Positions 1 through 64,000 of a DNA stretch of 64,000 nucleotides are shown piece after piece. The translations under genes were made by a program, and so were the position numbers. The number at the start of each line of letters is the position of its first letter. The first letter of the stretch is position 1. The DNA comes from a virus. The stretch is from IMG/VR virus record IMGVR_UViG_3300000233_000009, positions 1-64,000 of that record. The stretch is one strand, 5' to 3'. The notes under the pieces were generated by a model. The model saw only the letters and a list, made by a program, of their open reading frames with translations, was not told the origin of the DNA and searched no databases.

Positions 1-2686
1 GAGTCATTACATTAGGAACTGATATCCTAGCATTCTTTTTTACTGTACCAGTATCTTTTACTGTACCAGTATCTTTTACTGTACCAGTATCTTTTACTGT
101 ACCAGTATCTTTTACTGTATCTACTATTACATCTTCAACCTCTACAGCATTCTTTTTTACTGTACCAGTATCTTTTACTGTACCAGTATCTGCAGTACGC
201 ACAGTACCTGTAAATTCTTGTACATGTCTTGCATCTGCTTCTGCCTTGTATCTTGGAACTGATATAGCCACAGTCTGATTTTCTTGGAATTCTGTGTCCT
301 CATCTACAAGTAGTACTGGATTTGCTGTTGCTACGCCACTTGTTTTTGGAGCTATGATTGCTTTTGCATTCTCAATCCCTTTAATAGATACTCTTTGTGT
401 CTTACCTTCTGCTGTTTTTGTGTATGGAGCATTCACAGTAGTGCTTGTATGTAGCTGTACATTTGCTTTCTTAGCTTCAACTAATATACCTTTCATGGTA
501 CGCACTTTAGCTTGAATAACAGTTTGATATGCTGCTCTGCCTGACTCTGTATTATGTATAGTATAGTCCCCAACCTTTACACTACTTTTTGCGCCTTTCT
601 GCACCATCTCTCTATATGCGCTTTTTAACTTCTCATGTGTTGTATTAGTACTGTCATAAAACTTCTCTAATCTATCAGTTAATCTGCCAATCTTCGTGGT
701 ATCTGCCATATCCCCTTTTGCTTGTTCTGTTCTTAGTTTCAGTCCTGTAGTTATGTACCCTCTATCCTCTATTGTAGCTTCTGCCTCAACGCTTTCATAG
801 GTCTTCAGTGTCTTAGCTAATCGCTCAGGAGTAATATTTCCAGCAACTGCAATCTTATCTATTGCCTTTTTTGCTACAGAGCCTTCTGCAATACTATCAG
901 CCGCATGTGCAATATGTTCTATATCTAATAGTGCTTCTTTTTCACTGCCATACACTTTACTCTCTTCAGGTTTTGCTTTAGCCAACTTAGTAATTAGTAG
1001 TTCTTTCAACTTAGCAGATTGAGCTCTTTCTGTTGCAGCTAGTGAATCACTATCCAGTTCTCCTAACTTATTCAGTGCTGTTGAGAATGACATTGTCCCT
1101 GCTTTAAGCCCTTCGCTAACTTCAGTGAAAGTATCTCTTGCACTTTTTGTACTCTCAACTACTTGTTCTTTTGTGTGTCCTTTGGTCTTTGCTTCTCTAT
1201 TCTCAACATACTCTTTAGCAGCCTTTCCACCACCAGTAAGCATTCCTTGTCCTATATTGATAGCTGACATACCTGGACCACTTATAGCTCCTAGAGCTGC
1301 AGCATTAAAGACTTGTTTTAAGTACTCTGTTTTAGCCGCTTTGTCAAGATCTTGTGTACCTCCTAATACAGTAGAAGTTTCTGTAAATCCTTCTTGTAGT
1401 CCTTCCACCCCCATCGTAGTTGCAACTTTAGCACCGCCTCCTAAAGCAGCTCTTGCTACAGCACTTGGAGCTTTAGCCACTAAAGCTTTCATAGGAGCAG
1501 CAATAGCCGATGATAAAGCTCTTCCTGCACCACCTCCACCATATAGTAATTTAGCAGCACCAGTATCCATAGCAGTTCCAGCTGCAGCTAATGCCATCAT
1601 TTGACTCAATTCTTTAGCATTTGGCTCTCTACCATATTCTTTAACAAATATGTTATGTGCTTGCTCTGCGCTGCCTGTAAAAGCCCCTGCGATAACAGGC
1701 GTGCCTGTGAGTCCTTTAGCTCCCATAGCTTTTGAGAACCCATACATTTGTGACGCTAGCTCAACAGCTCCTAGAGGGTTGTCAACTAGAGCTTTACCCA
1801 CCCCTGATATATACTCTTTGTCATCAAAAGCTTTTCCTACTCCGTACTTAAGTCTATCCTGAGCATCCGCGTTATACCCTATCAAGGATTCATCTGCATC
1901 TTTTATAATGTTAGAAGCATCTTGCATTGTGTTCATAATAGTCTTAACAACTTTAGTATATGTTGGATGTTGCTCTTGGAAGTAACTACCATCTTCCATG
2001 TAATCTCCACCAAGAGTCTTATACAGCTTTGTAGGAGATTCTAAAACAGCTTCAGCTACTTGAAGTACACCAGAAGCACCAGCTTTAGCTAAGTTGACTA
2101 CATCCTCTGTAGCAGAAGTCTTTATGTGTTGGTTATTGTAGAGTCTAGTACCTTCTATAAAGTCAGCTGTACTTGGATCTAATCTCCTAAGCTTGTCTTG
2201 TGCAGCTTTATACACTATCTGCTCTTTCTCCGTAGGATTTGCAGTTGTAGACGCTAGTCCAGTTCCTAGCATATGCTCGGTCAGACCTTGGTTGTACAAT
2301 AGTCTTCTACCATGCGCATCTATGCCCATATCAGTATACTCGGTATCAGGATGTAGTGTTAAGTACTCCTGTAACTTGGCCTTACCTGCTAATCCTATTC
2401 TTTTCTGTGCTGCTAGTCCAAGACCGTACTGGCCCAGTAGTGTCTTTGCTTTAGTGTTACTAGCAATGTCAGCAGTAGATTCTCCTGTATCAAATCCCAC
2501 AAGTCTTCCACCAACTATAGTATCTCCATCAATTACAGTGTTTATTCCTTTATTTGAGTACACATCAGGAAGACCTAGCTGTGTAGCAGAATTAGACAAT
2601 GTATTTACAGCATTCCCTTGAGCTTTTGTAAACAGTTCTGGAGAAGCTACCTTACTGGCATTTGCAAATAGTTGTTCTAAAGTCAT
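1..2686 (-). CDS. Virion RNA polymerase (N4 gp50-like), N-terminal part, cut by window edge
   Basis: The frame is open from the ATG at 2686 (preceded by AAGGAG) to the left edge, 895 codons, with no stop. The Ala/Gly-rich helical middle, including a GVEGLQEGFTE stretch followed by a run like AALGAISGPGMSA, resembles the membrane-active N-terminal third of the N4 virion RNA polymerase. The gene is also last in the late operon, as in N4. Residues about 48-146 look like a staphylococcal-nuclease-type fold: VIDGDT at 51-56, RLVGFDTGE at 61-69, DAHGRRL at 123-129. Near the edge is a DTGTVK tandem repeat. In N4 this protein is packaged, injected and transcribes early genes. The polymerase motifs are outside the window, so the identity rests on position, size and the two flanking parts. 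The other end is probably the minus-strand ORF at 60583-64000. Confidence 0.75.
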   Translation of the reverse strand, partial: MTLEQLFANASKVASPELFTKAQGNAVNTLSNSATQLGLPDVYSNKGINTVIDGDTIVGGRLVGFDTGESTADIASNTKAKTLLGQYGLGLAAQKRIGLAGKAKLQEYLTLHPDTEYTDMGIDAHGRRLLYNQGLTEHMLGTGLASTTANPTEKEQIVYKAAQDKLRRLDPSTADFIEGTRLYNNQHIKTSATEDVVNLAKAGASGVLQVAEAVLESPTKLYKTLGGDYMEDGSYFQEQHPTYTKVVKTIMNTMQDASNIIKDADESLIGYNADAQDRLKYGVGKAFDDKEYISGVGKALVDNPLGAVELASQMYGFSKAMGAKGLTGTPVIAGAFTGSAEQAHNIFVKEYGREPNAKELSQMMALAAAGTAMDTGAAKLLYGGGGAGRALSSAIAAPMKALVAKAPSAVARAALGGGAKVATTMGVEGLQEGFTETSTVLGGTQDLDKAAKTEYLKQVFNAAALGAISGPGMSAINIGQGMLTGGGKAAKEYVENREAKTKGHTKEQVVESTKSARDTFTEVSEGLKAGTMSFSTALNKLGELDSDSLAATERAQSAKLKELLITKLAKAKPEESKVYGSEKEALLDIEHIAHAADSIAEGSVAKKAIDKIAVAGNITPERLAKTLKTYESVEAEATIEDRGYITTGLKLRTEQAKGDMADTTKIGRLTDRLEKFYDSTNTTHEKLKSAYREMVQKGAKSSVKVGDYTIHNTESGRAAYQTVIQAKVRTMKGILVEAKKANVQLHTSTTVNAPYTKTAEGKTQRVSIKGIENAKAIIAPKTSGVATANPVLLVDEDTEFQENQTVAISVPRYKAEADARHVQEFTGTVRTADTGTVKDTGTVKKNAVEVEDVIVDTVKDTGTVKDTGTVKDTGTVKDTGTVKKNARISVPNVMT
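36..190 (-). repeat. 18-bp tandem repeat encoding DTGTVK units
   Basis: The plus-strand unit TTTTACTGTACCAGTATC occurs at 38-55, 56-73, 74-91 and 92-109, with a partial copy at 110-120, and again at 155-172 and 173-190. Each block is preceded by the same GCATTCTTTT sequence, so a larger segment has also been duplicated. In the vRNAP frame the repeat reads (DTGTVK)n. It probably forms a flexible charged linker after the N-terminal region. Copy number may vary, or be wrong in assembly. Confidence 0.9.
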
Positions 2687-2701
2687 GTGTTACTCCTTAC
2701 A

Positions 2702-4045
2702 CTAGTATGTTCCATATGCTGGGGCTACTCCAGTCTCTTTAAGTTTATTAAGGTAAGCAGCTCCTACTTCTTCTGGAGTACGTCCTGTAAATGAACCAAA
2801 CAATCCACTACGCTCACTCTCAGATATACTTTTAAACTGATCCATCAGATGCTTTTCTGCATCACGGGTCTCCTTTGCTGGAGGGTTCTTTTTATTAAAC
2901 GTATACTCGATAGCTAATTTATCGGCTAGTGCTTGATTATCACTCTTCCCTACTGGCTTAAGCTTTTCTCTTTCTAGCTTCTGACTCTCTTTAAACTGCG
3001 ATGCGTTTTGTCTTAAAGCATTTGCAGCCGTCTTAGCCTGAGTATTTGTGGCTAAATTCTGTGCTGCTACTGATGCTCTCTTGTACTCTTTCTCGAGCTG
3101 TAGTTCACGCTCCTTCAGTGTAAGTGTCCTGTCTGCATTGATTTGCTCTACTCTTGCGCTCAGACCTTTAAGTAAGAGGTCGCTCTTCAGCTTCGTCACA
3201 TCTGATACTACTGTGCTTGGTAGCATACTATTTAATGTATCGGTCACATTGTAGTCTTTTGGGTCTAGTCCAATATTGGTATATATTTTTAGTAGATCCT
3301 TCCTAAACGCCTCTCGCTCTGCTGTGTTATCCTTAGGGAGTGCATCAATAACTTTTTTGTACCCTTCTGTGATAAGCCGGTCTACTGGTTGCCTTTTTTC
3401 TGGGGAGTACCCTGACTTATTAAGCGCCTTTGATCCTACTTTTGTCAAGTCTTGTACTGCAGGCGTAGGAACATTATATGTTTTCACGTCCACTTTAGGA
3501 TCAAGTTTTGCTCCCGCACTTGCTAAGGCTATTTCAGATACAAGCTTATTGTTCATAGGATTGACGTAATACTTAGTTCCTTGGGTGTATGCTTTGCCAT
3601 CCAACCCAATAGGATTTTTCAAGTCTATGCTCTTCAACCATGCCTCATTAGCAGTTCCCACAGCGTTTGTTGGAGTCTGTACTACTAACCCATTCTGATT
3701 GTTAGGTACTGGAATACTAGTAGACTCAGTCTGAATAGGAAGAGTTGTAGCATCCTTCTGAGCAGTACCAGGTCCAAGTATATTTACTAATGCTTCACCA
3801 GCAGCCTTCATAGCCCCTATTCGCTTTGTTCTGTCGGATGCTCGTTCGTCATACTCGGCCTTCGATCTATTGTCCACAACCTTTTGTCTTGCTGCTTCTG
3901 TCTCATATCTCTTCTGTAACTCTCTGTCTTGTATAGCCTGTCTTGCCAATCCACCTACTTCTGTAAGATCTTTGGCAGCGCTGTCCAACAGTCCATTAGA
4001 CCCCCTGAAGTCTGGAGCAATTCTTTGTAGTTGTATTCTATTCAT
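2702..4045 (-). CDS. Putative internal virion protein (447 aa)
   Basis: Lies directly upstream of the vRNAP gene, with a 15-nt gap and an AAAGGA site before its ATG. The protein is highly charged and helical with no membrane segment: residues 25-100 and 300-380 are rich in K, E, R, A and Q and look like coiled coil. In N4, small virion proteins (gp51, gp52) sit in this position and are packaged with the polymerase. I infer an ejected or internal virion role from position only. No catalytic motif is visible. Confidence 0.6.
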   Translation of the reverse strand: MNRIQLQRIAPDFRGSNGLLDSAAKDLTEVGGLARQAIQDRELQKRYETEAARQKVVDNRSKAEYDERASDRTKRIGAMKAAGEALVNILGPGTAQKDATTLPIQTESTSIPVPNNQNGLVVQTPTNAVGTANEAWLKSIDLKNPIGLDGKAYTQGTKYYVNPMNNKLVSEIALASAGAKLDPKVDVKTYNVPTPAVQDLTKVGSKALNKSGYSPEKRQPVDRLITEGYKKVIDALPKDNTAEREAFRKDLLKIYTNIGLDPKDYNVTDTLNSMLPSTVVSDVTKLKSDLLLKGLSARVEQINADRTLTLKERELQLEKEYKRASVAAQNLATNTQAKTAANALRQNASQFKESQKLEREKLKPVGKSDNQALADKLAIEYTFNKKNPPAKETRDAEKHLMDQFKSISESERSGLFGSFTGRTPEEVGAAYLNKLKETGVAPAYGTY

Positions 4046-4056
4046 ACTCTTTCCTT

Positions 4057-4590
4057 TTACCCTATCGCAGATTCTGATAGCTTACGGGTGTTTAGCTGTG
4101 CTTGCTGTGCTGCTTTAGCATCTGCTGATAATGTGCTCCCTGCTAGCGCTGTACCTACATCGAATGCATTTTGGGCACTATCATTATACGCTTTTGACTG
4201 ATCTACCAAACCTCTGTTGGTTGCAGCTTTCTCAAACGCAAACTGATCTTTAGCCATTTTCAATTTCTTTTGTGCTAAGTAGGCACTGTAGAGCCCTGTT
4301 AAAGCTTGCGCTCCTCTCATCCCCATATCAACGTAATCAGACAACCCTGTTTTAGGTGTGCCTGCATCTTTAGAGTCTATCATTAATAATCCTCCAAGAT
4401 CTGTTGTAGGAGCTGTTTCTACAATTGGTAAGTCCATCGCTACCTCATCTGTTGACAGATATGGGCCTTCTACTACTGCTGCTGTTGCTACTGGGGTATT
4501 GTTTACTAATCCCCCTGTTGTCCATTTACGATCTATATACTGAGTCGAAGGGGGGTTACCATTAATCAATTTCTTATTATTACTAGCCAT
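4057..4590 (-). CDS. Putative virion protein (177 aa)
   Basis: Small protein with a low-complexity Thr/Val/Pro-rich first half and a helical Ala/Lys/Gln-rich second half (about residues 90-177). It is 11 nt upstream of the 447-aa gene and has a GGAGAGTGAA-type ribosome site. Its place between two virion genes matches N4 gp51/gp52-type structural proteins. Function is not recognisable from sequence. Confidence 0.5.
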   Translation of the reverse strand: MASNNKKLINGNPPSTQYIDRKWTTGGLVNNTPVATAAVVEGPYLSTDEVAMDLPIVETAPTTDLGGLLMIDSKDAGTPKTGLSDYVDMGMRGAQALTGLYSAYLAQKKLKMAKDQFAFEKAATNRGLVDQSKAYNDSAQNAFDVGTALAGSTLSADAKAAQQAQLNTRKLSESAIG

Positions 4591-4614
4591 TTCACTCTCC
4601 TGTGTAGTTTTAAA

Positions 4615-4637
4615 TAAGCTATTAGCTATTTAGCTTA
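4615..4637 (-). terminator. Weak intergenic hairpin
   Basis: TAAGCTA (4615-4621) pairs with TAGCTTA (4631-4637) around a 9-nt loop. On the minus strand it is followed by an AT-rich TTTAAAA run. It lies in the 73-nt gap between the 721-aa and 177-aa virion genes. It may be a weak terminator or a processing site. The stem is short and AT-rich. Confidence 0.3.
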
Positions 4638-4663
4638 ATTTACGTAAGGTAATTGTACCACAT

Positions 4664-6829
4664 TTATCCTATTCTATACATTGTATCATAGTTATACAAA
4701 GACACTAATGTCTTCATGCTCTTAGATAGATCAAATGAGTCATATTGCAGTTGTACTGCTCTATAAATACTCATGTCTGGTTGGTCTCTTCTAACTAAAG
4801 CAGGCTCTAAATTTGCTAATAGAGAGACCTCTGCTGTGCTCAACAGACTTGAAGATCCTGCCATCGCCGTTTCATATTCTTGCTTCCTAGCAGTTATCAA
4901 CCCATTAAATAGTGCAGCTTCTGCAGCAAGAGCTATAAGTTGGCTATCTAGGTCCTCCATGAATGCTTCTGAGTAATTACTAACAGCAGTTGTAATCAGT
5001 TCAGCTGTTATTAGTGGTAGTGTTTGTGTTACCGTGTTTACATCACCTGCGTACAGCAAGGCAGCAGTAGCTATAACAGCAACCACAGCTCTTAGTAACG
5101 GGTTTTCTATCTGTACTAACAGCAATTTTAACGCATACCCAACCCCTGCTGTGACTAACACTCCTCCTGCCCAGGCAAGCCATGCAGTAGCACCAGCCCC
5201 ACCTTCAGGCAGAGTAAGTATGAATAGCACAATAGATATGACTATTATTACCACTTGTATGAAGTCCATAAATGCTTCTGTTTGGTAGTACTTTAAATGT
5301 TGTACATCAACTGCATATGTAACAAACCTTAGTATCTCTGGGAATAATTTTCCCTGCTCTATCGGAGAGAATTTACTTAGGAAGTACTGACTTATAGGCA
5401 TAACGACCAACACCCCTGGGGCTAGTATTGTAAATGCTACATCAGATAACCCCGCTTTCTTAATGATAGTAGCAGCACTAACATTCCATATTCTGTACTC
5501 TACATATTCATCTACTGTCTCTTGCCTTCTAGCCCATCCGTAGTACTTAGATTTTATGTCAGGAACCCATGTACTATTTTCATCATAAGATCCGTCATCT
5601 ACCGTCTCCTCACCTACACCTCCCTCATAAGTACCGACGACTACACCAGTTCTATACCCTACTACCCTATCTTGTCTTTCCCATGATACACTGGTATTGT
5701 AATCTCCCTCTGTGACCATAATTTGGTGTGTGCCGTTACTTACCACAGCTGGGTCCAAAAATAAATAGTCCAATGTGCTGTACACTATCTTAGCTTGTAG
5801 TGGGTTATTGCTCCCTACCTCACATCCAAAATAAATATATGCAGCAGTGACACTTTCTATACTAGAATTACTCTCTAGCCCTCCTACCATAGTATCTACA
5901 TCAATCCCAATAAACCCCAGGATCTCTTTAGTCTGCTTATACTTATCAGAATTCTTATCCGCAGTTACACTTATCCCGTTCTTACGCAGCTCAACAATAG
6001 GCAACATATCTAAGTCGGTTAAGTAGTTCCTGGCTGCATCTAACTCTGGTTTACCACTACCGATGAAATAAACCCACTTATACTCATCTGTAGTACCGTC
6101 ATTTACGTACGTGACTACATATGCTATATTGGGCGCGTAATTGCCTATAGCTATCGTAATAGTCGTTGCTGGAACACTCTGTAAATGTGCTACTACTTTA
6201 TACTGCCCCACTCCGTAATCATAATGGAAATTCTCCATTACCCAGTTAGCCTCCTCGTACCAGAACACCATGCTAGTTTGGCCCATTCCGTATAGTTGTG
6301 TCATCTTGTAGTTGACCCAGTCCTCTTCTTTTGGCACCTGCACCTTGATGTCTACTACCGTAACCGCGGATCCCACATCCGCTTGAACGTACCAGTCTAC
6401 TATATCCTTATTCACACTTACCGTATTAATGGTAGTTTCTGGCAACCCATCATCGTACTTGTTCTTACCGTAGCTACTGTACTTTTGAACAGCACCCTTC
6501 ATGCCTTGGCTCTTGGTGGCTAGTAAATCTATAATACCTAACTGTGTTGCTTGATGTTCTAATGCCACTTGTGTCATCAGGGTCTTGTAAAAGTCATTAT
6601 TGCCACTCATAAGCTTTTGATCTTGTGCCTGTATTGTAATAACATCTTCATCATCTATACCTATTAGGGCAAAAAGTATGCCTAACTGGTCAGACATAAA
6701 TTTTTCACAGTCCTTACATAGAGTAGCAAGTATTAGGGCTCCCAAAGGAAACATGCTCATAAGTGAAACTACAACAACCGCAACAACGACTTCCCATGCG
6801 TCCTCTAAAAATTCTAAAACCGCTCCCAT
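4664..6829 (-). CDS. Large membrane-containing virion protein (721 aa)
   Basis: Starts MGAV and has a hydrophobic N-terminal stretch (about residues 12-38). A globular middle rich in Tyr, Val and Asp follows, then a cluster of hydrophobic segments at about 515-605. That arrangement suggests insertion into a membrane during DNA entry. It sits between the acyl-metabolism cassette and the small virion genes, near where N4 carries large ejected or tail proteins. Its start overlaps the stop of the 161-aa gene by one base, so the two are likely translated together. It is a candidate substrate for the ACP/KAS/161-aa module, but this is inference only. Confidence 0.5.
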   Translation of the reverse strand: MGAVLEFLEDAWEVVVAVVVVSLMSMFPLGALILATLCKDCEKFMSDQLGILFALIGIDDEDVITIQAQDQKLMSGNNDFYKTLMTQVALEHQATQLGIIDLLATKSQGMKGAVQKYSSYGKNKYDDGLPETTINTVSVNKDIVDWYVQADVGSAVTVVDIKVQVPKEEDWVNYKMTQLYGMGQTSMVFWYEEANWVMENFHYDYGVGQYKVVAHLQSVPATTITIAIGNYAPNIAYVVTYVNDGTTDEYKWVYFIGSGKPELDAARNYLTDLDMLPIVELRKNGISVTADKNSDKYKQTKEILGFIGIDVDTMVGGLESNSSIESVTAAYIYFGCEVGSNNPLQAKIVYSTLDYLFLDPAVVSNGTHQIMVTEGDYNTSVSWERQDRVVGYRTGVVVGTYEGGVGEETVDDGSYDENSTWVPDIKSKYYGWARRQETVDEYVEYRIWNVSAATIIKKAGLSDVAFTILAPGVLVVMPISQYFLSKFSPIEQGKLFPEILRFVTYAVDVQHLKYYQTEAFMDFIQVVIIVISIVLFILTLPEGGAGATAWLAWAGGVLVTAGVGYALKLLLVQIENPLLRAVVAVIATAALLYAGDVNTVTQTLPLITAELITTAVSNYSEAFMEDLDSQLIALAAEAALFNGLITARKQEYETAMAGSSSLLSTAEVSLLANLEPALVRRDQPDMSIYRAVQLQYDSFDLSKSMKTLVSLYNYDTMYRIG

Positions 6830-7314
6830 TACAACACCTTTATACCTAGATACTTGAACAATTCAGGACCTTTAGCAGTAACACTTTTCCTCACTATGAC
6901 CAATGGCTGTCCATTCTCATGACATGCCTTAATACTAGCACTAGTTGCCATAGATACAAAGTACTTCAATCCGCCTTTGTGAGGAGATACCTTAATCTTA
7001 TGCCAATCATACACATCGAACATGCTCTTCATTAGTATCAGCATACCTACTCTATCATACCTACACCACAGAGCTGCTCCTTGGTATTCCCCATCTCTAA
7101 ATAGGTTATACATTACCCCTATTTTCTTACCGTCCTTAGTAATCCTAAAGGCTAATCCTTGTCTTACAGACTCTTCCATCCTTTCTATGTATTCTGATTC
7201 ATTCACACTTACGTTATCTTGCAGTGCAAACCCCATATCAGCAACTATATGCTTCATTTCAGCCTTCACCAATGAGTATGTCGCCTCCTTACTTTTGTAC
7301 GATGCGACTACCAT
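6829..7314 (-). CDS. 161-aa protein, possible acyl/acetyltransferase-like (GNAT-type)
   Basis: Mixed alpha/beta protein with several predicted strands around residues 55-105 (FRITKDGKKIGVMY, then YQGAALWCRY) and a helix-strand ending. The size and pattern would fit a GNAT-type fold. I see no diagnostic Q/RxxGxA acetyl-CoA loop, so the assignment is weak. It lies 7 nt downstream of the ketoacyl synthase and overlaps the 721-aa virion gene by one base. In other systems (HlyC/RtxC toxin acyltransferases), GNAT-fold enzymes of this size move acyl chains from ACP to protein lysines. That comparison motivates the guess but does not prove it. Confidence 0.35.
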   Translation of the reverse strand: MVVASYKSKEATYSLVKAEMKHIVADMGFALQDNVSVNESEYIERMEESVRQGLAFRITKDGKKIGVMYNLFRDGEYQGAALWCRYDRVGMLILMKSMFDVYDWHKIKVSPHKGGLKYFVSMATSASIKACHENGQPLVIVRKSVTAKGPELFKYLGIKVL

Positions 7315-7321
7315 ATTAGCC

Positions 7322-8152
7322 TCATTTCAGCACCACACAACTTCCATACCAGTTTCCCATACCACTAGACACACATAGTACTCTTCCTTGTATATCTGGC
7401 TCATCTAATACCATGCATACTTCTATCAACCCACTCACACCTTGAGTATGCCCTATCTTTTCTTTATATCTTAGTTGAGGCTTGTAATAGAATGATTCAG
7501 CAGTTTCATTTGTCTCAGTACCAGTACCATGAGGATTTACATAGTCACAGTCATTCATTACTCTCTTGTATCCACTCTTCGTTACACCGAATGGATTTCT
7601 ATTGTATTCGTACTCCCACTTACACTCAGATATGCCTTCACCTTTTCCTAGATGGATCACAGCACATCCTTCTCCTACTTTAAGATCTATATTCATCTCA
7701 TCAAAGATTCTCAATGTGTTGTAGCTTGTCTTCTCCTCGGCTATGATCACTACTTCATCGAATTCATCATCTAGTAGTCTCTCTGCTTCATATAGACTAT
7801 ACATAGAGCTAGCACAAGTATTCCCGTTAATGCTGGCATATCGAATATTATCTCTTCCATTAATCATCCCTATCCATCTGTGCATACTATACGCTGCAGT
7901 CTCTCTGATACATGCTCCACTGTCTAACACATTCTCTCTTAGCTTTCCACTATCCACTACGTTTCTTGCTTCACTAGCTCCTAGCAATACCCCACCAGCA
8001 TACAGAATAGCTACTTTGCCATTCAGTTTTATTGAACTAATATACTCTTGCGTAATACTTATATATTGAGAAGTCATATATTCTTTCCTAGATAGACTTT
8101 CTACAATACCTTCTTCATTAGGCAGTATGTACTTATAACTTAGCACTTTCAT
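7322..8152 (-). CDS. Beta-ketoacyl-ACP synthase-like protein (thiolase fold)
   Basis: All three catalytic positions of the KAS I/II family are visible: Cys113 in NTCASS, His208 in VNPHGTGTETNETAE (the HGTGT loop) and His235 in KIGHTQGVSG. At 276 aa it is much shorter than FabF (about 410 aa), so outer loops and part of the N-terminal half are reduced, but the core appears complete. Family members condense malonyl-ACP with an acyl chain held on the active-site cysteine. The ATG has a strong AGGAT site and overlaps the ACP gene by 20 nt, so the pair is co-translated. The location within virion structural genes is unusual. It could build or carry an acyl group used on a virion component. Confidence 0.8.
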   Translation of the reverse strand: MKVLSYKYILPNEEGIVESLSRKEYMTSQYISITQEYISSIKLNGKVAILYAGGVLLGASEARNVVDSGKLRENVLDSGACIRETAAYSMHRWIGMINGRDNIRYASINGNTCASSMYSLYEAERLLDDEFDEVVIIAEEKTSYNTLRIFDEMNIDLKVGEGCAVIHLGKGEGISECKWEYEYNRNPFGVTKSGYKRVMNDCDYVNPHGTGTETNETAESFYYKPQLRYKEKIGHTQGVSGLIEVCMVLDEPDIQGRVLCVSSGMGNWYGSCVVLK

Positions 8153-8369
8153 CTTGGATCCTATCTAGCATATTTTGTATAGTCAGAATTTCCCACTCAA
8201 CAGTGTCTAACCACTCACTCTTGAAGCATTCATATTCTCTATCCAGTTCAAAGAACACCATAGTAGTACCAAACGAATCTACCCCAGCATCACTCCAAAG
8301 ACTACTTTCAGTCACAGGGTTGCCATGCTCCTCTTTTAATACCGCGTTGATCTTTTCTAACGGGTTCAT
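8133..8369 (-). CDS. Acyl carrier protein-like
   Basis: 78 aa, the usual ACP length, acidic and helical. GVDSFGTTMVFFELDREY (about residues 29-46) matches the phosphopantetheine site: Asp31-Ser32-Phe33 stands for DSL, followed by the acidic recognition helix II. Ser32 would be modified by the host holo-ACP synthase. The gene starts with AGGAG spaced about 6 nt from the ATG and overlaps the ketoacyl synthase gene. Phage-encoded ACPs are uncommon. With the neighbouring synthase it probably forms a working pair. Confidence 0.75.
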   Translation of the reverse strand: MNPLEKINAVLKEEHGNPVTESSLWSDAGVDSFGTTMVFFELDREYECFKSEWLDTVEWEILTIQNMLDRIQDESAKL

Positions 8370-8370
8370 A

Positions 8371-9474
8371 TTATTCTCCTAGTGGGTTATTAATTTTAGT
8401 AATACTCAGTGCATCCATAGCGCTCTTCATAATACTGTCAATTGGATTCACTTTAATAGCATCTGGAATAGAGTTTGCGTCCTGCGCCACTGAGTATGCT
8501 ACACTCCAACTATCTAATGCTTGCTTAAGCAGTTTCTGTTTAGCATCATCATCAAATCCTTTAGTCTGTCGGATAATCAACGTTGTCTTTGCTTCTTCGC
8601 TTATGGCTTGTCTCTCACTAATTGGCTTCTGCAACACAAACGTTATAGACTGCTTCATAGCTTCTACCATAGAGGCTAGGTACACGTTAGCATAGTCAGT
8701 ACCTGTAATTCTACCTTCCAGTAACTGCAATGCTAGATGCACATTGACTGCTTCCATCAGCTTATCAAACACTCCATTACCTTGTACCATGGTTTGAGCT
8801 TGGCCTAAGGACGTAGGGCATCCACTAATAGTAGTTACATCAGTAATAGGAATAACAACAGTAGCAATCAACGTAATACTGACTGTGTAGGTATTGCTTA
8901 ACACGCCATCACTTACACTGTACACAAACGAATCCGTACCTACTGTATCTAGTTTTGGCACATATACGAACGCACCGTTAGAGCTTACTGTAGCAATTGC
9001 ACCTGTAGTAGGAGTGGTTACTAATGAATATACAATAGTAGTTCCTTTTACATCAATAGCATTAGGTAACTCCCCTGTGTATGTAGTATTCTTAAACACA
9101 ACAATATTGTAACTACTTGCTATAGGAGCGTCATTCACAGCTGTGACATTAAAGGTGAGTGTGTGTGTGATGGAATAGTTAGCCCCATCACTGACCTGGT
9201 ACTGAATAAAAGAGTATGCAGATCCATTAGTATTAGCCTCTGGAGTGTACACCAGCAGTCCTGCTTGTAGGCTAGCCATAGACACTTCCTGACCAACAGT
9301 CATAGGATTTGTGTCAAGAGTTAATAATCCCTTAACGGGGAGCGCCATAATTTTTACCTTAGCTAATGTATCCTCCACATCTGCATCAGAGAATGGAAAG
9401 TTGGCCTCAGTTAGTACCTGTGGTATATCTTCATTGAATGTAACTACTGTGTTATAACTTGTAGGTGTTGCCAT
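8371..9474 (-). CDS. Ig/cadherin-like virion surface protein (367 aa)
   Basis: The first 210 residues hold two beta-sandwich repeats of the cadherin/VCBS type: blocks of YTPEANTNGSAYSFIQYQVSDG and TVGTDSFVYSVSDG style, with an Asn-Asp-Ala-Pro linker between them. The C-terminal 150 residues are helical. Such domains in phage decorate capsids or act as adhesion modules. The position two genes downstream of the capsid gene supports a capsid-decorating or head-fibre role. Start site AAGGAG is well spaced. The exact role is inferred. Confidence 0.6.
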   Translation of the reverse strand: MATPTSYNTVVTFNEDIPQVLTEANFPFSDADVEDTLAKVKIMALPVKGLLTLDTNPMTVGQEVSMASLQAGLLVYTPEANTNGSAYSFIQYQVSDGANYSITHTLTFNVTAVNDAPIASSYNIVVFKNTTYTGELPNAIDVKGTTIVYSLVTTPTTGAIATVSSNGAFVYVPKLDTVGTDSFVYSVSDGVLSNTYTVSITLIATVVIPITDVTTISGCPTSLGQAQTMVQGNGVFDKLMEAVNVHLALQLLEGRITGTDYANVYLASMVEAMKQSITFVLQKPISERQAISEEAKTTLIIRQTKGFDDDAKQKLLKQALDSWSVAYSVAQDANSIPDAIKVNPIDSIMKSAMDALSITKINNPLGE

Positions 9475-9524
9475 TTTATCTCCTTAGGGCATATTAGTAC
9501 ACCTCAAGAGGTGCACTATATAGA

Positions 9525-10058
9525 CTAGATCCCATCACGCATGATCTGGGCTTGTTTGAGACTTTCAATCTCTTCAGCTGTAAGCAAATCAAGATCAGTA
9601 ATAGCATACTTGTTGATCTCTCTACGGGTAGTGATTTTACGCCCTTTAACATCTTTACCTTGCGCAGGAATAGCAACTTTCATACCTTTTAACATATTGT
9701 AGTACGCAGTTGGAATAGTCCATTCTACACCCAATGGTACACTCACCTTAGGCAATGACAATAAACTGTTACTAATACTATAAAATGGGGTACTTGTGTA
9801 ATCCTTCATGTCAGGGTCCATAGCCGTAACGATCACTCGCTTAGGAGCCATCATACCAATACGTGCGTTAGCCGCAGCGAACGCAACCTTCTCTTCAGCA
9901 GACTTATCTACAGTCTCAGGTACTGATGGGCTAACCTTAGCAGCAATCAATGCACGCAACTTATCATCCGTGATGTTTGGTCTGTATACTATACCTAACA
10001 AATCGGCTTTATCTTTTAATAACTCCCTAGGGGTAGGCACTTTTGATTCTTCGTCCAT
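9525..10058 (-). CDS. Capsid-associated protein with HeH/LEM-like N-terminus
   Basis: Residues 8-42 (ELLKDKADLLGIVYRPNITDDKLR) resemble the HeH/LEM-like helix pair common in phage proteins encoded next to the capsid gene. The remainder is mixed, with a VEWTIP segment. It lies 78 nt downstream of the major capsid gene and has an AAAGGA site. It is probably a head completion or capsid-linked protein. No enzymatic motif is seen. Confidence 0.5.
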   Translation of the reverse strand: MDEESKVPTPRELLKDKADLLGIVYRPNITDDKLRALIAAKVSPSVPETVDKSAEEKVAFAAANARIGMMAPKRVIVTAMDPDMKDYTSTPFYSISNSLLSLPKVSVPLGVEWTIPTAYYNMLKGMKVAIPAQGKDVKGRKITTRREINKYAITDLDLLTAEEIESLKQAQIMRDGI

Positions 10059-10136
10059 ATTTTTATCCTTTATCTTTTAGAGGGTGATACCTCATTATTT
10101 TAGTGTACCGCTCTAGCCTTAGCTATAGAATGCTAT

Positions 10137-11585
10137 TTAACCTTTGGCAAGAGTCCAGACCAAACCAAGCCATTCTGGTCTGAGGATCATTGTACCTTGC
10201 CAGAACTGAATAGAACTGTATCCAAGTTTCTCAAACGGATCTTCAGGGTTAGCGAACGTACCAGGCTTACGTGTAATGATTTGGAACTTGTCGTTAGTCC
10301 CACCACTTGATTGGAAACGGATATGAGCAAATGCCCCAGAGCCTACAACAAGCATAGGGTAAACATTGTATTTAACGCCGTCATTCAAGTAAGAAAGATC
10401 AGCACCTACAGCTTCACCAGCCCCTACATAACCCATCATCTGAGGGACCACAACGATACGAAATGCACCAATAGCCCCAATTTCGCCATGAAGTGTATTC
10501 ACATACTTACCAGATACAGTAGACCGAGCGTACTTCTCAACAGGGACAAATGCACGTTCATTATGGTAATCAACCATACGCATGATAGTTGGGATCATCT
10601 CAGAGCCAACAAACATATAACGTCCTGCGTTGATGTTGATAATGTCAGTATCTTGTGAACCAACAATTGCCTTAGTGTCACGCGTACAACGATTGTCTTC
10701 CAAAGTCACATTTAACTTAACCAAGTCGTCATATGTGACTAATGAGTTCAACTCTGCAGTAGCGTTATACCCAGTAGTAGCAATAGACTGTGCGTCCCCT
10801 GTAAAACGTACTACACCAGCACCATTTAGTAAGTCCATTTGCAGGATATCCTCAGTTACCTCACGAGCACCTCGTACAGCTTCACGGTTAATATGCATCA
10901 TTAAGTCCATGTCAGTATCAAAATCCATAGAGTCTTTAGACCATTCATAGAAAAACCCGTAGTTCGCAATAGACCCTTCTAACTCAATACGCTTGAACCC
11001 TACACGGTTTTTGTACCCACCTGTCTCAGTCAACGTAGGTAACTTGCCAGAGATATAGCCAGGATTCCTACTTGAGCCATACAAGTTACCCCCACCAGCA
11101 ACAGCAGTGCCAACAGTTACAGTACCGTAGTTAGATACAGTAGAAGAAGTGCCATTAAAGTAAGCGGCTACGATCTCAGTGTATGTATCATACGATGTAT
11201 TCGTAGTGTCAATACCAAACTCTTGTTTAGCTAGTACTTTAACACGAGCTTGTGCAGCAGTCAATGCAGTAGAAGCATCAGTACCATTGCCAACAGCATA
11301 GATAGGCATACCATTATTAGGGTTAATAGTAATAGTTACTTCATTAGTAGTACTTGCGCCTGTCGCATCAATTCCTTGGTCATTAATATTTCTATCGTCC
11401 AATAGTGGAAGGTAGTGATACTTCTTGATCTTCTTACCGTAGTTTTTTGTTAAGCTCTCTGAGTCACCTAGTTGTGAGAAATACTCAACGTCTGCTGTCT
11501 CGATGATAGCTTTACGTTTGTACTCATACGTATTAAACTGCGTTCCAATAGTACTATCAGTACCATTTCCATATACTTGTGCCAT
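10137..11585 (-). CDS. Major capsid protein, N4 gp56 family
   Basis: The 482-aa sequence opens with a helix/strand pattern typical of N4-gp56 capsid proteins (an EYKRKAIIETADVEYFSQLG-type N-arm and a KYHYLPLLDDRN stretch) and ends with a HIRFQSSGG...WQGTMILRPEWLG region. The family has the HK97 fold and forms the icosahedral shell. An inserted variable segment lies at about residues 70-170, rich in Thr, Asn and Gly, longer than in N4 gp56 (401 aa). The gene follows the scaffold-like gene with a 9-nt gap and an AAGGAT start site. Confidence 0.9.
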   Translation of the reverse strand: MAQVYGNGTDSTIGTQFNTYEYKRKAIIETADVEYFSQLGDSESLTKNYGKKIKKYHYLPLLDDRNINDQGIDATGASTTNEVTITINPNNGMPIYAVGNGTDASTALTAAQARVKVLAKQEFGIDTTNTSYDTYTEIVAAYFNGTSSTVSNYGTVTVGTAVAGGGNLYGSSRNPGYISGKLPTLTETGGYKNRVGFKRIELEGSIANYGFFYEWSKDSMDFDTDMDLMMHINREAVRGAREVTEDILQMDLLNGAGVVRFTGDAQSIATTGYNATAELNSLVTYDDLVKLNVTLEDNRCTRDTKAIVGSQDTDIININAGRYMFVGSEMIPTIMRMVDYHNERAFVPVEKYARSTVSGKYVNTLHGEIGAIGAFRIVVVPQMMGYVGAGEAVGADLSYLNDGVKYNVYPMLVVGSGAFAHIRFQSSGGTNDKFQIITRKPGTFANPEDPFEKLGYSSIQFWQGTMILRPEWLGLVWTLAKG

Positions 11586-11594
11586 TACAAATCC

Positions 11595-12632
11595 TTAAAT
11601 AAATTTAGCACCAGATTTCATCAGCTCCATAAACTCGTCATCACTCAATTTAGTTGGGTCATACTTCTTTACTGCATCTGATTTCTTCTTAGTGTTGATC
11701 CCTGCTTGTTTCTTTTGCGCGGTCACCTCAGGGGCTTGAACAGTCTCTACCTTAGGTTGTGGTACTGCTACCTTAGGAGCGTTGTGAACCATATCTGTAA
11801 CAATTTTTTGGTACAGCTCCAGATCACTTAACCCCTTAGCCTTACCTAAAAGTCTCTTTTGATCTATAATACTCTGTACCTGCTCATACCGTCCCATAGC
11901 GATCTCCTCATTGAGACCTCTAATCAACTCAGGATTTCGTATCATTTCTTCCCTAGATTTCTCATCCCATAGACCTGTCACCACTTTACTTGTTGTTTCA
12001 AATTCTGGTGTGTCCTTCAATTCATCAATTATCTCTTGGAATTCCAACTGGCTAACACTAATCCTATAGTCAGTAGGGCTGTAGGAAGTATCCTCCATAT
12101 CCATCTCTAGCGGATCTACTCCAGCATCTTTCAATGCTTTCTTAATCACGCCTGCATTTCGATTCTTGAAATCCATCATCTCATTCAGCTCTTCATCAGA
12201 GACACCCTCAAGCATCTTGATTCGCCCCATATGAGGTTTCAGAGCAGTAGTTTTTAACGCATAGTTACTTGCCATAGACAAAGCTGTACGAATATCCTCT
12301 GCGCTCTTTAGCCCAGGCATCATCTTCTTATTCGCCTTATAGTCAGCCGTTACTTGCTCATAGAATGCTTTATAGTCTACACTATCCTTAGTTTCCTCAG
12401 TAGACTCTTTTGTCTCTGTTTCTGTGTCTTCTGTCGCATCATCAGCTTCTTGAGATTCTATCGTACCTTCTTCAGTTTCTTTCTCACCAGTTTCTTTCTC
12501 GTCAGTTTCTGTGTCGGTTGGTTCTTCTTCCAAAGGTACTTCAGTGTCCTCAGTATTGTCTTCTACAGGAGGGTTACTCTGCATATGCTTCTCAAACTCA
12601 TCATCAGTCATTGTACTTAAATCAGCACTCAT
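11595..12632 (-). CDS. Probable capsid scaffolding protein
   Basis: The first 90 residues are extremely acidic (runs of E, D and T), followed by helical segments and a basic C-terminus ending KKYDPTKLSDDEFMELMKSGAKFI. An acidic N-terminus with a short basic, capsid-binding C-terminal helix is typical of phage scaffolds. The gene sits directly upstream of the capsid gene, between it and the portal region. GGAGG precedes the ATG. Confidence 0.7.
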   Translation of the reverse strand: MSADLSTMTDDEFEKHMQSNPPVEDNTEDTEVPLEEEPTDTETDEKETGEKETEEGTIESQEADDATEDTETETKESTEETKDSVDYKAFYEQVTADYKANKKMMPGLKSAEDIRTALSMASNYALKTTALKPHMGRIKMLEGVSDEELNEMMDFKNRNAGVIKKALKDAGVDPLEMDMEDTSYSPTDYRISVSQLEFQEIIDELKDTPEFETTSKVVTGLWDEKSREEMIRNPELIRGLNEEIAMGRYEQVQSIIDQKRLLGKAKGLSDLELYQKIVTDMVHNAPKVAVPQPKVETVQAPEVTAQKKQAGINTKKKSDAVKKYDPTKLSDDEFMELMKSGAKFI

Positions 12633-12634
12633 GA

Positions 12635-12970
12635 TTAATCCTCCTCTACATTAGAGCCACTAGCAATGAACTCTTCATTATCTTGTATCGTCTGCAGTGC
12701 AGCGTGATAAGCCCCAGAAATCTTGAACCCGTATCCTACTAAGCTATTGATACCCTTTAGGTCTTCAATCAGCTTATTAGTATCATATGCGCCAGTATTC
12801 AAAGCAATACTCTTACCTAGCTCTGCAGCATGATTCTGAATATATCCTTGAGTGATAACCAAGGCGTAGTCTTCGTTTGCTAGAAGTCTCTTAAAGGCTT
12901 CACCACGCTCCACAGCTACCTTAGCAGCTCTCGTAGAGTCTTCAATCTGTTCGAGTTCTTCTGTTGTCAT
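12635..12970 (-). CDS. Small head-region protein (111 aa)
   Basis: A longer ATG exists at 13033, but the ATG at 12970 has a good AAGGA site 6 nt upstream and gives the start MTTEELEQ, so I prefer it. The protein is helical and acidic, without known motifs. Its place between portal and scaffold genes matches N4 gp58, a small protein of unknown role. It ends 2 nt before the scaffold start, so translation is coupled. Confidence 0.55.
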   Translation of the reverse strand: MTTEELEQIEDSTRAAKVAVERGEAFKRLLANEDYALVITQGYIQNHAAELGKSIALNTGAYDTNKLIEDLKGINSLVGYGFKISGAYHAALQTIQDNEEFIASGSNVEED

Positions 12971-13064
12971 ATAATTCCTTTTCGTGTCCCTGCTGTGCAG
13001 GATGTCCTGATTTGAGCTTTTAAAGACTTTCACTTATTGGTCTATTATAGGCAATCCTAGCTAC

Positions 13065-15161
13065 CTAATCGCTGTTTGGCAATTTACCCTTACTTTGTTC
13101 TATACTCATGCCTTTAAATGCCTCTATGTCCAACTTAGACATTCTGTCATGGTCTTTCTTTTGTATCTCTTCATCTTGGTCTATCCCAGCGTCTTTACGT
13201 AAGAAGTTGAGGTCAGTCATATCCGCATCAGAGTGTGTTGCTCTTGTCTTAGCCTCCTCTAATCCTGCTTTAGCATTCTTGAGTCTCATATCTACCAGAT
13301 TCTCATCTGCTCTTGATTGTCTCTCAGCTACTTCAGCCTGTAACTTAGCTAGCTCTAGCTGTTTTACCTGCTCTTGGAATGGATCTGGTTGTGGAGTAAA
13401 CTCTTCAATTTTTTTAGCCAACTCTGGCATCTTTCTCAATCTAGCAATTTCAGCTCTAATCATTCTGACTTCTGCAGGATCACTTGATTGTGCTGTTGTT
13501 TGTAGCATAAAGCTTAACTCTTCTGCTTTTTGGTTATCACTCTCTGCTGTGCTGATAGATAAGTTAAGGTCGTAGTTACCGCTAAGGTCATCCCGTCTTA
13601 TTGTTCTAAATTCCTTATTAGTAATCCTGATAACTTCTTCATCATTCAACCATACAGCATTCATTGCTATAGTCTTCCTACCTATCTTCTCAATACCTTT
13701 GGCTAATCTCCTAAGAATACCTAGCTCTCGCTTACTGGCACTGTCTAATGCGCCTCTAGCAGCCGCAGCTGTATTACCTAGTGTTTGCCCACTAATACCA
13801 CTACTATAAGCCTTGACACCAGTTAAGGACTCTGCTTCGACATTTTGCATTTGTATCATTGCCATAGCGCTCTGAGGGATCTCAGGATAGCTCTGCATAT
13901 GTATAGCACTCCTAGGGTCAAACCCTTGGTTGAAGAAGAAATGATCTCCATTATCAAACTTTTTCTGATTGACAGGGTCTAAGAACCCTTTGCTCATAGC
14001 AATCTGACCATTAGCTGATCTACCCATGATATCAATCATTCCTCTATAGATAGCTCCCATGATGTTTTGCTTATCCTCTAGCAGTGCACCATCAGGCTCA
14101 CCATACACACTCTTCCTTACAGGCAGATACTGTACAGCTACGAACGGTAACTCTTTATCAGGATACGGGAGTTCTTCCAGTTTGATCATCACATTGCTAC
14201 CAGCCACCCATACAGCCCTAATAGGAGATGTTATCCCTGTATCATTGATATCCCAGTAGCCATAGTACTCATACGCAGTCAGCTTCTTCCTAGCCTTATC
14301 TTTGAACTCAAACCCAGTGTTTTCCTTGTGTATTCTAAGGAAGTCACTATCTCCAACACTAGGGCTGATCTGATCTTTATCTCCAAACACATTATCAAGG
14401 TTTTTGTATGTGCCATCTTTTTTGAGGTCACTCATACTGGTAGAGAATGGCATAATCAGGAATTCAGCCTTACTTAGATCCCCCTCGCAAGTAGGGTCGA
14501 TGACACATCTGTCATACTCACATACCCTGTAGGTTGGACCATTCTTTACTGGTACCATCCTCTTCTCCATCCTCTTACCAAGCACTACAGGTTCTCCACT
14601 CTCTAACTTAGCTATAGCCTCCTCTTCAGCTACTAAACCCTGTTGTACTTGTTGTATTATGTACATCTGCGCCTGCTCTGGTGTAGCTTCTATATCTACT
14701 TCAACCATGCGTTCAGCTTCTTCGTACTCCCATCCAATTTGCACTATAACAGTGCCTTCATCAACAGCGGTTCGTACGTACTCATTGACAAAGGCTACCT
14801 TATCCATATGAGTGTTCCATTGATAGTTTAACACTATCTGGTTATCTTCAGCGCCATCTCCATCCTCATATGTTCTAGGGCTCACTTCAAAGATATCCTT
14901 AGCACTCAAGAACGGCTCTTCTAGGGCAGAGTATCTCCACTCAGCTTGAGTCCTAATAAGTTTAGGCTGTACCTTACTCCTACCCTTAGCAGGTTTGATA
15001 TTCAATTTACCAGCAAGATTATTCAGATAACCTTCTACGGTAATGATGTGATCATAGTGGCTGGCCTCAGCAGAAGTTAAGTCATTCTCTAGGTCACTAA
15101 CACTAGGGGGAGTCTTCCAATCTACCAGTTTAGCTACACTCTCATCAATTTCTTTAGTCAT
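13065..15161 (-). CDS. Portal protein, N4 gp59-like
   Basis: At 698 aa it has the size of N4-type portals. The sequence has an N-terminal clip/wing region, a conserved core around residues 360-470 (GALLEDKQNIMGAIYRG and the GNTAAAARGALDSASKRE stretch) and a long helical, Gln/Glu/Lys-rich C-terminal barrel region from about 590. Portals form the dodecameric channel for packaging and ejection. It lies upstream of scaffold and capsid genes, the standard head-module order. Start site AGGAT precedes the ATG. Confidence 0.85.
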   Translation of the reverse strand: MTKEIDESVAKLVDWKTPPSVSDLENDLTSAEASHYDHIITVEGYLNNLAGKLNIKPAKGRSKVQPKLIRTQAEWRYSALEEPFLSAKDIFEVSPRTYEDGDGAEDNQIVLNYQWNTHMDKVAFVNEYVRTAVDEGTVIVQIGWEYEEAERMVEVDIEATPEQAQMYIIQQVQQGLVAEEEAIAKLESGEPVVLGKRMEKRMVPVKNGPTYRVCEYDRCVIDPTCEGDLSKAEFLIMPFSTSMSDLKKDGTYKNLDNVFGDKDQISPSVGDSDFLRIHKENTGFEFKDKARKKLTAYEYYGYWDINDTGITSPIRAVWVAGSNVMIKLEELPYPDKELPFVAVQYLPVRKSVYGEPDGALLEDKQNIMGAIYRGMIDIMGRSANGQIAMSKGFLDPVNQKKFDNGDHFFFNQGFDPRSAIHMQSYPEIPQSAMAMIQMQNVEAESLTGVKAYSSGISGQTLGNTAAAARGALDSASKRELGILRRLAKGIEKIGRKTIAMNAVWLNDEEVIRITNKEFRTIRRDDLSGNYDLNLSISTAESDNQKAEELSFMLQTTAQSSDPAEVRMIRAEIARLRKMPELAKKIEEFTPQPDPFQEQVKQLELAKLQAEVAERQSRADENLVDMRLKNAKAGLEEAKTRATHSDADMTDLNFLRKDAGIDQDEEIQKKDHDRMSKLDIEAFKGMSIEQSKGKLPNSD

Positions 15162-15209
15162 TACATACCATCCTGATTATTACTACTAGCATTATACCAC
15201 AGTTCTCAA

Positions 15210-15440
15210 CTATTTGCATACCTTATTAGCCTCTTCTAAAAGACTAGCATACTCTTTCATCGACTCATAGTTAGTCAACACCTTGGTGTAAACACATTCA
15301 GCAGTGCTACACCTATTATTACTAATCAATGGCTTATCTATGTTAGGAGTCTTGCATTGACTGAAGTAAATCTCTGTACAACCACTAAAAACTATAGTGG
15401 TCAAGGTTATCAACAATATCTTCACATGTACTATTCTCAT
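15210..15440 (-). CDS. Outer-membrane spanin lipoprotein (Rz1-like)
   Basis: 76 aa with a signal peptide and lipobox FSGC, which places the lipidated Cys at residue 21. A Cys-rich, short mature chain follows. It overlaps the C-terminal end of the Rz-like gene by 56 nt in another frame, as in lambdoid and other o-/i-spanin pairs. The product should fuse outer to inner membrane together with Rz at the last step of lysis, which implies a Gram-negative host. Confidence 0.75.
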   Translation of the reverse strand: MRIVHVKILLITLTTIVFSGCTEIYFSQCKTPNIDKPLISNNRCSTAECVYTKVLTNYESMKEYASLLEEANKVCK

Positions 15441-15693
15441 CTACGGACTCCTTTATATACTTTAATCTATCTTTATGGACTGTATTAATCCTAACCTCTT
15501 GCTTTGAGAACTCAGCCATATTTGTCTTGTACTCACTAAGCGACCTAGCAGACTCTCTCTTACACTCCTCTATGGCACTCTGCTTAACCACCAGATCTTT
15601 CTTAAGGTTTAAATTTTCTATCTGCATACTCTGCAAGTAAAATAATGACCCTGTTAATAATAGTACCAGGGATAACGAAAACCAATTCTTCAT
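15385..15693 (-). CDS. Inner-membrane spanin (Rz-like)
   Basis: One N-terminal transmembrane helix (NWFSLSLVLLLTGSLFYL) is followed by a charged coiled-coil periplasmic part, the i-spanin pattern. I chose the ATG at 15693 (MKNWF) because AGGA lies 7 nt upstream. An in-frame ATG at 15711 has no such site. It overlaps the frameshifted gene at 15602-15923 upstream and the Rz1-like gene downstream. Confidence 0.75.
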   Translation of the reverse strand: MKNWFSLSLVLLLTGSLFYLQSMQIENLNLKKDLVVKQSAIEECKRESARSLSEYKTNMAEFSKQEVRINTVHKDRLKYIKESVDENSTCEDIVDNLDHYSF

Positions 15694-15923
15694 AAGCAAT
15701 CCTATCAACATCTATTCCACAGTCTTGTCTGATAGCGAGGATGTTGTTACCATGCGTAAATACCGCCCAATAATACCAATAACTACCAAAACGTGCCAAA
15801 ATATGTTGGTGGGACAACAACTCTAAACTCTTCGACATTTGTCTGAATAAGCCCAATGAGTACTGGCATCCCATTAAACCACTGCGTTTTTGATTTATGC
15901 CAATTTTTGAATATTTTATGCAT
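15602..15923 (-). pseudogene. Small lysis-region protein (DUF7940-like) split by a +1 frame change
   Basis: An ATG at 15923 with an ideal AAGGA site overlaps the endolysin stop and reads MHKIFKNWHKSKTQWFN... to a TAG at 15783. The sequence then continues convincingly in the +1 frame (GSYWYYWAVFTHGNNILAIRQD) to 15602. Joined, the two parts resemble a small phage protein family with a WxKSxTxxFN start and an N-x-hydrophobic-LR ending, found near lysis genes. One surplus base or a programmed +1 shift near 15785-15800 would explain it. The downstream part extends into Rz in another frame. Confidence 0.45.
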
Positions 15924-16455
15924 TTTTAATCCTTGTTATCCAACCACGTCTAAATCTTTTTTGAGTATTGTCGTTGGCTACAATCCTATTCACAAACGCC
16001 AAACGGCTTGCTTTATAGCGTGTCACAAACCCCTCAGTACCATCGTTAATAGCTTTGATTGTCCTGGCTCCCATAATACCATCCTCAACTGTCCCAACGA
16101 TACGTTGTGCATATTTAACCGCACGACTAACACCGCTATTGACTGCAAAATCCATAATGTTATCAGCCGTGAGTTGATCGGCTATTTCATCACCTAGAAT
16201 TGTCATCCAAAAATTGACTTTATAGAAATCCTCCACTATAACATCCAGCGACACATCCCCCTGAAGAACTCTATTAAGCTCCTTAGATGAGTGCTCTAAT
16301 TGTTTGTAACTATCAACAATCTCCCACCCATTCCAGCTAGGGTGATAAATACGTGAGATTCCTGCGTATGTCTCACCGCCTCTATCATTAGGATTGTTCA
16401 CATAACTGCCCTCGAACTTTTTTACTTTAGCATATGATTTTTCAAAATTTGCCAT
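15916..16455 (-). CDS. Endolysin, GH108-type N-acetylmuramidase
   Basis: The N-terminus holds the family signature FEGSYVNNPNDRGGETYAGI, with the catalytic Glu in FEG and the DRGGET loop. The C-terminal half fits the associated peptidoglycan-binding domain (GIMGARTIKAIN). At 179 aa it matches N4 gp61 and relatives. The ATG at 16455 follows AGGAG by 7 nt, and a GTG just upstream is less likely. It overlaps the holin stop by one base. Export would depend on the holin. Confidence 0.85.
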   Translation of the reverse strand: MANFEKSYAKVKKFEGSYVNNPNDRGGETYAGISRIYHPSWNGWEIVDSYKQLEHSSKELNRVLQGDVSLDVIVEDFYKVNFWMTILGDEIADQLTADNIMDFAVNSGVSRAVKYAQRIVGTVEDGIMGARTIKAINDGTEGFVTRYKASRLAFVNRIVANDNTQKRFRRGWITRIKNA

Positions 16456-16772
16456 CACTTTACTCCTAATTTATCAGTAATCCACTGCTCAAGAAGCAAC
16501 AGCCCACGAGTACCCTGATGTGAGGCTATACCAATACACACAACTGTAGCCCACTCATCAAACCCAGCTGACTTACAAATAGAGTACGTTATAACCCCGA
16601 CGAAACCGCTGATGATCATATCATATACCCACTCCCGAAATGTGAATCTCTTTAAAATACCTGTCTGTACTTTTTTAATGGTATGTACTGTCCCTCCCCA
16701 TATAGACAGTATGAATACCCAAGTAGCCGCAAAGTATTGTTCCCATCCATTAGGCACGTTATTTATAGGCAT
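16455..16772 (-). CDS. Holin
   Basis: 105 aa with two or three hydrophobic helices (about 14-32, 50-67 and 74-90) and a polar C-terminus, encoded directly upstream of the endolysin with coupled translation. This is the expected layout of a canonical holin, which opens the inner membrane at lysis time. AAGGAG precedes the ATG. Confidence 0.75.
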   Translation of the reverse strand: MPINNVPNGWEQYFAATWVFILSIWGGTVHTIKKVQTGILKRFTFREWVYDMIISGFVGVITYSICKSAGFDEWATVVCIGIASHQGTRGLLLLEQWITDKLGVK

Positions 16773-16838
16773 AAACTCTCCTTTTCACACTTCATCACTT
16801 AATCTCCTTAATAGCCATTACAGCAAACATTACTTTTT

Positions 16839-17057
16839 TCATATTACCGCCTTTATTAATATACAAGCTATAACAGTTCCAACTAAACTACCTATTGTAT
16901 CAGCATATATACCGCCAATATCTTCAGTACCTCTGCCAGTACTATCTATAAGCTCTTTTAAGATACCTACATTCAACGATACTGAATACCCCGCTAATGA
17001 TGCAGTTAGTACATCTAACATGTATGTATGCACTAGTATTGTGACTACAGCAGACAT
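16839..17057 (-). CDS. YfiM-like small membrane protein; true start unclear
   Basis: The pattern GYSVSLNVGILKELIDSTGRGTEDIGGIYADTIG matches YfiM/DUF2279-type lipoproteins, often seen in phage lysis regions. Family members begin with a DKxxHxxxG motif. That motif is present here (PKDKIQHLVGSA) but lies upstream of the only ATG (17057). The frame is open back to 17108, immediately after the TAA of the spike gene and in the same frame, with no ATG, GTG or TTG. The real start may be a rare codon, or expression may need readthrough or re-initiation from the spike gene. About 65 nt of gene-poor sequence separates it from the holin. Confidence 0.6.
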   Translation of the reverse strand: MSAVVTILVHTYMLDVLTASLAGYSVSLNVGILKELIDSTGRGTEDIGGIYADTIGSLVGTVIACILIKAVI

Positions 17058-17108
17058 TACTGCTGAACCAACTAGATGTTGTATTTTGTCTTTAGGTAGC
17101 TTTATTTT

Positions 17109-19109
17109 TTAACTACTTAAAGTTAGTCTTAATCCATCGAATAAAAAATGAGATGTTGCATCTGTAATAAGGCTTATGTTAAACCTTGTTAAATCAATAT
17201 CACACGGAATAAAAATTTCATATAACGTCCACGATGTATCTGTTATAACAATGTTGTTCGTGTAGTCTGCAATAGCTCCTGAATATCTAAAATCAAAAAA
17301 TACGCTGCTACCTGCCCCAACAATATTTTTTGCGTAAAATTGAACTTTAATTACTTTATCTTTTAGTATGTTCAAAAATAAAATTTCAAGTTCTGAGTTT
17401 GTAGCACCTGCAATCGTGCCATTTACACTAATACAGTTAGTTCCATATAATTGTAAAGTATTACTGCGGGCTACATTATTAATATATTGATTCCAATTAT
17501 ACATTTTTCCATCACCGAGGGCAATCGCTTCGTCAATAGCTTTTTTAAAATTAAAAGGTTCAATAGTATTTCCTATTAATTCAATTCCAGTACATCTATA
17601 ACCTGCCCCTGACCCTGAAAGGAATGAATATTTTTTTTCTTTGAAAGTTCCTGAAATCCTATTTGTTCCGATTGTTGCTTTTGATGTTCCGCCTAACTTA
17701 GTGTTATGGTTTGTCTGTATATTATTAATTACATACCCTGACCTTGTGTACCCATCACTTTTCGCTGTATTGTTTGATACTAGAGTAGCTTTAGATACAT
17801 TAAAAGAACAGTCATTCACTCTAGCTGAGTCATACGCTTTTCCAGCAGCTATTCCTGTACAATTTGTAACTTCACAGATTCCAACCACCGAATTTATTGC
17901 AATATTTGAAGCGATAGAATCATCGCATAAAACTCCATTTATTTTTATATTTGTTGACATATCTGATTCTACAACTAAAGAAGGATTTAAAATCCAGCCT
18001 AAAACGGAATCGTAGTGATAGTCTGCTCCGACTACTACGTTTGCATCTCCTGTTCCCTTTAATAACCCGCCATCTATATTAATATTAGCACAACCACTAT
18101 TTACTTGTATTGATTCTAATGCATCTGAATAATATACATCTAGGCTTCCAGTCCCATTCACTACAGTATCTGTAATTGTTATGGTATATGCTCCTCCAAT
18201 GTTTGTATATGTAAATGGTACTGACCTATTCCCACTATTATCTGTAATAATAACACCAAGTCTGGAGTATGCTTTTGGCAAAGTGACACTATACACTGCT
18301 TGTAAGTGTATGGCTGTTACGATAGTAAGACCTAATATATTTTTTACAGTAGCATTATTAATGCCAATGTTTGTTGACAACAAAGTCTGGATACCGAATC
18401 CCGTATGGTCTTTTAATATAGGGCTATTTACATTACAGTTTAAACAACTTTCCAAAGAAATACACGTTGACGATTGTGTACCCTCCATGATTGGGGAGTC
18501 CACTATAGTGTGTTCACAAGCTGTTAAATAAAGGGCATTTCCGAATGAACCAGTAAATAATGGCCCACTTACATGAGAGAAATTAGACCCATTTAACATA
18601 ATGCCTTGCATTGTAGTAGCTCCTACAATTTTATCTATTTTAATGGATAAATAGCTTCCCGTAAATTTTAATCTGCCTACATCTAAAACTGATATTTGCT
18701 TTGCAGTTATGGTAAGATTAGATTGTGAAATTACTGTATCGCTTCTTATTGTAATCCCATCAATATTTATATTACTAATCCCAGCCAATACCATTGTATT
18801 AATAATATAACCTTCATCAGTTCCATCACCTTTAGCACCAAACCACTTTACATTAACAGCTCCTGAGTAAATACGTTTCCACTTACCAAATACAGTACCT
18901 TGGTTATCAGTAGCAGTAGTATCATATACAAATGTACCACCTCTATCTAAATCAGTCAATACAGCAGTATCTCCATCAATACCAGTAGCAGTAGTTAAAT
19001 CAGATACAGTCTTGAAGTATCTTACACTCATATTACTGTTGCTTGTATCACCATTCTCTATTGTTAGAGTTTTACCATTTGTGTTAAGTAGTTTAATTTT
19101 ACTGCTCAT
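17109..19109 (-). CDS. Tail spike, pectate-lyase (beta-helix) fold
   Basis: After a short N-terminal part ending in DRGGTFVYD, the sequence WFGAKGDGTDEG (about residues 89-100) is the entry motif of pectate_lyase_3-type beta-helices. It is followed by many short Asn/Ile/Val/Gly repeats typical of parallel beta-helix rungs to about residue 480. A carbohydrate-binding-like beta-sandwich may form the C-terminus (about 520-666). Such proteins bind and often cleave surface polysaccharide. Catalytic residues cannot be set from sequence alone. The start overlaps the upstream stop as ATGA. Confidence 0.8.
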   Translation of the reverse strand: MSSKIKLLNTNGKTLTIENGDTSNSNMSVRYFKTVSDLTTATGIDGDTAVLTDLDRGGTFVYDTTATDNQGTVFGKWKRIYSGAVNVKWFGAKGDGTDEGYIINTMVLAGISNINIDGITIRSDTVISQSNLTITAKQISVLDVGRLKFTGSYLSIKIDKIVGATTMQGIMLNGSNFSHVSGPLFTGSFGNALYLTACEHTIVDSPIMEGTQSSTCISLESCLNCNVNSPILKDHTGFGIQTLLSTNIGINNATVKNILGLTIVTAIHLQAVYSVTLPKAYSRLGVIITDNSGNRSVPFTYTNIGGAYTITITDTVVNGTGSLDVYYSDALESIQVNSGCANINIDGGLLKGTGDANVVVGADYHYDSVLGWILNPSLVVESDMSTNIKINGVLCDDSIASNIAINSVVGICEVTNCTGIAAGKAYDSARVNDCSFNVSKATLVSNNTAKSDGYTRSGYVINNIQTNHNTKLGGTSKATIGTNRISGTFKEKKYSFLSGSGAGYRCTGIELIGNTIEPFNFKKAIDEAIALGDGKMYNWNQYINNVARSNTLQLYGTNCISVNGTIAGATNSELEILFLNILKDKVIKVQFYAKNIVGAGSSVFFDFRYSGAIADYTNNIVITDTSWTLYEIFIPCDIDLTRFNISLITDATSHFLFDGLRLTLSS

Positions 19110-19291
19110 CCTATTCTCCAGTTTGTTCCATCTGAGTACACAGGCACTTTATTGGCGCCATTACCTACCACTATCGTTCCAAACGTAGTAGCTGTTGCGT
19201 CTGATACAAACGCTCTCATTCCTTCTGATCCTATTGGCAATGCAGCTACTGTTATAGCTACATAAGTTATAGTTGTATTTTCTATCTTCAT
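19106..19291 (-). CDS. Small tail-fibre-associated protein (61 aa)
   Basis: 61 aa ending VPVYSDGTNWRIG, a motif shared by many phage tail-fibre and spike segments that display 'GTNW' in a beta-strand cap. It is coupled to both neighbours by base overlaps (19291 upstream, ATGA at 19106-19109 downstream). It is probably an adaptor or cap between the fibre and the spike. The exact function is unknown. Confidence 0.5.
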   Translation of the reverse strand: MKIENTTITYVAITVAALPIGSEGMRAFVSDATATTFGTIVVGNGANKVPVYSDGTNWRIG

Positions 19292-20205
19292 TACAATACC
19301 TTATATACAGAGTTATTTGGAATAGTTAGACTACCGCCTGACTCAATAGTTAAAGAGTCTATAGAGTACCCATTTGATCCAGGTGCTAGGATTAGTTCTT
19401 CAGCTGAAACATACCCTAGATACCCTAGAGATTTAATAGGAGCTTTACCTAAGTATTGTCCTCCTCCTCCACCTACAGCACCACTAAGTACTAGCACAGA
19501 ATTAAACCTTTGGACAACTAAACTTCCGTTACCTGTATCTAGTTTAGCTCTAACCTTTACAAATATACTACCATCAAATGGTACAGTAGATATTGACATA
19601 AGTGTATTCACTTGAATAGGTATGATATCGTTATTAGCCCCATTTATAGTACCTATAGCAGTTGCATACACAGTAGTAGGAGTATTCTTATCATACACCT
19701 CAAACGTCACTACTCTAGTACCTGTAGTATTTAACTTCAGTGTAATAGTAGAGAAGAAGTTAAATACACCATTAGTCTTAATCTCTATCTCATCTTCAAG
19801 TATATCTAGCAATAGTATATTGCTTGTATTAATCACTGGGGTAAATGTGAGATTCTGCATCACCGTAGTGAGGCTTAGATCTGTGCCATCATCCACCAGG
19901 GAACCACTTACACTAGCTAGGTTACTTATGGCTTCTACTTGTGAGTCATACATAGACTGGATCTTATTAGAGCTATACGTCTTCACTAGGCTAGGTGTTA
20001 CATCATCTATGATAGGGAGTGCATTAGCCACCTCTGTAATATCAGCTACCATATTGGAAACTGTTGCAATATCAGCAATATTTGTAGCAGCAATAACAAC
20101 ACTCCCTATATTACCAGCTACTATCTTTACATTGTCATATGCAGTATTATCAAGTTGACGATCAACTTCTAATGCAGGTGTTCTTGAGCTGGGAACTCTT
20201 CTCAT
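19291..20205 (-). CDS. Tail fibre / appendage protein (304 aa)
   Basis: The N-terminal repeats (DNVKIVAGNIGSVVIAATNIADI...) match the helical coiled-coil spacers seen at fibre N-termini. Residues 120-230 form a beta-rich TNF-like or jelly-roll region, and the Gly-rich end has VGGGGG. It overlaps the adaptor gene by 4 nt (ATGA). It is most likely an appendage that attaches to the tail and carries the spike. N4 appendage genes gp65/gp66 lie in the same operon region. Confidence 0.6.
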   Translation of the reverse strand: MRRVPSSRTPALEVDRQLDNTAYDNVKIVAGNIGSVVIAATNIADIATVSNMVADITEVANALPIIDDVTPSLVKTYSSNKIQSMYDSQVEAISNLASVSGSLVDDGTDLSLTTVMQNLTFTPVINTSNILLLDILEDEIEIKTNGVFNFFSTITLKLNTTGTRVVTFEVYDKNTPTTVYATAIGTINGANNDIIPIQVNTLMSISTVPFDGSIFVKVRAKLDTGNGSLVVQRFNSVLVLSGAVGGGGGQYLGKAPIKSLGYLGYVSAEELILAPGSNGYSIDSLTIESGGSLTIPNNSVYKVL

Positions 20206-20843
20206 ACAAATCCTTTATCTTCTAATTTAGTACCACTTACTATTCTATCATCAGTAGGTACGACACCTAATTCTAGCATACTAGCACAGCTAGCTTCGAA
20301 CCTATTATAATGCGTGTTGTTTCCAGCATCTACATTCCCATTCATAGCAGCATGTCCTCTATAGCCTATGTAGTGTAATAACGCCTCTAGCATTGCTGGA
20401 GGTACTCCTACAACTATAGTATTTAAATTTTCTGCCCATACCAGCTTATCAGGAGATGCATTATAAATCACATATATTGCTTCCCCTGGTACTGCATTTG
20501 CTATCTGTAAGATATTATAACTAGGTGTCATAATAGAGTCATTATCCTCCTCATCATTAATAGGGAAGTAATCACCTTTTTCATCATAGACCATATATAC
20601 ACTATTAAAGTTAGCAGATGTAATTGTGTATAAAGTTTGATCTTCTGCCATAATTAGTACTTCTTCATCTGTCTTTAGGTTAAATCTCTTATATAGCTCT
20701 ATAAGACCTAGGTTTATATAGCTTATAAGTTTCTTTTCAGCATCTATCACCTCAGACGCTACGCTACTGTTTAATTGCTTGATCACATTGAGTTGCGCCA
20801 ATTCCCCATACTTAGCGTATTCAATGATATCCATAACTGTCAT
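20202..20843 (-). CDS. Head-tail adaptor (N4 gp67-like)
   Basis: 213 aa, mixed helical and beta, in the position of the N4 adaptor between terminase and appendage genes. The conserved PPAMLEALLHYIGYRGH segment and the helical N-terminus (YINLGLIELYKRF) match podoviral connector/adaptor proteins that sit under the portal. Its stop overlaps the fibre start. Confidence 0.65.
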   Translation of the reverse strand: MTVMDIIEYAKYGELAQLNVIKQLNSSVASEVIDAEKKLISYINLGLIELYKRFNLKTDEEVLIMAEDQTLYTITSANFNSVYMVYDEKGDYFPINDEEDNDSIMTPSYNILQIANAVPGEAIYVIYNASPDKLVWAENLNTIVVGVPPAMLEALLHYIGYRGHAAMNGNVDAGNNTHYNRFEASCASMLELGVVPTDDRIVSGTKLEDKGFV

Positions 20844-20871
20844 ATAGGCTCCTTATATTGTTTCTCCACCA

Positions 20872-22644
20872 TTATACTATATAAGAGTTTAAATTACTAA
20901 CATAATCATCAATTTTATGAATATTCCACATAGAATCTTTGTATTCCTTCTCTTCATCTGCAATACCAACACGCCCGCTTGGGGCAAATATGTTGAGCAT
21001 TCCCATCATGGTTAGAAGGTCACAGCCATCATCGTGCCCTCCAAATCCTGCGTATGTTGTATACTGTAGTTCATTGAGTAGCTCCTGCATATCTGCACTT
21101 TCTCGAATATCCTTAGCGAACCATACTCTACCATTCTGGAATGCAGGGACAACAACACCCTTGAATCTGTCAAATTTCTTTACTCCTCCACTAGCCACCC
21201 CTTCTCTATCCGTGCCCTTTTGCTTGCCTACGGTAAAGTACTCATTCCTTTTAGCCATCAGTTGTTTTATCGCAAAGATGTGAATCTTTTGTTGCCCATC
21301 TATTTCTACCCCTGCTTCTATATTGCCTGTGTACTTCTTATACTTGTTAACCATTCTAAACAGCTCCATATACTGTTCAGCCAATTCAAGTTTCTTCAGG
21401 CTTAGGTCAATTAACATCCATTGCTCTTCACTATTAACAGCCCATACTGCTATACCACTAAAGTCACTGCCTTTCTTGCCTGTGGTGGTAAAGTCCGTAG
21501 TAATGTACCAGTTATACTCACTACCCCGCTTAAGTACATCATTCCTATCAAACCAGTTGAAGTAACTTTCACTAATCAACCGATCTTCTTCACTACTAAT
21601 CCTAAGCATTAACTCTTGCATAAAGGTTCTGACTTTGTTCTCTTTAATAGCAGCTCTATACTTCTTCATAACATTCTTGTAACTATGCCTACTTTCCCAA
21701 ACCCCTTGAAACTCCTCTTGAACCATATCAACATTGATACTCTTACAAATAGGAAACACAACAGGGACCCACGCGCCGCTTTCAATCCTATTGTATACGG
21801 GGTCTTTCCTATTATACGGGGTACCAATGATGATAGCAAAGCTACCTGCACCATGTAAAGCCTGCATGACATCACTATCAATAGTAGACTCTATACTGCC
21901 TAACATACTCTCAGAGTTAGCGTCACTTTCACTAGACACTAAGTCATCAAACACAGCAAACTGTGGTCTTTGCAGCCCACTCCTAGTTCCCCTAGTACCT
22001 GTATTTGCACCAACCCCTTTAATAGCAAACTTTCTCTTACTCCTGCCAGGAACTTGCTCTTTCTTCTTACCACTGTCTATAATCCTTTTATACATAGCTA
22101 CTTCCTTAGGACTTCTAGGATGCCTTACTAGCTCCATCACTTCATCAGTAAACCTGTACGACTCGAATTGACTCACCAACCACTCACTCTCTAGGAATAC
22201 ACTCTCTAATGTGTTCATCGTAGTCTTCACGTTATTACGCATACTATCCCCAACATATAGCCCGTAGTTGACAGGCCCATACCCTGGGATCTCACCCTTC
22301 CAACCAATAAACAAAGGCAAATATGTCCCTATGAGGATGCTCTTAGCAAATTCTCTAGTACACATCACAGCTGTCTTGCCCTTGAGCCCTTGGTAATCAA
22401 CGCCTCTAACCTTATAATAATCCTCAACGCTATCCTGTTGAAATATAGTGTCAATCAGAAAGTAGTGTGCGAGTGGATTGCTATTCTCTGGCTCTTCGCC
22501 TAACGTTAATCGAATGAAACTAAAGAACTCAAAGGCAACTGCGCTAGGGATGTACCCATTGAATGCAAGATCAACATTGTCCAACAAATCATCTGCCGTT
22601 AAAGGTAGACCTGCTTCTATTCTATCTAGTGCTTTCTTAGTCAT
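20872..22644 (-). CDS. Terminase large subunit, N4 gp68-like
   Basis: 590 aa. The ATPase half has a variant P-loop CTREFAKS (95-102), a Walker B FAVFDDL (229-235) and a coupling motif around residue 276. The nuclease half shows TTDFTTTGKKGSDFSG with the first acidic residue, an AGVEIDGQQ strand and the closing HDDGCD motif, the usual acidic triad of the RNase H-like packaging nuclease. Terminase cleaves concatemeric DNA and drives it into the prohead. It begins 1 nt after the TerS-like gene. Confidence 0.92.
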   Translation of the reverse strand: MTKKALDRIEAGLPLTADDLLDNVDLAFNGYIPSAVAFEFFSFIRLTLGEEPENSNPLAHYFLIDTIFQQDSVEDYYKVRGVDYQGLKGKTAVMCTREFAKSILIGTYLPLFIGWKGEIPGYGPVNYGLYVGDSMRNNVKTTMNTLESVFLESEWLVSQFESYRFTDEVMELVRHPRSPKEVAMYKRIIDSGKKKEQVPGRSKRKFAIKGVGANTGTRGTRSGLQRPQFAVFDDLVSSESDANSESMLGSIESTIDSDVMQALHGAGSFAIIIGTPYNRKDPVYNRIESGAWVPVVFPICKSINVDMVQEEFQGVWESRHSYKNVMKKYRAAIKENKVRTFMQELMLRISSEEDRLISESYFNWFDRNDVLKRGSEYNWYITTDFTTTGKKGSDFSGIAVWAVNSEEQWMLIDLSLKKLELAEQYMELFRMVNKYKKYTGNIEAGVEIDGQQKIHIFAIKQLMAKRNEYFTVGKQKGTDREGVASGGVKKFDRFKGVVVPAFQNGRVWFAKDIRESADMQELLNELQYTTYAGFGGHDDGCDLLTMMGMLNIFAPSGRVGIADEEKEYKDSMWNIHKIDDYVSNLNSYIV

Positions 22645-22645
22645 G

Positions 22646-23350
22646 TTACTCTTCCACTCTTACATCAACAATGTCTTCTCTAGTAACATTAATGTTCAAC
22701 TTCTGTATATCTACAATATCTAACCCCGCAGCAAGCATCTCTCTCTGCTGCATAGCGATTCTGCCAATGTGCTCTACAAGTCTAGCCTGCTGACTCTTAC
22801 TCTCTTCATCTAACCCTACTTTAAGAGTGACAGTACTATCCTCGCTAGGCTTGAGCTCCCTAATAAGAGTCTCAGCTGCTTTCTGACGAACAGCAGGACT
22901 GACAGTAGGGTCCTCCATCATATTAGCGGTAACTAAGATAGCCTTATGGAGCAGTCTCTTATGAATTAGTTGCACAGGAGGCAAAGCAACCTTACGAATC
23001 TCATTCACTAATTGACTAGCATTATATCTACTAGCCTCACCACCCATGTCACTCTTAGTCCCACCATTACGTAGTCTATTAGCCAGCCTATCTGGGAAGA
23101 CTTTAACATACGCATCTAAGAAACTATGGTCTTGCTCAACTAGCGTGAAGAACTTCATTGCACTTAGGTACTTAGGAGTACTCCATAGACTATTCTTTTC
23201 TAGGATATTAAAGTAGTTTATGTATTGCTCTAAGAACATCTCTCCATACTCAGGATCTTCTACCAGCTTGTTGAGTTCATCAACGCCGCTTTGGGTAATT
23301 AACTTGCCCTTCTTACCTAATTGATTCTGTAGTAATTCTAACTCAATCAT
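22646..23350 (-). CDS. Probable small terminase / N4 gp69-like protein
   Basis: 234 aa, strongly helical and charged, first gene of the late block and immediately upstream of TerL. The middle (ASQLVNEIRKVALPPVQLIHKRLLHKAI) could pack as a coiled coil, and the C-terminus is acidic. Position and character fit a DNA-recognition terminase subunit, but no clear helix-turn-helix is visible, so the role is inferred. Confidence 0.55.
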   Translation of the reverse strand: MIELELLQNQLGKKGKLITQSGVDELNKLVEDPEYGEMFLEQYINYFNILEKNSLWSTPKYLSAMKFFTLVEQDHSFLDAYVKVFPDRLANRLRNGGTKSDMGGEASRYNASQLVNEIRKVALPPVQLIHKRLLHKAILVTANMMEDPTVSPAVRQKAAETLIRELKPSEDSTVTLKVGLDEESKSQQARLVEHIGRIAMQQREMLAAGLDIVDIQKLNINVTREDIVDVRVEE

Positions 23351-23374
23351 TTTATTCCTTTGTTATTAGTGTAC

Positions 23375-23389
23375 TCCAAAATTATACCA
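23375..23389 (-). promoter_or_regulatory. Putative late promoter, extended -10
   Basis: On the minus strand TGGTATAAT (plus 23381-23389) is a perfect extended -10, but no good -35 box is present 17 nt upstream. It lies 31-39 nt before the TerS-like start and would drive the whole late block. N4 late promoters are used by host sigma70 polymerase with phage SSB as activator, and their weak -35 regions fit that. No transcript data support it here. Confidence 0.55.
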
Positions 23390-23489
23390 TATAAACTTAA
23401 TTGTATATCTTTATACACAAAATTTCATACCCCAAATTTCATTTTATTTTGTATGGGTTCAGTACTCCCTCTCCCAGTTTCTCAGTATT

Positions 23490-23587
23490 CAGGTACCCCC
23501 CCAGGTCAAGCATATGGGACCCATTCAGGCAGTTAGGCAGGTCAGTTGCGTTAGTTGTTAGATAAATTTCAATCTAAAGGATATATT
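23490..23587 (+). promoter_or_regulatory. Early-region leader with repeated motifs (candidate vRNAP promoter)
   Basis: The 237-nt divergent gap 23351-23587 has no gene. It contains a C-run, the palindrome ATGGGACCCAT (23514-23524, a short hairpin with a purine in the loop) and TCAAGCATA followed downstream by CAGTTGCGTTAGTTG. A second copy of TCAAGCATA...GTTGCGTTTGTTTG lies at about 23854-23877 before the next gene. N4 vRNAP promoters are small hairpins upstream of the first early genes, so these sites are candidates only. Confidence 0.3.
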
Positions 23588-23800
23588 ATGACTAACTGGT
23601 TACCATGGAGCGCCTACAAAGGCTTAATTGAAAATAAATTTTCAGGTTATTCTGCCCAAGAGATATACAAATTCATAATCGAGAGCAATTATGAGATCAC
23701 ATCGAAAGACGGTACTACGTACAACGTGTCTTTACAGAAACTAGAGGAGACTCTAGGGGTGCCTTACATCCGTTCGTCAGCCAAAACAATAGAGTGGTAA
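23588..23800 (+). CDS. Small early protein (70 aa)
   Basis: First plus-strand gene. The start MTNWLPW is at 23588, after AAAGG with 7-nt spacing; an ATG at 23555 is upstream of the ribosome site. It contains an amphipathic middle and ends before a strong terminator whose loop includes its stop codon. No family recognised. Being the first early gene, it may be a host-takeover factor (inference). Confidence 0.6.
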   Translation: MTNWLPWSAYKGLIENKFSGYSAQEIYKFIIESNYEITSKDGTTYNVSLQKLEETLGVPYIRSSAKTIEW

Positions 23801-23822
23801 TCCACTCTACTTTTATTTTTTT
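23790..23822 (+). terminator. Rho-independent terminator
   Basis: TAGAGTGG (23790-23797) pairs with CCACTCTA (23802-23809) around the loop TAAT, followed by a T-rich run to 23822. The stop codon of the first early gene lies in the hairpin. It separates that gene from the next. Confidence 0.8.
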
Positions 23823-23926
23823 CTACACCTACACCATAGAGCAGTCTCAGTCTCAAGCATAGTTGCGTTTGTTTGTGGATGCTTGCAGTTTTGCAGGTAT
23901 TACGTCAGTTAGTTCAGGAGTTAGAG

Positions 23927-24187
23927 ATGGAAAGTATAGTAGTCATAGGTGCAGTGAGTGCAGTGTTGTTCATGTTTAGAGGAATGTTAGCTAAATCAGC
24001 TGAGATGGGAAGTAAGGAATTCGACGCTATGACGAGAGGTCAAGAGATCAGGTTATATAAAGCACGTATTCAACATACAAAAGAGTTGATGAAGTTGCAA
24101 GGCAGTGAAGTGCTAAGCGACAAAGAATTTCAGGCTATATTTGACGTAATTAGTAAGTCAGATAAGGCAGATGATACAGTTAAGTAA
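23927..24187 (+). CDS. Small early membrane protein (86 aa)
   Basis: The ATG at 23927 follows AGGAG by 6 nt and gives MESIVVIGAVSAVLFMFRG, a single N-terminal membrane helix. The rest is a charged helical chain likely facing the cytoplasm. An in-frame ATG at 23873 lacks a ribosome site. The upstream 100 nt contain a CAAGCAT/ATGCTTG inverted repeat and the second copy of the early-region motif. Function unknown. Confidence 0.6.
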   Translation: MESIVVIGAVSAVLFMFRGMLAKSAEMGSKEFDAMTRGQEIRLYKARIQHTKELMKLQGSEVLSDKEFQAIFDVISKSDKADDTVK

Positions 24188-24307
24188 GGTTAAGTAAGGT
24201 TAGTTAGTGAGGCAGACTAGTTAGGTATCTACGTTATGTAGGTATCTAGGCTAGTCAGTTTAGGTTTTTAGAGAAGATAGAACCATCAGAACAGCAAAGG
24301 ATAAATT
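24188..24307 (+). promoter_or_regulatory. Repeat-rich intergenic region before the 200-aa early gene
   Basis: Contains GTTAAGTAAG twice, the direct repeat TAGGTATCTA twice (about 24219 and 24240) and flanking AGACTAG / CTAGTC arms that could pair, followed by a TTTAGGTTTTTAG run. This may act as terminator, promoter or both. There is no gene in it. Confidence 0.3.
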
Positions 24308-24910
24308 ATGACAACAGTAACATTAGAGGAAGCTATCAAAGCAAGAAAAGCAACAGTGGCACAGGTGATTCAGGCTAAGAAGCTAGAAATGCAGATGAAG
24401 TTTGTAGAGAGTGATGCATTCATGACAAGAGAATTAATCAATAATGACATAACAACAATTGATGCCATACTTACACTGGCGGAAGAAAACTATACAGCAG
24501 ATGGACGTAAGTTGTCAGTCACGTTTGGATATGGCAACATTCCAAACAAACTAATCACAATGGCCAAGTCGATACTCTACGCCAAAGAATACGAAAAGGA
24601 TGAACTGTTATTCATGGCTAACACAGACATCAGTACAGTAGAGATTCTAGTTGATGCATTAGGGCAAGAAGCGTACTTCAGTAAAACAGGAACCTTAGAA
24701 GAAGAGATACCAATGGACATCGAAGTAGTAGTAGAAACGTTACAGCAGATTATCACAGACTTACAGTTAGTTTCGACGATAAGCTTTGCAAAGTTCAGTG
24801 AAGAAAGTGTAGCTAAGAGATTTGAACGAGCTAGAGTCAAAGCGATGTTACAACAAGAAAATTACATAAATTACATAAGCGATGTGAAAGATGTGGTCTA
24901 CATAGACTAA
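24308..24910 (+). CDS. Early protein preceding RNAPII (200 aa)
   Basis: Acidic, helical 200-aa protein with Lys-rich N-terminus (EEAIKARKATVAQVIQAKK) and AAAGGAT ribosome site. It lies immediately before the RNA polymerase. The 593-aa polymerase lacks the N-terminal domain seen in T7 RNA polymerase, so this protein might be a partner subunit, by analogy to the two-chain N4 RNAPII (gp15 + gp16). No motif supports that directly. Confidence 0.5.
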   Translation: MTTVTLEEAIKARKATVAQVIQAKKLEMQMKFVESDAFMTRELINNDITTIDAILTLAEENYTADGRKLSVTFGYGNIPNKLITMAKSILYAKEYEKDELLFMANTDISTVEILVDALGQEAYFSKTGTLEEEIPMDIEVVVETLQQIITDLQLVSTISFAKFSEESVAKRFERARVKAMLQQENYINYISDVKDVVYID

Positions 24911-24917
24911 CCATAAA

Positions 24918-24947
24918 CCAGTGTACTAAGACAATATAGTGCACTGG
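24918..24947 (+). other. 10-bp intercistronic hairpin before RNAPII
   Basis: CCAGTGTACT (24918-24927) pairs with AGTGCACTGG (24938-24947) with one G-U pair. There is no U-tract after it, so it is not a standard terminator. It may stabilise or process mRNA upstream of the polymerase gene, or be a protein-binding site. Confidence 0.5.
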
Positions 24948-24975
24948 CATTCTAAATTAACGCAAAGGACATACA

Positions 24976-26757
24976 ATGAGAGAAAGCATATTAAAAGGTG
25001 ATATAACGTTACCAAACCAAATTATAGAGTTGGTAGGTGAACAACATGCCAAAGAAATGACAGCAATGTTTAATGCGATAGTAAGAGCATTTGTTAAGAA
25101 TGAAGGCAATGTATCTGCGCCATATTGGAGTGACAGATTCAATAATAATAAAGTATTCAATAAGTTTATTACGCACCTATCAAAAGCAGGGTGGATCACC
25201 ACCAAGGTTGAGCCTAACAGAAATTGGGCAGAAATGTCATTAAATAAGGACAAGCTACTAAAGTGGCTAACTCCAGAAGAAATCACAGGTATGCGAGAGA
25301 GGGTTAAGGTACATCAGTACCTATTACAGTCCAGTGGAATTAAGACACCAAAATTGACTAGAACGCCTAAAGGTGAAATGTCAGTAGGGCATGTACGCAA
25401 TGGAATCTCTAAGCATTCATGCACAGAGTTCAGGCTTGATACGAATATGATGGTGAAATATAAAGAGGCTATCATATTAAACACAACTAAGGGGATACGT
25501 ACGCTTAAATTAGAACATGAACTGTTTACAGATAAAGCACATTACGAGGCTATTGCAGGTGCATGCATCAATTACTACATAGAAAATCCAGAAAAATCAT
25601 ATGTGTTAGGATCAGCGATCTCAGACAGTAGGGGTAGAGCAATTTACTCGTGTACGGGTAAAGTATTCAACCCGATAGGATTCAAGGATGCGAGATCATT
25701 GCTCGTCACTCCACCAAAATCACTCAATAAAAGAGGCAAAGAAAGAATAATCTTGGCAATAGCTGAGTTATTAGGAGATAAAAGCAAAAGTATTGAAGCT
25801 AAAATGCAAGTAGGCATTAACGCACTAGAAAATAGGACTTTACTCACTATAGACCTAAGTACAGAGAAAGGGAGGAAATATCTTCATAATAATATGTGGT
25901 TAGAAAGAATCTATGCTAATTGGGAAAGTTATCCAGTAACAAGGGAATGGACAGTCCCGATCGAGATGGACCAATCAGCCAGTATGTTACAAATCGAGGG
26001 AGTGTTACTAAATTCGAAAGAGTTAACTTCCCTAACCAATTTACAGGAGAGTGATGATATAACAGATCCATGGCATGTAGATGGACTGTCCAGAGATCAT
26101 GTGAAAAAGTTTATGACTCCAAACTTATATGGGTCAAGTAAAACGCCAGGAGAGCTATGGACTTCAAATGGGCTATCATTCACTATGGATGATATCAGAG
26201 TAATAAACAAAACAATCACAAAAGGACCGTATGCTATAGCCAATAAGTTTAAAGAGTTTATAGTCGAAAACGTGAATCCCAAACCAGAGATGGAAGTTAC
26301 AGTATGGAATGAAAAGTTCACAATATACTGCAATAGGTATACGCAAAGAGGCGAGGTGCCAAAAAGGTATGATGTATATAACTCAAACAAGGAAATGGTA
26401 CAAACTATATATCACACAAAGACAGTTGAGGAACCAAACCTCGAAGCGTTCAAAAGATACTTTGTGACGTTATTGGTACACGGTATTGACAGTCAAGTCA
26501 TGGACCGCATAGCACAAAGTATAAGTTGGACTATTCCAATATTTGATGCTGTAATAACTCATCCATCTGACGCAATGATGGTAGAACACATATTCATATC
26601 TTGTATGAAGGAAATCCATAGTGATAGAAAGGAGGTATTATCAAAATACTTCAAGTCAATAGGCATAACATCTAGTGCAGCAATGCATTGGAAGAAGGTG
26701 GTTGACCTAATAACTCCAATCACAGAGTTTAAACCATCAACCATATCATTAAAATAG
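24976..26757 (+). CDS. Phage RNA polymerase II, single-chain T7-like RNAP
   Basis: All conserved T7-family catalytic motifs are present in one 593-aa chain: DSRGR at 217-221 (T7 421-425), motif A Asp332 in EMDQSAS (T7 D537), motif B Arg373-x3-Lys377-x7-Tyr385-Gly386 (T7 R627/K631/Y639/G640, identical spacing) and motif C Asp524 in IFDAVITHP (T7 D812). VHGIDSQVM precedes motif C as in T7. The large N-terminal promoter-binding domain is missing, as in N4 RNAPII, which is split into gp15 and gp16. It should transcribe middle genes. It is followed by a terminator. Confidence 0.88.
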   Translation: MRESILKGDITLPNQIIELVGEQHAKEMTAMFNAIVRAFVKNEGNVSAPYWSDRFNNNKVFNKFITHLSKAGWITTKVEPNRNWAEMSLNKDKLLKWLTPEEITGMRERVKVHQYLLQSSGIKTPKLTRTPKGEMSVGHVRNGISKHSCTEFRLDTNMMVKYKEAIILNTTKGIRTLKLEHELFTDKAHYEAIAGACINYYIENPEKSYVLGSAISDSRGRAIYSCTGKVFNPIGFKDARSLLVTPPKSLNKRGKERIILAIAELLGDKSKSIEAKMQVGINALENRTLLTIDLSTEKGRKYLHNNMWLERIYANWESYPVTREWTVPIEMDQSASMLQIEGVLLNSKELTSLTNLQESDDITDPWHVDGLSRDHVKKFMTPNLYGSSKTPGELWTSNGLSFTMDDIRVINKTITKGPYAIANKFKEFIVENVNPKPEMEVTVWNEKFTIYCNRYTQRGEVPKRYDVYNSNKEMVQTIYHTKTVEEPNLEAFKRYFVTLLVHGIDSQVMDRIAQSISWTIPIFDAVITHPSDAMMVEHIFISCMKEIHSDRKEVLSKYFKSIGITSSAAMHWKKVVDLITPITEFKPSTISLK

Positions 26758-26762
26758 TCACA

Positions 26763-26815
26763 ACTACATGTTCTCATTTTGGGAATATGTAGTCATTTTT
26801 TTCTCTTTTTTATAT
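26763..26815 (+). terminator. Terminator after RNAPII
   Basis: ACTACAT (26763-26769) pairs with ATGTAGT (26787-26793), followed by a T-rich run ending at about 26815. The loop is rather long (17 nt). The following 150 nt to 26973 hold no gene that I can see. Confidence 0.6.
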
Positions 26816-26973
26816 AAATGGCGAGTATTAAAATCTTATGGAATTGCTCTTGGGACGCTATATTAAGTGATCTCTCAAATTTTTCACATCTTCTTTTTTT
26901 CTCTATTGCTATTAAACCTTTTTCTAGGAGGCCGTAAGTGTTAAAAATGAAGAAATCAATAAAAGGGCCTTAA

Positions 26974-27180
26974 ATGGAAAACAATAATACAAAAAGTGGA
27001 ATAGCTTCTATTTTAGCTATAATAAACTCATGGTGCAATCAGCTTGAGAAAGAAGCTATATCTAGTATAGAGCGTAGGTCCCGTAAATTCGAGGCCGAGA
27101 ATAAAATACTAAATCGCAATCTTGACAAAGAGATAATAGACCTACTAGAAGCACTATCTAAAGGAGCAGGTAATGAGTAA
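26974..27180 (+). CDS. Small coiled-coil protein (68 aa)
   Basis: Charged helical protein with a coiled-coil middle (EKEAISSIERRSRKFEAENK). AAAAGGG precedes the ATG. Its 3' end overlaps the next small membrane gene by 8 nt. No family recognised. Confidence 0.5.
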   Translation: MENNNTKSGIASILAIINSWCNQLEKEAISSIERRSRKFEAENKILNRNLDKEIIDLLEALSKGAGNE

Positions 27181-27325
27181 ATTCTTATTACTCCTTGTTT
27201 TTTTGATAGCGTTTCTTGGCATAGGGTTCTTAATGGTGCCCTATGTAATTGGTTCAATGCTGATATTAGGGTCTATAGTGTATACACTAAAATTTGTTTT
27301 AAGAGGTAAAAAGTGGAATATTTAA
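27173..27325 (+). CDS. Tiny two-helix membrane protein (50 aa)
   Basis: ATG at 27173 behind AAGGAG. The chain is nearly all hydrophobic (two membrane segments, about 4-22 and 24-42) with a basic end RGKKWNI. It overlaps both neighbours, which favours a real coupled gene. It may be a host-membrane effector or a superinfection factor; the function is unknown. Confidence 0.55.
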   Translation: MSKFLLLLVFLIAFLGIGFLMVPYVIGSMLILGSIVYTLKFVLRGKKWNI

Positions 27326-27534
27326 TAATAGGGATAGCAGTTGCATTTGATGCACTTATCCTTAAATGGAAATGGGAACATCAAAGATATGCGGATTTTG
27401 CAATGGATCTTGGAATCATGCTTGTAATAATGAACTTATTTCATGGATCAATGGGTGGAATGGTGGTAGGAACAATTGCACAAGTAATCATCAGTTTTTA
27501 TCTACTTATTTTTCCTCCTAAGTTAGTAAAATAA
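27313..27534 (+). CDS. Small membrane protein (73 aa)
   Basis: GTG start at 27313 behind AGAGG, overlapping the previous gene by 13 nt. Two or three hydrophobic helices with a WKWEHQRYADF loop between the first two. The paired small membrane proteins suggest a joint role in the envelope. No homolog recognised. Confidence 0.5.
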   Translation: MEYLIIGIAVAFDALILKWKWEHQRYADFAMDLGIMLVIMNLFHGSMGGMVVGTIAQVIISFYLLIFPPKLVK

Positions 27535-27595
27535 CACTGAGAAATCTGAAAAACATATTAAAAAAAGTACAAAAAGTACACTTAAAAGGACGAAC

Positions 27596-27697
27596 ATGAA
27601 CATAGCATCAAAACAATACAAAGAACTGATTGGGCTTCTAAAGCTTAATCCTAAAATCACTGTATCACAAGCAGTACAGCTGCTCCAATTAACATAA
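27596..27697 (+). CDS. Very small ORF (33 aa)
   Basis: ATG at 27596 after AAAAGGA, reading a helix-turn-helix-like chain (KQYKELIGLLKLNPKITVSQ). It ends 11 nt before the next start, whose ribosome site overlaps its stop. It may be a mini-protein or a leader. Low information. Confidence 0.35.
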   Translation: MNIASKQYKELIGLLKLNPKITVSQAVQLLQLT

Positions 27698-27708
27698 AGG
27701 AGTTAAAT

Positions 27709-27936
27709 ATGAGAAAAGATTACATGCCTTTGAAAAAAAGCCATTATAAAGTTTTAGTAATAACTTTACTAGCTTTAGGGCTTACAACGTGCTATAGCAC
27801 ATATCAAGCGTACACCTACAGTAAACAAGCGGAAGAAATGTCAGACAAATTAAAAGTCTTGACTAAAGAGTTCATTGAGCTCACTCAAGGTTGTCTTGAG
27901 TATTATCAAACCCCAAAGGAAATTCATGAGAGTTAA
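27709..27936 (+). CDS. Small membrane-anchored protein (75 aa)
   Basis: One membrane helix (about residues 14-32), then a polar helix with a YSKQAEEMSDKLKVL coiled-coil. AAAGGAG precedes the ATG. It overlaps thyX by 11 nt. Spanin-like or adaptor-like in form but outside the lysis region; function unknown. Confidence 0.5.
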   Translation: MRKDYMPLKKSHYKVLVITLLALGLTTCYSTYQAYTYSKQAEEMSDKLKVLTKEFIELTQGCLEYYQTPKEIHES

Positions 27937-28486
27937 GTTAATTAAATATGACGATTTATTCGCAACAGACTGGGCAATTGGAGAATGTTACGACAAAGGT
28001 TGCTATGAAGCAGGAGAAAAACGTGATAACAGAATCAAGAAAGTAGCTCTTAAAGCTAAACACTCTTCAGTACTTGAGTTTACAAACTTCACGTTTCAAA
28101 TTGAAGCTAATACAAAAGTACTACTTGAAATGACTCGTCATAGACATGCTAGTTACGCTTGTAAATCATCTAGGTACACACTAAATAAAGGTGAAATAGT
28201 ATTTGAACCAACAGGACATAAAGAGGCGGATACAGCACTACAGAAATGGAAAAAAGTGATTGAAAACTTTGTGTCTGATGGGGTATCAAATGAGATTACG
28301 TCTCTTATGCTTCCGCAAGCTTACCAATATAGATGGCTTGTGCAATTCAATGCTAGAAGTTTGATAAACTTCTTTGCCCTAAGAACAGCTTCTTCTGCAC
28401 ATATAAGTATCAGAGAAGTTGCCACAGAAATGCTTAACTGCGTTCCAACAAATATGCAATATTTATTTAAAAAGGAACTGCAATGA
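27926..28486 (+). CDS. thyX: Flavin-dependent thymidylate synthase (ThyX)
   Basis: The ThyX signature RHRxxSxxxxSxR is present as RHRHASYACKSSR, with the C-terminal NARSLINFFALR motif. The ATG at 27926, placed after AAAGGA, gives a 186-aa protein; an upstream ATG at 27875 lies inside the preceding gene. ThyX makes dTMP from dUMP using methylenetetrahydrofolate and FAD. With the RNR genes at 56-60 kb it feeds phage DNA synthesis. It overlaps the next gene by ATGA. Confidence 0.92.
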   Translation: MRVKLIKYDDLFATDWAIGECYDKGCYEAGEKRDNRIKKVALKAKHSSVLEFTNFTFQIEANTKVLLEMTRHRHASYACKSSRYTLNKGEIVFEPTGHKEADTALQKWKKVIENFVSDGVSNEITSLMLPQAYQYRWLVQFNARSLINFFALRTASSAHISIREVATEMLNCVPTNMQYLFKKELQ

Positions 28487-28843
28487 GCACAAAAATAGTA
28501 ATTAACACCTATTATGGCGGTTTTTGTATATCTGCTGAAGCTATGGAAAAAAGTCTTAACTAAAAAAGTATTAGAATTTTCTATATCAAAGGAAACTCAT
28601 TGGTATACTGTACTAGTCAATGGAATAGAATTTAGCAGCTATAACTTCCACAGACATGATACTGATCTTATTTCTGTAATAGAAGAAATGGGAGACGCTA
28701 CAAACTCTGCAGATTCAAAACTTAAGGTAGTAGAACTGGACTCAGACTACTACCAAATTACATCATATGACGGACACGAGTCAGTACTAGAACTTTATAC
28801 AAATAGTTGGACTAGTGTCAAAGAACAAGGATTTAAACAATAA
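28483..28843 (+). pseudogene. Conserved phage protein split by a +1 frame change at an A6 run
   Basis: The ATG at 28483 (AAGGA site, ATGA overlap with thyX) reads STKIVINTYYGGFCISAEAMEKSLN then stops. The rest of the same family pattern (SVIEEMGDATNSADSKLKVVEL...YQITSYDGHESVLELY) lies in the +1 frame to 28843. The switch falls at GGAAAAAAG (28546-28553), where removing one A restores one protein. Known relatives have a YGGFGLS start and an EELGDAA...ELKIVEIP core in a single frame. It may be a homopolymer error, a real mutation or programmed frameshifting. Confidence 0.65.
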
Positions 28844-28845
28844 AA

Positions 28846-28914
28846 TACTTAGTACGCCTAAAATTCTCCGTAATCACGGAGACCTTTATGGCTGTGTTTA
28901 ATTAGGCGTAAGTA
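28846..28914 (+). ncRNA. Structured intergenic RNA candidate
   Basis: TACTT + ACGCCTAA (28846-28861, 3-nt bulge) pairs with TTAGGCGTAAGTA (28902-28914), enclosing a 7-bp hairpin TCTCCGT/ACGGAGA with AATC loop (28865-28882). A GGAGACCTTTATGGCTGTG stretch is shared, with changes, by GGAGTCTTTATGGCTTAC at about 29616. The 145-nt gap 28844-28987 has no ORF. This could be a small RNA, a terminator or a processing site. Confidence 0.4.
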
Positions 28915-28987
28915 TAAAATTGGTTACCTCCATATATTTTTATGGCGCTTACTTAGTAGACAGCACGAAAATATACTAAAAGGAAAG

Positions 28988-29206
28988 ATGATGTTAATGG
29001 AATGTGATAAATGTCTCTCGAAGATAGATTATGATAAGGATGAGGTCTATCATGCAACTGGTATGGTAGATGGGGCGCTAAATAGACACCTTCATCTTTG
29101 TGAAAGTTGCTACAAGAAAACATTTAAAGATTTTGTAACAATTGAAAAAATAGAAGAAGACAAGGGAAAAATGAAATATACTGCACATAAACTCGCTCCG
29201 ATTTAA
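28988..29206 (+). CDS. Small zinc-ribbon protein (72 aa)
   Basis: MMLMECDKC start followed by CESC 26 residues later gives a CxxC...CxxC zinc ribbon. The C-terminal half is charged and helical. AAAAGGAAAG precedes the ATG. Such small zinc ribbons in phages often bind RNA polymerase or DNA; the target is unknown here. Confidence 0.6.
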   Translation: MMLMECDKCLSKIDYDKDEVYHATGMVDGALNRHLHLCESCYKKTFKDFVTIEKIEEDKGKMKYTAHKLAPI

Positions 29207-29211
29207 TTTTG

Positions 29212-29242
29212 AAGCGATAAAAAGAATACTCGCTTAATTTTT
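29212..29242 (+). terminator. Terminator after the zinc-ribbon gene
   Basis: AAGCGA (29212-29217) pairs with TCGCTT (29230-29235), followed by AATTTTT. The stem is short (6 bp) with a 12-nt loop. The following sequence to 29333 has a GATGTGC direct repeat and no gene. Confidence 0.5.
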
Positions 29243-29333
29243 AAACTTGATGTGCAATCGTGCTAAAAGGCGCCCACTAGATGTGCTTAAAGTTCCGAAA
29301 GGATAGGCGGCAAACAATAATAAGGAGTTAGAG

Positions 29334-29542
29334 ATGAAAGCAAAAATATATACGTTTCAATAAATCATATATATTAGTTAAATAGAAATGGAAATGGAAA
29401 TGGAAGTGTAAGTGAATATATAAGCAGAAGGATTTCAAGAACAAGCGAACAAAGTATTAGGCATTGAAGATTGGCGTGAAATAGGAAATTGGAAAACCTA
29501 CATTGAAAATGAAGATAGATTTGTGCCAAATCTTGACATCTA
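29334..29542 (+). pseudogene. Decayed gene with four in-frame TAA codons
   Basis: An ATG with AAGGAG site reads MKAKIYTFQ then TAA, and the same frame continues through IIYIS-TAA, IEMEMEMEV-TAA, VNI-TAA to AEGFQEQANKVLGIEDWREI...VPNLDI and a final stop at 29542. The frame never shifts, and the C-terminal part looks like real protein. If the four TAA were Gln, Lys or Glu codons, the whole would read as one 69-aa protein. It includes GGAAAT repeats like those in the Gly-rich gene at 31.2 kb. Confidence 0.5.
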
Positions 29543-29653
29543 ACCCCCATCATAAAGAGTAAAAAATACTTGAGAGTGTCAAACATTCCACAATACACGC
29601 TTAGGTGTGTGTGATGGAGTCTTTATGGCTTACATTGTTTTTAAGGGCTCAAC

Positions 29654-29878
29654 ATGAATATACGAGAAAGACTAGCAAAAGAATTTGCAATTATGCAAGT
29701 ATCAACTGAATGCACAGCCGCGGAGGATTATGATAAGTTTCTTCTAAACCCTGAAAATATATGTTCATTTTACAATGAGCGCTCAAATGATGAGGTGCTT
29801 GCATTACTTACAGATCTATACGATGCAGCACTATCCTTATTAAAGGAATATGACACTTACTTAAAGGAAAAACAATGA
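29654..29878 (+). CDS. Small helical protein upstream of the AAA+ ATPase (74 aa)
   Basis: Acidic helical 74-aa chain ending in DAALSLLKEYDTYLKEKQ, with AAGGG before the ATG. Its stop overlaps the ATPase start (ATGA), so the two are co-translated. It may be an adaptor for the ATPase, on context alone. Confidence 0.5.
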   Translation: MNIRERLAKEFAIMQVSTECTAAEDYDKFLLNPENICSFYNERSNDEVLALLTDLYDAALSLLKEYDTYLKEKQ

Positions 29879-31053
29879 ACACAGTCGAACTCAACATTAT
29901 CAAAAATAATATCCTAGCGCAAATACAGGACAAGCAGGTAGCACCAATCTGTATTGCTGGAACTCCTGGAACGGGCAAATCTACTGCAGTATCGATGCTG
30001 GCTAAAGAATTAGGTTTCAATCTAGTTACTGAGTCAGCCCCAACACTTTCAATTTCGGTACTCTCAGGATTACCTAATGATCACGAAGCTCCACAATTTC
30101 AAGCTTACTCATTAGATGGAACTGCAGTACGAGCTACTGTATGGTCTATTCCAGAGATGATTGCTAAAACTATCACAGCATCTCTAACAGCACCAACCAT
30201 ATTGCTGTTAGATGATTTTCATATGGTGTCACAACATTTGCAAAGTTACTTCTATGCTTTATTATTAGAACGAAGATTAGGCAACTACAAGCTCCCAGAT
30301 AATGTGGCTATAGTACTTACAATGAATGACAGTGATACAGCAGGATTTAGAGGAATCAACTCTGCTGTTCGTAATAGATTATCTATTTTAAAAATAGACT
30401 TTAACTTTGATTATTGGTTTAATAGCATTGGGGGTAGATTGCATTACCTAATAGCAAGCTTCCTTAAGGCAAAGCCCTATTATACCCAAGAACCAGAGAC
30501 TATTGGAATCGTGGGGTTCGCAACGGCGAGAGTATGGACTTCACTCTCAAAAGAGCTGATGTATCAGCCTGAGGACACACTACTTCGTGATGCACATAGA
30601 ATAGTCGGCACGCAAGTATCAGATGCTGCAGCAAAAGCATTTCAAGCTCATGTAGCATACATACAAGCTTTAGACTTTAGTAAAGTAGTAGCAACAAAAA
30701 GAGTAATAGACTTATCTAAGCATGATCCTTTGGACAGTATTATATATGCATATATAGTTAACTTTATAGTAACTGTAGAAGAGGGTATGTACTTACTAGA
30801 TCTATTAGCACACAACATTAAAAATCTATCGACTACATTTGTGGGATTTACTTTTGGAGAAATCTATAATAAGTTTACATCAAATACTCCTCTGTCCGAC
30901 GGAATGACTTATGTAATAAACACAGTATTAGATAAACCATTAAATAGCTCAGACTATAAAAACACAACACCTACATCTTTCAAAAAACTTACCAAACATG
31001 TGCCAGAAGATATCCAAGAAATCATTAAAGTAGCAGGAGAATTCCTACTATGA
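29875..31053 (+). CDS. AAA+ ATPase, MoxR-like (N4 gp24-like)
   Basis: Walker A GTPGTGKST (29-37), Walker B ILLLDDFHM (about 108-116), a sensor Asn-Asp region (TMNDSD) and an arginine-rich stretch (FRGINSAVRNRL) fit MoxR-type AAA+ chaperones. MoxR ATPases act with VWA-domain partners to remodel protein or metal complexes. The VWA protein at 32089 is the probable partner. N4 has the same pair (gp24, gp25). Here three small genes separate them. Confidence 0.8.
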   Translation: MNTVELNIIKNNILAQIQDKQVAPICIAGTPGTGKSTAVSMLAKELGFNLVTESAPTLSISVLSGLPNDHEAPQFQAYSLDGTAVRATVWSIPEMIAKTITASLTAPTILLLDDFHMVSQHLQSYFYALLLERRLGNYKLPDNVAIVLTMNDSDTAGFRGINSAVRNRLSILKIDFNFDYWFNSIGGRLHYLIASFLKAKPYYTQEPETIGIVGFATARVWTSLSKELMYQPEDTLLRDAHRIVGTQVSDAAAKAFQAHVAYIQALDFSKVVATKRVIDLSKHDPLDSIIYAYIVNFIVTVEEGMYLLDLLAHNIKNLSTTFVGFTFGEIYNKFTSNTPLSDGMTYVINTVLDKPLNSSDYKNTTPTSFKKLTKHVPEDIQEIIKVAGEFLL

Positions 31054-31457
31054 ACAACTTGGAAACAAGTAAAATGAATAATGATTTTATACGTAAAATC
31101 TATTACTCTAAACTAAATGTAATACATATTCCTGTAAAGTATAAACAAATAAAGTGTGAAGTACTTAATGAAAATAGTAGTAGAAATAGCTACGGAAATG
31201 GAGATGGAAGTGTCTATGGTAACGGAAATGGATACGGAAACGGTAATGGTAATGGTAATAAAGACGGGTGTGGAGATGGGAGTGGAAATGGAAGTGGAAG
31301 CGGATATAGAGATGGGAGTGGAAGTGGAAGTGGAAGCGGATATAGAGATGGAGAGGGAAGTGGAAGTGGAAGCGGATATAGAGATGGAGAGGGAAGTGGA
31401 AGTGGCTATGGCTATGGACAGGGGTATGGGCAGGGAAATGGGCAGGGAAATGGATAA
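31050..31457 (+). CDS. Gly-rich low-complexity repeat protein (135 aa)
   Basis: The start overlaps the ATPase stop (ATGA). A 45-residue ordinary N-terminus (NVIHIPVKYKQIKCEVLNENS) is followed by about 90 residues of Gly with Ser, Asn, Asp, Tyr and Arg in (GSGYRDGE)-like repeats. The DNA is a hexanucleotide microsatellite. The tail may be flexible or prone to phase separation. Other phages carry Gly/Tyr/Asp repeat proteins of unknown use. Confidence 0.55.
   Translation: MNNLETSKMNNDFIRKIYYSKLNVIHIPVKYKQIKCEVLNENSSRNSYGNGDGSVYGNGNGYGNGNGNGNKDGCGDGSGNGSGSGYRDGSGSGSGSGYRDGEGSGSGSGYRDGEGSGSGYGYGQGYGQGNGQGNG
31190..31452 (+). repeat. Hexanucleotide-type repeat tract
   Basis: Runs of GGAAAT, GGAAGT, GGAGAT and GGATAT units, with a 45-48-nt higher-order unit (GGAAGTGGAAGCGGATATAG with the following GATGG) repeated three times between about 31285 and 31400. 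A GGAAATGGAAATGGAAGTG remnant also occurs at about 29390. Copy number is likely to vary among isolates. Confidence 0.85.
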
Positions 31458-31481
31458 CAATAAAATAAAAAAGGACAAAAA

Positions 31482-31790
31482 ATGAAAGCAGAAAAATTCG
31501 CAGTTGGCACATATAGTATAATTAGAACACATTCAGCAGGTGTATGGATGGGTAAAGTAGAAGATAAAACATCTACAGAGGCAGTACTCTCAGATGCTCG
31601 GCGTATGTACGAGTGGAAGTGTCTTGACGATGGTATCACTTTATCCCACGTAGCATTGCACGGAATTCATAAAAATAGTAAAATACAAAAGGCTGTGGCA
31701 GCAGTCTGTTTACAATGGATTGAAATCCTGCCTTTAACAGATGACGCTAAACTAACGTTTGACGCACAACCTTACGCAAAATCTGTATAA
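31482..31790 (+). CDS. Conserved phage protein, DUF6948-like (102 aa)
   Basis: HSAGVWMGKVEDKTSTEAVLSDARRMYEW is the recognisable core of the DUF6948 phage family (usual form HSAGVxxGxLxxxxGxxVxLxxARRxW), with LSHVALHGIH following. Function unknown; members are scattered through phage early regions. AAAGGAC precedes the ATG. Confidence 0.7.
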   Translation: MKAEKFAVGTYSIIRTHSAGVWMGKVEDKTSTEAVLSDARRMYEWKCLDDGITLSHVALHGIHKNSKIQKAVAAVCLQWIEILPLTDDAKLTFDAQPYAKSV

Positions 31791-31854
31791 TAGTAATTCC
31801 ATACCATATTACTTCATACAAACACATCACAAAAATTAATTTTAAGGACTAATA

Positions 31855-32034
31855 ATGACACATCTTGACACCATGTTATCTGCTGGTGTACTAACTGGCT
31901 CTCGTGCGTTCAATATTGAACTTAACAACTTAATTAACTTATTACATAGGTACGAAATTTCAGATAGGCAAAAACGCATAAAAGCATTTGCAAAGATTAT
32001 AAAACATGTCGGAATTACTGATTTCGCCATATAG
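31855..32034 (+). CDS. Small ORF (59 aa)
   Basis: ATG at 31855 after AAGGAC, open for 59 residues to TAG at 32034. Basic helical C-terminal half (DRQKRIKAFAKIIKHVG). It fills the space before the VWA gene and is followed by a TATAAT-containing hairpin. No homolog recognised. Confidence 0.5.
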   Translation: MTHLDTMLSAGVLTGSRAFNIELNNLINLLHRYEISDRQKRIKAFAKIIKHVGITDFAI

Positions 32035-32038
32035 CTTT

Positions 32039-32058
32039 ATGCTATAATTCTATAGCAT
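32039..32058 (+). promoter_or_regulatory. Hairpin carrying TATAAT upstream of VWA gene
   Basis: ATGCTATA (32039-32046) pairs with TATAGCAT (32051-32058) around ATTC. The left arm and loop include TATAAT. No -35 box of quality is present 17 nt upstream. It may be a middle-promoter element, a protein-binding site or an mRNA hairpin, 30 nt before the VWA start. Confidence 0.35.
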
Positions 32059-32088
32059 GTTACACAACCAATTACAAAGGAAAGCCAA

Positions 32089-33504
32089 ATGAACCAAATT
32101 AAAAAATCTGAGACCTACAAACAGTTTATGTTTGAGATCCCTCACTTAATATTCAAAGAAGTTGCTATTGCCACAAATCAGTTAGTAGGTTTATCAAAAA
32201 CCTCGTCTATGGTAGCACAGCTGTTTACGGCGTTGCCTATAAAGATTGAATTACGCTATATTGCAGATTTACCAAAACCTAGCAAAAAGCTTAACTGCTT
32301 AAATGAATATACAACTGCGTACTTAAAACATGATGATGCAACCACAATCAACATTGCGTTTTTCTACTCTTCTGAGAAACATATTAAACACATAGCTAAA
32401 GCAATTACAAAGTTCCCTACGTTCTTTGCTTATCTATATATGAGAGAGTCTTTAAAATTAACAAGATTGATGAACACTAAGACGCACTACCAAATGATGT
32501 CAAGTATCATCAAAAGAAGTACACCAAAAATTCCTGTAGAAATGCATTATAGACTTGCTACAAAGGCAAATGAATATGCTATCAATAACACTATTATGGA
32601 ACTATTCAAAGTGTCTCCAATAGGAAATTTTATAAGTACCGTATTAGAAAATCAAAACTATAGCAAACAGTACGAGAATATGATGGAGCCCCAAATTCTT
32701 CCTATCATACTAACAAATCATACAGGAGAATACACCTTACTGGATGAGGTATTCTCAATAGACGAAGATTATCTAATATCAACAAATCACCCTTTACTGG
32801 TAGAAGAACACATTATCACAGATCTAGGTGAGACCATTCAAAATCACTTAGGTAACATGGCTAGAGGAACTGTAACAGAGTCTATCTTCGCAGAAACATT
32901 CACAGCTAAGAAAGTTAATACTGGTTGGTTTAAAAAGCTCACAGCCAAATTCACTTCAGAGGTCTATCATATGACTGACGAGTTCTACTCAGATTGGAGT
33001 AATATAAATCCAATATATAGACACATATACAAAGCGCCAGAAGAGCGTTATGAAAGTAATAAAATATCAATTGTACTTTCTATTGACCATAGTGGTTCGG
33101 TGTCAACAGAAGGCTTAGAAAAGTTACTATATTTAGTAAATAGACAAGGTAAACGAATTGCTAATCTAATTGTACTAATACACGATACAGAAATAGTAAA
33201 AGAGTTTAACCTATCTTCTAATGATAACATCTCTGATGACCCAGAATTTAAAAGTGCTTTAGTAGGTCGATATGCTGCAGGAGGAACTTCACATAAAGAT
33301 GTGTTCTCTAGGATAGATGAACTTATCAAAAACAAAGAAGTAGACGAAAGAAAAACAATCTATGTATGTTTCAGTGATATGTACTCTGATATTCCTGAAG
33401 CTATTAAGGTATATCCTTCAGTTAAACGTTTAAGTCCTATATGGCTTAGTTGTGGAGAGTCTATACCAGAATTTTGTGGTGGTACTAACATTGCAATGCA
33501 GTAG
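32089..33504 (+). CDS. VWA-domain protein (N4 gp25-like)
   Basis: The C-terminal third holds a von Willebrand A domain with the MIDAS motif DHSGS (about residues 333-337), a Thr in the AAGGTSH loop and Asp in the FSDMYSD strand. The first 300 residues are helical. In MoxR/VWA pairs this type of protein binds the ATPase and the substrate. The ATPase at 29875 is the likely partner. Confidence 0.75.
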   Translation: MNQIKKSETYKQFMFEIPHLIFKEVAIATNQLVGLSKTSSMVAQLFTALPIKIELRYIADLPKPSKKLNCLNEYTTAYLKHDDATTINIAFFYSSEKHIKHIAKAITKFPTFFAYLYMRESLKLTRLMNTKTHYQMMSSIIKRSTPKIPVEMHYRLATKANEYAINNTIMELFKVSPIGNFISTVLENQNYSKQYENMMEPQILPIILTNHTGEYTLLDEVFSIDEDYLISTNHPLLVEEHIITDLGETIQNHLGNMARGTVTESIFAETFTAKKVNTGWFKKLTAKFTSEVYHMTDEFYSDWSNINPIYRHIYKAPEERYESNKISIVLSIDHSGSVSTEGLEKLLYLVNRQGKRIANLIVLIHDTEIVKEFNLSSNDNISDDPEFKSALVGRYAAGGTSHKDVFSRIDELIKNKEVDERKTIYVCFSDMYSDIPEAIKVYPSVKRLSPIWLSCGESIPEFCGGTNIAMQ

Positions 33505-34000
33505 TTTTAACCAAATAAAAATAGGCCCATACGATTATGAGGGACTTGTTAAGTCCTTCATACGCCAAGACAGACATAGCGCATCAACTGCAAGGAGGCG
33601 ACTCTCTTATACAAGGGTACTACTAAAATCCTACAACACCGTAATTGCTAGGATAGACAAACCAAACAACGTCCTTTACATCACTAAGGAACGATACTCA
33701 AACACGACTAGTAGGCAAACACGTATACTCCTAGCCTTCGCAGAGGATTTGCATATATTTAACTCAACAGGGTTTAATTTAGGAGAGACTTACACAAACA
33801 CAGAAGTAGCAGACTACTGGGAAAAGACGCGGGTACTTATTAGCAAATACATACGGGCTCGCTCAAACAAAGACCGTATTAAACAACAAATACGCCAACA
33901 CCACAACATGATCAAAAGTTATTGCACAATACACGACGAACTGTATAAAGTGCCTGAAGATATACTACGACTAATGTTCGTCAATCAACTCATTTATTAA
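33452..34000 (+). CDS. Conserved protein after the VWA gene; start uncertain
   Basis: Open frame of 182 codons from a GTG at 33452, overlapping the VWA gene in another frame. The recognisable protein begins at about KIGPYDYEGLVKSFIRQDRHSASTARRRL, just after the VWA stop at 33504. No ATG and no ribosome site serve it, so translation by re-initiation or a rare start codon is possible. Basic N-terminal region, helical C-terminal part. It may be nucleic-acid binding, but there is no firm assignment. Confidence 0.5.
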   Translation: MESLYQNFVVVLTLQCSSFNQIKIGPYDYEGLVKSFIRQDRHSASTARRRLSYTRVLLKSYNTVIARIDKPNNVLYITKERYSNTTSRQTRILLAFAEDLHIFNSTGFNLGETYTNTEVADYWEKTRVLISKYIRARSNKDRIKQQIRQHHNMIKSYCTIHDELYKVPEDILRLMFVNQLIY

Positions 34001-34010
34001 AGGAAGTAAC

Positions 34011-34973
34011 ATGACATTGCAATCAATAGCAAACGAGATTGATAAACTACAGCCAAATATGACACAATTCTGGGAAGATGTAGCATCAAATACAATTACA
34101 ATAGACAGTTTTGATAAACCTAATCTGTCTGCACTAGAACTATTTCAACTAGAGCTGTTATTAATATACAGTACAACACGTAGAAGCCGCTATATAGGAC
34201 ATGCGGAGGCCTTGCTAGTTGATAGAATATGGCGTAAGGCAAGACTAGAAATAGATACTATTAATAATCTGCAACTACACCTGGAGTACATGCCTCTACC
34301 GAACTTACCAATCAAGCACATTCCACCGCCAAGTCCCGAAACAATATTAGGGCATACTACAAACCCTAAACAATATCTTAACAGATACCTTAAACGTAAA
34401 ATAGCTAAACCTATGTCAACAGCATATAGCATTACTATAACCGATGATGAAATGGCTCTTGCTATGTTCACTAACTGGATACAAGGAAAAACTCTAAATT
34501 CAGTACAAGCTTTAGACTTCGCTGAAAAAGTGCGAAGATTCCCACTGGATATTAAAAATAAGTATATTAATTTAATCCTAGAGAATTGCCCTAATCCATC
34601 GATAGATCTACAAAAATACATAGCAAAGTATTTTTACGCCTCCTATTACAAAACTGCCGCTAGGGGGTATATCAGAAATTGTTCGCATAGTGTTATAACC
34701 CTGCTAACTATTGCAGATACTGCGGATTCCGCTTACAAACCTTTTGTGTCTAATCTGACAACAAAGCCAATCGCCTCATTAAACGAGTACAAGTCTTTAG
34801 TAGCCATCCTATTAATGATGTATCAAACAAACACAGGCTCTGACAACTATAAGTCCGCTCTATTAAACTATTTAAACTTACCTGAGCACGATGTCTACCG
34901 TAATGAGACAAATACAATATTATCTACAGCAATTAGTCAAATACCTAAATTATTAAAGGACTTGCATGGATGA
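34011..34973 (+). CDS. Hypothetical protein (320 aa)
   Basis: ATG after AAAGGA. Mostly helical, with a Pro-rich linker at about residues 100-115 (IKHIPPPSPETILG). No known motif. It lies between the VWA-linked gene and another unknown protein and overlaps the latter by 8 nt, so it belongs to the same operon. Probably a phage-specific middle gene. Confidence 0.55.
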   Translation: MTLQSIANEIDKLQPNMTQFWEDVASNTITIDSFDKPNLSALELFQLELLLIYSTTRRSRYIGHAEALLVDRIWRKARLEIDTINNLQLHLEYMPLPNLPIKHIPPPSPETILGHTTNPKQYLNRYLKRKIAKPMSTAYSITITDDEMALAMFTNWIQGKTLNSVQALDFAEKVRRFPLDIKNKYINLILENCPNPSIDLQKYIAKYFYASYYKTAARGYIRNCSHSVITLLTIADTADSAYKPFVSNLTTKPIASLNEYKSLVAILLMMYQTNTGSDNYKSALLNYLNLPEHDVYRNETNTILSTAISQIPKLLKDLHG

Positions 34974-35676
34974 GCTCATTTACACAATCAGCAAAAAACA
35001 GATTCTTACAACAAAAACAGCAAAGGAGTTAGAAGCTTTAGTTCGCAAATATATTAAAGAGCTAAATGTAGGGTCTTTATATAGAGCTGAAACAGCTGAA
35101 GAAATGATAACCTATAAACTAAGGTACAAACTTCTTGTATTAGCCTTGCAGCAGTACACTAAAAAGTCTAAAGTAAGACTGCCAGACTTTATATACGACA
35201 CAAGAATTCAAGCGCAACATCACATTTGGGCTAAGTATATCCATTTTCAAGACACAATCCCTCAATGTCTTGGGCCTTTAAATTCTTATTTGGTGGATAT
35301 ATTTGAATTCGATACTGAAGTAGAAATATCAATGCACCCTACTACAAAAATGTACATAGAACGAATGCATAAGATATTCAAAAATAGTCCTATACATTTT
35401 ACTTTTGTGTGGAGGGAAGCAGTATCAAATTTTGACAGATATTCGACACCATTGAGTAGTATTACACAAAGCTACGTTAGAGCAATCCGCTTTAAACAAA
35501 TTTTGTCTCCAAACAAACATGACACAATTTTAGATCAATATTTAGCGTACCATAAAAAAATATACGAAGCTATCGAACAGACAGAAGATATTCAATCTGC
35601 CCTCATTCTGCTAGTGCAACAACAACAAGCATTAGAAACTTTACTGCAAGAGGGGCTTGGAGGACATAATGTCTGA
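34966..35676 (+). CDS. Hypothetical protein (236 aa)
   Basis: Helical protein with basic N-terminus, co-translated with the previous gene (8-nt overlap) and the nuclease (8-nt overlap). No motif recognised. The shared operon with a VRR-NUC nuclease suggests a DNA-metabolism role, by context only. Confidence 0.5.
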   Translation: MDELIYTISKKQILTTKTAKELEALVRKYIKELNVGSLYRAETAEEMITYKLRYKLLVLALQQYTKKSKVRLPDFIYDTRIQAQHHIWAKYIHFQDTIPQCLGPLNSYLVDIFEFDTEVEISMHPTTKMYIERMHKIFKNSPIHFTFVWREAVSNFDRYSTPLSSITQSYVRAIRFKQILSPNKHDTILDQYLAYHKKIYEAIEQTEDIQSALILLVQQQQALETLLQEGLGGHNV

Positions 35677-36157
35677 AGCAATTCTACAGCTTACTTTAGT
35701 ATCACAGTTACGTATGTTATACCCAGACGTCCTGATTAACTTATCTCTCAATGGAATCCCTCTTAATGGAATGCCTATCAAGCAAAAAGCGCAACTCATT
35801 AGAGAGTGCAAACGAAATGGTATGCATCCAGGAATGCCTGATCTAACGCTATATCTTCCTAATGGTAAAGTGTTAAACTTAGAACTTAAGAATCCTAAGG
35901 GAGGAGTTCAAAGCAAAGAACAATATACTGTACAAATTGCACTAGAAGCTCTAGGACACAATTACTACATCATCCATGATGTTAGTACAGTCCTTAATTT
36001 AATAACATTTCTAACCTCCTTAGAATTTCGTAAATCGCAGTATGAGCAATTAGATATGCCAACAACAGCAACACTACAACAACCCTTTATGCATTGGGCT
36101 AAAGGCACACCAATAATAAAAATAATAAATACATTAAAAAGTATGTATAATATTTAA
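35669..36157 (+). CDS. VRR-NUC domain nuclease (162 aa)
   Basis: Core motif GMHPGMPDLTLYLPNGKVLNLELKNPKGGVQSKEQ matches VRR-NUC nucleases: Asp in PDL, Glu-x-Lys in LELK and the downstream Gln of the PD-(D/E)XK-like active site. ATG at 35669 with GGAGG 6 nt upstream; the TTG at 35657 is less likely. These enzymes cut DNA junctions or flaps. N4 relatives carry such a gene near their helicase, as here. Confidence 0.8.
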   Translation: MSEAILQLTLVSQLRMLYPDVLINLSLNGIPLNGMPIKQKAQLIRECKRNGMHPGMPDLTLYLPNGKVLNLELKNPKGGVQSKEQYTVQIALEALGHNYYIIHDVSTVLNLITFLTSLEFRKSQYEQLDMPTTATLQQPFMHWAKGTPIIKIINTLKSMYNI

Positions 36158-36242
36158 ACTATTTATAAGAGTATACAACGAATAAAATCTACTAAAAAGG
36201 ATTAACTATGACATTCAGACCATATGGACAAAGGAGCTAATT

Positions 36243-36584
36243 ATGACTAAAGTAGAAATCTTAAGTAAAATAAGCCGTAAAAATACTAAACTATTCAAAG
36301 AATGTCAGCACTACTTACCAAAAGAGGCTGCATTTATTGTAGTGACAATGGAATGTCATGCAGAATTTCCTACAATATTTATAGTGGTCTATAACAATAG
36401 TAGTCGCATAATTGATAGAAAACATATAGAGGGATATTATTCTCATGGAGTCCTAGGACCATCAAAAAACCCAAAATTAAAAGCTATAATCTATAACCCC
36501 ACTTTGGAATTTGTAGTTTTAACCCCTCAAGAGCTAGAAACTATTGAACATATAGATAACATAAACAGGTTATGTAATGATTGA
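36243..36584 (+). CDS. Hypothetical protein (113 aa)
   Basis: Mixed alpha/beta small protein with CQHYLPKEAAFIVVTMECHAEF and C-terminal LTPQELETIEHIDN. Preceded by AAAGGAG, itself embedded in a 10-codon reading frame (ATG at 36208, MTFRPYG...) that echoes the FRPY start of the helicase. It overlaps the helicase by 8 nt. Function unknown. Confidence 0.5.
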   Translation: MTKVEILSKISRKNTKLFKECQHYLPKEAAFIVVTMECHAEFPTIFIVVYNNSSRIIDRKHIEGYYSHGVLGPSKNPKLKAIIYNPTLEFVVLTPQELETIEHIDNINRLCND

Positions 36585-38406
36585 GCTAAAATTCAGACCG
36601 TATCAGTTAGACTATATAAACAACATACAAGTTGGTAAATCTAACCTACTAATCTCAACCATGAGAAGTGGAAAAAGTTTGATCTTAAAAGGTATCATTG
36701 ATAAGTACTTTCAGGACAAAAAAGTACTAGTGTTAGTTGGTATTCGTCATGTCATCTTACAGTTATCCGCGTACTATACAGAGGATCAATTCACTTTCAT
36801 CCTTGCAGGAAAACCATTTGATTACAGTAAACACATTCATTTAGCCACATTTCAAACTTTACAACGTAGAGATATTGACCTATCAGAGTATGACCTAATC
36901 TGCATTGATGAAGTCCATATGCGTTTCAATACAGATATTGTAAAGGAGATAAGAGCACTATCTTGTACTCGTGTATACATGACTGGTACACCACTCAAAC
37001 AGAACAATACATTCCTATCAGATGAATTTGACAATGTACTAGAGTATACCAATATCAAACAAATGATTGATGAGGGTTATCTTGCACAAACAGCATTTAT
37101 GTCTATTGGTAATATGTTGTCAGATGAATCACAACTAACTGTACGTAATGGAGACTATGCCAATGAGGATATTGATCGTATTATTGACAGAACAGCACTT
37201 ATTGAATGGCTGATAGAGGACAACATCAAGTACGGTTGGTCTACAGAACACAAGACAATCATGTATACCAACAGCATTGCAACTTCAGAACGAATCTGTA
37301 AACGTTTTAACTCGCCTGATGTACGTGTTATTCATTCCAATCTAAACAAATCTCAACTCAACTCAGTACTTGATTGGTTTGAATCTACCGCAAATGGCAT
37401 TATCATCAACTGTCGTATGCTAACAGTCGGCTTTGATAGTCCAACAGCAGATCGTGTGGTTTATCTACTACCTACCAAGATTCATTCACTATTCTTGCAA
37501 TCCATATTTCGTGCATCAACTAAACATGGAGATAAACAAGCAATCATATATGATTATTCTGGAATGCTAAATCGTATCAATCCGTACGACAATGAGTGGA
37601 AAAAACCTAAACTCTCTTGTAAGGAAAAGTGCCTTAGGCAGTACCCAACTGACCTTATGCAACAGTATTTCTGCATGGAAGGATGTAAATCTGATCAAAT
37701 ACTCGTACCGTGCATTGGCCAACTATCACCAAGCCTCAAAGACTACCATTTTATCAGCAACTACACAGTCTACGAAGGTACTCCATGCATGGAATCACGC
37801 CCGTTATGGGATTACACCTACAAGGCAGTAGATATAGCACCAGGCCTAATCAGAAAGTGGACAAAATGTAAATGTGGCTGCATCAGTTACTATGATTTGC
37901 AAACACTAACAGCACCTGCAAAGATGATCCGTGTATACGATGACACTAAGCCTAACAATACAGTGACTATCCTGTACTCCCCAATACATCGCAAGGCTAT
38001 GGCGTTGTTTGACGATATCACCAAGTCACACTACATGATTCTAATGTTTGACAACTCAAACACGCTGTATACGCGTGCTATTGAATTCTTCAACAACAAG
38101 CAATTCCAGATACTGTCTAGCCATGCCTTACCTAAACTACCTAACGTTACTGTTGATCCTGCACTTCAAGCTATGCTGCCATTAGTGCAATGGCATACAG
38201 ATAATCAGGGATTTGTACGAGAGCTTATTCGTGTAAAACTAGCAGAACTCGTAAACAAGTTTGGTATAAAAAAAGGGTACACTTGGTACCAGATGCAAAA
38301 TATTAATGACCCCAACCAAAAAAGTGTGCTAGTATTCCTCAATTCTGACAAGATTGAGTACAGAGCGTTTCTAAAATTTTTCAAAAAACTTCAACCAAAG
38401 GACTGA
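36577..38406 (+). CDS. SF2 DNA helicase (N4 gp37-like)
   Basis: Ordered helicase motifs: Q-like FRPYQ (7-10), P-loop STMRSGKS (27-34), DEVH box (111-114), motif III MTGTP (about 131-135), and motif VI-like SIFRASTKHG (about 311). A Cys-rich region (CKEKCLRQYP...CMEGCK and CKCGC) suggests a zinc site at 350-430. SF2 helicases of this type are in N4 relatives' replication region. The 609-aa length matches. Confidence 0.85.
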   Translation: MIELKFRPYQLDYINNIQVGKSNLLISTMRSGKSLILKGIIDKYFQDKKVLVLVGIRHVILQLSAYYTEDQFTFILAGKPFDYSKHIHLATFQTLQRRDIDLSEYDLICIDEVHMRFNTDIVKEIRALSCTRVYMTGTPLKQNNTFLSDEFDNVLEYTNIKQMIDEGYLAQTAFMSIGNMLSDESQLTVRNGDYANEDIDRIIDRTALIEWLIEDNIKYGWSTEHKTIMYTNSIATSERICKRFNSPDVRVIHSNLNKSQLNSVLDWFESTANGIIINCRMLTVGFDSPTADRVVYLLPTKIHSLFLQSIFRASTKHGDKQAIIYDYSGMLNRINPYDNEWKKPKLSCKEKCLRQYPTDLMQQYFCMEGCKSDQILVPCIGQLSPSLKDYHFISNYTVYEGTPCMESRPLWDYTYKAVDIAPGLIRKWTKCKCGCISYYDLQTLTAPAKMIRVYDDTKPNNTVTILYSPIHRKAMALFDDITKSHYMILMFDNSNTLYTRAIEFFNNKQFQILSSHALPKLPNVTVDPALQAMLPLVQWHTDNQGFVRELIRVKLAELVNKFGIKKGYTWYQMQNINDPNQKSVLVFLNSDKIEYRAFLKFFKKLQPKD

Positions 38407-38407
38407 T

Positions 38408-38734
38408 ATGACTATCGTAGTATTAGAGTACGAAACAGCTACAGTGTATTATCACACTTTACCAATTTATTACTTGTCGCCATCGCAAATAGAAGACTAT
38501 CTCTACTATGATTTGGGCTATTCATGTAACAACATCAACTGGATGGTAACTAAACCAATTACTTGTAAGTCGTGTAGACACTCAACACAGATACAGGAAT
38601 TCTCATCGTTTAAACAGCAGTATGTTCTTGTTGATTGGTACACATGCCACAAAGGCACTTATATCAAATCAGACAATCACATGAACCCACCAACCTTCGG
38701 GTGTAATCAACATCAACAAAAGGACTTAACATGA
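38408..38734 (+). CDS. Small Cys-rich protein (108 aa)
   Basis: Starts 2 nt after the helicase stop with an AAAGGAC site. Contains CKSC, YTCHKG and GCNQHQ, which could bind zinc. It overlaps the next gene by 4 nt. Possibly a helicase partner; otherwise unknown. Confidence 0.5.
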   Translation: MTIVVLEYETATVYYHTLPIYYLSPSQIEDYLYYDLGYSCNNINWMVTKPITCKSCRHSTQIQEFSSFKQQYVLVDWYTCHKGTYIKSDNHMNPPTFGCNQHQQKDLT

Positions 38735-39015
38735 CAATATATTTAATCGAAGGCGAGTCTGGTGAGTATGAGAACATATACACTTGGGTCAGCCAAGCAT
38801 TCACCGACAAGAAACTAGCGCAATCAACCATGGATAAGTGGCAACAGTATGCAACAGATAACTTTGACGATCGTTTTGACAATGACGTAATTAACAACTC
38901 ACCAGACCCATGTTTTACTGTGGATTACACGGGAACGAAGTATCGACTTATAGAAATAGAACTTATTACAGACGCATTTATGGAAGCTGTATTAACCAAC
39001 AAAGGAATCTCATGA
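38731..39015 (+). CDS. Conserved small phage protein, DUF7336-like (94 aa)
   Basis: Begins MTIYLIEGESGEYENIYTWVSQAFTDKKLAQ, a beta-alpha pattern seen in small phage proteins that read 'xYxVxxxxGEYSDxxxxxxxxFxxxxxA'. Sized as expected. Overlaps both neighbours by ATGA-type junctions. Function unknown. Confidence 0.55.
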   Translation: MTIYLIEGESGEYENIYTWVSQAFTDKKLAQSTMDKWQQYATDNFDDRFDNDVINNSPDPCFTVDYTGTKYRLIEIELITDAFMEAVLTNKGIS

Positions 39016-39239
39016 TAATACAACCAAATGAACCATCATTAACTGTAACTTTTAACAAAGCTGAACTTGAATATATAATGAAAATCACACAGGAATATCA
39101 GGGACATTATGATACTGAGGAATCTGACACTGATCATGAGATTCGTCAACAATTGTTTGTGGCCGTATCTATTGCCTTAGAGTATAACATACGACCAAAC
39201 AAAGTAATAAAAAGAACACCAAAATACACAAAGGGCTAA
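39012..39239 (+). CDS. Hypothetical protein (75 aa)
   Basis: The ATG at 39012 overlaps the previous stop (ATGA); longer starts fall inside the previous gene. Acidic with a basic tail (RPNKVIKRTPKYTKG). It ends 1 nt before the exonuclease start. Unknown. Confidence 0.45.
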   Translation: MIIQPNEPSLTVTFNKAELEYIMKITQEYQGHYDTEESDTDHEIRQQLFVAVSIALEYNIRPNKVIKRTPKYTKG

Positions 39240-39240
39240 C

Positions 39241-40206
39241 ATGAGCTTCATTCAAGCAACAGCAACACAATTGACCGATATCACTATCAACGGCAAATCA
39301 TTCACAAACGACCACGGAGTGCCTAAAGAAATGGCACTATTCGCAGCGTATCATTCAACTTTGTACTCAGGTAACCCACCTCGTGAAGGTAAGTTATCAA
39401 CTACAACTATCATAGGACCACTTCGTAAAGCAATCTACGCAATACTTAACCCTGAATCAGCAACTATTGATGTAATGAAATTACTGGCATCAGCTAAGGG
39501 GATAGCGATGCATTCTGGCATGACAGCAGCACTAACTGCAGCTGACTGTGGATATGTATGTGAACAACGGATGGAAGCAGAGGTTGCTAATTGGAAAATA
39601 TCTGGAGAGTTCGACATACTAACTCCTAATAAGCAAATCAAGGATCTTAAATTTGTGTCTAACTACAATCTCAAGAAACTACAAGAAGATCAAGCTAAAC
39701 TAGAACCTGGGTTAACTCTTGAGCAGATGTATGAGCAACTACCAACTTACTTTAAGTATCAAGCACAGCTGAGTATTTACTACTATCTACTCAACGACCA
39801 TGAAATCAAGCCTTATGGGTCTATCATCTTCAGCCTTAACAACGGTTCTGATATGGGCAAATATACAATAGACTCTGAAGTTACGTTCCCATTGTGGCCT
39901 CGTGAACTTACTGAGCAATTCATTACAGATCGTATTAAACTCATCAAGCAACACTTAGCTAACGGAACTTTGCCTGAATGCAGTCCTGCTGAACGAGGAT
40001 ATAATCCACCAAGCTACAAGCTGTCTAGGATGGGACCTTCTGGAAAGATGTCAACTGTTCGAGGCTCTATTCACAATAACGAATCTGAATTTAGGGCTTT
40101 TATACGTAAATCTGGCAAACCTGGCGATCAGGAAATTATCGAACCTGCTAAATATATATTATGCAATTACTGTAATTTTGCAAATATATGTACACAAGGA
40201 TTTTAA
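39241..40206 (+). CDS. Cas4/RecB-type PD-(D/E)XK exonuclease with Cys cluster
   Basis: Nuclease core: GEFDIL (metal-binding Asp) and IKDLKF (D-x-K), followed by a Gln-rich helix (YQAQLSIYYYLL) typical of RecB-family nucleases. The C-terminus ILCNYCNFANICTQGF has C-x2-C-x5-C, and an upstream CGYVCEQ could supply the fourth cysteine of a 4Fe-4S site as in Cas4/AddB. It probably processes DNA ends in phage replication or recombination. It sits just upstream of DNA polymerase with small genes between. Confidence 0.75.
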   Translation: MSFIQATATQLTDITINGKSFTNDHGVPKEMALFAAYHSTLYSGNPPREGKLSTTTIIGPLRKAIYAILNPESATIDVMKLLASAKGIAMHSGMTAALTAADCGYVCEQRMEAEVANWKISGEFDILTPNKQIKDLKFVSNYNLKKLQEDQAKLEPGLTLEQMYEQLPTYFKYQAQLSIYYYLLNDHEIKPYGSIIFSLNNGSDMGKYTIDSEVTFPLWPRELTEQFITDRIKLIKQHLANGTLPECSPAERGYNPPSYKLSRMGPSGKMSTVRGSIHNNESEFRAFIRKSGKPGDQEIIEPAKYILCNYCNFANICTQGF

Positions 40207-40207
40207 C

Positions 40208-40567
40208 ATGCCCACATTATTAAGTAAAGAGTTATTAAGCGAAGTGCTTGAAAATAAAAAGGTAAAAGAAATATATGAAATTGGAAGCAATCCAAATGTT
40301 GGTGACAATACACTTCTGTATAGTCTACAAAGTTTTGAAGACATTCAAGACATTAACATCTTTGAGCTGGCAGATAAGTGTAAAAAGTGGGCTTATAAGT
40401 TAGATGAATGGATTATAGAATCTGGTGTAACAGAAGAGGCGTATGCTAATTTATATGGAAGATATTCATGTTCAGATGATGAACCAATTGAAACATTTAG
40501 TGAAGACACAGAAGTAGGAGCTATATTTAAAGCAGCACAATGGATTTTAGATAATAAGGATAAATAA
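40208..40567 (+). CDS. Conserved phage protein (119 aa)
   Basis: ATG at 40208 two nt after the exonuclease stop; AAGG lies upstream. The core NIFELADKCKKWAYKLDEWIIESG...EAIFKAAQWIL resembles a small phage family whose members read NIYELAHKCKEWA...AIFKACEWIL. Function unknown. Overlaps the next gene by one base. Confidence 0.6.
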   Translation: MPTLLSKELLSEVLENKKVKEIYEIGSNPNVGDNTLLYSLQSFEDIQDINIFELADKCKKWAYKLDEWIIESGVTEEAYANLYGRYSCSDDEPIETFSEDTEVGAIFKAAQWILDNKDK

Positions 40568-41046
40568 TGGAACAAATCAAACTATCAATCAGCAATGGCC
40601 AATGGAAGCAAGCAGTGGCTCAAGTCAGGGATCATCATCTTGATATTGATGTCATCTTACAAGCTATACAGGACGATCCTGACATGCACGTAGACTACTT
40701 ACGGCTGATACGTTGCATGATTTCTTTCGGCTATTTAATAGTCAACAACAACTACGACAAGGAGCAACCACTAATACGTATAGATATTGAGCGCTATGGC
40801 GAGGACATTGATGGCAATCGAGGCACAAACATCATTAATTACAAATTCGAGGACGATGACATACAAGAAATTGAATCACAGATACTTGAGTACATTCAAG
40901 CTACAAAAGAACTGCCTAATAAGAAATTCACTGTGTACTTAATCGATCCTTACAGTGAGGATACAGTAGAGTTCGACATAAATCCTTTCAAGTATATTGC
41001 TAAATCAGGATGCCTTGAGTATTTAGCTGATTGTCTGGAGGACTAG
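40567..41046 (+). CDS. Hypothetical acidic protein (159 aa)
   Basis: Acidic mixed alpha/beta protein with several Ile/Asp/Glu-rich strands (RIDIERYGEDIDGN) and C-terminal SGCLEYLADCLED. Coupled to its neighbours. No motif recognised. Confidence 0.5.
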   Translation: MEQIKLSISNGQWKQAVAQVRDHHLDIDVILQAIQDDPDMHVDYLRLIRCMISFGYLIVNNNYDKEQPLIRIDIERYGEDIDGNRGTNIINYKFEDDDIQEIESQILEYIQATKELPNKKFTVYLIDPYSEDTVEFDINPFKYIAKSGCLEYLADCLED

Positions 41047-41047
41047 T

Positions 41048-41557
41048 ATGAAAAACAATACTTTTAATCATACTATTAATATAGGAGATTCAATAACTTA
41101 CGAAAAAACTTCAACCGTTGACAATATACAAATGGTAATAACTTTAAAAGATGGCACAGAATTAATAAAACCATATGTACCAGTATCTGTACAAACTCAA
41201 CAGACAGAAATAAATACTGCCTGGAAGATACCAACTGTAGCAGTATTACTAGATATAAATAAAACTATACCAATAGTTAATATTAAATCAGAAGATGATA
41301 AACCAACTTACTGGTTTTGGTGTAACGATATTTCAGCACATAATCCTAATTCAGAAGTAGAGCTAGCAGTTCATTTTAAATTAAATAAAATAAATGTAGA
41401 ATATAAAGATCAAGCAATTGTAGAATTGCTTGTATATAGAATAGTTGATTCTGGCTATGAGATTTATTTAATACCGCATAGTATACTTGATAAGTCATAC
41501 TCTAAACTAGTAGAAAAACTCAACAACTTAAACAGTATTGAAGAAATACCTTTTTAG
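41048..41557 (+). CDS. Hypothetical protein (169 aa)
   Basis: Beta-rich protein beginning 1 nt after the previous stop. The sequence is AT-rich with more Asn, Ile and Lys than its neighbours, and codon use leans further to AAA/ATA, so it may be a recent arrival. It ends 22 nt before the DNA polymerase start. Function unknown. Confidence 0.5.
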   Translation: MKNNTFNHTINIGDSITYEKTSTVDNIQMVITLKDGTELIKPYVPVSVQTQQTEINTAWKIPTVAVLLDINKTIPIVNIKSEDDKPTYWFWCNDISAHNPNSEVELAVHFKLNKINVEYKDQAIVELLVYRIVDSGYEIYLIPHSILDKSYSKLVEKLNNLNSIEEIPF

Positions 41558-41579
41558 TAATTAAAGTAAAAGGAACAAC

Positions 41580-44243
41580 ATGACAATTCTATTACTACTT
41601 AACCCCCAACCTAGCATAATCCAAGCAGTGCAGTCCAATCTAGCAACGAGGTACCAACTGACGGACATACCAGTATCAACCCGATTTATAAAAGATTTGC
41701 CACGCAACGATGATGGCTACAGCATAGCTCATTTATTAGAACCTTGCATTACCGAATATTATCCACTCAAATCAGTTGCACATCTCATTGAGGATATGAC
41801 CGACATCGACAGCATCGCAGATGTTATTGCATCGGAATATATCACTCCAGTTGTAACTTGGACAGATGACTTAGCAGTTGTATCACAATGGCTAACTGGT
41901 ATCGAAGCCAAGTACGACACAATTGCAGTGGATTTTGAAGCTCGTGATTTATCATTACCCCAGTTTAACCAACTTACTATGGTAACTCTTGGATGGAACT
42001 TAACCAAGTCTATTGTTATTGTGTTTAGCATACCAGCTATACAAGACTATGTACTTAATTGGTTAGTTACCACCAATTGTCGTCAAGTGTATCACAATGC
42101 CATCTTCGACACACGTTTTATAAATTACCACACAGGCAAATTGCCTAAAGACATCGAGGACTCGCAACTACTAGCGGCAGTCTATCGTAATCATGTTAAT
42201 CCTGATAAGCGTAAGTCTGGTCTTAAAGAACTTGCTAAGTATCCGTATCTTGACTGGGCTTCCGACAAATCTTCGTTTGAGTTGTATGTTAATTCATCCA
42301 ACTACACCAATCCTAACTTGCACTACATCGGATCTAATCCGACACCAAGCATGTACAACTTACCACTTATCTATTATTGTGGTGTTGACAGTATGGCCAC
42401 GCATTTCGTATGGACTAAATTCGCAACTGAACCTGCACACCCTGATTATTGGATTCCACAAACTAGTGAACCTAGGTACAACACAGAACAATTCAACCAA
42501 CGGTACTACTATGATTTTATCCTAAAGCCTGCTATCCCAGTAATTGTGGAAATGTTGAACACAGGTCAAGAAATTGATATTGACAAAGTTACTAAGTTAC
42601 TTACAGAAGTTGAAGCATTCAACGAGCAAACTTTAGCAACTATTAATTCATTTTCAATTGTTCAGGACTTTCAATCTGTTGTTGATACAGCTCGTACTAC
42701 CAAGTTCCTAGAACCAGTGCATAAAGCATGGGCGCATCCTAAGTATGTGGAGTACCAATCTAATCCAGCTATGCGAGCATTTGTTGTTAATCAACTTATT
42801 GGCAGTAGTTATGATACTTTATCAGATCGTGAACTTAAGGCATTAACCGATATACGATTACAGCCGTTAATTACTAAGCAATATGATCATCCTGATATCG
42901 TATCAGCATGCAATCTATTCGCAGAGCAAAAAGCACATCAGCAGAACATTGACAACAACCGTATAGACAAAGTTACTAATCCAGGCAAATATATTACTCT
43001 AGGATTCAATCCATGGAATTATTCACAACTAACACAGATGTGGTTATATTTTGGGCTTAAGTCTGATGAAGTGTCAAAGACCACTGGAGAAATGTCATTC
43101 TCTGGAAAAGTGCTTGATCGTTTACAGCATACTGCTACAGGAGAAGTACAGCAAGCAATTAAACATTATCTTGAAGTGGCTCAATCAAAGAATATGATAA
43201 CTCAATATATACCTAAATACTTCGGTTCAACTGTTGATGGAAGACTATATTATGCACTAAAACTATTCGGCACATTCACAGGACGATTGTCAGGCAAAGC
43301 TGGGGGGGATAAACTCGATGAATCAATAAAGCATAAGCTTGGGGCTAATGGGGTTACTCAACCAGTTGGACATAGAGTGTATGGCAAGACAGTTAAGTCT
43401 ATGTTTGCAGCACCGCCTGGCAGAATTCTTGCAGCAGTTGATTATAACGGCCTAGAGAACCACATTAACGCATGTCTAACAAAGGACCCGACCACTATTA
43501 AGTTATTGAGCCCCGACATTGATAGCGGACTTATGTGGGATATGCACACGTTACATAGTACTCGTTTCTATAAACCGCAATGGCATGAACTTACTAATCA
43601 ACCATTCGACGATTCTATTCAGTACAATAAACTATGTTATGATTTAACTGATACTGACAAACGTGCTAAGCAATTACGTAACGACAGTAAACCGTGCACA
43701 TTCAAACTTGCTTATATGGGGTTCCCAGATTCACATAAAGGCGGTTCAATTACTCAGGAGATATACGATAGCTATCATCAAGAACTTTATCCTGGAGTTG
43801 CACTATTTAGGGACGATTATGTAATTCCCGCTGTAAATAAGCAAAAGTACTTACATCTCAATTGGGGGCTTCGTCTGCATACTGACAACCCTAAAGGTGA
43901 TTTATTGTCTCTGAATAATGCGAACTTTCAAGCATACTCTAATTTAACTATGAATGCTGCTGTACGATTTCGTAAGCAGTATTTAGCAACTGGAAATCCA
44001 TATAATATATCTGGGCTTAACATTATTCATGACGCATTGTACTATGAGCTTGACGATACTCCTGAAGCAATCAAATGGCTTAACGACCATCTAATTCCTA
44101 CTATGGTATCAGACTTTTTGATTGATCAAACTGTACATCTCAGAGCAGAATGCGACTTTGGTTATAATCAAGCATATATGGTAACTCTACCAAACAACGC
44201 AGACATTGCAACCATTCAAGCCAAATTGGCAACACTAAATTAA
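41580..44243 (+). CDS. DNA polymerase, family A, N4 gp39-like
   Basis: 887 aa, close to the N4 enzyme. The 3'-5' exonuclease has DFEARDL with Asp118/Glu120. Polymerase motif A is AVDYNGLENH (Asp621), motif B is RAKQLRNDSKPCTFKLAYMGF (about 695-715, with Arg, Lys and the Tyr-x-Gly), motif C is NIIHDALYYEL (His817-Asp818). All catalytic residues are present. It is the replicative polymerase. AAAGGAAC precedes the ATG. Confidence 0.93.
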   Translation: MTILLLLNPQPSIIQAVQSNLATRYQLTDIPVSTRFIKDLPRNDDGYSIAHLLEPCITEYYPLKSVAHLIEDMTDIDSIADVIASEYITPVVTWTDDLAVVSQWLTGIEAKYDTIAVDFEARDLSLPQFNQLTMVTLGWNLTKSIVIVFSIPAIQDYVLNWLVTTNCRQVYHNAIFDTRFINYHTGKLPKDIEDSQLLAAVYRNHVNPDKRKSGLKELAKYPYLDWASDKSSFELYVNSSNYTNPNLHYIGSNPTPSMYNLPLIYYCGVDSMATHFVWTKFATEPAHPDYWIPQTSEPRYNTEQFNQRYYYDFILKPAIPVIVEMLNTGQEIDIDKVTKLLTEVEAFNEQTLATINSFSIVQDFQSVVDTARTTKFLEPVHKAWAHPKYVEYQSNPAMRAFVVNQLIGSSYDTLSDRELKALTDIRLQPLITKQYDHPDIVSACNLFAEQKAHQQNIDNNRIDKVTNPGKYITLGFNPWNYSQLTQMWLYFGLKSDEVSKTTGEMSFSGKVLDRLQHTATGEVQQAIKHYLEVAQSKNMITQYIPKYFGSTVDGRLYYALKLFGTFTGRLSGKAGGDKLDESIKHKLGANGVTQPVGHRVYGKTVKSMFAAPPGRILAAVDYNGLENHINACLTKDPTTIKLLSPDIDSGLMWDMHTLHSTRFYKPQWHELTNQPFDDSIQYNKLCYDLTDTDKRAKQLRNDSKPCTFKLAYMGFPDSHKGGSITQEIYDSYHQELYPGVALFRDDYVIPAVNKQKYLHLNWGLRLHTDNPKGDLLSLNNANFQAYSNLTMNAAVRFRKQYLATGNPYNISGLNIIHDALYYELDDTPEAIKWLNDHLIPTMVSDFLIDQTVHLRAECDFGYNQAYMVTLPNNADIATIQAKLATLN

Positions 44244-44257
44244 TACAAGGACATCTA

Positions 44258-44464
44258 ATGAACACAGAAACTGAAACACACTTTACGTTTGATGAAGCGT
44301 TACGCCTAATGCGCCATGAAACTACAATTATGAGACCAGAAGGGCATACAAACATCGTATATGCAATCATCAATGAAGAGTTGTGTTGGAAAATGTATAA
44401 GGACTGGCATATCGTTACTGCACTGGATAGTGAAACTATTATGGGTACTTGGACAATAAGCTAA
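44258..44464 (+). CDS. DUF2829-like small protein, possible anti-Thoeris (Tad2-like)
   Basis: 68 aa with FTFDEALRLMRHETTIMRPEG at the start and a W-containing end (TIMGTWTIS). This matches the outline of DUF2829: F-x-E-A-L, a basic loop, and 'W-x-x-x' near the C-terminus. Tad2, an anti-Thoeris sponge, belongs to DUF2829. Identity is weak and the protein is shorter than usual, so treat it as a lead. AAGGAC precedes the ATG. Confidence 0.35.
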   Translation: MNTETETHFTFDEALRLMRHETTIMRPEGHTNIVYAIINEELCWKMYKDWHIVTALDSETIMGTWTIS

Positions 44465-44499
44465 AAATAGTATGGACTACTTAATATAAAGGACAAATT

Positions 44500-44700
44500 A
44501 TGACAATGACAAATCTTAAAATGCTAGACTTTAAAATAGAGAAACACCTAATGTATGATGATGTAGTGGTACTAAGAACAGGTTCTTACAGATACACACT
44601 AAATCCTACAGAAGTGCTAGGACTGCTAACACAGCTATCAAGACTTACTAATGAATTGTTGGAAGAACTTTGCCAAAAACATATAAAGGATACATCATGA
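44500..44700 (+). CDS. Hypothetical small protein (66 aa)
   Basis: Small mixed protein with an AAAGGAC start site, overlapping the next mini-ORF by ATGA. Contains VVVLRTGSYRYTLNPTEV and a helical C-terminus. No family recognised. Confidence 0.5.
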   Translation: MTMTNLKMLDFKIEKHLMYDDVVVLRTGSYRYTLNPTEVLGLLTQLSRLTNELLEELCQKHIKDTS

Positions 44701-44783
44701 ACTACATAAATTCCCACTACTCAACCTTAATTAGGTATAATGCAATTCTTATGTTACAACAAACCTTAAAGGAACCCCTATGA
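44697..44783 (+). CDS. Mini-ORF bridging to the intein-containing gene (28 aa)
   Basis: The ATG at 44697 overlaps the previous stop and its stop overlaps the next ATG (44780), so it bridges both genes exactly. It carries the ribosome site of the next gene (AAAGGAACCCCT). It may serve translational coupling more than make a product. Confidence 0.35.
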   Translation: MNYINSHYSTLIRYNAILMLQQTLKEPL

Positions 44784-47700
44784 AAATAGAAGATCAAATC
44801 CTCAATTCTTTGGACAGCCTCATAGCACAATATAAAGAGGAACTAACATTCTTACAAAATCGCAGTATGGACACATTTGATATGACTACGCTACCGCAGA
44901 TCATCCAAGATATTGCCAAACTAGCAATAGCTAAAACACCTTCATTTAGCAACATATCAGCTGTAGCAGTGGCTAACTTCGTGCTTAGTCATACATTCGG
45001 TCAACTACGCCCTCACATCAACGACCCTATATACTCTGATGATCAAGTAGGCGTTAATACATACAGCACCATTATTAGTCGAAGCGGGTGTGTGGATGCA
45101 GATACCGAATTCTGCACGCCCACGGGATGGAAACGTATTGCGGACTTCTCTGCAAGTGATACAGTATTGTCTTGGGGTCCAGCTGGATATAGCGAGTTCG
45201 TCACTCCTACCCATTACATCAAACAGCCTGCTAGCATGTTGACCAAGTATTCTAGTAGAGACTTTGATATGGTACTCTCTGATGACCATAACATGGCTCT
45301 ACTGGACACAACAGGCAAGCCTGTTAAGATGCTTGCAGGAGATTTTAAAAAACTGCCTGACAGAACTCATACCATCCCATTCAAATTTTACAGTCCTACG
45401 AATACAACTGGACTAGATATGACCGACGATGAATTAAGAGTATTTATTGTGTATACTATTGATAACTTAGCAGTAAAAGAAAATAATGCGAGAATCAAAA
45501 TACGAGTAAAAGAACCTTATAAGAAAGAACGTTTACGTCAACTTAGTATTAACCTAACAGGTTCTATTGTTGAGTATACAGTTCCGTCGAACCCTGATTA
45601 TAGTATCTTCTACCTACCTCCAATTAAAGGGCTCGATACTAACTCTATTGGCCTGTTATGGAATTTGACCCCTGCACAAACCATAATTGCTGCAGATGAG
45701 TTATGGAGATGGGGTGGAGCTTTAGATAAAAGAGGGTCTAAAACATTCAGAACCACTAAGAAGGCAGAAGCGGACCTAGTACAATTTATTTGGCAATCTG
45801 CGTATGACACTGCTGTAACCATGAACATTAAAGACGGTCCTGATAATAGACCGCCTCACACAAAATATAAAGTGACCGTAACTAAACACAAGTATTTGGA
45901 CTTTAGAGTAAAGACAGATTCTCTACTAACAGAGTGCCCGACAGTAGATGGGTATCAATACTGCTTCACTATGCCTAACTCTAATTGGGTGGCTAGACGT
46001 GAGGGTAAGATATTTCTTACTCACAATAGTGGTAAAGACTCAACCTATCAAGCTATCACCAAGACAACTCTACCAGCATTGGACTATATTAACAACCTAG
46101 CTGCAATAGAAGCAGAAGAAGTAGCGCGTGCTAAATATATCAAAGAAGCAGCTAAAACCATAAAGGGCTTTGACGAATCCTCGGTATGTAAAGATGATTA
46201 TGAGGAACACATTAAGAAACCAGAAATTCTAATAACCAGTCTAGGCTCCTCACGGGGAGGGCTAACCACAAGTCTTAATAGAATGGCACACACAAACTTC
46301 CATACTAAATCGCTTTTTGCATCAGAGCTAGGTCTAGCAATCCAATCAAATGCAGGAATCATACCTGTACTTGAACTCTTCTCAACTTTGTATGATATGG
46401 GGCAATCTGTTGCACCTGAGTTCAAAACAGAAGACGCTAAAGAAGAATCTGTTGAGGGGATGTATCCAAATCTCTTAGGTATATCCAGCCCAACTCCATT
46501 CTATCAAGAAGGAAACGTTCGTAAACTATTTATACCTATGCTTACGACCTCATTAGCACGTCGTATGACTATCGTATTTTCAACAGCTAAAGAAGAATTT
46601 GAAAATATGTATATACCACAATCCCCCGCAGAGAAACGACAATTACAAGCGGAACAACGTGTGCTACTGTCAACTTACACAGACTCCATAAGCAAACAGC
46701 TATTAACCGCTGTGAAGTCATTGAGTCACAATAGTACTATAATGTTCGATGAGGAGTCTTCAGTAATCTATGACGACTACAAAGCGTATACACAAGAACT
46801 CAGCAAATCTTTATTATTGTGTGATAAAGAATCTGTGGAGGGAATAGAGATGTCTGGTCGTGCGTTCAAGATGGGGCGTATTGCTGCAACTTGGGCTATT
46901 GCATCCAACTCCAATGTCATCAGTGCAGATGTGCTAAAAGCAGCTATTTACTTCTGCGACTACACAGCTCAACATTTGATCAAATTTGTGGCTACACTTA
47001 ATTTAAAAGACTATGAGCTATTTATCGCTGATTGGGAGCAAGAATTCTTTGGTAACATATTGCCTATTGACAAAGCGATTACTAAAGGATACATCAACGT
47101 GAAGGCAATCACTCAACAATCCTTAAACAACTTCCTCAAACCAGTCAACAGTAAGCTTGAGGGAGTAGCAACAGTAAGCTATGACGAAGTGACTAATGCA
47201 TTTGTATTCGTTCCTGTAGTACGTAACTTGGACAACACTTATTCATACCGTGCTTGTCAGGGGCATACCACTACAGCTCAGATCACAAACATTGTCACTG
47301 GCAAGACCATCGATGCTCTTGGGTCTTTACTGACTGTTGATTCATCATTTAACCCTTTTGTAGAAGACACTGCAAAGTTTATTGTTCTGCGGGTATCCAA
47401 TGCATTCTTAACAGCGCAAATGGTAAGTAAATACATAGCAAATATATGCCACTTTATAGCCCCTACAAGCGACGATCATAGCTTTACCATACTAATCCCT
47501 ACCAACATGGTAATCGAGCGTTCACAGTACAAGTATATAGTACTATCAATAGCTCACCAATTGATGCTAAAAATAGCACCAGAACTATGTGAATCCACTA
47601 CGGTTCACCATGGATACGCTGGTATACCATTACTAGCATCCACAGCTGAAGCGCCATTACTCTATGACATAAGTGGTATTATTGGTAGTTTCGCAGCAGG

Positions 47701-47995
47701 GACTCCTGCGCCGTTACTTGCAGTCAAACCTAATGTCAAACCGACTTCAGCAGTAGTAGCTAAGTACCTGCAAACTGACATTATCGACAACCAAGCAATT
47801 ATTGTGGATATGCTAAATGTTTCTAATAATCCTACACTACTCCTAGCAAACATCGTGTATGATATGCGGATTCACGGAGTAGACCAACATCGCTGTGTAT
47901 CTGTCATCAACAGTATCAACAGCGCATTGGATACATCTATGCCTGAATCAACTATACATGGATACTTTATTGAGCCCTTCATAGGACTGATATAG
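44780..47995 (+). CDS. P-loop ATPase/primase-helicase-like protein with an intein
   Basis: 1071 aa before splicing. The intein takes residues 104-416. Removing it joins SRSG to SGKDST, forming a Walker A-like GSGKDST motif. The mature 758-aa protein then has SLGSSRGGL, a Walker B-like SLFASELG and a long helical part resembling DUF3987-type helicase proteins. It lies in the N4 replication block, next to polymerase and primase, so I read it as the replicative helicase or an equivalent ATPase. ATP use depends on splicing. Confidence 0.75.
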   Translation: MKIEDQILNSLDSLIAQYKEELTFLQNRSMDTFDMTTLPQIIQDIAKLAIAKTPSFSNISAVAVANFVLSHTFGQLRPHINDPIYSDDQVGVNTYSTIISRSGCVDADTEFCTPTGWKRIADFSASDTVLSWGPAGYSEFVTPTHYIKQPASMLTKYSSRDFDMVLSDDHNMALLDTTGKPVKMLAGDFKKLPDRTHTIPFKFYSPTNTTGLDMTDDELRVFIVYTIDNLAVKENNARIKIRVKEPYKKERLRQLSINLTGSIVEYTVPSNPDYSIFYLPPIKGLDTNSIGLLWNLTPAQTIIAADELWRWGGALDKRGSKTFRTTKKAEADLVQFIWQSAYDTAVTMNIKDGPDNRPPHTKYKVTVTKHKYLDFRVKTDSLLTECPTVDGYQYCFTMPNSNWVARREGKIFLTHNSGKDSTYQAITKTTLPALDYINNLAAIEAEEVARAKYIKEAAKTIKGFDESSVCKDDYEEHIKKPEILITSLGSSRGGLTTSLNRMAHTNFHTKSLFASELGLAIQSNAGIIPVLELFSTLYDMGQSVAPEFKTEDAKEESVEGMYPNLLGISSPTPFYQEGNVRKLFIPMLTTSLARRMTIVFSTAKEEFENMYIPQSPAEKRQLQAEQRVLLSTYTDSISKQLLTAVKSLSHNSTIMFDEESSVIYDDYKAYTQELSKSLLLCDKESVEGIEMSGRAFKMGRIAATWAIASNSNVISADVLKAAIYFCDYTAQHLIKFVATLNLKDYELFIADWEQEFFGNILPIDKAITKGYINVKAITQQSLNNFLKPVNSKLEGVATVSYDEVTNAFVFVPVVRNLDNTYSYRACQGHTTTAQITNIVTGKTIDALGSLLTVDSSFNPFVEDTAKFIVLRVSNAFLTAQMVSKYIANICHFIAPTSDDHSFTILIPTNMVIERSQYKYIVLSIAHQLMLKIAPELCESTTVHHGYAGIPLLASTAEAPLLYDISGIIGSFAAGTPAPLLAVKPNVKPTSAVVAKYLQTDIIDNQAIIVDMLNVSNNPTLLLANIVYDMRIHGVDQHRCVSVINSINSALDTSMPESTIHGYFIEPFIGLI
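45089..46027 (+). mobile_element. Intein inserted in the Walker A motif, degenerate LAGLIDADG endonuclease
   Basis: Block A: CVDADTEFCTPTGWKRIADF begins at Cys104. Block B-like: DHNMALL. C-terminal: YCFTMPNSNWVARREGKIFLTHN ending in Asn416, followed by Ser417 (+1 nucleophile). The 313-aa element includes a LAGLIDADG-like part (LDMTDDELRVFIVYTIDN and the ELWRWGGALDKRG...KKAEADLVQ repeat). The second acidic residue, expected as W-D-G, is Gly here, so nuclease activity is likely reduced or lost. Splicing residues look intact. Inteins favour such conserved ATP-binding loops. Confidence 0.9.
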
Positions 47996-48091
47996 TATAT
48001 GTAATGTGCATTATGCATAAATTATAGGAGAAGCACACTCAAAAACTTGACAACGTTTTTTAAATTTAATGCAATTTCTTTACAATTATCC

Positions 48092-48120
48092 TTGACTTTT
48101 ATGGGAATTTTGGGTATACT
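48092..48120 (+). promoter_or_regulatory. Strong sigma70-type promoter
   Basis: TTGACT (48092-48097), 17-nt spacer, TATACT (48115-48120). This is a near-consensus host promoter placed before the ATPase/primase/SSB cluster. Start of transcription would be near 48127, inside a long palindrome. It would let host polymerase read this replication block without the phage polymerases. Confidence 0.8.
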
Positions 48121-48152
48121 ATTGATAATAGTAGCTACTATTATCAATAGTA
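48117..48152 (+). promoter_or_regulatory. 36-bp perfect palindrome (putative operator)
   Basis: An uninterrupted 18+18 palindrome spans the end of the -10 box and the predicted start site. Its centre is 48134/48135 (TAGTAG|CTACTA). Such a site over a promoter suggests a dimeric repressor or activator, or a self-pairing transcript start. No repressor gene is recognised in this window. Confidence 0.75.
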
Positions 48153-48161
48153 CCAAGTTAA

Positions 48162-48250
48162 CTTAAACAAGTGGATTTTTGTCCAGATTCATCCACTTGC
48201 TTAAGGGAACTCCTACGAGTTTGAACGAATCTGGACAATTCTTTTTCCTC
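48162..48250 (+). promoter_or_regulatory. Leader with competing hairpins (attenuator or pseudoknot candidate)
   Basis: Stem 1: 48162-48176 pairs with 48191-48205 (15 positions, one mismatch). Its 14-nt loop contains TTGTCCAGATTC (48179-48190), which pairs fully with GAATCTGGACAA (48227-48238) as stem 2, followed by TTCTTTTTCC. Stem 2 looks like a terminator, and stem 1 would block it, or the two form a partial pseudoknot. It lies between the promoter at 48092 and the ATPase start at 48320. Confidence 0.7.
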
Positions 48251-48319
48251 TTAAAGCACACACCGTCTGAAAGTAATTTCATGTTAAAACACACAATTAT
48301 CGAATATAAGGAGGTCATC

Positions 48320-48871
48320 ATGTTAGCACACGTATTTCGTAAGGATGGAGTAAACGTGGTCTACGGTCAATCAGGTATTGGCAAGACTATTAGTACCATT
48401 AAAGCACTTAACAGCGAAGGATTTACACCAATCCTGCTAGACTTTGATGATAATAACAGCCCTGAACAAAATCAATGTGAGTTTACGCACATTAATGGGT
48501 GGAGCTTTATGAAGTCCTACAATGACCCTGCTACAGCTGTAATGATGCCAACAAATACAATCATCGTTATTGATACCTGGCATATGTTCAACCAGTTTTA
48601 CTCTACCAATCCCACAATCCTACAGGACTTAGCTGAAGGGAATACCATAATTATTATTGGGCATGTACTAGATCTTGCCACTAGACAGGATATTCCTGAC
48701 ATCCCAACCGAATTTGTAAATCACTGCGATGCAAAGCTATTTTTGTCTTATGACAATGGAAGTAGTGTTAAAGGCAGAGAACGTCCTGCTGGGACTGTAC
48801 TGGAAGTCAAAAAGCTACGGGGATACTCTGGACCTAAACATATTACTAACTGGGCAAGAGAACCAAAATGA
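48320..48871 (+). CDS. P-loop ATPase (183 aa)
   Basis: The ATG at 48320 follows AAGGAGG; an ATG at 48179 lies in the structured leader and is rejected. Walker A GQSGIGKT (16-23) and Walker B-like IIVIDTWHMF fit small RecA-like ATPases. First gene after the promoter/leader. Possibly a helicase loader or recombination ATPase. It overlaps the primase region by 4 nt. Confidence 0.65.
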   Translation: MLAHVFRKDGVNVVYGQSGIGKTISTIKALNSEGFTPILLDFDDNNSPEQNQCEFTHINGWSFMKSYNDPATAVMMPTNTIIVIDTWHMFNQFYSTNPTILQDLAEGNTIIIIGHVLDLATRQDIPDIPTEFVNHCDAKLFLSYDNGSSVKGRERPAGTVLEVKKLRGYSGPKHITNWAREPK

Positions 48872-48906
48872 GCCCCCCCCCTAATTTAACTTCAGGAGCT
48901 ATTAAA

Positions 48907-49689
48907 ATGCAAGTAACATTATCCACTCGTGCTATGCATAATCTTAGCAAAGCCGAACGAAGGAATATAAAATACTACACACGTTTCTTACAGTGTAGCT
49001 TTAAGTCTCTAACGAGTCTACTTATTAAAGACTATATGTATTCACCATTTAATTATATCGGATACACACAAAACACAAGTAATATATGTAGTGAAGCAAA
49101 CTTTGTCGTGATTGATGTAGACCATACTAACATCCCGATCAACTTACGCATTGAGCAATTAAAAGCTGAAGGACTACAATGCATTCTAGGAACTACAAGC
49201 AACGCAACAGATTGGTACAAGTATCGTGTATTGATTCCACTTGATCGACCTGTATCGCCTACTGAGTATCGTTACTTAGTACATGGCATACGTGTAAATG
49301 GGCTTATCCCAGACATGGATACAGCATCAGCTAAACCTGCACAAAAGTTCTATTCCTATGCTAACTCGACTGTACTACATTCCTTCACTGGATCACCACT
49401 GATTGTAGATGACTACATACTAGAACCAACACAGATAGAGTGTAAAGCCATAACTACGTCAGATGACATCACTTATCTACTCCCTGAATTCAATAGGTAT
49501 CAATATGCAGTTAAAGGGAAACGCACTCGTAGTTTAATATCAGCGGGCTATCGTTGCTTACAACTAGGTATGACAGACACACAGGTGGAGCAAGTTATAA
49601 CTTATGTCAATAATTTGTTCTTAATCCCTAAGCCACACAATGAACTTAAACGTCGTGTGTTGACTTTTTTAAAAACACAAAGGAACTAA
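48907..49689 (+). CDS. AEP-type primase (PrimPol-like)
   Basis: Metal motif VVIDVDH (Asp70-x-Asp72), then TTSNATDWYKYRVLIPLDRPVSPTEYR, typical of archaeo-eukaryotic primase domains in phage replication proteins, and a KPAQKFYSYANS strand. The ATG at 48907 is favoured because AGGAG lies 8 nt upstream; the ATG at 48868 overlaps the ATPase stop but lacks a ribosome site, and a C9 run lies between. It makes primers for the family A polymerase. Confidence 0.75.
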   Translation: MQVTLSTRAMHNLSKAERRNIKYYTRFLQCSFKSLTSLLIKDYMYSPFNYIGYTQNTSNICSEANFVVIDVDHTNIPINLRIEQLKAEGLQCILGTTSNATDWYKYRVLIPLDRPVSPTEYRYLVHGIRVNGLIPDMDTASAKPAQKFYSYANSTVLHSFTGSPLIVDDYILEPTQIECKAITTSDDITYLLPEFNRYQYAVKGKRTRSLISAGYRCLQLGMTDTQVEQVITYVNNLFLIPKPHNELKRRVLTFLKTQRN

Positions 49690-49690
49690 C

Positions 49691-50533
49691 ATGAACTTAG
49701 AAGATTTACCGTTAGCTGAAAAAGCTAGACTAACTAGCCAATTCCCAGTACTACTTGTAGGCGCTAATTCTGCAGGAAAGAGCTACGCATTAGAGAACAT
49801 GAGCGCAGAAGATAAGAAGCGTACCATAGTACTTAACTTCGACACAAAACCAGTAGGACTATCACCAAATGACTTCGCTGCAGTATTTGCAGTATCATCC
49901 AGTATGAGCAAAATCAAAGAACAGATGTCGTTGTTGCCTAAAGAAGCAACAGAGTATCGTGCGCACTTTGAACGTATCCTAGCAACATCATACTTCATAG
50001 ACGACCCTGATGCTATTGACAAGATCGTAGAGCATATACTCAAAGCCACATTCAGTCCTAAAATTGATCGTGTTGTTTTAGACACTTTTACGTCTATGAT
50101 CGACTTCTGTGAAGCATGGGCAAACTCTAACTTTTCAGGCAGAGACATATGGAGCAAATATGGATTTGGGGTACAGAAGATTCAACAAGCTCTGAAGGAA
50201 GCAACTATATTTGGATTCAAATTCACTTATGTATTTGCTCATCATGACTATATTCCTCCGCATTTGTACGCAACCGCACCTAAGCAAGCCTTAGCTGTTA
50301 AAGGAGGCATCATGAAGAATAACGTGGAGACTGCGTATAACACCATCATCTTTAGCTACCTTGCTGATGAGGGTAAGCGTATGTTCCAATGCGATTCTAA
50401 TAATACTATGGACACCAGCCGTACTAAGTTGCTTGAGTCTTCGTTCAAATTTGAACGGACATCTCTTGATGACATTGAGCAACTCCTCAATCGTCGTAAA
50501 AAAATCGTGGACGAACAGTTAGTGGAGCTGTAG
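49691..50533 (+). CDS. RecA-like ATPase (AAA_24/Sak4-like)
   Basis: Walker A GANSAGKS (24-31) and Walker B-like RVVLDTFTSM in a 280-aa chain fit Sak4/AAA_24 single-strand annealing ATPases, which phages often encode near SSB. SSB is two genes downstream here. It may aid recombination-linked replication. Starts 1 nt after the primase stop. Confidence 0.65.
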   Translation: MNLEDLPLAEKARLTSQFPVLLVGANSAGKSYALENMSAEDKKRTIVLNFDTKPVGLSPNDFAAVFAVSSSMSKIKEQMSLLPKEATEYRAHFERILATSYFIDDPDAIDKIVEHILKATFSPKIDRVVLDTFTSMIDFCEAWANSNFSGRDIWSKYGFGVQKIQQALKEATIFGFKFTYVFAHHDYIPPHLYATAPKQALAVKGGIMKNNVETAYNTIIFSYLADEGKRMFQCDSNNTMDTSRTKLLESSFKFERTSLDDIEQLLNRRKKIVDEQLVEL

Positions 50534-50534
50534 C

Positions 50535-51158
50535 ATGTCGGCTAAGAAAATAATACTCCATCTATGCGCCGATCTAGGAAGTGACAGTAAATACTATCAA
50601 CAAGATCCGAGCTATGAGGTTATTATGATAGGAGAGTCAGTTGGAGTTGAAAATTACACTCCTCCCCAAAATGTTCACGGAATAATAGCAAACCCTGTGT
50701 GTACAGAATTTTCTACCGCAAAATGCTTCACTCATGTAGGAGATTTAGAAAAAGGAATGTTTCTTGTTAACCATTGTTTACGTATTATAGAAGAGGCAAG
50801 ACCTAAATGGTGGGTACTAGAAAATCCTGCCAAAGGAAGACTAAAAGAAAAGTTAGGTATGTATAAACACGCCTATCAACCTTGGCATTACGGCAGTCCA
50901 TGGACTAAATATACAGGACTATGGGGTAATTTTATAATGCCAGCAAAACTATACACCAAATGGAAAGATGTGCCTAAGATACCGTCTTTATATAGTAGAC
51001 CAGGAAGAGAAAAACCAGGACTTGTGTATTTCCACAAATCAGCTGTAACACTAATTCCAGAAATGCAGTGGGCAAAGGATCGTATTAAGTGTGATGCTGA
51101 TATACGCTCTATGTGTAGTGATGGATTTGCTAGGGAATTTTACAAAGCAAACCATTAA
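50535..51158 (+). CDS. DNA cytosine methyltransferase-like protein (207 aa)
   Basis: LHLCADLGSDSKYYQQ (motif I-like), IIANPVCTEFSTAK (motif IV-like, Cys kept but Val replaces the first Pro's partner in the PC motif) and WWVLENPAKGRLKEKLG (motif VI ENP) follow the order of small phage C5-methyltransferase-like proteins, continuing YGSPWTKYTGLWGNF. The Pro-Cys change leaves activity open. It may modify phage DNA or be a relic. Confidence 0.65.
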   Translation: MSAKKIILHLCADLGSDSKYYQQDPSYEVIMIGESVGVENYTPPQNVHGIIANPVCTEFSTAKCFTHVGDLEKGMFLVNHCLRIIEEARPKWWVLENPAKGRLKEKLGMYKHAYQPWHYGSPWTKYTGLWGNFIMPAKLYTKWKDVPKIPSLYSRPGREKPGLVYFHKSAVTLIPEMQWAKDRIKCDADIRSMCSDGFAREFYKANH

Positions 51159-51250
51159 TTTCACTATGACCAGTCCCATATGTCACTAAACTAGGGTTTT
51201 ATTAGGTGCTATTAATAGCCAATCAATTTTATTAAAATAAGGAAGTTAAA

Positions 51251-52018
51251 ATGAGTATTATCTCAGGAATTATGAATTCAATGTCCAAGGAAGACTTGTC
51301 AAAACTTGGCAAATCTGGTTCAAAGATTAACACAGATGGAGCACATCTCCTAACAATTACAGAAGCATATGAGATTGTCTCAGAAGGCGGTAAGTACCCT
51401 AGATTTGTATTGAAAATGGAAGACGGGGAAGGAAAGACTTTAGATTGGACTGGATTCCTTAAATCTACTGTGGGCAAAGACGAGAAAACTAAAACAGTTA
51501 AAGCTGGGGAATACTCAGTCAACGGGGTTAAGGTGTATCTCGACAAAGAAGGCGCAGAATATGATAACCTCAAAATTATCGGACAAATCAAGAACCTGTG
51601 GGTAATTGTTGGACTCGATGCGACTAAATTCGGTACAGGAATTAAACCAGGCACTGTAACCTTCCCTGACAAAGGTATTCAGAATGTTGATAACTGGACC
51701 TCATTAATTGGCAAACAGTTTATAGGGGTTACTTCATACCTAATTAGTTTAGACGCTGCTGGCGCCAAAGCATGGAGAAATCAAGCTATCAACATGAATG
51801 ATTTGTTTACTGCTAAGGGTCTTAGCCAAGTAGAGCATGACGCAGGCAAAACTGAGGGTGTAGCACTTGATGTAGCCGTCACTAAAGCTAAAGAAGCAGC
51901 AGCCATTAAAACCAAGGACAAACAAAATAAGCTTTGTCAACAGGAACTTAAGCTTGTACAAGGTGTTAACTCAGTACCTGTCACTGAAGTAATTACGTCT
52001 GCTGGAAGTCCTTTCTGA
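51251..52018 (+). CDS. Single-stranded DNA-binding protein, N4 gp45-like
   Basis: 255 aa with an OB-like beta pattern (LLTITEAYEIVSEGGKYPRFVLKMEDGEG...), a basic-acidic C-terminus and a position beside primase and RecA-like ATPase. N4 SSB (265 aa) has the same size; it also activates the late promoters. AAGGAAG precedes the ATG. The 90-nt gap upstream has only AT-rich sequence. The following gene begins at its last base. Confidence 0.7.
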   Translation: MSIISGIMNSMSKEDLSKLGKSGSKINTDGAHLLTITEAYEIVSEGGKYPRFVLKMEDGEGKTLDWTGFLKSTVGKDEKTKTVKAGEYSVNGVKVYLDKEGAEYDNLKIIGQIKNLWVIVGLDATKFGTGIKPGTVTFPDKGIQNVDNWTSLIGKQFIGVTSYLISLDAAGAKAWRNQAINMNDLFTAKGLSQVEHDAGKTEGVALDVAVTKAKEAAAIKTKDKQNKLCQQELKLVQGVNSVPVTEVITSAGSPF

Positions 52019-52248
52019 TGTTTAAGCCGTACAAAAGAAAGGCTATTGCCGAACTACGACCAGCAACTGCAGCTGAATGCGCAAACGCAAGTGCACTTAT
52101 AACTTCTGGAGTTTCTATTTCTAAAGTTGATTTAGAAAATGGTTCTCCAAAACAAGGCGGTATGATAGCTCGTAATCCTGAGAATCACAATGATCAGTGG
52201 CTAGTGGCTGCTGATTATTTTACAGCAAATTTCGAAGAAGTACTATAA
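52018..52248 (+). CDS. Conserved small phage protein (76 aa)
   Basis: MFKPYKRKAIAELRPATAAECANAS and GGMIARNPENHNDQWLVAADYF are typical of a family of small phage proteins near replication genes. Overlaps SSB by one base and the next gene by one. Function unknown. Confidence 0.55.
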   Translation: MFKPYKRKAIAELRPATAAECANASALITSGVSISKVDLENGSPKQGGMIARNPENHNDQWLVAADYFTANFEEVL

Positions 52249-52457
52249 TGGCTACACCAACAGTACTGGATCAATATCAAACAGCTCTAACTGGAGTCCT
52301 TGGGGCAATTGCAGCACATACTGTGGTGCAATCTAAGGAATCTAGCAGAGTCATTAGAGAGTGTAGCAAAGCACTTGACAGCATGTCAGTAGGTCTTCGC
52401 AAAGAACTACTAGAATCAGAAAAGTCTATGGTGATCAGTAATGACTCACTTAATTAA
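52248..52457 (+). CDS. Small helical protein (69 aa)
   Basis: Helical, Ser/Ala-rich, co-translated with the preceding gene. No motif. Possibly a structural or regulatory partner in the SSB operon. Confidence 0.45.
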   Translation: MATPTVLDQYQTALTGVLGAIAAHTVVQSKESSRVIRECSKALDSMSVGLRKELLESEKSMVISNDSLN

Positions 52458-52500
52458 CCCAATCTTAACAACAATATACCATCTAAAGGAAGCTATAAAA

Positions 52501-52830
52501 ATGCAAGTTATTAAACCACAAATCCAAGTTACACTGACCAAAACAGAGCTAAATACTTTGCTCACCGAAGCACTTACTAATGAGACTGCATCTGCAGCAA
52601 TCAAACGAGCCCTAAACCCGCTTCTTAGTACAGCGTTCCCACAATTTCCTGAGTTCACTCAAGCAACTCTAGGAGACATAGCAGAAGACGGCTCAATTAC
52701 AGCAATACTACGCCAACCAAAACCTGTACTTGCTACGATGCCCAAGGTGCCTATTGACTCTCCACTTAAATCAATAGAGCCTTTAGTAATTGAAGAGACC
52801 ATCGAGGACTCTACTTCGTTTACACAGTAA
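52501..52830 (+). CDS. Hypothetical protein (109 aa)
   Basis: The ATG at 52501 follows AAAGGAAG; the upstream ATG at 52441 lies in the previous gene. N-terminal amphipathic segment (QVTLTKTELNTLLTEALTN), Pro-rich acidic C-terminus. Last gene before a terminator. Unknown. Confidence 0.5.
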   Translation: MQVIKPQIQVTLTKTELNTLLTEALTNETASAAIKRALNPLLSTAFPQFPEFTQATLGDIAEDGSITAILRQPKPVLATMPKVPIDSPLKSIEPLVIEETIEDSTSFTQ

Positions 52831-52843
52831 CCAATTCAACTAT

Positions 52844-52859
52844 ACACTCTTCAGAGTGT
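52844..52859 (+). other. Short hairpin ACACTC-TTCA-GAGTGT
   Basis: Six perfect base pairs around TTCA, 14 nt after the stop of the 109-aa gene. No T-run follows. It sits just before the terminator at 52873 and may protect the 3' end. Confidence 0.4.
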
Positions 52860-52872
52860 CATTGACAATCTG

Positions 52873-52902
52873 GTAGTCCCACAACATAAGGACTACTTTT
52901 TA
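52873..52902 (+). terminator. Rho-independent terminator
   Basis: GTAGTCC (52873-52879) pairs with GGACTAC (52890-52896), followed by TTTTTT-type run. It ends the primase/SSB operon. 66 nt of AT-rich sequence then leads to the helicase ribosome site. Confidence 0.75.
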
Positions 52903-52968
52903 AATTCTTTAAACCGTAAGGATACCTATTGGTTAACTCATTAAAATTAAACATAAGGAGGACCTGCA

Positions 52969-54429
52969 GTGCTTTTAACATACACCGATGAACAACATGC
53001 AATATTTGATGAGTTAATGACTCCAACTAGCCCAGTAATCGCCATAAAAGCCACTGCAGGTTCTTCTAAAACCACCAGCCTAGTCCAAGCAATTAAACGC
53101 TATAAGAGAGTATCTCCTGATGCTGCCGTACGATACTTGGTATTCGGGGCTTTAAACGCAGAAGAGGCACGACGGGAGTTTGGGACTAACGCTATAGCAT
53201 CTACGTTACACTCCTACGCGCACGCTAACACAGTTAAACAATTTGGGCTTGGTCCTATCCGTCCATTTTTGACTTGGAGTGATGTACCTAAATCCATTAA
53301 TAGACCTTTTGGCTCTGATTCTGAGCTACTTTATAAGATTGAAGAATACTGTAAATCTGATTATTTGTCTCTTGACTCATATGTTGCTGAACAAAAGACT
53401 CTTCATCCTGAACAGGATCTCTGGTTTGTAAGCCCAGCTAAGGAAATCCTAAACCTTATGGCTAAAGGGGCTATGCCTTGTACTCACAATTTCTACCTTA
53501 AGTTATTTCATGTACTCGTCATGAACGGCACTATCCAATTAGCACCTGTAGATCGTCTATTAGTGGATGAATTTCAAGATATGTCTGGTTTAGCCATTGA
53601 CATCGTTAATGCCATACCAGCTGAACAGAAAGTATTTGTAGGGGACGACAACCAAGCAGTATTCACTTTCCTGAATCTACAGAACGGATTTGCCAAATAC
53701 CCTGAAGCTAAACAATTACATTTAACTAAGTCATTTCGTGTTGACCAGAAGTATGCTCCTGCTATCCAACAATTCCTACGACGGCACTTAGAATCTGATG
53801 CAGTATTTATAGGAATGGAGTATCCTGTTAATTCAGTTATTAATACTCATGCCTATATAACTCGTACTAATAGTGCGCTTATCAGTAAAATGATTAGTTT
53901 AGACAAGTCAAATACTCCGTATCATTTATCTAGTAAGGTTAAACTCAAGCAGTTATTTAAATTGCCTTTAGCATTAATCTATGCTAAACCAGCATTTGTT
54001 CAAAAAGATGCAGAACTAGCACAATTACAACATGATATTGATGATTGGGGTTCTCTCCCTGCTTCTGAACGAAAAGAACTTACTCTATTTAAGCACCTTC
54101 GTAAAATTCATCCTAATAATACAAAACTGCTTGGAGCTATTACCTTAGTCAGTAAACATACCAAAAGCTCTATCCTTTCAGCATATGCTAACGCCAGTAC
54201 TCATATAAATAAGCCTTGTAGTCTTACTTTGCTCACAGGACACGTAAGTAAAGGTGCAACTTTTGACTCGGTAGAACTTGATAGTGAACTAAATGAAGCT
54301 TTGTCAAAAGTGCTTAAAAAAGATCAGACTCAACTTACTGAAGAAGACTTATCAGAATATAGGGTGTACTTCGTTTGTTGTACAAGACATCGACATCAGC
54401 TCCTTAATGCAACACATCTTAACTTATAA
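52969..54429 (+). CDS. SF1 (UvrD-like) DNA helicase
   Basis: GTG start at 52969, 7 nt after AAGGAGG. Motif I ATAGSSKTT (28-36), motif II VDEFQD (199-204), motif III-like VGDDNQAVFTF and motif VI YFVCCTRHRHQL give a UvrD/Dda-type enzyme of 486 aa. It likely assists replication fork progress or recombination. Stop is 9 nt from the ligase start. Confidence 0.85.
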   Translation: MLLTYTDEQHAIFDELMTPTSPVIAIKATAGSSKTTSLVQAIKRYKRVSPDAAVRYLVFGALNAEEARREFGTNAIASTLHSYAHANTVKQFGLGPIRPFLTWSDVPKSINRPFGSDSELLYKIEEYCKSDYLSLDSYVAEQKTLHPEQDLWFVSPAKEILNLMAKGAMPCTHNFYLKLFHVLVMNGTIQLAPVDRLLVDEFQDMSGLAIDIVNAIPAEQKVFVGDDNQAVFTFLNLQNGFAKYPEAKQLHLTKSFRVDQKYAPAIQQFLRRHLESDAVFIGMEYPVNSVINTHAYITRTNSALISKMISLDKSNTPYHLSSKVKLKQLFKLPLALIYAKPAFVQKDAELAQLQHDIDDWGSLPASERKELTLFKHLRKIHPNNTKLLGAITLVSKHTKSSILSAYANASTHINKPCSLTLLTGHVSKGATFDSVELDSELNEALSKVLKKDQTQLTEEDLSEYRVYFVCCTRHRHQLLNATHLNL

Positions 54430-54437
54430 GGAATATT

Positions 54438-55520
54438 ATGACAACCCTATATAAAGTAAACAAAAACAAAGCAATTCAATCTTGGTCTATACAAACAATT
54501 GAGGATACATTTATTATAACTTTTGGCCTGATCGGCGTAATTATGCAAACAGTCTCCACAAAATGTTATAGCAAAAATATTGGGAAGTCTAATGAGACAA
54601 CACCTGAGCAGCAAGCTATACTGGAAATGGAAGCATTAATAACTAAAAAGATTAAATCTGGCTATTCATATGACATTTCGGCTCCTAACACAGTGATGTT
54701 GCCAATGAAGGTAAAATGTTATCAAGGCCAATTACACAATATCAAGTTTCCATGTTACAGTTCAGCGAAATTAAACGGGGTTAACGGAACTTATCGTAGA
54801 GTGAATGGCAAACTTAGCCTTTACTCTCGAGGGGGTGAGCTATATCCAGCAATACCTCATCTTGAGTCATTAGTGCATGAAACAATGGACCTGTTTAATT
54901 CTAACGAACTTAATGGCGAACTATATATACATGGATTTGCATTGCAGGATATTACCTCTGCTGTAATTAAGCCTAATAGCAACTCTAATCTACTTGGTTT
55001 TTGTATATTTGACATTGCGGATATGTCTAGCACATTTAGCACACGAGCCACGATAATGCATTCTTATCAGAACTTTGATACCACTATACACTCTACAGTA
55101 TCAGTTGTATACAATGTTACTTGCAACTCTATTGCGGATATTGAAGCGCATTACACTGAATGTGCTGATTTTGGTTACGAGGGAACAGTCATAAAAAACA
55201 CCAAAGCCTTGTACCAACACAACGTCAGATCGTCTGATATGTTCAAGTACAAAAAAGCACAAGATGCTGAATGGGAGATTATTGGATATGAGCTAGATAA
55301 ACGTAACCATCCAGTATTTATCTTCATCACCAAAGAACTCAAGACATTCAAAGCCAAACCAAAAGGTACACATGAATTTCTAGCAAACATTGACCCCGAC
55401 ACCTACATAGGCCAGTTTGCTACTTGTGAGTATGAAGTTCTTAGCAAAGACCTTATACCATTGAAGCCGATTTTTATTGGCTTACGTACCTGTGATTCTA
55501 ACGGAAGCCAGTTAATCTAA
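54438..55520 (+). CDS. ATP-dependent DNA ligase
   Basis: Motif I AKLNGVNG gives the adenylated Lys111. Motif III ELYIHG, motif IV EGTVIKN and motif V MFKYKK are present. A C-terminal OB-like region follows (about 270-360). The variant KLNG in place of KxDG with Asn is common in phage ligases. Length 360 aa. It seals nicks during phage replication. Confidence 0.88.
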   Translation: MTTLYKVNKNKAIQSWSIQTIEDTFIITFGLIGVIMQTVSTKCYSKNIGKSNETTPEQQAILEMEALITKKIKSGYSYDISAPNTVMLPMKVKCYQGQLHNIKFPCYSSAKLNGVNGTYRRVNGKLSLYSRGGELYPAIPHLESLVHETMDLFNSNELNGELYIHGFALQDITSAVIKPNSNSNLLGFCIFDIADMSSTFSTRATIMHSYQNFDTTIHSTVSVVYNVTCNSIADIEAHYTECADFGYEGTVIKNTKALYQHNVRSSDMFKYKKAQDAEWEIIGYELDKRNHPVFIFITKELKTFKAKPKGTHEFLANIDPDTYIGQFATCEYEVLSKDLIPLKPIFIGLRTCDSNGSQLI

Positions 55521-55563
55521 TCCACGAGCGCAACTCTCGCTAAACTATTTTAAAGGAATCGCA

Positions 55564-55689
55564 ATGACTGTAAAAGTCTATTTTAAGGATAAGTAGGTGA
55601 AAATAACAAACTTGCACTTTTATAGTTTTTAAACGAAACTTTTTATGTGTAAATTGCCAAACACCATTCAAATCAAAAACATACTTTAA
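55564..55689 (+). pseudogene. Decayed small gene with in-frame TAG and TAA
   Basis: AAAGGAA then ATG at 55564: MTVKVYFKDK-TAG-VKITNLHFYSF-TAA-TKLFMCKLPNTIQIKNIL-TAA. All blocks stay in the same frame and the joined chain reads like one small protein, so two nonsense changes are more likely than random. The 12-bp repeat AACACCATTCAA occurs at 55660 and 55729, flanking the end. Confidence 0.4.
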
Positions 55690-55752
55690 ACTAAGTATGG
55701 CACTAAAGTTAGAAAAGTCCCACTGTGACAACACCATTCAAGAGGAGAGAAA

Positions 55753-55908
55753 ATGACACAAGAAGAAATTGTAGACATGATAGAACTGCTTGAAATGACA
55801 GCAAATGAAAATGAAGTCAGAGTAAAAATCGAGGACGTACTGGATATGCTCAACAGCTGCAGTACTAAAAAAGAGTGCATAGACTGGATTAGTGCCTCAA
55901 TAGAATAA
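55753..55908 (+). CDS. Small acidic protein (51 aa)
   Basis: ATG at 55753 after AGAGGAGAG. Very acidic helical chain with a KKECIDWI end. No family recognised. The strong ribosome site supports translation. Confidence 0.5.
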   Translation: MTQEEIVDMIELLEMTANENEVRVKIEDVLDMLNSCSTKKECIDWISASIE

Positions 55909-55972
55909 CTACGTTGAACTAAAAGCACATCTAAAAAGTCTAGTCAAATAATATAACAAAAAAGGAACTAAC

Positions 55973-56242
55973 ATGACACGAAAAGAACTAGTTGCATGTA
56001 TCGCAACCAAAAAAAGCATTACTAAAGTAGAAGCTACTCGTCAATTAGACACAGTATTGGACGCTATTGAAGCAGCCCTCACAACGGACTCTGTTGTAGA
56101 TCTATTTGGGTTTGGTAAATTTACCAAAAAACACAAACCTGCCAAATCAGGTATTGCATTGGGTAAACCATATAGCACACCTACAAAGAATGTTGTAAAA
56201 TTCAAAGCTGCTAAAGCATTAAATGATACTTTAAACTCTTAG
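55973..56242 (+). CDS. HU/IHF-like DNA-binding protein
   Basis: 89 aa with the standard HU order: N-terminal helices, LFGFGKFTKKHKPAKSG and a C-terminal KFKAAKALNDTL. It lacks the long conserved GRNPxTG loop tip of bacterial HU (here SGIALGKPYSTPT), a common phage variation. It may bend or compact phage DNA. AAAGGAAC precedes the ATG; a terminator follows. Confidence 0.85.
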   Translation: MTRKELVACIATKKSITKVEATRQLDTVLDAIEAALTTDSVVDLFGFGKFTKKHKPAKSGIALGKPYSTPTKNVVKFKAAKALNDTLNS

Positions 56243-56262
56243 TAGATATCATTCCGACCTAC

Positions 56263-56295
56263 GATCAGCCTCTGCAGGCACGCTGATCTTATTTT
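56263..56295 (+). terminator. Rho-independent terminator after HU gene
   Basis: GATCAGC (56263-56269) pairs with GCTGATC (56282-56288) around a 12-nt loop, followed by TTATTTT. The gap 56243-56359 has no gene. Confidence 0.8.
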
Positions 56296-56359
56296 GCATA
56301 TCTTATGTACACTTTATCAATTAATTTGTGTGCATAAAATATTTAAAAAGGAGTTACAT

Positions 56360-58564
56360 ATGATCCAAGTTGTTAAACATGATGGTTCGCTTGAACCTTT
56401 GGACATATCCAAAGCAACAGCAAGTCTATCATGGGCTATTGGTGATCTGACGGGCGTTTCTTTGTCAGACATCGAAGTACAGTCCAATTTGCATTTCTTC
56501 GACGGCATCCACACCAGCTACATTACTGACATTTTTATAAAGACATGTGATGATCTAGCCAATCTTCGCAACCCTAATTACGACATAGTAGCACGCAATC
56601 TTAAGCTACAACGTTTATACAAGCAAGTGTTTGGCTCAATTCACCCTCCTAGTTTAGTAGACTTCTTAACTAAACGTGTTAAAGATGGCCACTATTCCTC
56701 GAATTTAATTAATAATGCTCAAATCGATTACCACCAGCTTGAAGCAGCGATCGATCACAAACGTGACTTTACATTCACTAGTTCTGGCCTAGATGCGTTA
56801 ATCAACGGCTACGGAGTATGTAAATTTGAGACCCCTCAATTTATGTTCATGGCTATCGCAATAGACATCTTTCGTGATTACCATATAGACCCAACACGCT
56901 ATATTGTTGACTTTTATCATGCTCTGTCAACATTTAAGATAACTCTACCAACCCCAGAAATGAAGTCACTACGTACTAGTTCTACTGACTACGCTAGTTG
57001 TATAATCTTACGTATGGGGGATTCTATTGATTCTTGGAAAGCTGCATCTAATGCACTAATTGATCATACAGTAGCTTCTGCAGGAGTTGGTGTAGATATT
57101 GCTGATGTAGCTTCTATTGGAGATAAAGTTAAGTCGGGTAAAATCACCCATTCAGGTAAATTGCCAATACTTAAATCTATTGATACGGACATAGGGAAAG
57201 CAAGTCAGGAATCCAGAAGAGGCTCTGCCACAGCGTGTCTAAACTTTTTTGATCCAGAGATAGAGACAGTGTTTGCACTTAAGTCTCCTCGTATGCCTGT
57301 ACAAGACCGAATTAATGACTTGTCATACCTTATTAAAGTTAATCAACTTGTATATGATAGAGCTAAACAAGGTAAGGTGCTATCATTACTTTCGGTACGT
57401 AAATGTCCCCGTTTACTTGAATTATTTTACTCAAGTGATGTAGATGCATTTACTGAGTACTATGAACAATGTGAAGAACAAGAGTTATATACCAGTCAAA
57501 TAGATGCTAGGACATTTTGGGAAAGACTTGTTGCTGTAGAATCAGCAGAGACTTCGGCTTACTATATACTAAACATAGATGAGATTAATGCTAATTCTCA
57601 TATCACTAGGGCTATTACTATGGCCAACATATGTATTGAGTATATGACTGGAATTAAGCCATTGTCAACCACTGATACATCATCACCTGACATTGGTGTT
57701 TGTGTGCTTGGTAATGTAAACCAAGGCATTGTTTCTATTGATCAACTTCCTAGTGTTACCAACTTGTTAGTCCGAGCGCAGTCGCATATCATGACTAGGC
57801 AAGTCCATCCAACTACACAAGCTAACGCCTATGTCAAACACTACAGGGACATTGGTCTTGGGTTATCCAACCATGCATTTTGGCTAGCTAATCAAAGCTT
57901 CCGCTATGGTCAACAAGAAGCATTGGATAAGCATAATGAATGGATGGAACACTTCTCATATAACTGTCACGTTGCCTCAATACAACTGGCTAAGGAATTA
58001 GGTGCTGTACCAGGATTTGTTTATCACGACAAACTATTACCAGTAGCACGTTACAATCGTAATGTTGATGAACTTGTTTCACCAACTTGGCATTGTGACT
58101 GGACTGGTTTAGCTTACGAGATCGAACACTCTGGTATGTACAATGTTGGATTGATGATGGTACCACCTGCAGAGACATCTGCTGGACCTTCAAATCAAAC
58201 GACTGGGTTAGAACCAATACGTAATTTACTAACTGTCAAAGACAAGTCTGGAGTTAATTATAAGCAATTTGCACCTGACTGTATTCGTCTTGCTGATAAA
58301 TATGACTTTGCATATGATAGAGATATTAATAGCGATTTCTTGAAACATGTTGCTGTAACCCAAAAGTGGATTGATAAAGGGATCTCAGCAAATACATTCT
58401 ATAATCCAGAACTGGCCGAAGGCAAAGTAAATGCAACATCAATTATTGCAGACTTATTCTTTGCCAAGGATTACGGAGTAAAAGGACGCTATTACATGAA
58501 TGTCAAAATGCCAGACGAACAAGAATTACAATCTAATTGTAATGGGGAGGGATGCTCGGTATGA
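56360..58564 (+). CDS. nrdA: Ribonucleotide reductase class Ia, large subunit
   Basis: ATG at 56360 after AAAAGGAG (the ATG at 56294 has no ribosome site). N-terminal ATP-cone-like region (about residues 1-90), DYASCIILRMGDSID (redox Cys), ANICIEYMTGI (thiyl Cys in the N-x-Cys-x-E motif) and SAGPSNQTTGLEP. The C-terminal CNGEGCSV carries the Cys pair used for re-reduction. It makes dNTP precursors with NrdB and ThyX. Confidence 0.92.
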   Translation: MIQVVKHDGSLEPLDISKATASLSWAIGDLTGVSLSDIEVQSNLHFFDGIHTSYITDIFIKTCDDLANLRNPNYDIVARNLKLQRLYKQVFGSIHPPSLVDFLTKRVKDGHYSSNLINNAQIDYHQLEAAIDHKRDFTFTSSGLDALINGYGVCKFETPQFMFMAIAIDIFRDYHIDPTRYIVDFYHALSTFKITLPTPEMKSLRTSSTDYASCIILRMGDSIDSWKAASNALIDHTVASAGVGVDIADVASIGDKVKSGKITHSGKLPILKSIDTDIGKASQESRRGSATACLNFFDPEIETVFALKSPRMPVQDRINDLSYLIKVNQLVYDRAKQGKVLSLLSVRKCPRLLELFYSSDVDAFTEYYEQCEEQELYTSQIDARTFWERLVAVESAETSAYYILNIDEINANSHITRAITMANICIEYMTGIKPLSTTDTSSPDIGVCVLGNVNQGIVSIDQLPSVTNLLVRAQSHIMTRQVHPTTQANAYVKHYRDIGLGLSNHAFWLANQSFRYGQQEALDKHNEWMEHFSYNCHVASIQLAKELGAVPGFVYHDKLLPVARYNRNVDELVSPTWHCDWTGLAYEIEHSGMYNVGLMMVPPAETSAGPSNQTTGLEPIRNLLTVKDKSGVNYKQFAPDCIRLADKYDFAYDRDINSDFLKHVAVTQKWIDKGISANTFYNPELAEGKVNATSIIADLFFAKDYGVKGRYYMNVKMPDEQELQSNCNGEGCSV

Positions 58565-58851
58565 TGAAACAACATATACTCCATAAAATGATTTTAGATG
58601 AAATAATGGAATTTAAAAAAATAAATTTAAACCCAACTACGCTTGTAATAAGAGCAGATGTATTACATCATATGCTTGGTTGGGAAGACATCAGAAGATA
58701 CTATATACCAAAGCATGAAACAAAAAACAAAAAAGCTATGTATCTGAATTTGGAAGTAGTTGAAAGCGTGCCGTACGATGACTTAGAATACTTTGTATGT
58801 TGTGCAGCTTTTGCAGGAAAATCAAGAAAGGAAATACTTACAAATGTCTAA
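58561..58851 (+). CDS. Hypothetical protein between nrdA and nrdB (96 aa)
   Basis: ATG at 58561 (GGGGAGG 10 nt upstream), overlapping nrdA by ATGA, and nrdB by 8 nt. Mixed helical and beta; DVLHHMLGWEDIRRYYIP and DDLEYFVCCAAFAGKSRKE. No family recognised. Its location in the RNR operon hints at a link to nucleotide metabolism. Confidence 0.5.
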   Translation: MMKQHILHKMILDEIMEFKKINLNPTTLVIRADVLHHMLGWEDIRRYYIPKHETKNKKAMYLNLEVVESVPYDDLEYFVCCAAFAGKSRKEILTNV

Positions 58852-59932
58852 TCATCTATTTAACCAAAACCAAATCAACTTTGCAAATGAGCCGCTGTTC
58901 TTAGGAACAGGACGCAATATCTCTCGTCTTGATTTATCTATAGAACCACATATAGCAAAGTCTACTGCAGATGCATTAGGCAAGCTATGGTTTGCAGGTG
59001 ATTTTAGTCCTAGCAAGGATGCTAAATCATACATTGAATGTAGCGCACAACTTAACACTCTATTCATGAAGAACTTAAAGTTTCAAACTTTATTGGATTC
59101 ATTAGCAGCACGTTCAGTTGCAGAAGTGTTCGTACCAATCACCACTAATCCCCAATTAGAATCGTGGTGGTACCAACATGCATTCTTTGAAAACAACATA
59201 CATAGCCAGTCTTATGCTGACATCCTAAAGGGTTTACCAGTAGATGCCAAAGCTATCTTTGACGACATAATGGTAAACCCAGAAATTCTAGCTAGAGCAA
59301 CCTCCATTGTAGCCTGCTTCGAAGATACAGTACAGTGGAACGCTAAGATGATCTTGGACATTGACTATTCCGTAGAAGCGCATAAGTACTCTATTGTAAT
59401 GTCACTGTTTGCACTTAACATTCTTGAAGCAGTACTATTTAAGTCTTCCTTCCTAACAAGTTTTGCCTTTAAGGAAAATGGATTTTACTCCATTACTGCA
59501 GATATAATTAGCAAGATTGCCATGGACGAAGCTGGGCATTACGCAATGACTACTAACGTCATTAATAGACTACGCAAAGATCCAGCGTGGGCTTACATTT
59601 TTGTAGAAAATTCAAACGCAATCGATCAGCTTTACCGAGATGCACTCATTGCAGACTATGATTGGATTGATTACTGCTACACTGATGATACTCGTTTATT
59701 GGGAGTAAACAATGCAGTTGTTAAGCAGTATATCACAGCAAATATACACTCAGTTATGACTTCAGTAGGACAACCTCCAATTGTAGATAGAGTAGACAAT
59801 CCTTGCTCCTGGGCAAAAAAGTACACTCGTCCATCTAATATTCAAACAGCCCAAAAAGAAAAAACTGGGGGTCAATACTTGTTAGGTATTGTAAGACAAG
59901 ATACTACCTCAAAGTTCTGGAATACTTTATGA
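58844..59932 (+). CDS. nrdB: Ribonucleotide reductase class Ia, small subunit
   Basis: 362 aa from the ATG at 58844. Compared with E. coli NrdB: QTLLDS (Asp84), ILEAVLF (Glu204), MDEAGH (Glu238, His241) and Tyr122 in SQSY are kept. In the E-x-x-H motif (Glu115/His118, SETIH) this protein has FENNIH, with one extra residue between Glu116 and His120. This is a possible change at metal site 1, but the tyrosyl radical site is present. It overlaps the next gene by 4 nt. Confidence 0.9.
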   Translation: MSNHLFNQNQINFANEPLFLGTGRNISRLDLSIEPHIAKSTADALGKLWFAGDFSPSKDAKSYIECSAQLNTLFMKNLKFQTLLDSLAARSVAEVFVPITTNPQLESWWYQHAFFENNIHSQSYADILKGLPVDAKAIFDDIMVNPEILARATSIVACFEDTVQWNAKMILDIDYSVEAHKYSIVMSLFALNILEAVLFKSSFLTSFAFKENGFYSITADIISKIAMDEAGHYAMTTNVINRLRKDPAWAYIFVENSNAIDQLYRDALIADYDWIDYCYTDDTRLLGVNNAVVKQYITANIHSVMTSVGQPPIVDRVDNPCSWAKKYTRPSNIQTAQKEKTGGQYLLGIVRQDTTSKFWNTL

Positions 59933-60197
59933 AGAGAGGAGCATGTATCACTAAAGAGAGTTTAACTACTACATCAAATGGAGGTAAAACTGACTTCTAT
60001 GATATCGTAGGATGCACTGATGTGGATGATTTAGCAGAGCATTGGGATCTTAGAGGAGATGAGCTCAATTGTCTTAAAGCTATAGCAGGTATTGCACTTG
60101 GTTCAAGGCATCAGGTACATCTCCTATTAGAGATGCGAATAAACTATTACACTACGCTCAACGTATTGTAAATCGACTTAATAAGGACTCACAATGA
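59929..60197 (+). pseudogene. Conserved phage protein split by a -1 frame change
   Basis: Starts 4 nt inside nrdB and reads DFYDIVGCTDVDDLAEHWDLRGDELNCLKAIAGIALGSRHQ. The family continues with 'G-x-x-x-x-R-D-A-x-K-L-x-H-Y-A-x-R', which is found in the -1 frame (GTSPIRDANKLLHYAQRIVNRL) to TGA 60195-60197. That stop overlaps the next ATG (60194), a usual coupled junction. Reading frame 0 ends instead at 60171. The change falls at CATCAGGT (60109-60116). Confidence 0.65.
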
Positions 60198-60586
60198 AAT
60201 GGATAAATAGACTTAAGATGTGGCGTAAAGCTCGTGGTATAACAGTACCGTCAGGCAAGATTGTAACGATGTTAGAGGAAGAAATAGCGGAATACTCACA
60301 TGCTAGAACTATTCAAGATGAACATGAAATGATTGATGCTTTAGCAGATATCATAGTATTAGCTTCTAATGAACTAGCTTTAATGGGTTATGATACGGAT
60401 TTAGTATTGAAACAGACTGTAAAACATATCTCTTCTAGGGTCCAAGACCCTGCTCAAGCAGCTTTATGGAAATCTGGGCAGGTATCGGAAAAATGGAAAA
60501 AGTATGCTGACCAGAATCCTGACAGCATCTATCTCCCTAATTACAGTTCATGCAAACTCAAAAGGAGTATCTTAGAGCACTCTTAG
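60194..60586 (+). CDS. MazG-like nucleotide pyrophosphohydrolase
   Basis: All-alpha NTP-PPase motif: MLEEEIAEY (EExxE) and HEMIDALADIIVLASNEL (ExxxD/DxxD) with AAGGAC start site. 130 aa. Family members hydrolyse (d)NTPs or ppGpp-like alarmones, often to favour phage nucleotide pools. Last gene before the convergent vRNAP end; both stops sit in one hairpin loop. Confidence 0.75.
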   Translation: MKWINRLKMWRKARGITVPSGKIVTMLEEEIAEYSHARTIQDEHEMIDALADIIVLASNELALMGYDTDLVLKQTVKHISSRVQDPAQAALWKSGQVSEKWKKYADQNPDSIYLPNYSSCKLKRSILEHS

Positions 60587-60594
60587 GAGTGTTC
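60575..60594. terminator. Stem-loop carrying both convergent stop codons
   Basis: GAGCACTC (60575-60582) pairs with GAGTGTTC (60587-60594), one G-U, loop TTAG (60583-60586). The plus gene stop TAG and the minus gene stop TAA lie in the loop. It may be a bidirectional terminator, but neither side has a strong U-tract. Confidence 0.55.
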
Positions 60595-63500
60595 ACTAGA
60601 TTTACCTTGTGTTTTACTGTACTTGCCTTTAACCACTTCAGATACTGCTGTAAACTTTCTTCTAGCAATCTTCTTAACTTTGTTAAAAGTGTCTTCTATG
60701 TACTCCTCCGTTTTAGACCCTTTAGTAACTGCGTATAAAAGTCTTTTACTATTTTGCTGTGTAGTATGCATTACCCCATCAGCATCTAATATTTCTACTG
60801 TGTAGTATTCTATATTAACATCTTTATAATGCCCAACTAAAGTTACTGTAGTAGTTTCTCCTTCTTCTAAGAGCATTTCAGGACCTTTACCAATAACTAC
60901 CGTAGACTTAGGGTGATATATAATATGCTTGTTCTTTAAAGGCCCTTCCACTATCCTGAATTGAGAGTATAACTTTATATCATCTCCATATTTTAATGGT
61001 TTACCAAAAGGGTGTGCATTATCATCACTACCTAGAATCAGTTCAACTGAAGTAGGAGTAATAGCATTGGCAATATTGTCTAATGGGTTATGGACCAAAC
61101 CTCCATAGTTCTTTGTCCATATACTCTGCTCACTAACATCAGGTACATCAACTGTTGCTTCTTGTAATAGCATACTATATACAAAACTTACAGGTTTCTT
61201 CTCAATCAAGTACTGAAGAGCTCTTTGTGTTCGTTTAAAGTACTTAGTAAACATCAGTAATCCTATCTTATTAAGCCAATCTTCTTTTGCAGAAGAGATC
61301 TTATTGTAGTTTACAAAAGCATTTATTACAGTCTTCAGTGCATTATTATGAAGAACCCCTTGCTCTCTTAAGAATTGGTACTCTGTTACCCTAGCAACAA
61401 CATCACTATATTGCGTAAACAATGTCATCATCTTAAAGAATTGAGTTTTCTCACTGAGGTATATCCAATGCAATCCTTCCTTAATAAATCCTGGCACACC
61501 TTCTCCTACGCTTTCCACCTTTTTAGAAATCTTATTTGTAGTCTTGAAATCTTCTTGCCCTATATCTTCAGTCTGCACTGCTTGATATAGCCCTGATTCC
61601 ATCAACTCATGCAGAGGGTGTTCTTCCATCTGAGCTTGTAGATTACGAGCTTTTCTCTTAGCATTTGGTTCTCCATTTTTTCCTTTTTGGACTTGTAGCT
61701 CATGATTATTACGTAATTGAATATACTCATGTACAGCAACAAAATTTGAGGCTGTTCTCTTAATAACTTTTATAGGGTTATTACCTGATTGCACACTATA
61801 AAATGCATTAGATACAATATTACTTAATAGGACTCCTGGTGTTCTTATGATAATATCTACCTTTGAGATCTTAATCAACTCTTTCCAGTATCCTTCCACT
61901 ACTCTGGTTAAGTCCTGTATTTCTTTAGGAGCAACCCCATTAAAGTATATCCCAAGGGCCCCTGCATTTAATATAGTAGCTTCTTTAAATCCAAAGTACG
62001 CATGTAGCATATCTCTTCTTACTGCTATGCCTGTATATCCTTCATGATCTACTGCTTCCTTAAAGCTCTTTGGTAATAGTTTATAAATACTTGCAATTTC
62101 TTCTATGTGGCTATCTTCTGTTATCTTGACATACTCTCTTCTGTTATGCCCGTACACTTCACCAGCCACATAATTTGCATCCATGTCTGCTTTGATTACT
62201 TTTAGAACTTTATTGTTCTGCTCTTCTGTTTTGCTTTTATCATACATATTTGAATGCATTCTGGCAAGTACATCAACTCCATCAATATCTTGCTCTAGTA
62301 AGTCTCTTTTAGCCTTCTTAGACATCATATATCTAAAAGTGTGCAGTTGGTATGCACCAGTAATAACAGGAGATAATCCTATTGCTATATCCTTTACTCT
62401 ATCATAGGTACCGGCTAACATCTCTTTTGCAATTTCTCTTTGTTGTCTTTTAAGTATAGCAATATCTGTGGCTTCCTTAATTCCTCTGTATGACTCACTA
62501 CCCTTGAATCTGATATCGCCTAGAGTTGTTCCTCGTCGTCCTAGGTCAGTAATTCTAGTAACTCCAGGACTGTATCCTAGAGCCACAAATGCTTTACTCT
62601 TATACACCCCCATAGGTTCTACACTAGTGTCAAAAGAGCTTTTATTTACTTCACTAACTAGCTCATACCCTTCATTTTCCATTTCTGCTCTTATAGATAA
62701 AGGCATGACTTGCACACTAACAGTATTGTCAGATAGTTGTGCTGCATATCCTTTTATCATCAGTGCTTCATTACCTTTAAATAACGTTTTCTTACTTTCT
62801 GTCTTAAATACGTGATGATAGTTTAAGAATTTATTCATGCCTTCAGGATCACTGTCCATTAATCTAGCAACTTCATTATTAATCTCTTTAGAGTTATAGC
62901 TTATTCCGTATAGAGTAGCAAGTATATCAACATGCTTGATTGTGATAGAGCTTGGCTTTGTTTGGGCATGACCACTATGGACTAATCGTACGATTCCTTC
63001 AGCATTGTAGTTCTGTATAATACCTGCTTCATGCGTAGCCATATAAACCCCAAGACCTTTTGCTTGTGTTGTGTACCACTTACCAAATGCTTTATCTGCA
63101 TGTAATATTGCCTCAATTCTTGCTATTTCTAATTCTCTCTTTCCTGTATGCTTTAACAACACACTAATCTGTTCGCTACTATAATGCTTTGTAAGGCTTT
63201 CTAAATCTATGTCTAATACACCTAAGGATAATACTTCTCTTGCCTTCCTACTAAGTTTTTCTTTAAACATTGTGTGTATATACCCTCTAGCAACCTTCTC
63301 TATAAGTACTTTTTCTTCCTCAATTTTACCATTAGCATACCCTAACCTTTCAATCGCATCATCAAGGGTATCAGAAGACCTCATATCCTTTAGTATGTTT
63401 GTAATCATCCCTTCAGGGTCAATTCCTAAAGCTGTCATTAGCTGTTCAAGCTCTGGTCTCAATTTTGGATCTGCTATAAGTTTGTATGAGTATTTGGTAA

Positions 63501-64000
63501 GAAAGTACGCTTGTTGTAATACACTGGCATTAATAGGTATTTGGGGAATCCCTTTATTATCTATGTACTTCTCTACCTTCTTAACAAGATTCTCACCTTT
63601 CTTATTAGCACTATCAACCATCCTAAATATGCTAGTGAATAACCCGTCATTTTTCATCACTCGATTAATTGCTTTATTGTTGGTTTCACTTAAAACTAGA
63701 GTTAGCCCTAATAGTGCTTCGTACACATTATCATGATGTTGCCCTGATTTAACATTATTCATCACTAAACTCATCAAACTTTCCCATAGGTTTTTTAATA
63801 GCCCTAATATAGAAGAAGCTTGTTCTGTCTCATTAAAACTATCTGACACATCTACAGTTTTCAGAAATGTTACTAACTGTTCATTAGTTAGCCCATGTGC
63901 TATAAACTCATGTAGTCCTTTGCCTTCCTTATTATTAAATATGTAAGTGTATGTAGCTTTTGCGATCTCTTCTTCTCTCTTTGGATCAATACTATCCTCA
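60583..64000 (-). CDS. Virion RNA polymerase, C-terminal part, cut by window edge
   Basis: Open frame on the minus strand from 64000 to 60583, over 1135 codons, without an initiating ATG near the edge; a GTG-coded Val at 63849 is internal. The sequence is rich in helical and membrane-amphipathic segments (e.g. RKFTAVSEVVKGKYSK end) and contains a long C-terminal region like the last third of N4 vRNAP. No polymerase motif A, B or C is seen in it. It should join the N-terminal part at 1-2686 through sequence missing from this window. Direct wrap-around would be out of frame by two bases. Confidence 0.7.
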   Translation of the reverse strand, partial: EDSIDPKREEEIAKATYTYIFNNKEGKGLHEFIAHGLTNEQLVTFLKTVDVSDSFNETEQASSILGLLKNLWESLMSLVMNNVKSGQHHDNVYEALLGLTLVLSETNNKAINRVMKNDGLFTSIFRMVDSANKKGENLVKKVEKYIDNKGIPQIPINASVLQQAYFLTKYSYKLIADPKLRPELEQLMTALGIDPEGMITNILKDMRSSDTLDDAIERLGYANGKIEEEKVLIEKVARGYIHTMFKEKLSRKAREVLSLGVLDIDLESLTKHYSSEQISVLLKHTGKRELEIARIEAILHADKAFGKWYTTQAKGLGVYMATHEAGIIQNYNAEGIVRLVHSGHAQTKPSSITIKHVDILATLYGISYNSKEINNEVARLMDSDPEGMNKFLNYHHVFKTESKKTLFKGNEALMIKGYAAQLSDNTVSVQVMPLSIRAEMENEGYELVSEVNKSSFDTSVEPMGVYKSKAFVALGYSPGVTRITDLGRRGTTLGDIRFKGSESYRGIKEATDIAILKRQQREIAKEMLAGTYDRVKDIAIGLSPVITGAYQLHTFRYMMSKKAKRDLLEQDIDGVDVLARMHSNMYDKSKTEEQNNKVLKVIKADMDANYVAGEVYGHNRREYVKITEDSHIEEIASIYKLLPKSFKEAVDHEGYTGIAVRRDMLHAYFGFKEATILNAGALGIYFNGVAPKEIQDLTRVVEGYWKELIKISKVDIIIRTPGVLLSNIVSNAFYSVQSGNNPIKVIKRTASNFVAVHEYIQLRNNHELQVQKGKNGEPNAKRKARNLQAQMEEHPLHELMESGLYQAVQTEDIGQEDFKTTNKISKKVESVGEGVPGFIKEGLHWIYLSEKTQFFKMMTLFTQYSDVVARVTEYQFLREQGVLHNNALKTVINAFVNYNKISSAKEDWLNKIGLLMFTKYFKRTQRALQYLIEKKPVSFVYSMLLQEATVDVPDVSEQSIWTKNYGGLVHNPLDNIANAITPTSVELILGSDDNAHPFGKPLKYGDDIKLYSQFRIVEGPLKNKHIIYHPKSTVVIGKGPEMLLEEGETTTVTLVGHYKDVNIEYYTVEILDADGVMHTTQQNSKRLLYAVTKGSKTEEYIEDTFNKVKKIARRKFTAVSEVVKGKYSKTQGKSSEHS

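Follow-up and report, generated by a model that had tools for sequence, protein, structure and literature searches.

Organization of the locus

The window, i.e. the whole stretch of DNA analysed, comprises 64,000 nucleotides corresponding to positions 1 to 64,000 of the IMG/VR virus record IMGVR_UViG_3300000233_000009, the full length of which is 68,086 bases. Both ends of the record overlap by 74 bases, and the ORF found at the beginning of the window (ORF A) can be read across them. The features considered here, all located on the minus strand, are the following.

2..2686, minus strand: ORF A, first piece of a split virion RNA polymerase (vRNAP); first 895 of 2029 codons, running on past the record end
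26..205, minus strand: hexapeptide repeats DTGTVK (from the translation); the run crosses the record end
2192..2545, minus strand: SNase-like head domain, about aa 48-165 (hhalign score 38.8, probability 89%)
2306..2308, minus strand: codon of R127, equivalent to SNase Arg87 (HGR replaces YGR); R invariant in the other heads
2480..2482, minus strand: codon of E69, equivalent to SNase Glu43; E invariant in the other heads
2489..2491, minus strand: codon of D66, equivalent to SNase Asp40
2504..2506, minus strand: codon of R61, equivalent to SNase Arg35
2522..2524, minus strand: codon of D55, equivalent to SNase Asp21 (DGDT); D invariant in the five other heads
60583..63999, minus strand: ORF B, second vRNAP piece (zincin-like and C-terminal domains); last 1138 of 1341 codons (phrog_2206)
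64600-64614 of the record (L003:4601-4615), minus strand: start of ORF B and Cys-stop/Met-x-Cys junction, just beyond the window

Coordinates are those of the window, except for the last line. Equivalences with SNase residues are those of the hhalign alignment.

The split virion RNA polymerase

Once joined over the record ends, ORF A encodes a protein of 2029 aa that is related to the virion RNA polymerase family phrog_2206 (positions 885-2001, E 2e-63; second half of the protein). The next ORF downstream, ORF B, encodes a protein of 1341 aa related to the same family (2274-3390, E 5e-147). Taken over both ORFs, the homology covers the RNAP core and the C-terminal domains, and the protein bearing the head is a vRNAP. 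As the RNAP part spans the record end, this identity is not visible in the window, and the full record was used. Packaging of this vRNAP in the virion and its ejection would be expected by analogy with the other members of the family. The DTGTVK repeats are probably a flexible linker between the head region and the polymerase domain. The overlap of the record ends takes in two repeat units, so that the exact number of repeats is unsure and may be an assembly estimate; the 35 non-repeat bases of the overlap are also common to both ends.

An HExxH motif (HAHELIHAF) is found at about aa 157-165 of ORF B, at the start of the C-terminal region; it is also present in the relatives L005-L008 and is degenerate (MEEVVH) in AD45. 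A zincin-like metallopeptidase region carrying this motif has already been described for N4-like vRNAPs (PMC5512222). The vRNAP of coliphage N4 (gp50) likewise has an RNAP core and C-terminal domains that fit phrog_2206, with HExxH in the first part of its C-terminal region. It differs in being a single chain of 3,500 residues whose N-terminal domain is described as lipid-binding, whereas this phage has an SNase-like head and two chains with one terminal cysteine each. The two ORFs are separated by TAA-ATG with a GAAGGG ribosome-binding site, and the vRNAP of this phage is therefore not a single polypeptide, a split that is common to a clade (see below).

The SNase-like head

An SNase-fold domain had been placed at the N-terminus of the vRNAP by a sequence-only reading of the window, on the basis of three motifs and of the retention of Asp21, Arg35, Asp40, Glu43 and Arg87. 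Both parts of this assignment hold, the SNase-superfamily membership by hhalign and the vRNAP by phrog_2206 on the joined ORF. The motifs VIDGDT (aa 51-56), RLVGFDTGE (aa 61-69) and DAHGRRL (aa 123-129) were found on the minus strand with the spacing of SNases (R-D, 5; D-E, 3; equivalent of residue D83 to R87, 4), and the five residues correspond to D55, R61, D66, E69 and R127 in the alignment.

The profile used for hhalign was made from 12 plasmid thermonucleases, one of which is confirmed as a member of the SNase/thermonuclease family (PF00565). Residues 36-185 of ORF A align with this profile over 88 columns with 28% identity (score 38.2-38.8, probability 88-89%), the motifs DGDT, R..GxDxxE, DxxGR and GLA being collinear. 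The top score was 20.8 for 300 shuffles of the same residues and 19.7 for about 570 other segments of 150 aa from 12 vRNAPs (heads of this phage and of L036 excepted). The half of the head that lacks the DGDT and DxxE motifs (aa 76-160) by itself scored 21.1, versus a maximum of 16.2 over 100 shuffles. The resemblance to SNases exceeds chance. The head of L036 scored 43.6 with the same profile; its best database matches are weak (E 2-8) and annotated as thermonucleases, one of them being a confirmed Pfam SNase.

The check proposed by the sequence-only reading, an HMM search against the Pfam SNase profile, failed: PF00565 gave no match to the ORF A protein at E <= 10 (hmmscan), nor in a six-frame search of the record, and HMMER searches of the head against Pfam, PDB (phmmer) and PHROGs gave no SNase match. 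The same reading was to be given up if the lack of any profile match was combined with a model other than an OB fold; the first of these was observed with HMMER, but a profile-profile match was found by hhalign, and the domain assignment stands. AlphaFold models have low confidence (pLDDT of 41 for the head of this phage and 55 for that of L036), and the best Foldseek match of the L036 model has an E of 1.6, with no SNase among the matches. As structure prediction gave nothing usable, the fold is argued from sequence only, and an OB fold is a prediction of this kind.

The head thus shows whole-core profile similarity and the five catalytic residues of the SNase superfamily while lying below the Pfam gathering score. 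By profile evidence, it can be considered as SNase-like, i.e. as a putative divergent member of the superfamily, and as a nuclease only as a candidate. It differs from the members of PF00565 by its lack of detection by Pfam, by its fusion at the N-terminus of a virion protein piece of about 2,000 residues (no signal peptide was seen by eye) and by its beta1-beta2 hairpin, which is four residues shorter than in canonical SNases. DGDT and R61 are separated by four residues versus about eight in plasmid or canonical SNases, and the active-site geometry may therefore be altered; the hairpin of L036 has the canonical length.

Heads of related vRNAPs

Neither tblastn against phages, nor single-sequence scans of IMG/VR, nor a scan of genome contigs gave any relative of the ORF A protein or of its head. 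The vRNAP relatives considered below were drawn from IMG/VR. Examination of their N-termini, also suggested by the sequence-only reading, revealed five further vRNAPs with an SNase-like head at the same place (L031, L034, L036, L047 and L062). Aligned by themselves, these five heads have an invariant DxD, R, E and R of YGR at the SNase positions. All five catalytic residues are present in the heads of this phage, L031, L036 and L062. The head of L034 has an N at the position of Asp40; in that of L047, the aligned column contains an R, though off the SNase spacing, and its Arg35 is counted as lost. The head of this phage shares only about 25% identity with the others.

A helical insert is found in several SNase-like heads (aa 112-158 in L036; similar in L034, L062 and L031). 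In L036, it has a weak Pfam match to sigma-70 region 3 (E 0.003, under the curated cut-off). Behind its SNase-like head, the vRNAP of L034 carries a lysozyme-like domain (aa 239-348; phrog_27932, baseplate hub and tail lysozyme, E 4e-26).

Eleven other vRNAPs of the clade begin with a different head, in which Y, K-x-G, RY, E, R and G-x-x-E are conserved.

Second head type, vRNAP N-termini: L009, L010, L011, L013, L027, L028, L030, L032, L037, L043, L045

The vRNAP of Alteromonas phage AD45-P1 is among these eleven. By eye, this second head perhaps resembles GIY-YIG/T5orf172; since Pfam, PDB profile and plasmid searches supported no name, it is left unclassified.

The vRNAPs of L027 and L031 share 92% identity over their last ~1,500 residues (1,497 in the comparison), yet their heads are unlike, which makes the head an exchangeable module. 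SNase-like heads are moreover scattered on the polymerase-domain tree. The head is one of at least two exchangeable modules in a clade of N4-like phages.

Outside these relatives, the DGDT motif is absent from the published vRNAPs of Vibrio phages PG11 and JA-1 and of Alteromonas phage A5 (L005-L007). N4-like vRNAPs have been described as polyvalent proteins, fused to lysozyme, ART or PBECR RNase domains and to a zincin-like peptidase (Iyer et al. 2017, PMC5512222); the main text of this survey names no SNase or GIY-YIG fused to a vRNAP. These two results agree with the earlier remark that the N4 vRNAP is not known to have an SNase domain. Like polyvalent proteins, which associate a vRNAP, effector-like enzymatic domains and a zincin-like metallopeptidase and are delivered by the virion, the protein set studied here includes an SNase-like head, an RNAP core and an HExxH region, and would be delivered in the same way. 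It differs by its split vRNAP and by a head that is exchanged between otherwise nearly identical polymerases. Effector fusions to N4-like vRNAPs are already known; the SNase head, not found in the papers searched, is a new addition to an injected multi-domain polymerase of a known kind, and its interpretation as a nuclease is plausible.

Proposed role of the head

The N-terminal ~165 residues are proposed to be a divergent SNase (OB-fold) domain used as an exchangeable head, most likely a metal-dependent, sequence-nonspecific nuclease delivered with the polymerase (probability of about 0.6). The position of the head in the vRNAP, its SNase homology, the retention of the catalytic residues and the exchange of heads among near relatives are computed results; metal dependence, catalysis, target and timing are properties that we infer from the type of domain. 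Two other proteins are ejected along with N4-like vRNAPs, and the polymerase comes to lie at the channel in the host (PMC12633501). The head could be delivered together with the polymerase as infection begins and act close to the entry site, on host or competing nucleic acid; the DNA of the phage itself would meanwhile pass inside the ejection channel. SNases need calcium, and the cytoplasm is calcium-poor. This need may keep the head active in the envelope and quiet in the cytoplasm. As the head is swapped between close relatives and lies in a polyvalent setting, a delivered effector fits better than a conserved step of genome entry. A nonspecific DNase lying beside incoming phage DNA would need some restraint, which counts against a nuclease, as do the negative HMMER searches for SNase models and the low confidence of the AlphaFold models.

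The shortened hairpin, the N at the Asp40 position in L034 and the loss of Arg35 in L047 also count against a nuclease. They favour a tentative alternative, according to which the SNase-fold module has lost or is losing catalysis and is now a head binding nucleic acids or proteins, as do the SNase-like domains of Tudor-SN; it could, for example, hold the polymerase at the incoming DNA or at the ejection channel. The N-terminal domain of N4, described as lipid-binding and channel-associated (PMC12633501), points in the same direction. The persistence of the five residues in this phage, L031, L036 and L062, despite the ~25% identity of the head of this phage to the others, would nevertheless be unexpected if the loss had occurred long ago, and this alternative is considered possible but clearly less probable than an active nuclease.

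It is improbable that the head is a nuclease for the nucleic acid of the phage itself, processing its DNA or its early transcripts on entry. Such a role would suit a vRNAP that remains associated with the entering genome and is the first to transcribe it (PMC12633501); however, an unrelated head is found on a 92% identical polymerase and the head is absent from other N4-like vRNAPs, which argues against a conserved step of genome processing. The explanation that short motifs coincide by chance in so long a protein, which would account for the lack of a database profile match and of a confident structure, is the least credible, given a score of 38.8 versus at most 20.8 for shuffles and 19.7 for vRNAP segments, a second half that alone beats its shuffles and five relatives that keep the same residues at the same place.

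The head adds a candidate for DNA or RNA cutting to the effector domains known on N4-like vRNAPs. The natural swap of heads between two 92% identical polymerases offers a well-matched pair with which to study the function of the head.

Cysteines at the seams of split vRNAPs

Nineteen split vRNAPs, each made of 2-4 ORFs, were found. The relatives listed with a split are L008-L011, L013, L025, L027, L028, L030-L034, L037, L042, L043, L045, L047 and L062. On the polymerase-domain tree, all 19 split vRNAPs and a single unsplit one (L036) form one clade (support 100/99). The 45 pieces of the 19 split vRNAPs include only 54 cysteines in 74,338 residues, 52 of which flank the 26 junctions, one per side. 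In the upstream chain, the cysteine lies 0-3 residues before the C-terminus; in the downstream chain, it is residue 3 or 4 (MxC or MxxC). Middle pieces have a cysteine at both ends, and the outer ends of split vRNAPs have none; the extra splits found elsewhere in L025, L034, L037, L045, L047 and L062 also bear the cysteine pair. The vRNAP of this phage has just two cysteines in its 3,370 residues: one ends ORF A and the other is residue 3 of ORF B.

The absence of cysteine from N4-like vRNAPs has been described before (Ceyssens 2010, PMC3715699; PMC3915230); among the unsplit vRNAPs analysed here 13 of 15 have none and two have one. In the other ORFs of at least 200 residues of the same loci (a mechanical count that does not amount to all genes), cysteine represents 0.88% of residues; it occurs in the first six residues of 1 of 75 other ORFs. 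The vRNAP of L036 (L036:6635-16057), a single chain that lies inside the split clade on the tree, has no cysteine and seems to be a secondary fusion from which the pair has disappeared. These cysteine seams are more surprising than the SNase-like head.

A readthrough stop or a sequencing error is rejected because the stop is a TAA followed by an immediate ATG with a ribosome-binding site and because many relatives have their split at this very place, with variable spacing. A translational hop over the stop (TGT stop ... TGT) is thought less likely: the spacing ranges from -11 to +187 bases, some cysteine codons are followed by further sense codons and, in L062, a short ORF separates the pieces.

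The simplest reading suggested by the seam cysteines is that a disulfide, or another thiol link, re-joins the chains. The vRNAP of the clade would then consist of 2-4 chains rejoined end to end by disulfides, ejected as one string tipped by exchangeable heads (SNase-like here), with pieces maybe freed by the reducing cytoplasm; this whole scheme is given even odds. Each bond would pair the cysteine at an upstream C-terminus with that at residue 3-4 of the downstream chain and would keep the polymerase tied to its C-terminal region and let the pieces be ejected as one string. N4 requires this region for packaging (PMC5512222), and it inhibits the polymerase (PMC12633501); after entry, the reducing cytoplasm may free the pieces and this inhibitory domain. 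Assembly in a reducing cytoplasm is a difficulty; the bond could then only form inside the particle or once the cell has lysed. No report of a disulfide-joined split vRNAP was found in the open-access literature searched.

The seam cysteines make the packaging of a vRNAP of more than 3,000 residues, and its threading through a channel of ~35 angstrom, accessible to testing. AD45 is an isolated and cultured phage in which this idea can be tested directly: if the chains are joined by disulfides, the pieces of its vRNAP should migrate as one without a reducing agent and separate in its presence. The vRNAP of AD45-P1 belongs to the same clade and is split at the same place, with a cysteine close to the end of the upstream chain and a downstream chain that begins with MTIC; it differs from that of this phage by its unclassified head, which is not an SNase. 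In the AD45-P1 entry (KF005317.1, L004:1606-13288), the split vRNAP has no CDS and is recorded as a misc_feature, 'potential frameshift'. The presence of the seam across the clade points to a true gene split instead.

Follow-up and report, generated by a model that had tools for sequence, protein, structure and literature searches.

Introduction

In the OR and OL regions of phage lambda, adjacent 17-bp repressor dyads overlap the promoter. The promoters of restriction-modification systems that are controlled by C proteins carry C-boxes of the type GACT-tat-AGTC, which are arranged as two operators with a 3-nt centre (PMC4824078). In phage N4, the early and middle genes are read by phage polymerases and the late genes by the host sigma70 RNA polymerase, and the promoters of the virion RNA polymerase are characterized by a short stem, a 3-nt loop and a GC-rich heptamer centred at -11 (PMC4496689). 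When an N4 promoter hairpin was present inside a sigma70 promoter, activity was abolished unless gyrase was inhibited (PMC4496689).

The locus described here is situated in a 64 kb window, i.e. the whole stretch of DNA that was analysed, from an uncultivated virus whose record comprises 68,086 bases. A first-pass annotation had assigned this DNA to an N4-like phage, which was borne out by profile comparison, because the virion RNA polymerase matched phrog_2206 with an E value of 1.5e-123. The portal and terminase were also recognised in the window, and the best named relatives of the family A DNA polymerase are the Alteromonas AD45 phages with 27% identity. The annotation had further pointed out that most early/middle genes of an N4-like phage use phage polymerases. 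This holds for N4, which keeps the host sigma70 RNA polymerase for its late genes (PMC4496689), and a host-type promoter in the replication region is therefore off-pattern.

Results

The locus contains a perfect 36-bp palindrome, TACTATTGATAATAGTAGCTACTATTATCAATAGTA, at 48117-48152, in which all positions are complementary (18/18) and no loop is left, exactly as the earlier reading of an unbroken palindrome had it. No other 100% inverted repeat was reported for the window, where the next-longest perfect arms have 9 bp. From the base composition, 2.4e-6 perfect palindromes of 36 bp are expected per window, and perfect arms never exceeded 10 bp in 60 dinucleotide-preserving shuffles of the window; the palindrome is far above chance. 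It can be written as TACTATT-gat-AATAGTA / GC / TACTATT-atc-AATAGTA, i.e. as two adjacent 17-bp operator-like dyads at 48117-48133 (dyad 1) and 48136-48152 (dyad 2), which have identical 7-bp arms and are spaced by 19 bp from centre to centre. Each palindrome arm is itself a 7-3-7 dyad, a structure with a chance of 0.002 per 18-mer. Relative to the predicted transcription start, dyad 1 extends from about -10 to +7 and dyad 2 from about +10 to +26, and the operator-like site previously noticed over the start can thus be specified as two tandem dyads covering the -10 region and the predicted start. The symmetry continues into an extended dyad of the form TTGG-(GTA bulge)-palindrome-CCAA at 48110-48156, whose 3-nt bulge contributes to the -10 box. 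As single strand, the palindrome is predicted to fold with -13.9 kcal/mol (DNA parameters; z -8) into a 16-bp AT-rich stem with a 4-nt loop. The presence of two adjacent copies of one dyad overlapping the promoter is the arrangement of tandem operators, and a pair of operators for a dimeric repressor would account for the palindrome better than a hairpin, because nested dyads are expected of the former and not of the latter, with which they compete. Elsewhere in the window, 17 sites resemble the dyad with up to 3 mismatches against 12 expected, which is not above chance. The GC skew shows no change at the palindrome that would signal a replication origin, and an iteron-type origin was dismissed, because there are two repeat copies only and no Rep-like gene in the slot of this window. 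A small hydrophobic ORF running through the palindrome (48101-48166) has no ribosome site and was judged a chance occurrence.

Direct reading of the + strand revealed sigma70-type promoter-like hexamers, TTGACT-17-TATACT, at 48092-48120, with the -35-like TTGACT at 48092-48097 and the -10-like TATACT at 48115-48120. The 17-nt spacer lies within the 16-18 nt of sigma70 promoters and 10/12 positions match; the near-consensus hexamers with 17-nt spacing of the first-pass annotation are hence present, though not above chance when taken alone, because an equally good match occurred in 14% of shuffled 324-nt leaders. In the whole window, the + strand has 11 sites with at least 10/12 matches, and the site at 48092-48120 is the sole one within the 3.7 kb of intergenic + strand that were examined. 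This chance-level score limits the hexamers as promoter evidence, while activity is still possible, and the promoter gains credibility because the palindrome overlaps the hexamers. By rule of thumb, transcription is predicted to start at about 48127.

The comparison with the described systems gave partial similarities. The locus shares with C-boxes the two side-by-side near-palindromic dyads with a 3-nt centre within the promoter region, but its half-site differs, the 17-bp dyads are 2 bp apart and lie over the predicted start, and no C protein was found, though a DNA methyltransferase-like gene exists at 50535-51158. As in lambda OR/OL, adjacent 17-bp dyads overlap the promoter-like hexamers; however, there are two copies only, which form a perfect mutual palindrome, and no repressor gene was recognised alongside. 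Because no regulator was found, membership of the C-box or lambda-type class is not claimed. The inverted repeat at the predicted start site in an N4-like phage recalls the N4 hairpin promoters, but the 16-bp AT-rich stem, the 4-nt loop and the sigma70 hexamers differ from the short stem, 3-nt loop and GC-rich centre of the latter, and an identity as virion RNA polymerase promoter was rejected on these grounds. No member of the known repressor families was detected among the proteins scanned from this window with its many unannotated ORFs, and no regulator was found in the literature for the half-site. Of the scanned proteins, just one was recognised as DNA-architectural, an HU/IHF-like DNA-binding protein (gene at 55973-56242).

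The + strand leader downstream of the palindrome can form two helices. In helix P1 (48168-48199), positions 48168-48176 pair with 48191-48199, with an imperfect extension to 48156/48211. The terminator-like helix P2 (48179-48238) comprises 12 bp between 48179-48190 and 48227-48238, crosses P1, and is followed by the U-rich tract TTCTTTTT, which was read directly at 48239-48246. The stem of P2 with its U run (UUCUUUUU) has the layout of an intrinsic terminator, and its crossing by P1 provides the competing helix that is expected of an attenuator. Folding of growing fragments, with pseudoknot energies left out, predicted that P1 forms first and P2 only once the transcript reaches about 48240. 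The folding of the leader has a z of -3.2, and a 12-bp helix was found in 0.5% and a crossing pair of at least 9 bp in 5% of the shuffled leaders. A standard terminator scan missed P2, because its loop has 36 nt. The crossing helices and the U-rich end of P2 give the leader the appearance of either an attenuator or a short RNA, which would terminate upstream of the ribosome site used by the following gene. It resembles attenuators in that an early P1 would be followed by the terminator-like P2 and the U tract ahead of a gene, but differs in that the strands of P1 and P2 are adjacent and not shared (pseudoknot order), in the size of the terminator loop, and in that neither a leader peptide nor a ligand is in evidence.

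The Rfam scan of the leader returned nothing at the gathering threshold and weak chance matches below it, antisense targets of more than 12 nt are absent from the window, and the comparison with related phages yielded chance-level matches only. The same is true for the P1/P2 pattern and for blastn against phages and plasmids. Two Pseudoalteromonas intergenic 24-mers (E=3) were inspected and showed nothing in common, and both matches of the P2 stem pattern are located in unrelated, repeat-rich DNA. Between P2 and the following gene, an imperfect 19-nt repeat, TTTCCTCTTAAAGCACACA / TTTCATGTTAAAACACACA, was observed at 48244-48262 and 48277-48295, which could be a phage promoter element.

The first gene after the cassette (48320-48871, + strand) encodes a Sak4-like/AAA_24 ATPase according to a weak profile match, and its ribosome-binding site AAGGAGG can be read directly at 48308-48314 on the same strand. 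At the sensitivity used, searches of phages, viral contigs, genomes and the N4-like relatives turned up nothing related to it. This gene is flanked by two primase-type genes on the + strand, an upstream one at 44780-47995, which covers phrog_2135 profile positions 150-381 and is interrupted by an intein-like insertion, and a second one at 48907-49689, which covers profile positions 470-704 and is conserved in relatives. The initial placement of the promoter before primase/SSB genes is not exact in this respect, since the next gene is the Sak4-like one with primase-type genes on both sides, and no SSB was identified. Likewise, the suggested control of primase/SSB is not supported, because the gene that follows is an accessory one in a variable slot, the terminator-like helix separates it from the promoter, and a cognate regulator was not recognised. 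The conserved 255-aa protein (51251) was considered as SSB, but its profile showed no similarity to the AD45 SSB. AlphaFold models of this protein and of the Sak4-like protein had a confidence below the usable level, and neighbouring Sak4-like genes are not recognisable as mutual duplicates. The second primase-type gene probably begins downstream of the ORF start at 48868; the relatives support the ATG at 48907 (MQVTLS), which is preceded by a run of nine C. The upstream primase-type protein harbours a probable intein of ~313 residues (45089-46027) in its P-loop (RSG^CVDADTEFCTPTG...GKIFLTHN^SGKDST), which is missing from all relatives found.

Seven viral contigs share the polymerase and primase-type genes, with DNA polymerase identities of 57-77%, and two further short contigs were added to this set of relatives. 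The slot between the primase-type genes holds no gene in L007, L008 and L012, a small cysteine-rich gene in L003 and L006, two small genes in L002, and a gene of unknown family in L005 and L013, which in L013 is preceded by two 20-bp repeats 32 bp apart. In L004, RHH-like and winged-helix Rep_O/RepL-like genes are found behind four 17-bp dyads with 23-bp spacing. Because the relatives carry unrelated genes at this position, the slot is, as judged from these gene orders, an accessory hotspot that is filled differently among relatives. The tandem repeats upstream of other slot genes are a parallel in layout, not homology. The palindrome is missing between the primase-type genes of all relatives, which are distant and have other DNA at this spot, and the dyad, even with one mismatch, is absent from the seven parent records and AD45-P1 (eight relatives). 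A relaxed palindrome pattern found no match in viral contigs and genomes, and the dyads as a pair did not occur in two large collections; the single match of a wider-gap pattern, in L022, is a simple 31-bp tandem repeat and unrelated. The four dyads of L004 are located at 18474-18565, with a distal copy at 19361. Spaced repeats and a Rep-type gene make up an iteron-like set in L004, and its dyads together with the RHH-like and winged-helix genes have the look of a module of plasmid type, for replication or control, in an N4-like phage.

Discussion

The cassette resembles an on/off switch ahead of an accessory gene. Based on sequence features and predicted folds, we tentatively propose, with slightly less than even confidence, a lineage-specific cassette in which a repressor-controlled host-type promoter is combined with an attenuated leader. 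Such a cassette would occupy the accessory-gene slot between the two primase-type genes and allow the host sigma70 RNA polymerase to initiate near 48127. A dimeric repressor, encoded by the phage, a prophage or the host, would bind both 17-bp dyads, probably as two side-by-side dimers, and block open-complex formation. From the free promoter, the transcript would fold P1 first and then encounter the terminator-like P2 with its U tract, where many transcripts may stop near 48247 to give an RNA of ~120 nt, while read-through transcripts would reach the Sak4-like gene. Because N4 uses the host sigma70 polymerase for late genes, the candidate promoter would be a supplement that belongs to the accessory cassette and stands outside the core programme.

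It might also be possible that the region acts at the RNA level. Palindrome, P1 and P2 follow each other in succession just past the stop codon of the upstream primase-type gene, and in mRNA reading through from this gene the palindrome could form a 16-bp hairpin serving as RNase III or stability site, which would make the region an RNA processing and termination module and the promoter match, with its 14% chance, a coincidence. The strong single-strand fold given above is consistent with this possibility; however, an RNA hairpin does not need 18/18 Watson-Crick pairs, a symmetric centre and nested dyads, and RNA starting at 48127 keeps only part of the palindrome, hence we regard it as unlikely, albeit with some appreciable probability. 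The terminator-like P2 and U tract ahead of the Sak4-like ribosome site and the strong folding would also suit a stand-alone phage small-RNA gene, consisting of the promoter, a structured RNA of ~120 nt and a terminator, with no relation to the Sak4-like gene, which would be read by a phage polymerase. The leader showed neither an Rfam match at threshold nor a homologue nor long stretches complementary to other parts of the phage window, and this explanation appears distinctly improbable.

A slightly smaller probability is given to a supercoil-driven cruciform, in which the 16-bp stem extrudes and either silences the overlapping promoter or serves as a mark for replication or recombination. 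The perfect AT-rich palindrome and the N4 hairpin silencing of a sigma70 promoter, which is relieved by gyrase inhibition (PMC4496689), argue for it, but the structure does not match the N4 virion RNA polymerase hairpins with their short stem, 3-nt loop and GC-rich heptamer, the GC skew does not change at the site, and the nested dyads are left without explanation. It is very unlikely that the host-type promoter is supercoil-gated in the sense that a cruciform over the -10 region and start silences it until superhelicity falls; if true, the hairpin principle known from the early promoters of N4 would apply to the host polymerase as well. The lineage-specific occurrence in a variable slot would agree with a remnant without function that was left by an inserted element or a duplication event, but a palindrome with all 18/18 pairs intact would be expected to decay if it were not recent, and we consider this origin hardly probable at all.

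Returning to the repressor-controlled promoter with attenuated leader, such a repressor-type promoter is unusual in this N4-like region, and the kind of device itself is already known. N4-like phages are thought to spare the host polymerase until late infection. If our proposal is true, single accessory cassettes could be under the control of regulators from the host, a prophage or the phage, and the slot may act as docking site for such switches, because the same slot carries different cassettes in related phages. The cassette would be a good candidate for routine promoter and operator work, without a new principle being involved.

Two further observations concern the polymerase genes. The DNA polymerase genes of relatives show, between them, two different insertion sites, which are occupied by 1.1-1.2 kb of intron or intein at 10522-11709 in L003, 12112-13176 in L007 and 1852-2916 in L008. 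The minus-strand reading frame of the virion RNA polymerase is interrupted by one stop codon at 64609-64611 of the parent record, just past the window, which is flanked by open stretches at 68085-64612 and 64608-60586; the virion RNA polymerase gene of AD45-P1 is likewise annotated as a potential frameshift.

Follow-up and report, generated by a model that had tools for sequence, protein, structure and literature searches.

An interleaved pair of stems with a terminator-like end in front of a Sak4-like ATPase gene of a tailed phage

The question raised by this locus is what a structured leader controls, and by what means, when it lies between a large primase-related gene and atp1, a gene for a Sak4-like/AAA_24-like ATPase, and in particular whether its stems form two competing folds, as the preliminary description had proposed. 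The window, that is, the whole stretch of DNA analyzed here, comprises 64,000 of the 68,086 bases of a virus record; since an SU10-type portal protein is encoded in it, the virus is a tailed phage. The two genes are separated by a gap of 324 nt, in which a promoter, a palindrome, the stems S1 and S2, a U-tract, a weakly structured stretch of about 60 further bases and the AAGGAGG sequence follow one another up to the atp1 start. The features of the locus are as follows.

44780-47995: large primase-related gene, upstream border of the gap
48092-48120, + strand: sigma-70-like promoter TTGACT-17-TATACT, predicted start near 48127
48117-48152, no strand assigned: 36-bp perfect palindrome of two ACTATT-N3-AATAGT sites, which overlaps both the -10 box and the predicted start
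48156-48176, + strand: 5' arm of S1 (1A)
48179-48190, + strand: 5' arm of S2 (2A), occupying 12 of the 14 nt of the S1 loop
48191-48211, + strand: 3' arm of S1 (1B), abutting 2A with 0 nt between
48208-48221, + strand: small hairpin H3, AACUC-CUAC-GAGUU, within the S2 loop
48227-48238, + strand: 3' arm of S2 (2B)
48239-48246, + strand: U-tract UUCUUUUU, directly after S2
48239-48319, + strand: weakly structured leader of about 80 bases with UUAAA-type repeats
48308-48314, + strand: Shine-Dalgarno sequence AAGGAGG (sequence reading)
48320-48871, + strand: atp1, 183-aa Sak4-like/AAA_24-like ATPase gene led by the structure
48907-49689, + strand: primase-like gene (phrog_2135, E 3.2e-14 for the longer frame)

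The assignment of Atp1 is based on a weak match to phrog_124 (Sak4-like, E 1.5e-5) and a match to AAA_24 (E 5.8e-5) that is below Pfam's cut-off, and no Atp1 homologues were found in viral contigs, phages, plasmids, genome contigs or eight related virus records. A longer atp1 frame that would begin at a TTG (48179) and run through the leader was rejected, as the AAGGAGG sequence belongs to the ATG at 48320; an in-frame ATG at 48281 may be an alternative start. The start of the primase-like gene was placed at 48907 rather than at 48868, because relatives show the ATGCAAGTAAC start. Nine consecutive C, which is unusual for a genome this rich in AT, are found at the atp1/primase junction (48873-48881). 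Elsewhere in the window, a low-complexity frame rich in Gly, Asn, Ser and Tyr (31050-31457) has long open frames on both strands.

Both stems are formed exclusively by Watson-Crick pairs, with no G-U pair. In S1 (48156-48176/48191-48211) 18 of 21 positions are paired, including 14 of the 15 in its core (48162-48176/48191-48205), and S2 (48179-48190/48227-48238) is perfect, with 12 of 12; the loops are 14 nt and 36 nt, respectively. The arms follow each other in the order 1A-2A-1B-2B, and no base is common to any two of them. Positions 48190 and 48191 are adjacent, in agreement with the 0-1 nt between 2A and 1B that characterize the arm order of an H-type pseudoknot, and the topology of S1 and S2 is that of an H-type pseudoknot.

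The tract at 48239-48246 reads TTCTTTTT, with seven U in the first eight positions, so that S2 presents the stable stem and immediate U-rich tract of an intrinsic terminator. However, loops of intrinsic terminators are short (roughly 3-10 nt), and the 36-nt loop of S2 departs from this rule, though folding adds some pairs inside it. The loops of other likely intergenic terminators of the same phage are 3-12 nt; in particular, ordinary terminator-like hairpins at 23790-23809 and 26764-26792 have loops of 4 and 3 nt.

The structure exceeds chance expectation. When the 324-nt gap was dinucleotide-shuffled 3000 times, no shuffle gave interleaved stems summing to at least 21 bp, 4 contained any 12-bp stem, and 34 contained interleaved stems of 8 bp or more. 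On the + strand of the window, S2 is the only stem of at least 11 bp directly followed by seven T in eight positions, and 200 shuffled windows yielded one such match. S1 and S2 are also the sole interleaved pair of stems of at least 9 bp in the window, but this 9+9-bp criterion alone is not striking, as 20 approximate window shuffles gave five pairs. The presence of a 15-position and a 12-bp stem interleaved at 48162-48238 and followed by a U-tract, as originally described, is thus confirmed and unmatched by shuffles. The folding energy of 48127-48330 is modestly low (z-score -1.70, with 10 of 200 shuffles as good).

Folding of growing transcripts shows that S1 is present in the minimum-energy fold of transcripts that end no later than 48232, and S2 in that of transcripts reaching 48236 or beyond. 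With pseudoknots disallowed, the central S2 pair has an equilibrium probability of 0.995, and the central S1 pair of 0.005. The folding program, ViennaRNA without a pseudoknot routine, cannot form S1 and S2 together, and the knot was therefore assigned energies by adding up its helices under assumed penalties. The helix energies are -25.8 for S1 and -22.2 for S2; jointly, with the assumed penalty of 9.6 to 16 and varied fraying, they give -18 to -38 kcal/mol, versus -24.4 kcal/mol for the best nested fold, and at the higher penalty the knot with frayed S2 is barely better or worse than the nested fold.

The geometry was considered in a rigid A-form helix model. In this model, the 2-nt connection between 1A and 2A (loop L1), which has to cross the deep groove of S2, spans 10 bp of S2, but not 11 or 12, and the S2 pairs that need to open with S1 intact are the last two, both A-U, beside the U-tract. 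Since 10 of the 12 S2 pairs can be spanned with S1 intact, S1 and most of S2 can coexist in the model, and the only built-in conflict between them would be at the base of the terminator-like stem, which is the ground of the gating idea considered below. Two claims of the preliminary description are not supported at this point. The folds were said to compete, while the arms have no common nucleotide and the model allows S1 together with up to 10 of 12 S2 base pairs. Moreover, the layout was taken for the design of attenuators and riboswitches, in which alternative helices share a strand, whereas here none is shared. The description is borne out for a structured leader that ends like a terminator and precedes the ATPase/primase pair; as an attenuator-type switch it fits only loosely, in its location and its end but not in shared-strand competition.

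The promoter scores 10 of 12, the joint best promoter-like score within 46000-50500, and it is the only zero-mismatch match to TTGAC-N18-TATANT in the window. With one mismatch, the same pattern has nine matches in the window, compared with 10.9 on average in shuffles, and it is therefore the exact match alone that is notable. The 36-bp palindrome is likely an operator; no further exact ACTATT-N3-AATAGT was found elsewhere in the window, and a scan with the double-operator pattern gave one match, in an unrelated record (L023).

Downstream of S2, the mean unpaired probability of 48239-48319 is 0.61, compared with 0.51 in shuffles, only 4 in 300 of which were as high. UUAAA-type units are situated near 48248, 48281 and, across the start codon, 48320; a 13-mer with at most three mismatches occurs in three copies, which was matched in 2 of 500 shuffles. 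The resemblance of this weak structure and repeat, taken together with the pseudoknot, to the layout of T4 gene 32 is a post hoc observation. A 17-codon GUG frame at 48171-48224 is not preceded by a Shine-Dalgarno sequence (sequence reading), and leader-peptide attenuation was rejected, the candidate frame having no such site.

Searches of the window at the Rfam gathering threshold gave no matches, consistent with the initial statement that no known riboswitch is recognizable, and no aptamer could be demonstrated. Relaxation of the E-value to 10 over 47990-48400 gave 10 matches, all far below gathering scores, the best of them (E 0.07) on the opposite strand. DNA similarity to phage records is limited to short, weak pieces in eight records. 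The leader pattern was found in no stretch of the viral contigs, and a looser pattern in three stretches of viral contigs and 10 of genome contigs; none of these 13 has a partner for S2, as the longest complement between the loop and the downstream region is 7 nt. Within the window, 2A has no match with at most one mismatch besides its own partner.

Searches using the genes for the DNA polymerase, the primase-related protein and the second ATPase yielded 11 distinct related records (L003-L010, L012, L013 and L019; L014-L018 and L020-L022 repeat some of these contigs and were left out of the count). The junction of the primase-related and primase genes is nearly empty in five of them (L003, L009, L012, L019 and L010, the last judged by match spacing only) and is filled by other genes in the remaining six (L004-L008 and L013), and neither the leader nor atp1 is found at it in any of the 11. 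A search of eight of the 11 records over their whole length gave no match to Atp1. L012 and L013 share 99.0% identity across 2545 bases as far as the end of the primase-related gene and are 91.7% alike again from the primase start, but the intervening stretch differs, with 22 bases in L012 versus 666 in L013. Some junction cargoes carry promoter-like or operator-like repeats of their own: in L013 there is an inverted repeat beside a TATAAT box, and in L006 (18400-19362) genes for an Arc-like repressor and an O-like replication initiator, preceded by repeated AAGTGTA...TACACTT palindromes, occupy the same spot.

Since the junction is variable and both leader and atp1 are absent from it in the 11 relatives, the two look like one self-promoted cargo cassette. 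The leader, though located upstream of the ATPase/primase genes as first reported, seems to go with the adjoining cargo gene rather than with the replication genes as a block, as related phages lack both leader and atp1. As no relative with the leader was found in the collections scanned, which may leave out near relatives of the window, there is no covariation and no conservation signal.

Other insertions were observed in the same group of phages. The primase-related gene of the window has an insert at residues ~105-416 (approximately 45092-46027), missing in relatives such as L004, L005 and L008; it is probably an intein. The PhoH-like phrog_32482 matches residues 101-426 of this gene. Inside the primase-related gene of L003 (2660-3460) there is a 266-aa frame, which we take to resemble a homing endonuclease. 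Inserts of ~1.1 kb split the DNA polymerase gene in two different places (L005 10523-11708, L009 12113-13175, L010 1853-2915), and these are probably inteins or introns.

The leader probably controls atp1 output. We tentatively favor, at somewhat less than an even chance, a conditional terminator in the leader of a self-promoted cargo cassette, with the pseudoknot setting the closure of the terminator stem; while the elements, their excess over shuffles, the arm order and the computed sequence of pairing are results, promoter use, termination and any regulator are what we infer here. Transcription would begin near 48127, controlled by a repressor bound to the palindrome, S1 would fold first, displaying 2A in its 14-nt loop, and the emerging 2B would pair with this loop to form an H-type pseudoknot in which S2 has at most 10 pairs. 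S2 and the U-tract would act as an intrinsic terminator, whose last two pairs beside the U-tract would close only if S1 yields slightly, and whether S1 stays closed, through kinetics or a bound protein, or opens would set the shares of transcripts that stop near 48245 and that read through to atp1. This is consistent with the excess of interleaved arms over chance, the U-tract with zero gap after a 12-bp stem, the promoter and palindrome placed so that the transcript starts just before the structure, the early S1 and late S2, the joint-helix energies relative to the nested fold, the geometry permitting most of S2 with S1 intact, and the cargo nature of the site. On the other hand, the S2 loop is long for an intrinsic terminator, the leader occurs in no relative, its helices share no bases so that a switch is not forced, loss of two A-U pairs may matter little, the frayed knot gains little or loses at higher penalty, the z-score is modest, and no ligand, protein or leader peptide has been identified. 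In the specific form suggested by the rigid model, where intact S1 blocks the last two S2 pairs, and binding or opening of S1 tunes expression of the recombination ATPase, the idea is quite improbable. If true, it would represent a leader design whose alternative helices share no bases. Termination could then be adjusted with no antiterminator strand in common, in a cargo cassette of a phage that would have to bring regulation of its own to a new site. At present, the leader is a well-defined singleton.

The same elements could instead belong to a gene for a small non-coding RNA of ~120 nt with S2 and the U-tract as its ordinary terminator, atp1 being expressed via upstream read-through. This is unlikely, though it ranks next: promoter, body and terminator-like end are all there, and a strong Shine-Dalgarno site belonging to atp1 itself lies well downstream, but no second promoter-like site of the + strand is listed between 48250 and 48320, and 2A has no apparent target in the window. 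Distinctly unlikely is an explanation at the DNA level, with the palindrome and inverted repeats binding a protein or serving as a replication origin and the RNA fold being incidental. The repressor, initiator and repeated palindromes at the same spot of L006 would fit it, as would the lack of G-U pairs that could point to RNA; the U-tract, however, marks one strand and one side, there is no sharp change of skew at the leader in 2-kb steps, and inverted-repeat arms as long as 12-21 nt, separated by 14 and 36 nt, do not resemble ordinary dimer operator sites.

Below these we rank a translational operator of the T4 gene 32 type, where a single-strand-binding protein would nucleate on the pseudoknot, coat the weakly structured stretch as far as the ribosome site and silence atp1. 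It is improbable, and is kept as a rival because the pseudoknot and the weakly paired stretch resemble the T4 layout: between the pseudoknot topology and the start codon lie 80 nt of weak structure with UUAAA-type repeats, as in the layout given for gene 32 (PMC535899), and the downstream gene resembles those of ssDNA-annealing proteins. Yet the T4 pseudoknot is about 28 nt in that account (PMC535899) versus about 80 here, atp1 is not recognizably an SSB gene, and the U-tract is left unexplained. The lowest probability is assigned to the absence of any regulatory function, the leader being an unconstrained intergenic stretch or only an mRNA-stabilizing 5' structure; its singleton status, with no relative in pattern scans of the viral and genome collections, agrees with this, but the excess over shuffles and the orderly promoter-leader-gene layout do not.

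Among known systems, the leader resembles intrinsic terminators and conditional-terminator leaders in having a 12-bp stem followed by UUCUUUUU between a promoter and a gene, and differs from them in the 36-nt loop, in the 5' arm of S2, which sits in the loop of an earlier hairpin, and in having no strand in common with an antiterminator. It has neither the exclusive strand-sharing helices nor the translated leader peptide with a ribosome site of the classical transcription attenuator. The SAM-II riboswitch is a pseudoknot aptamer that in some leaders is accompanied by a terminator and a short RNA (PMC9373788), and is thus similar in being a pseudoknot leader compatible with a short terminated RNA, whereas the leader described here has no Rfam match, another size and sequence, and no known ligand. 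The T4 gene 32 operator (PMC535899) shares with it an H-type pseudoknot topology, after which a stretch that contains UUAAA and has little structure extends to the ribosome site. The leader described here differs from this operator in its much longer helices and its U-tract, and, in place of a self-repressing SSB gene, it precedes a Sak4-like one (by the weak phrog_124 match).
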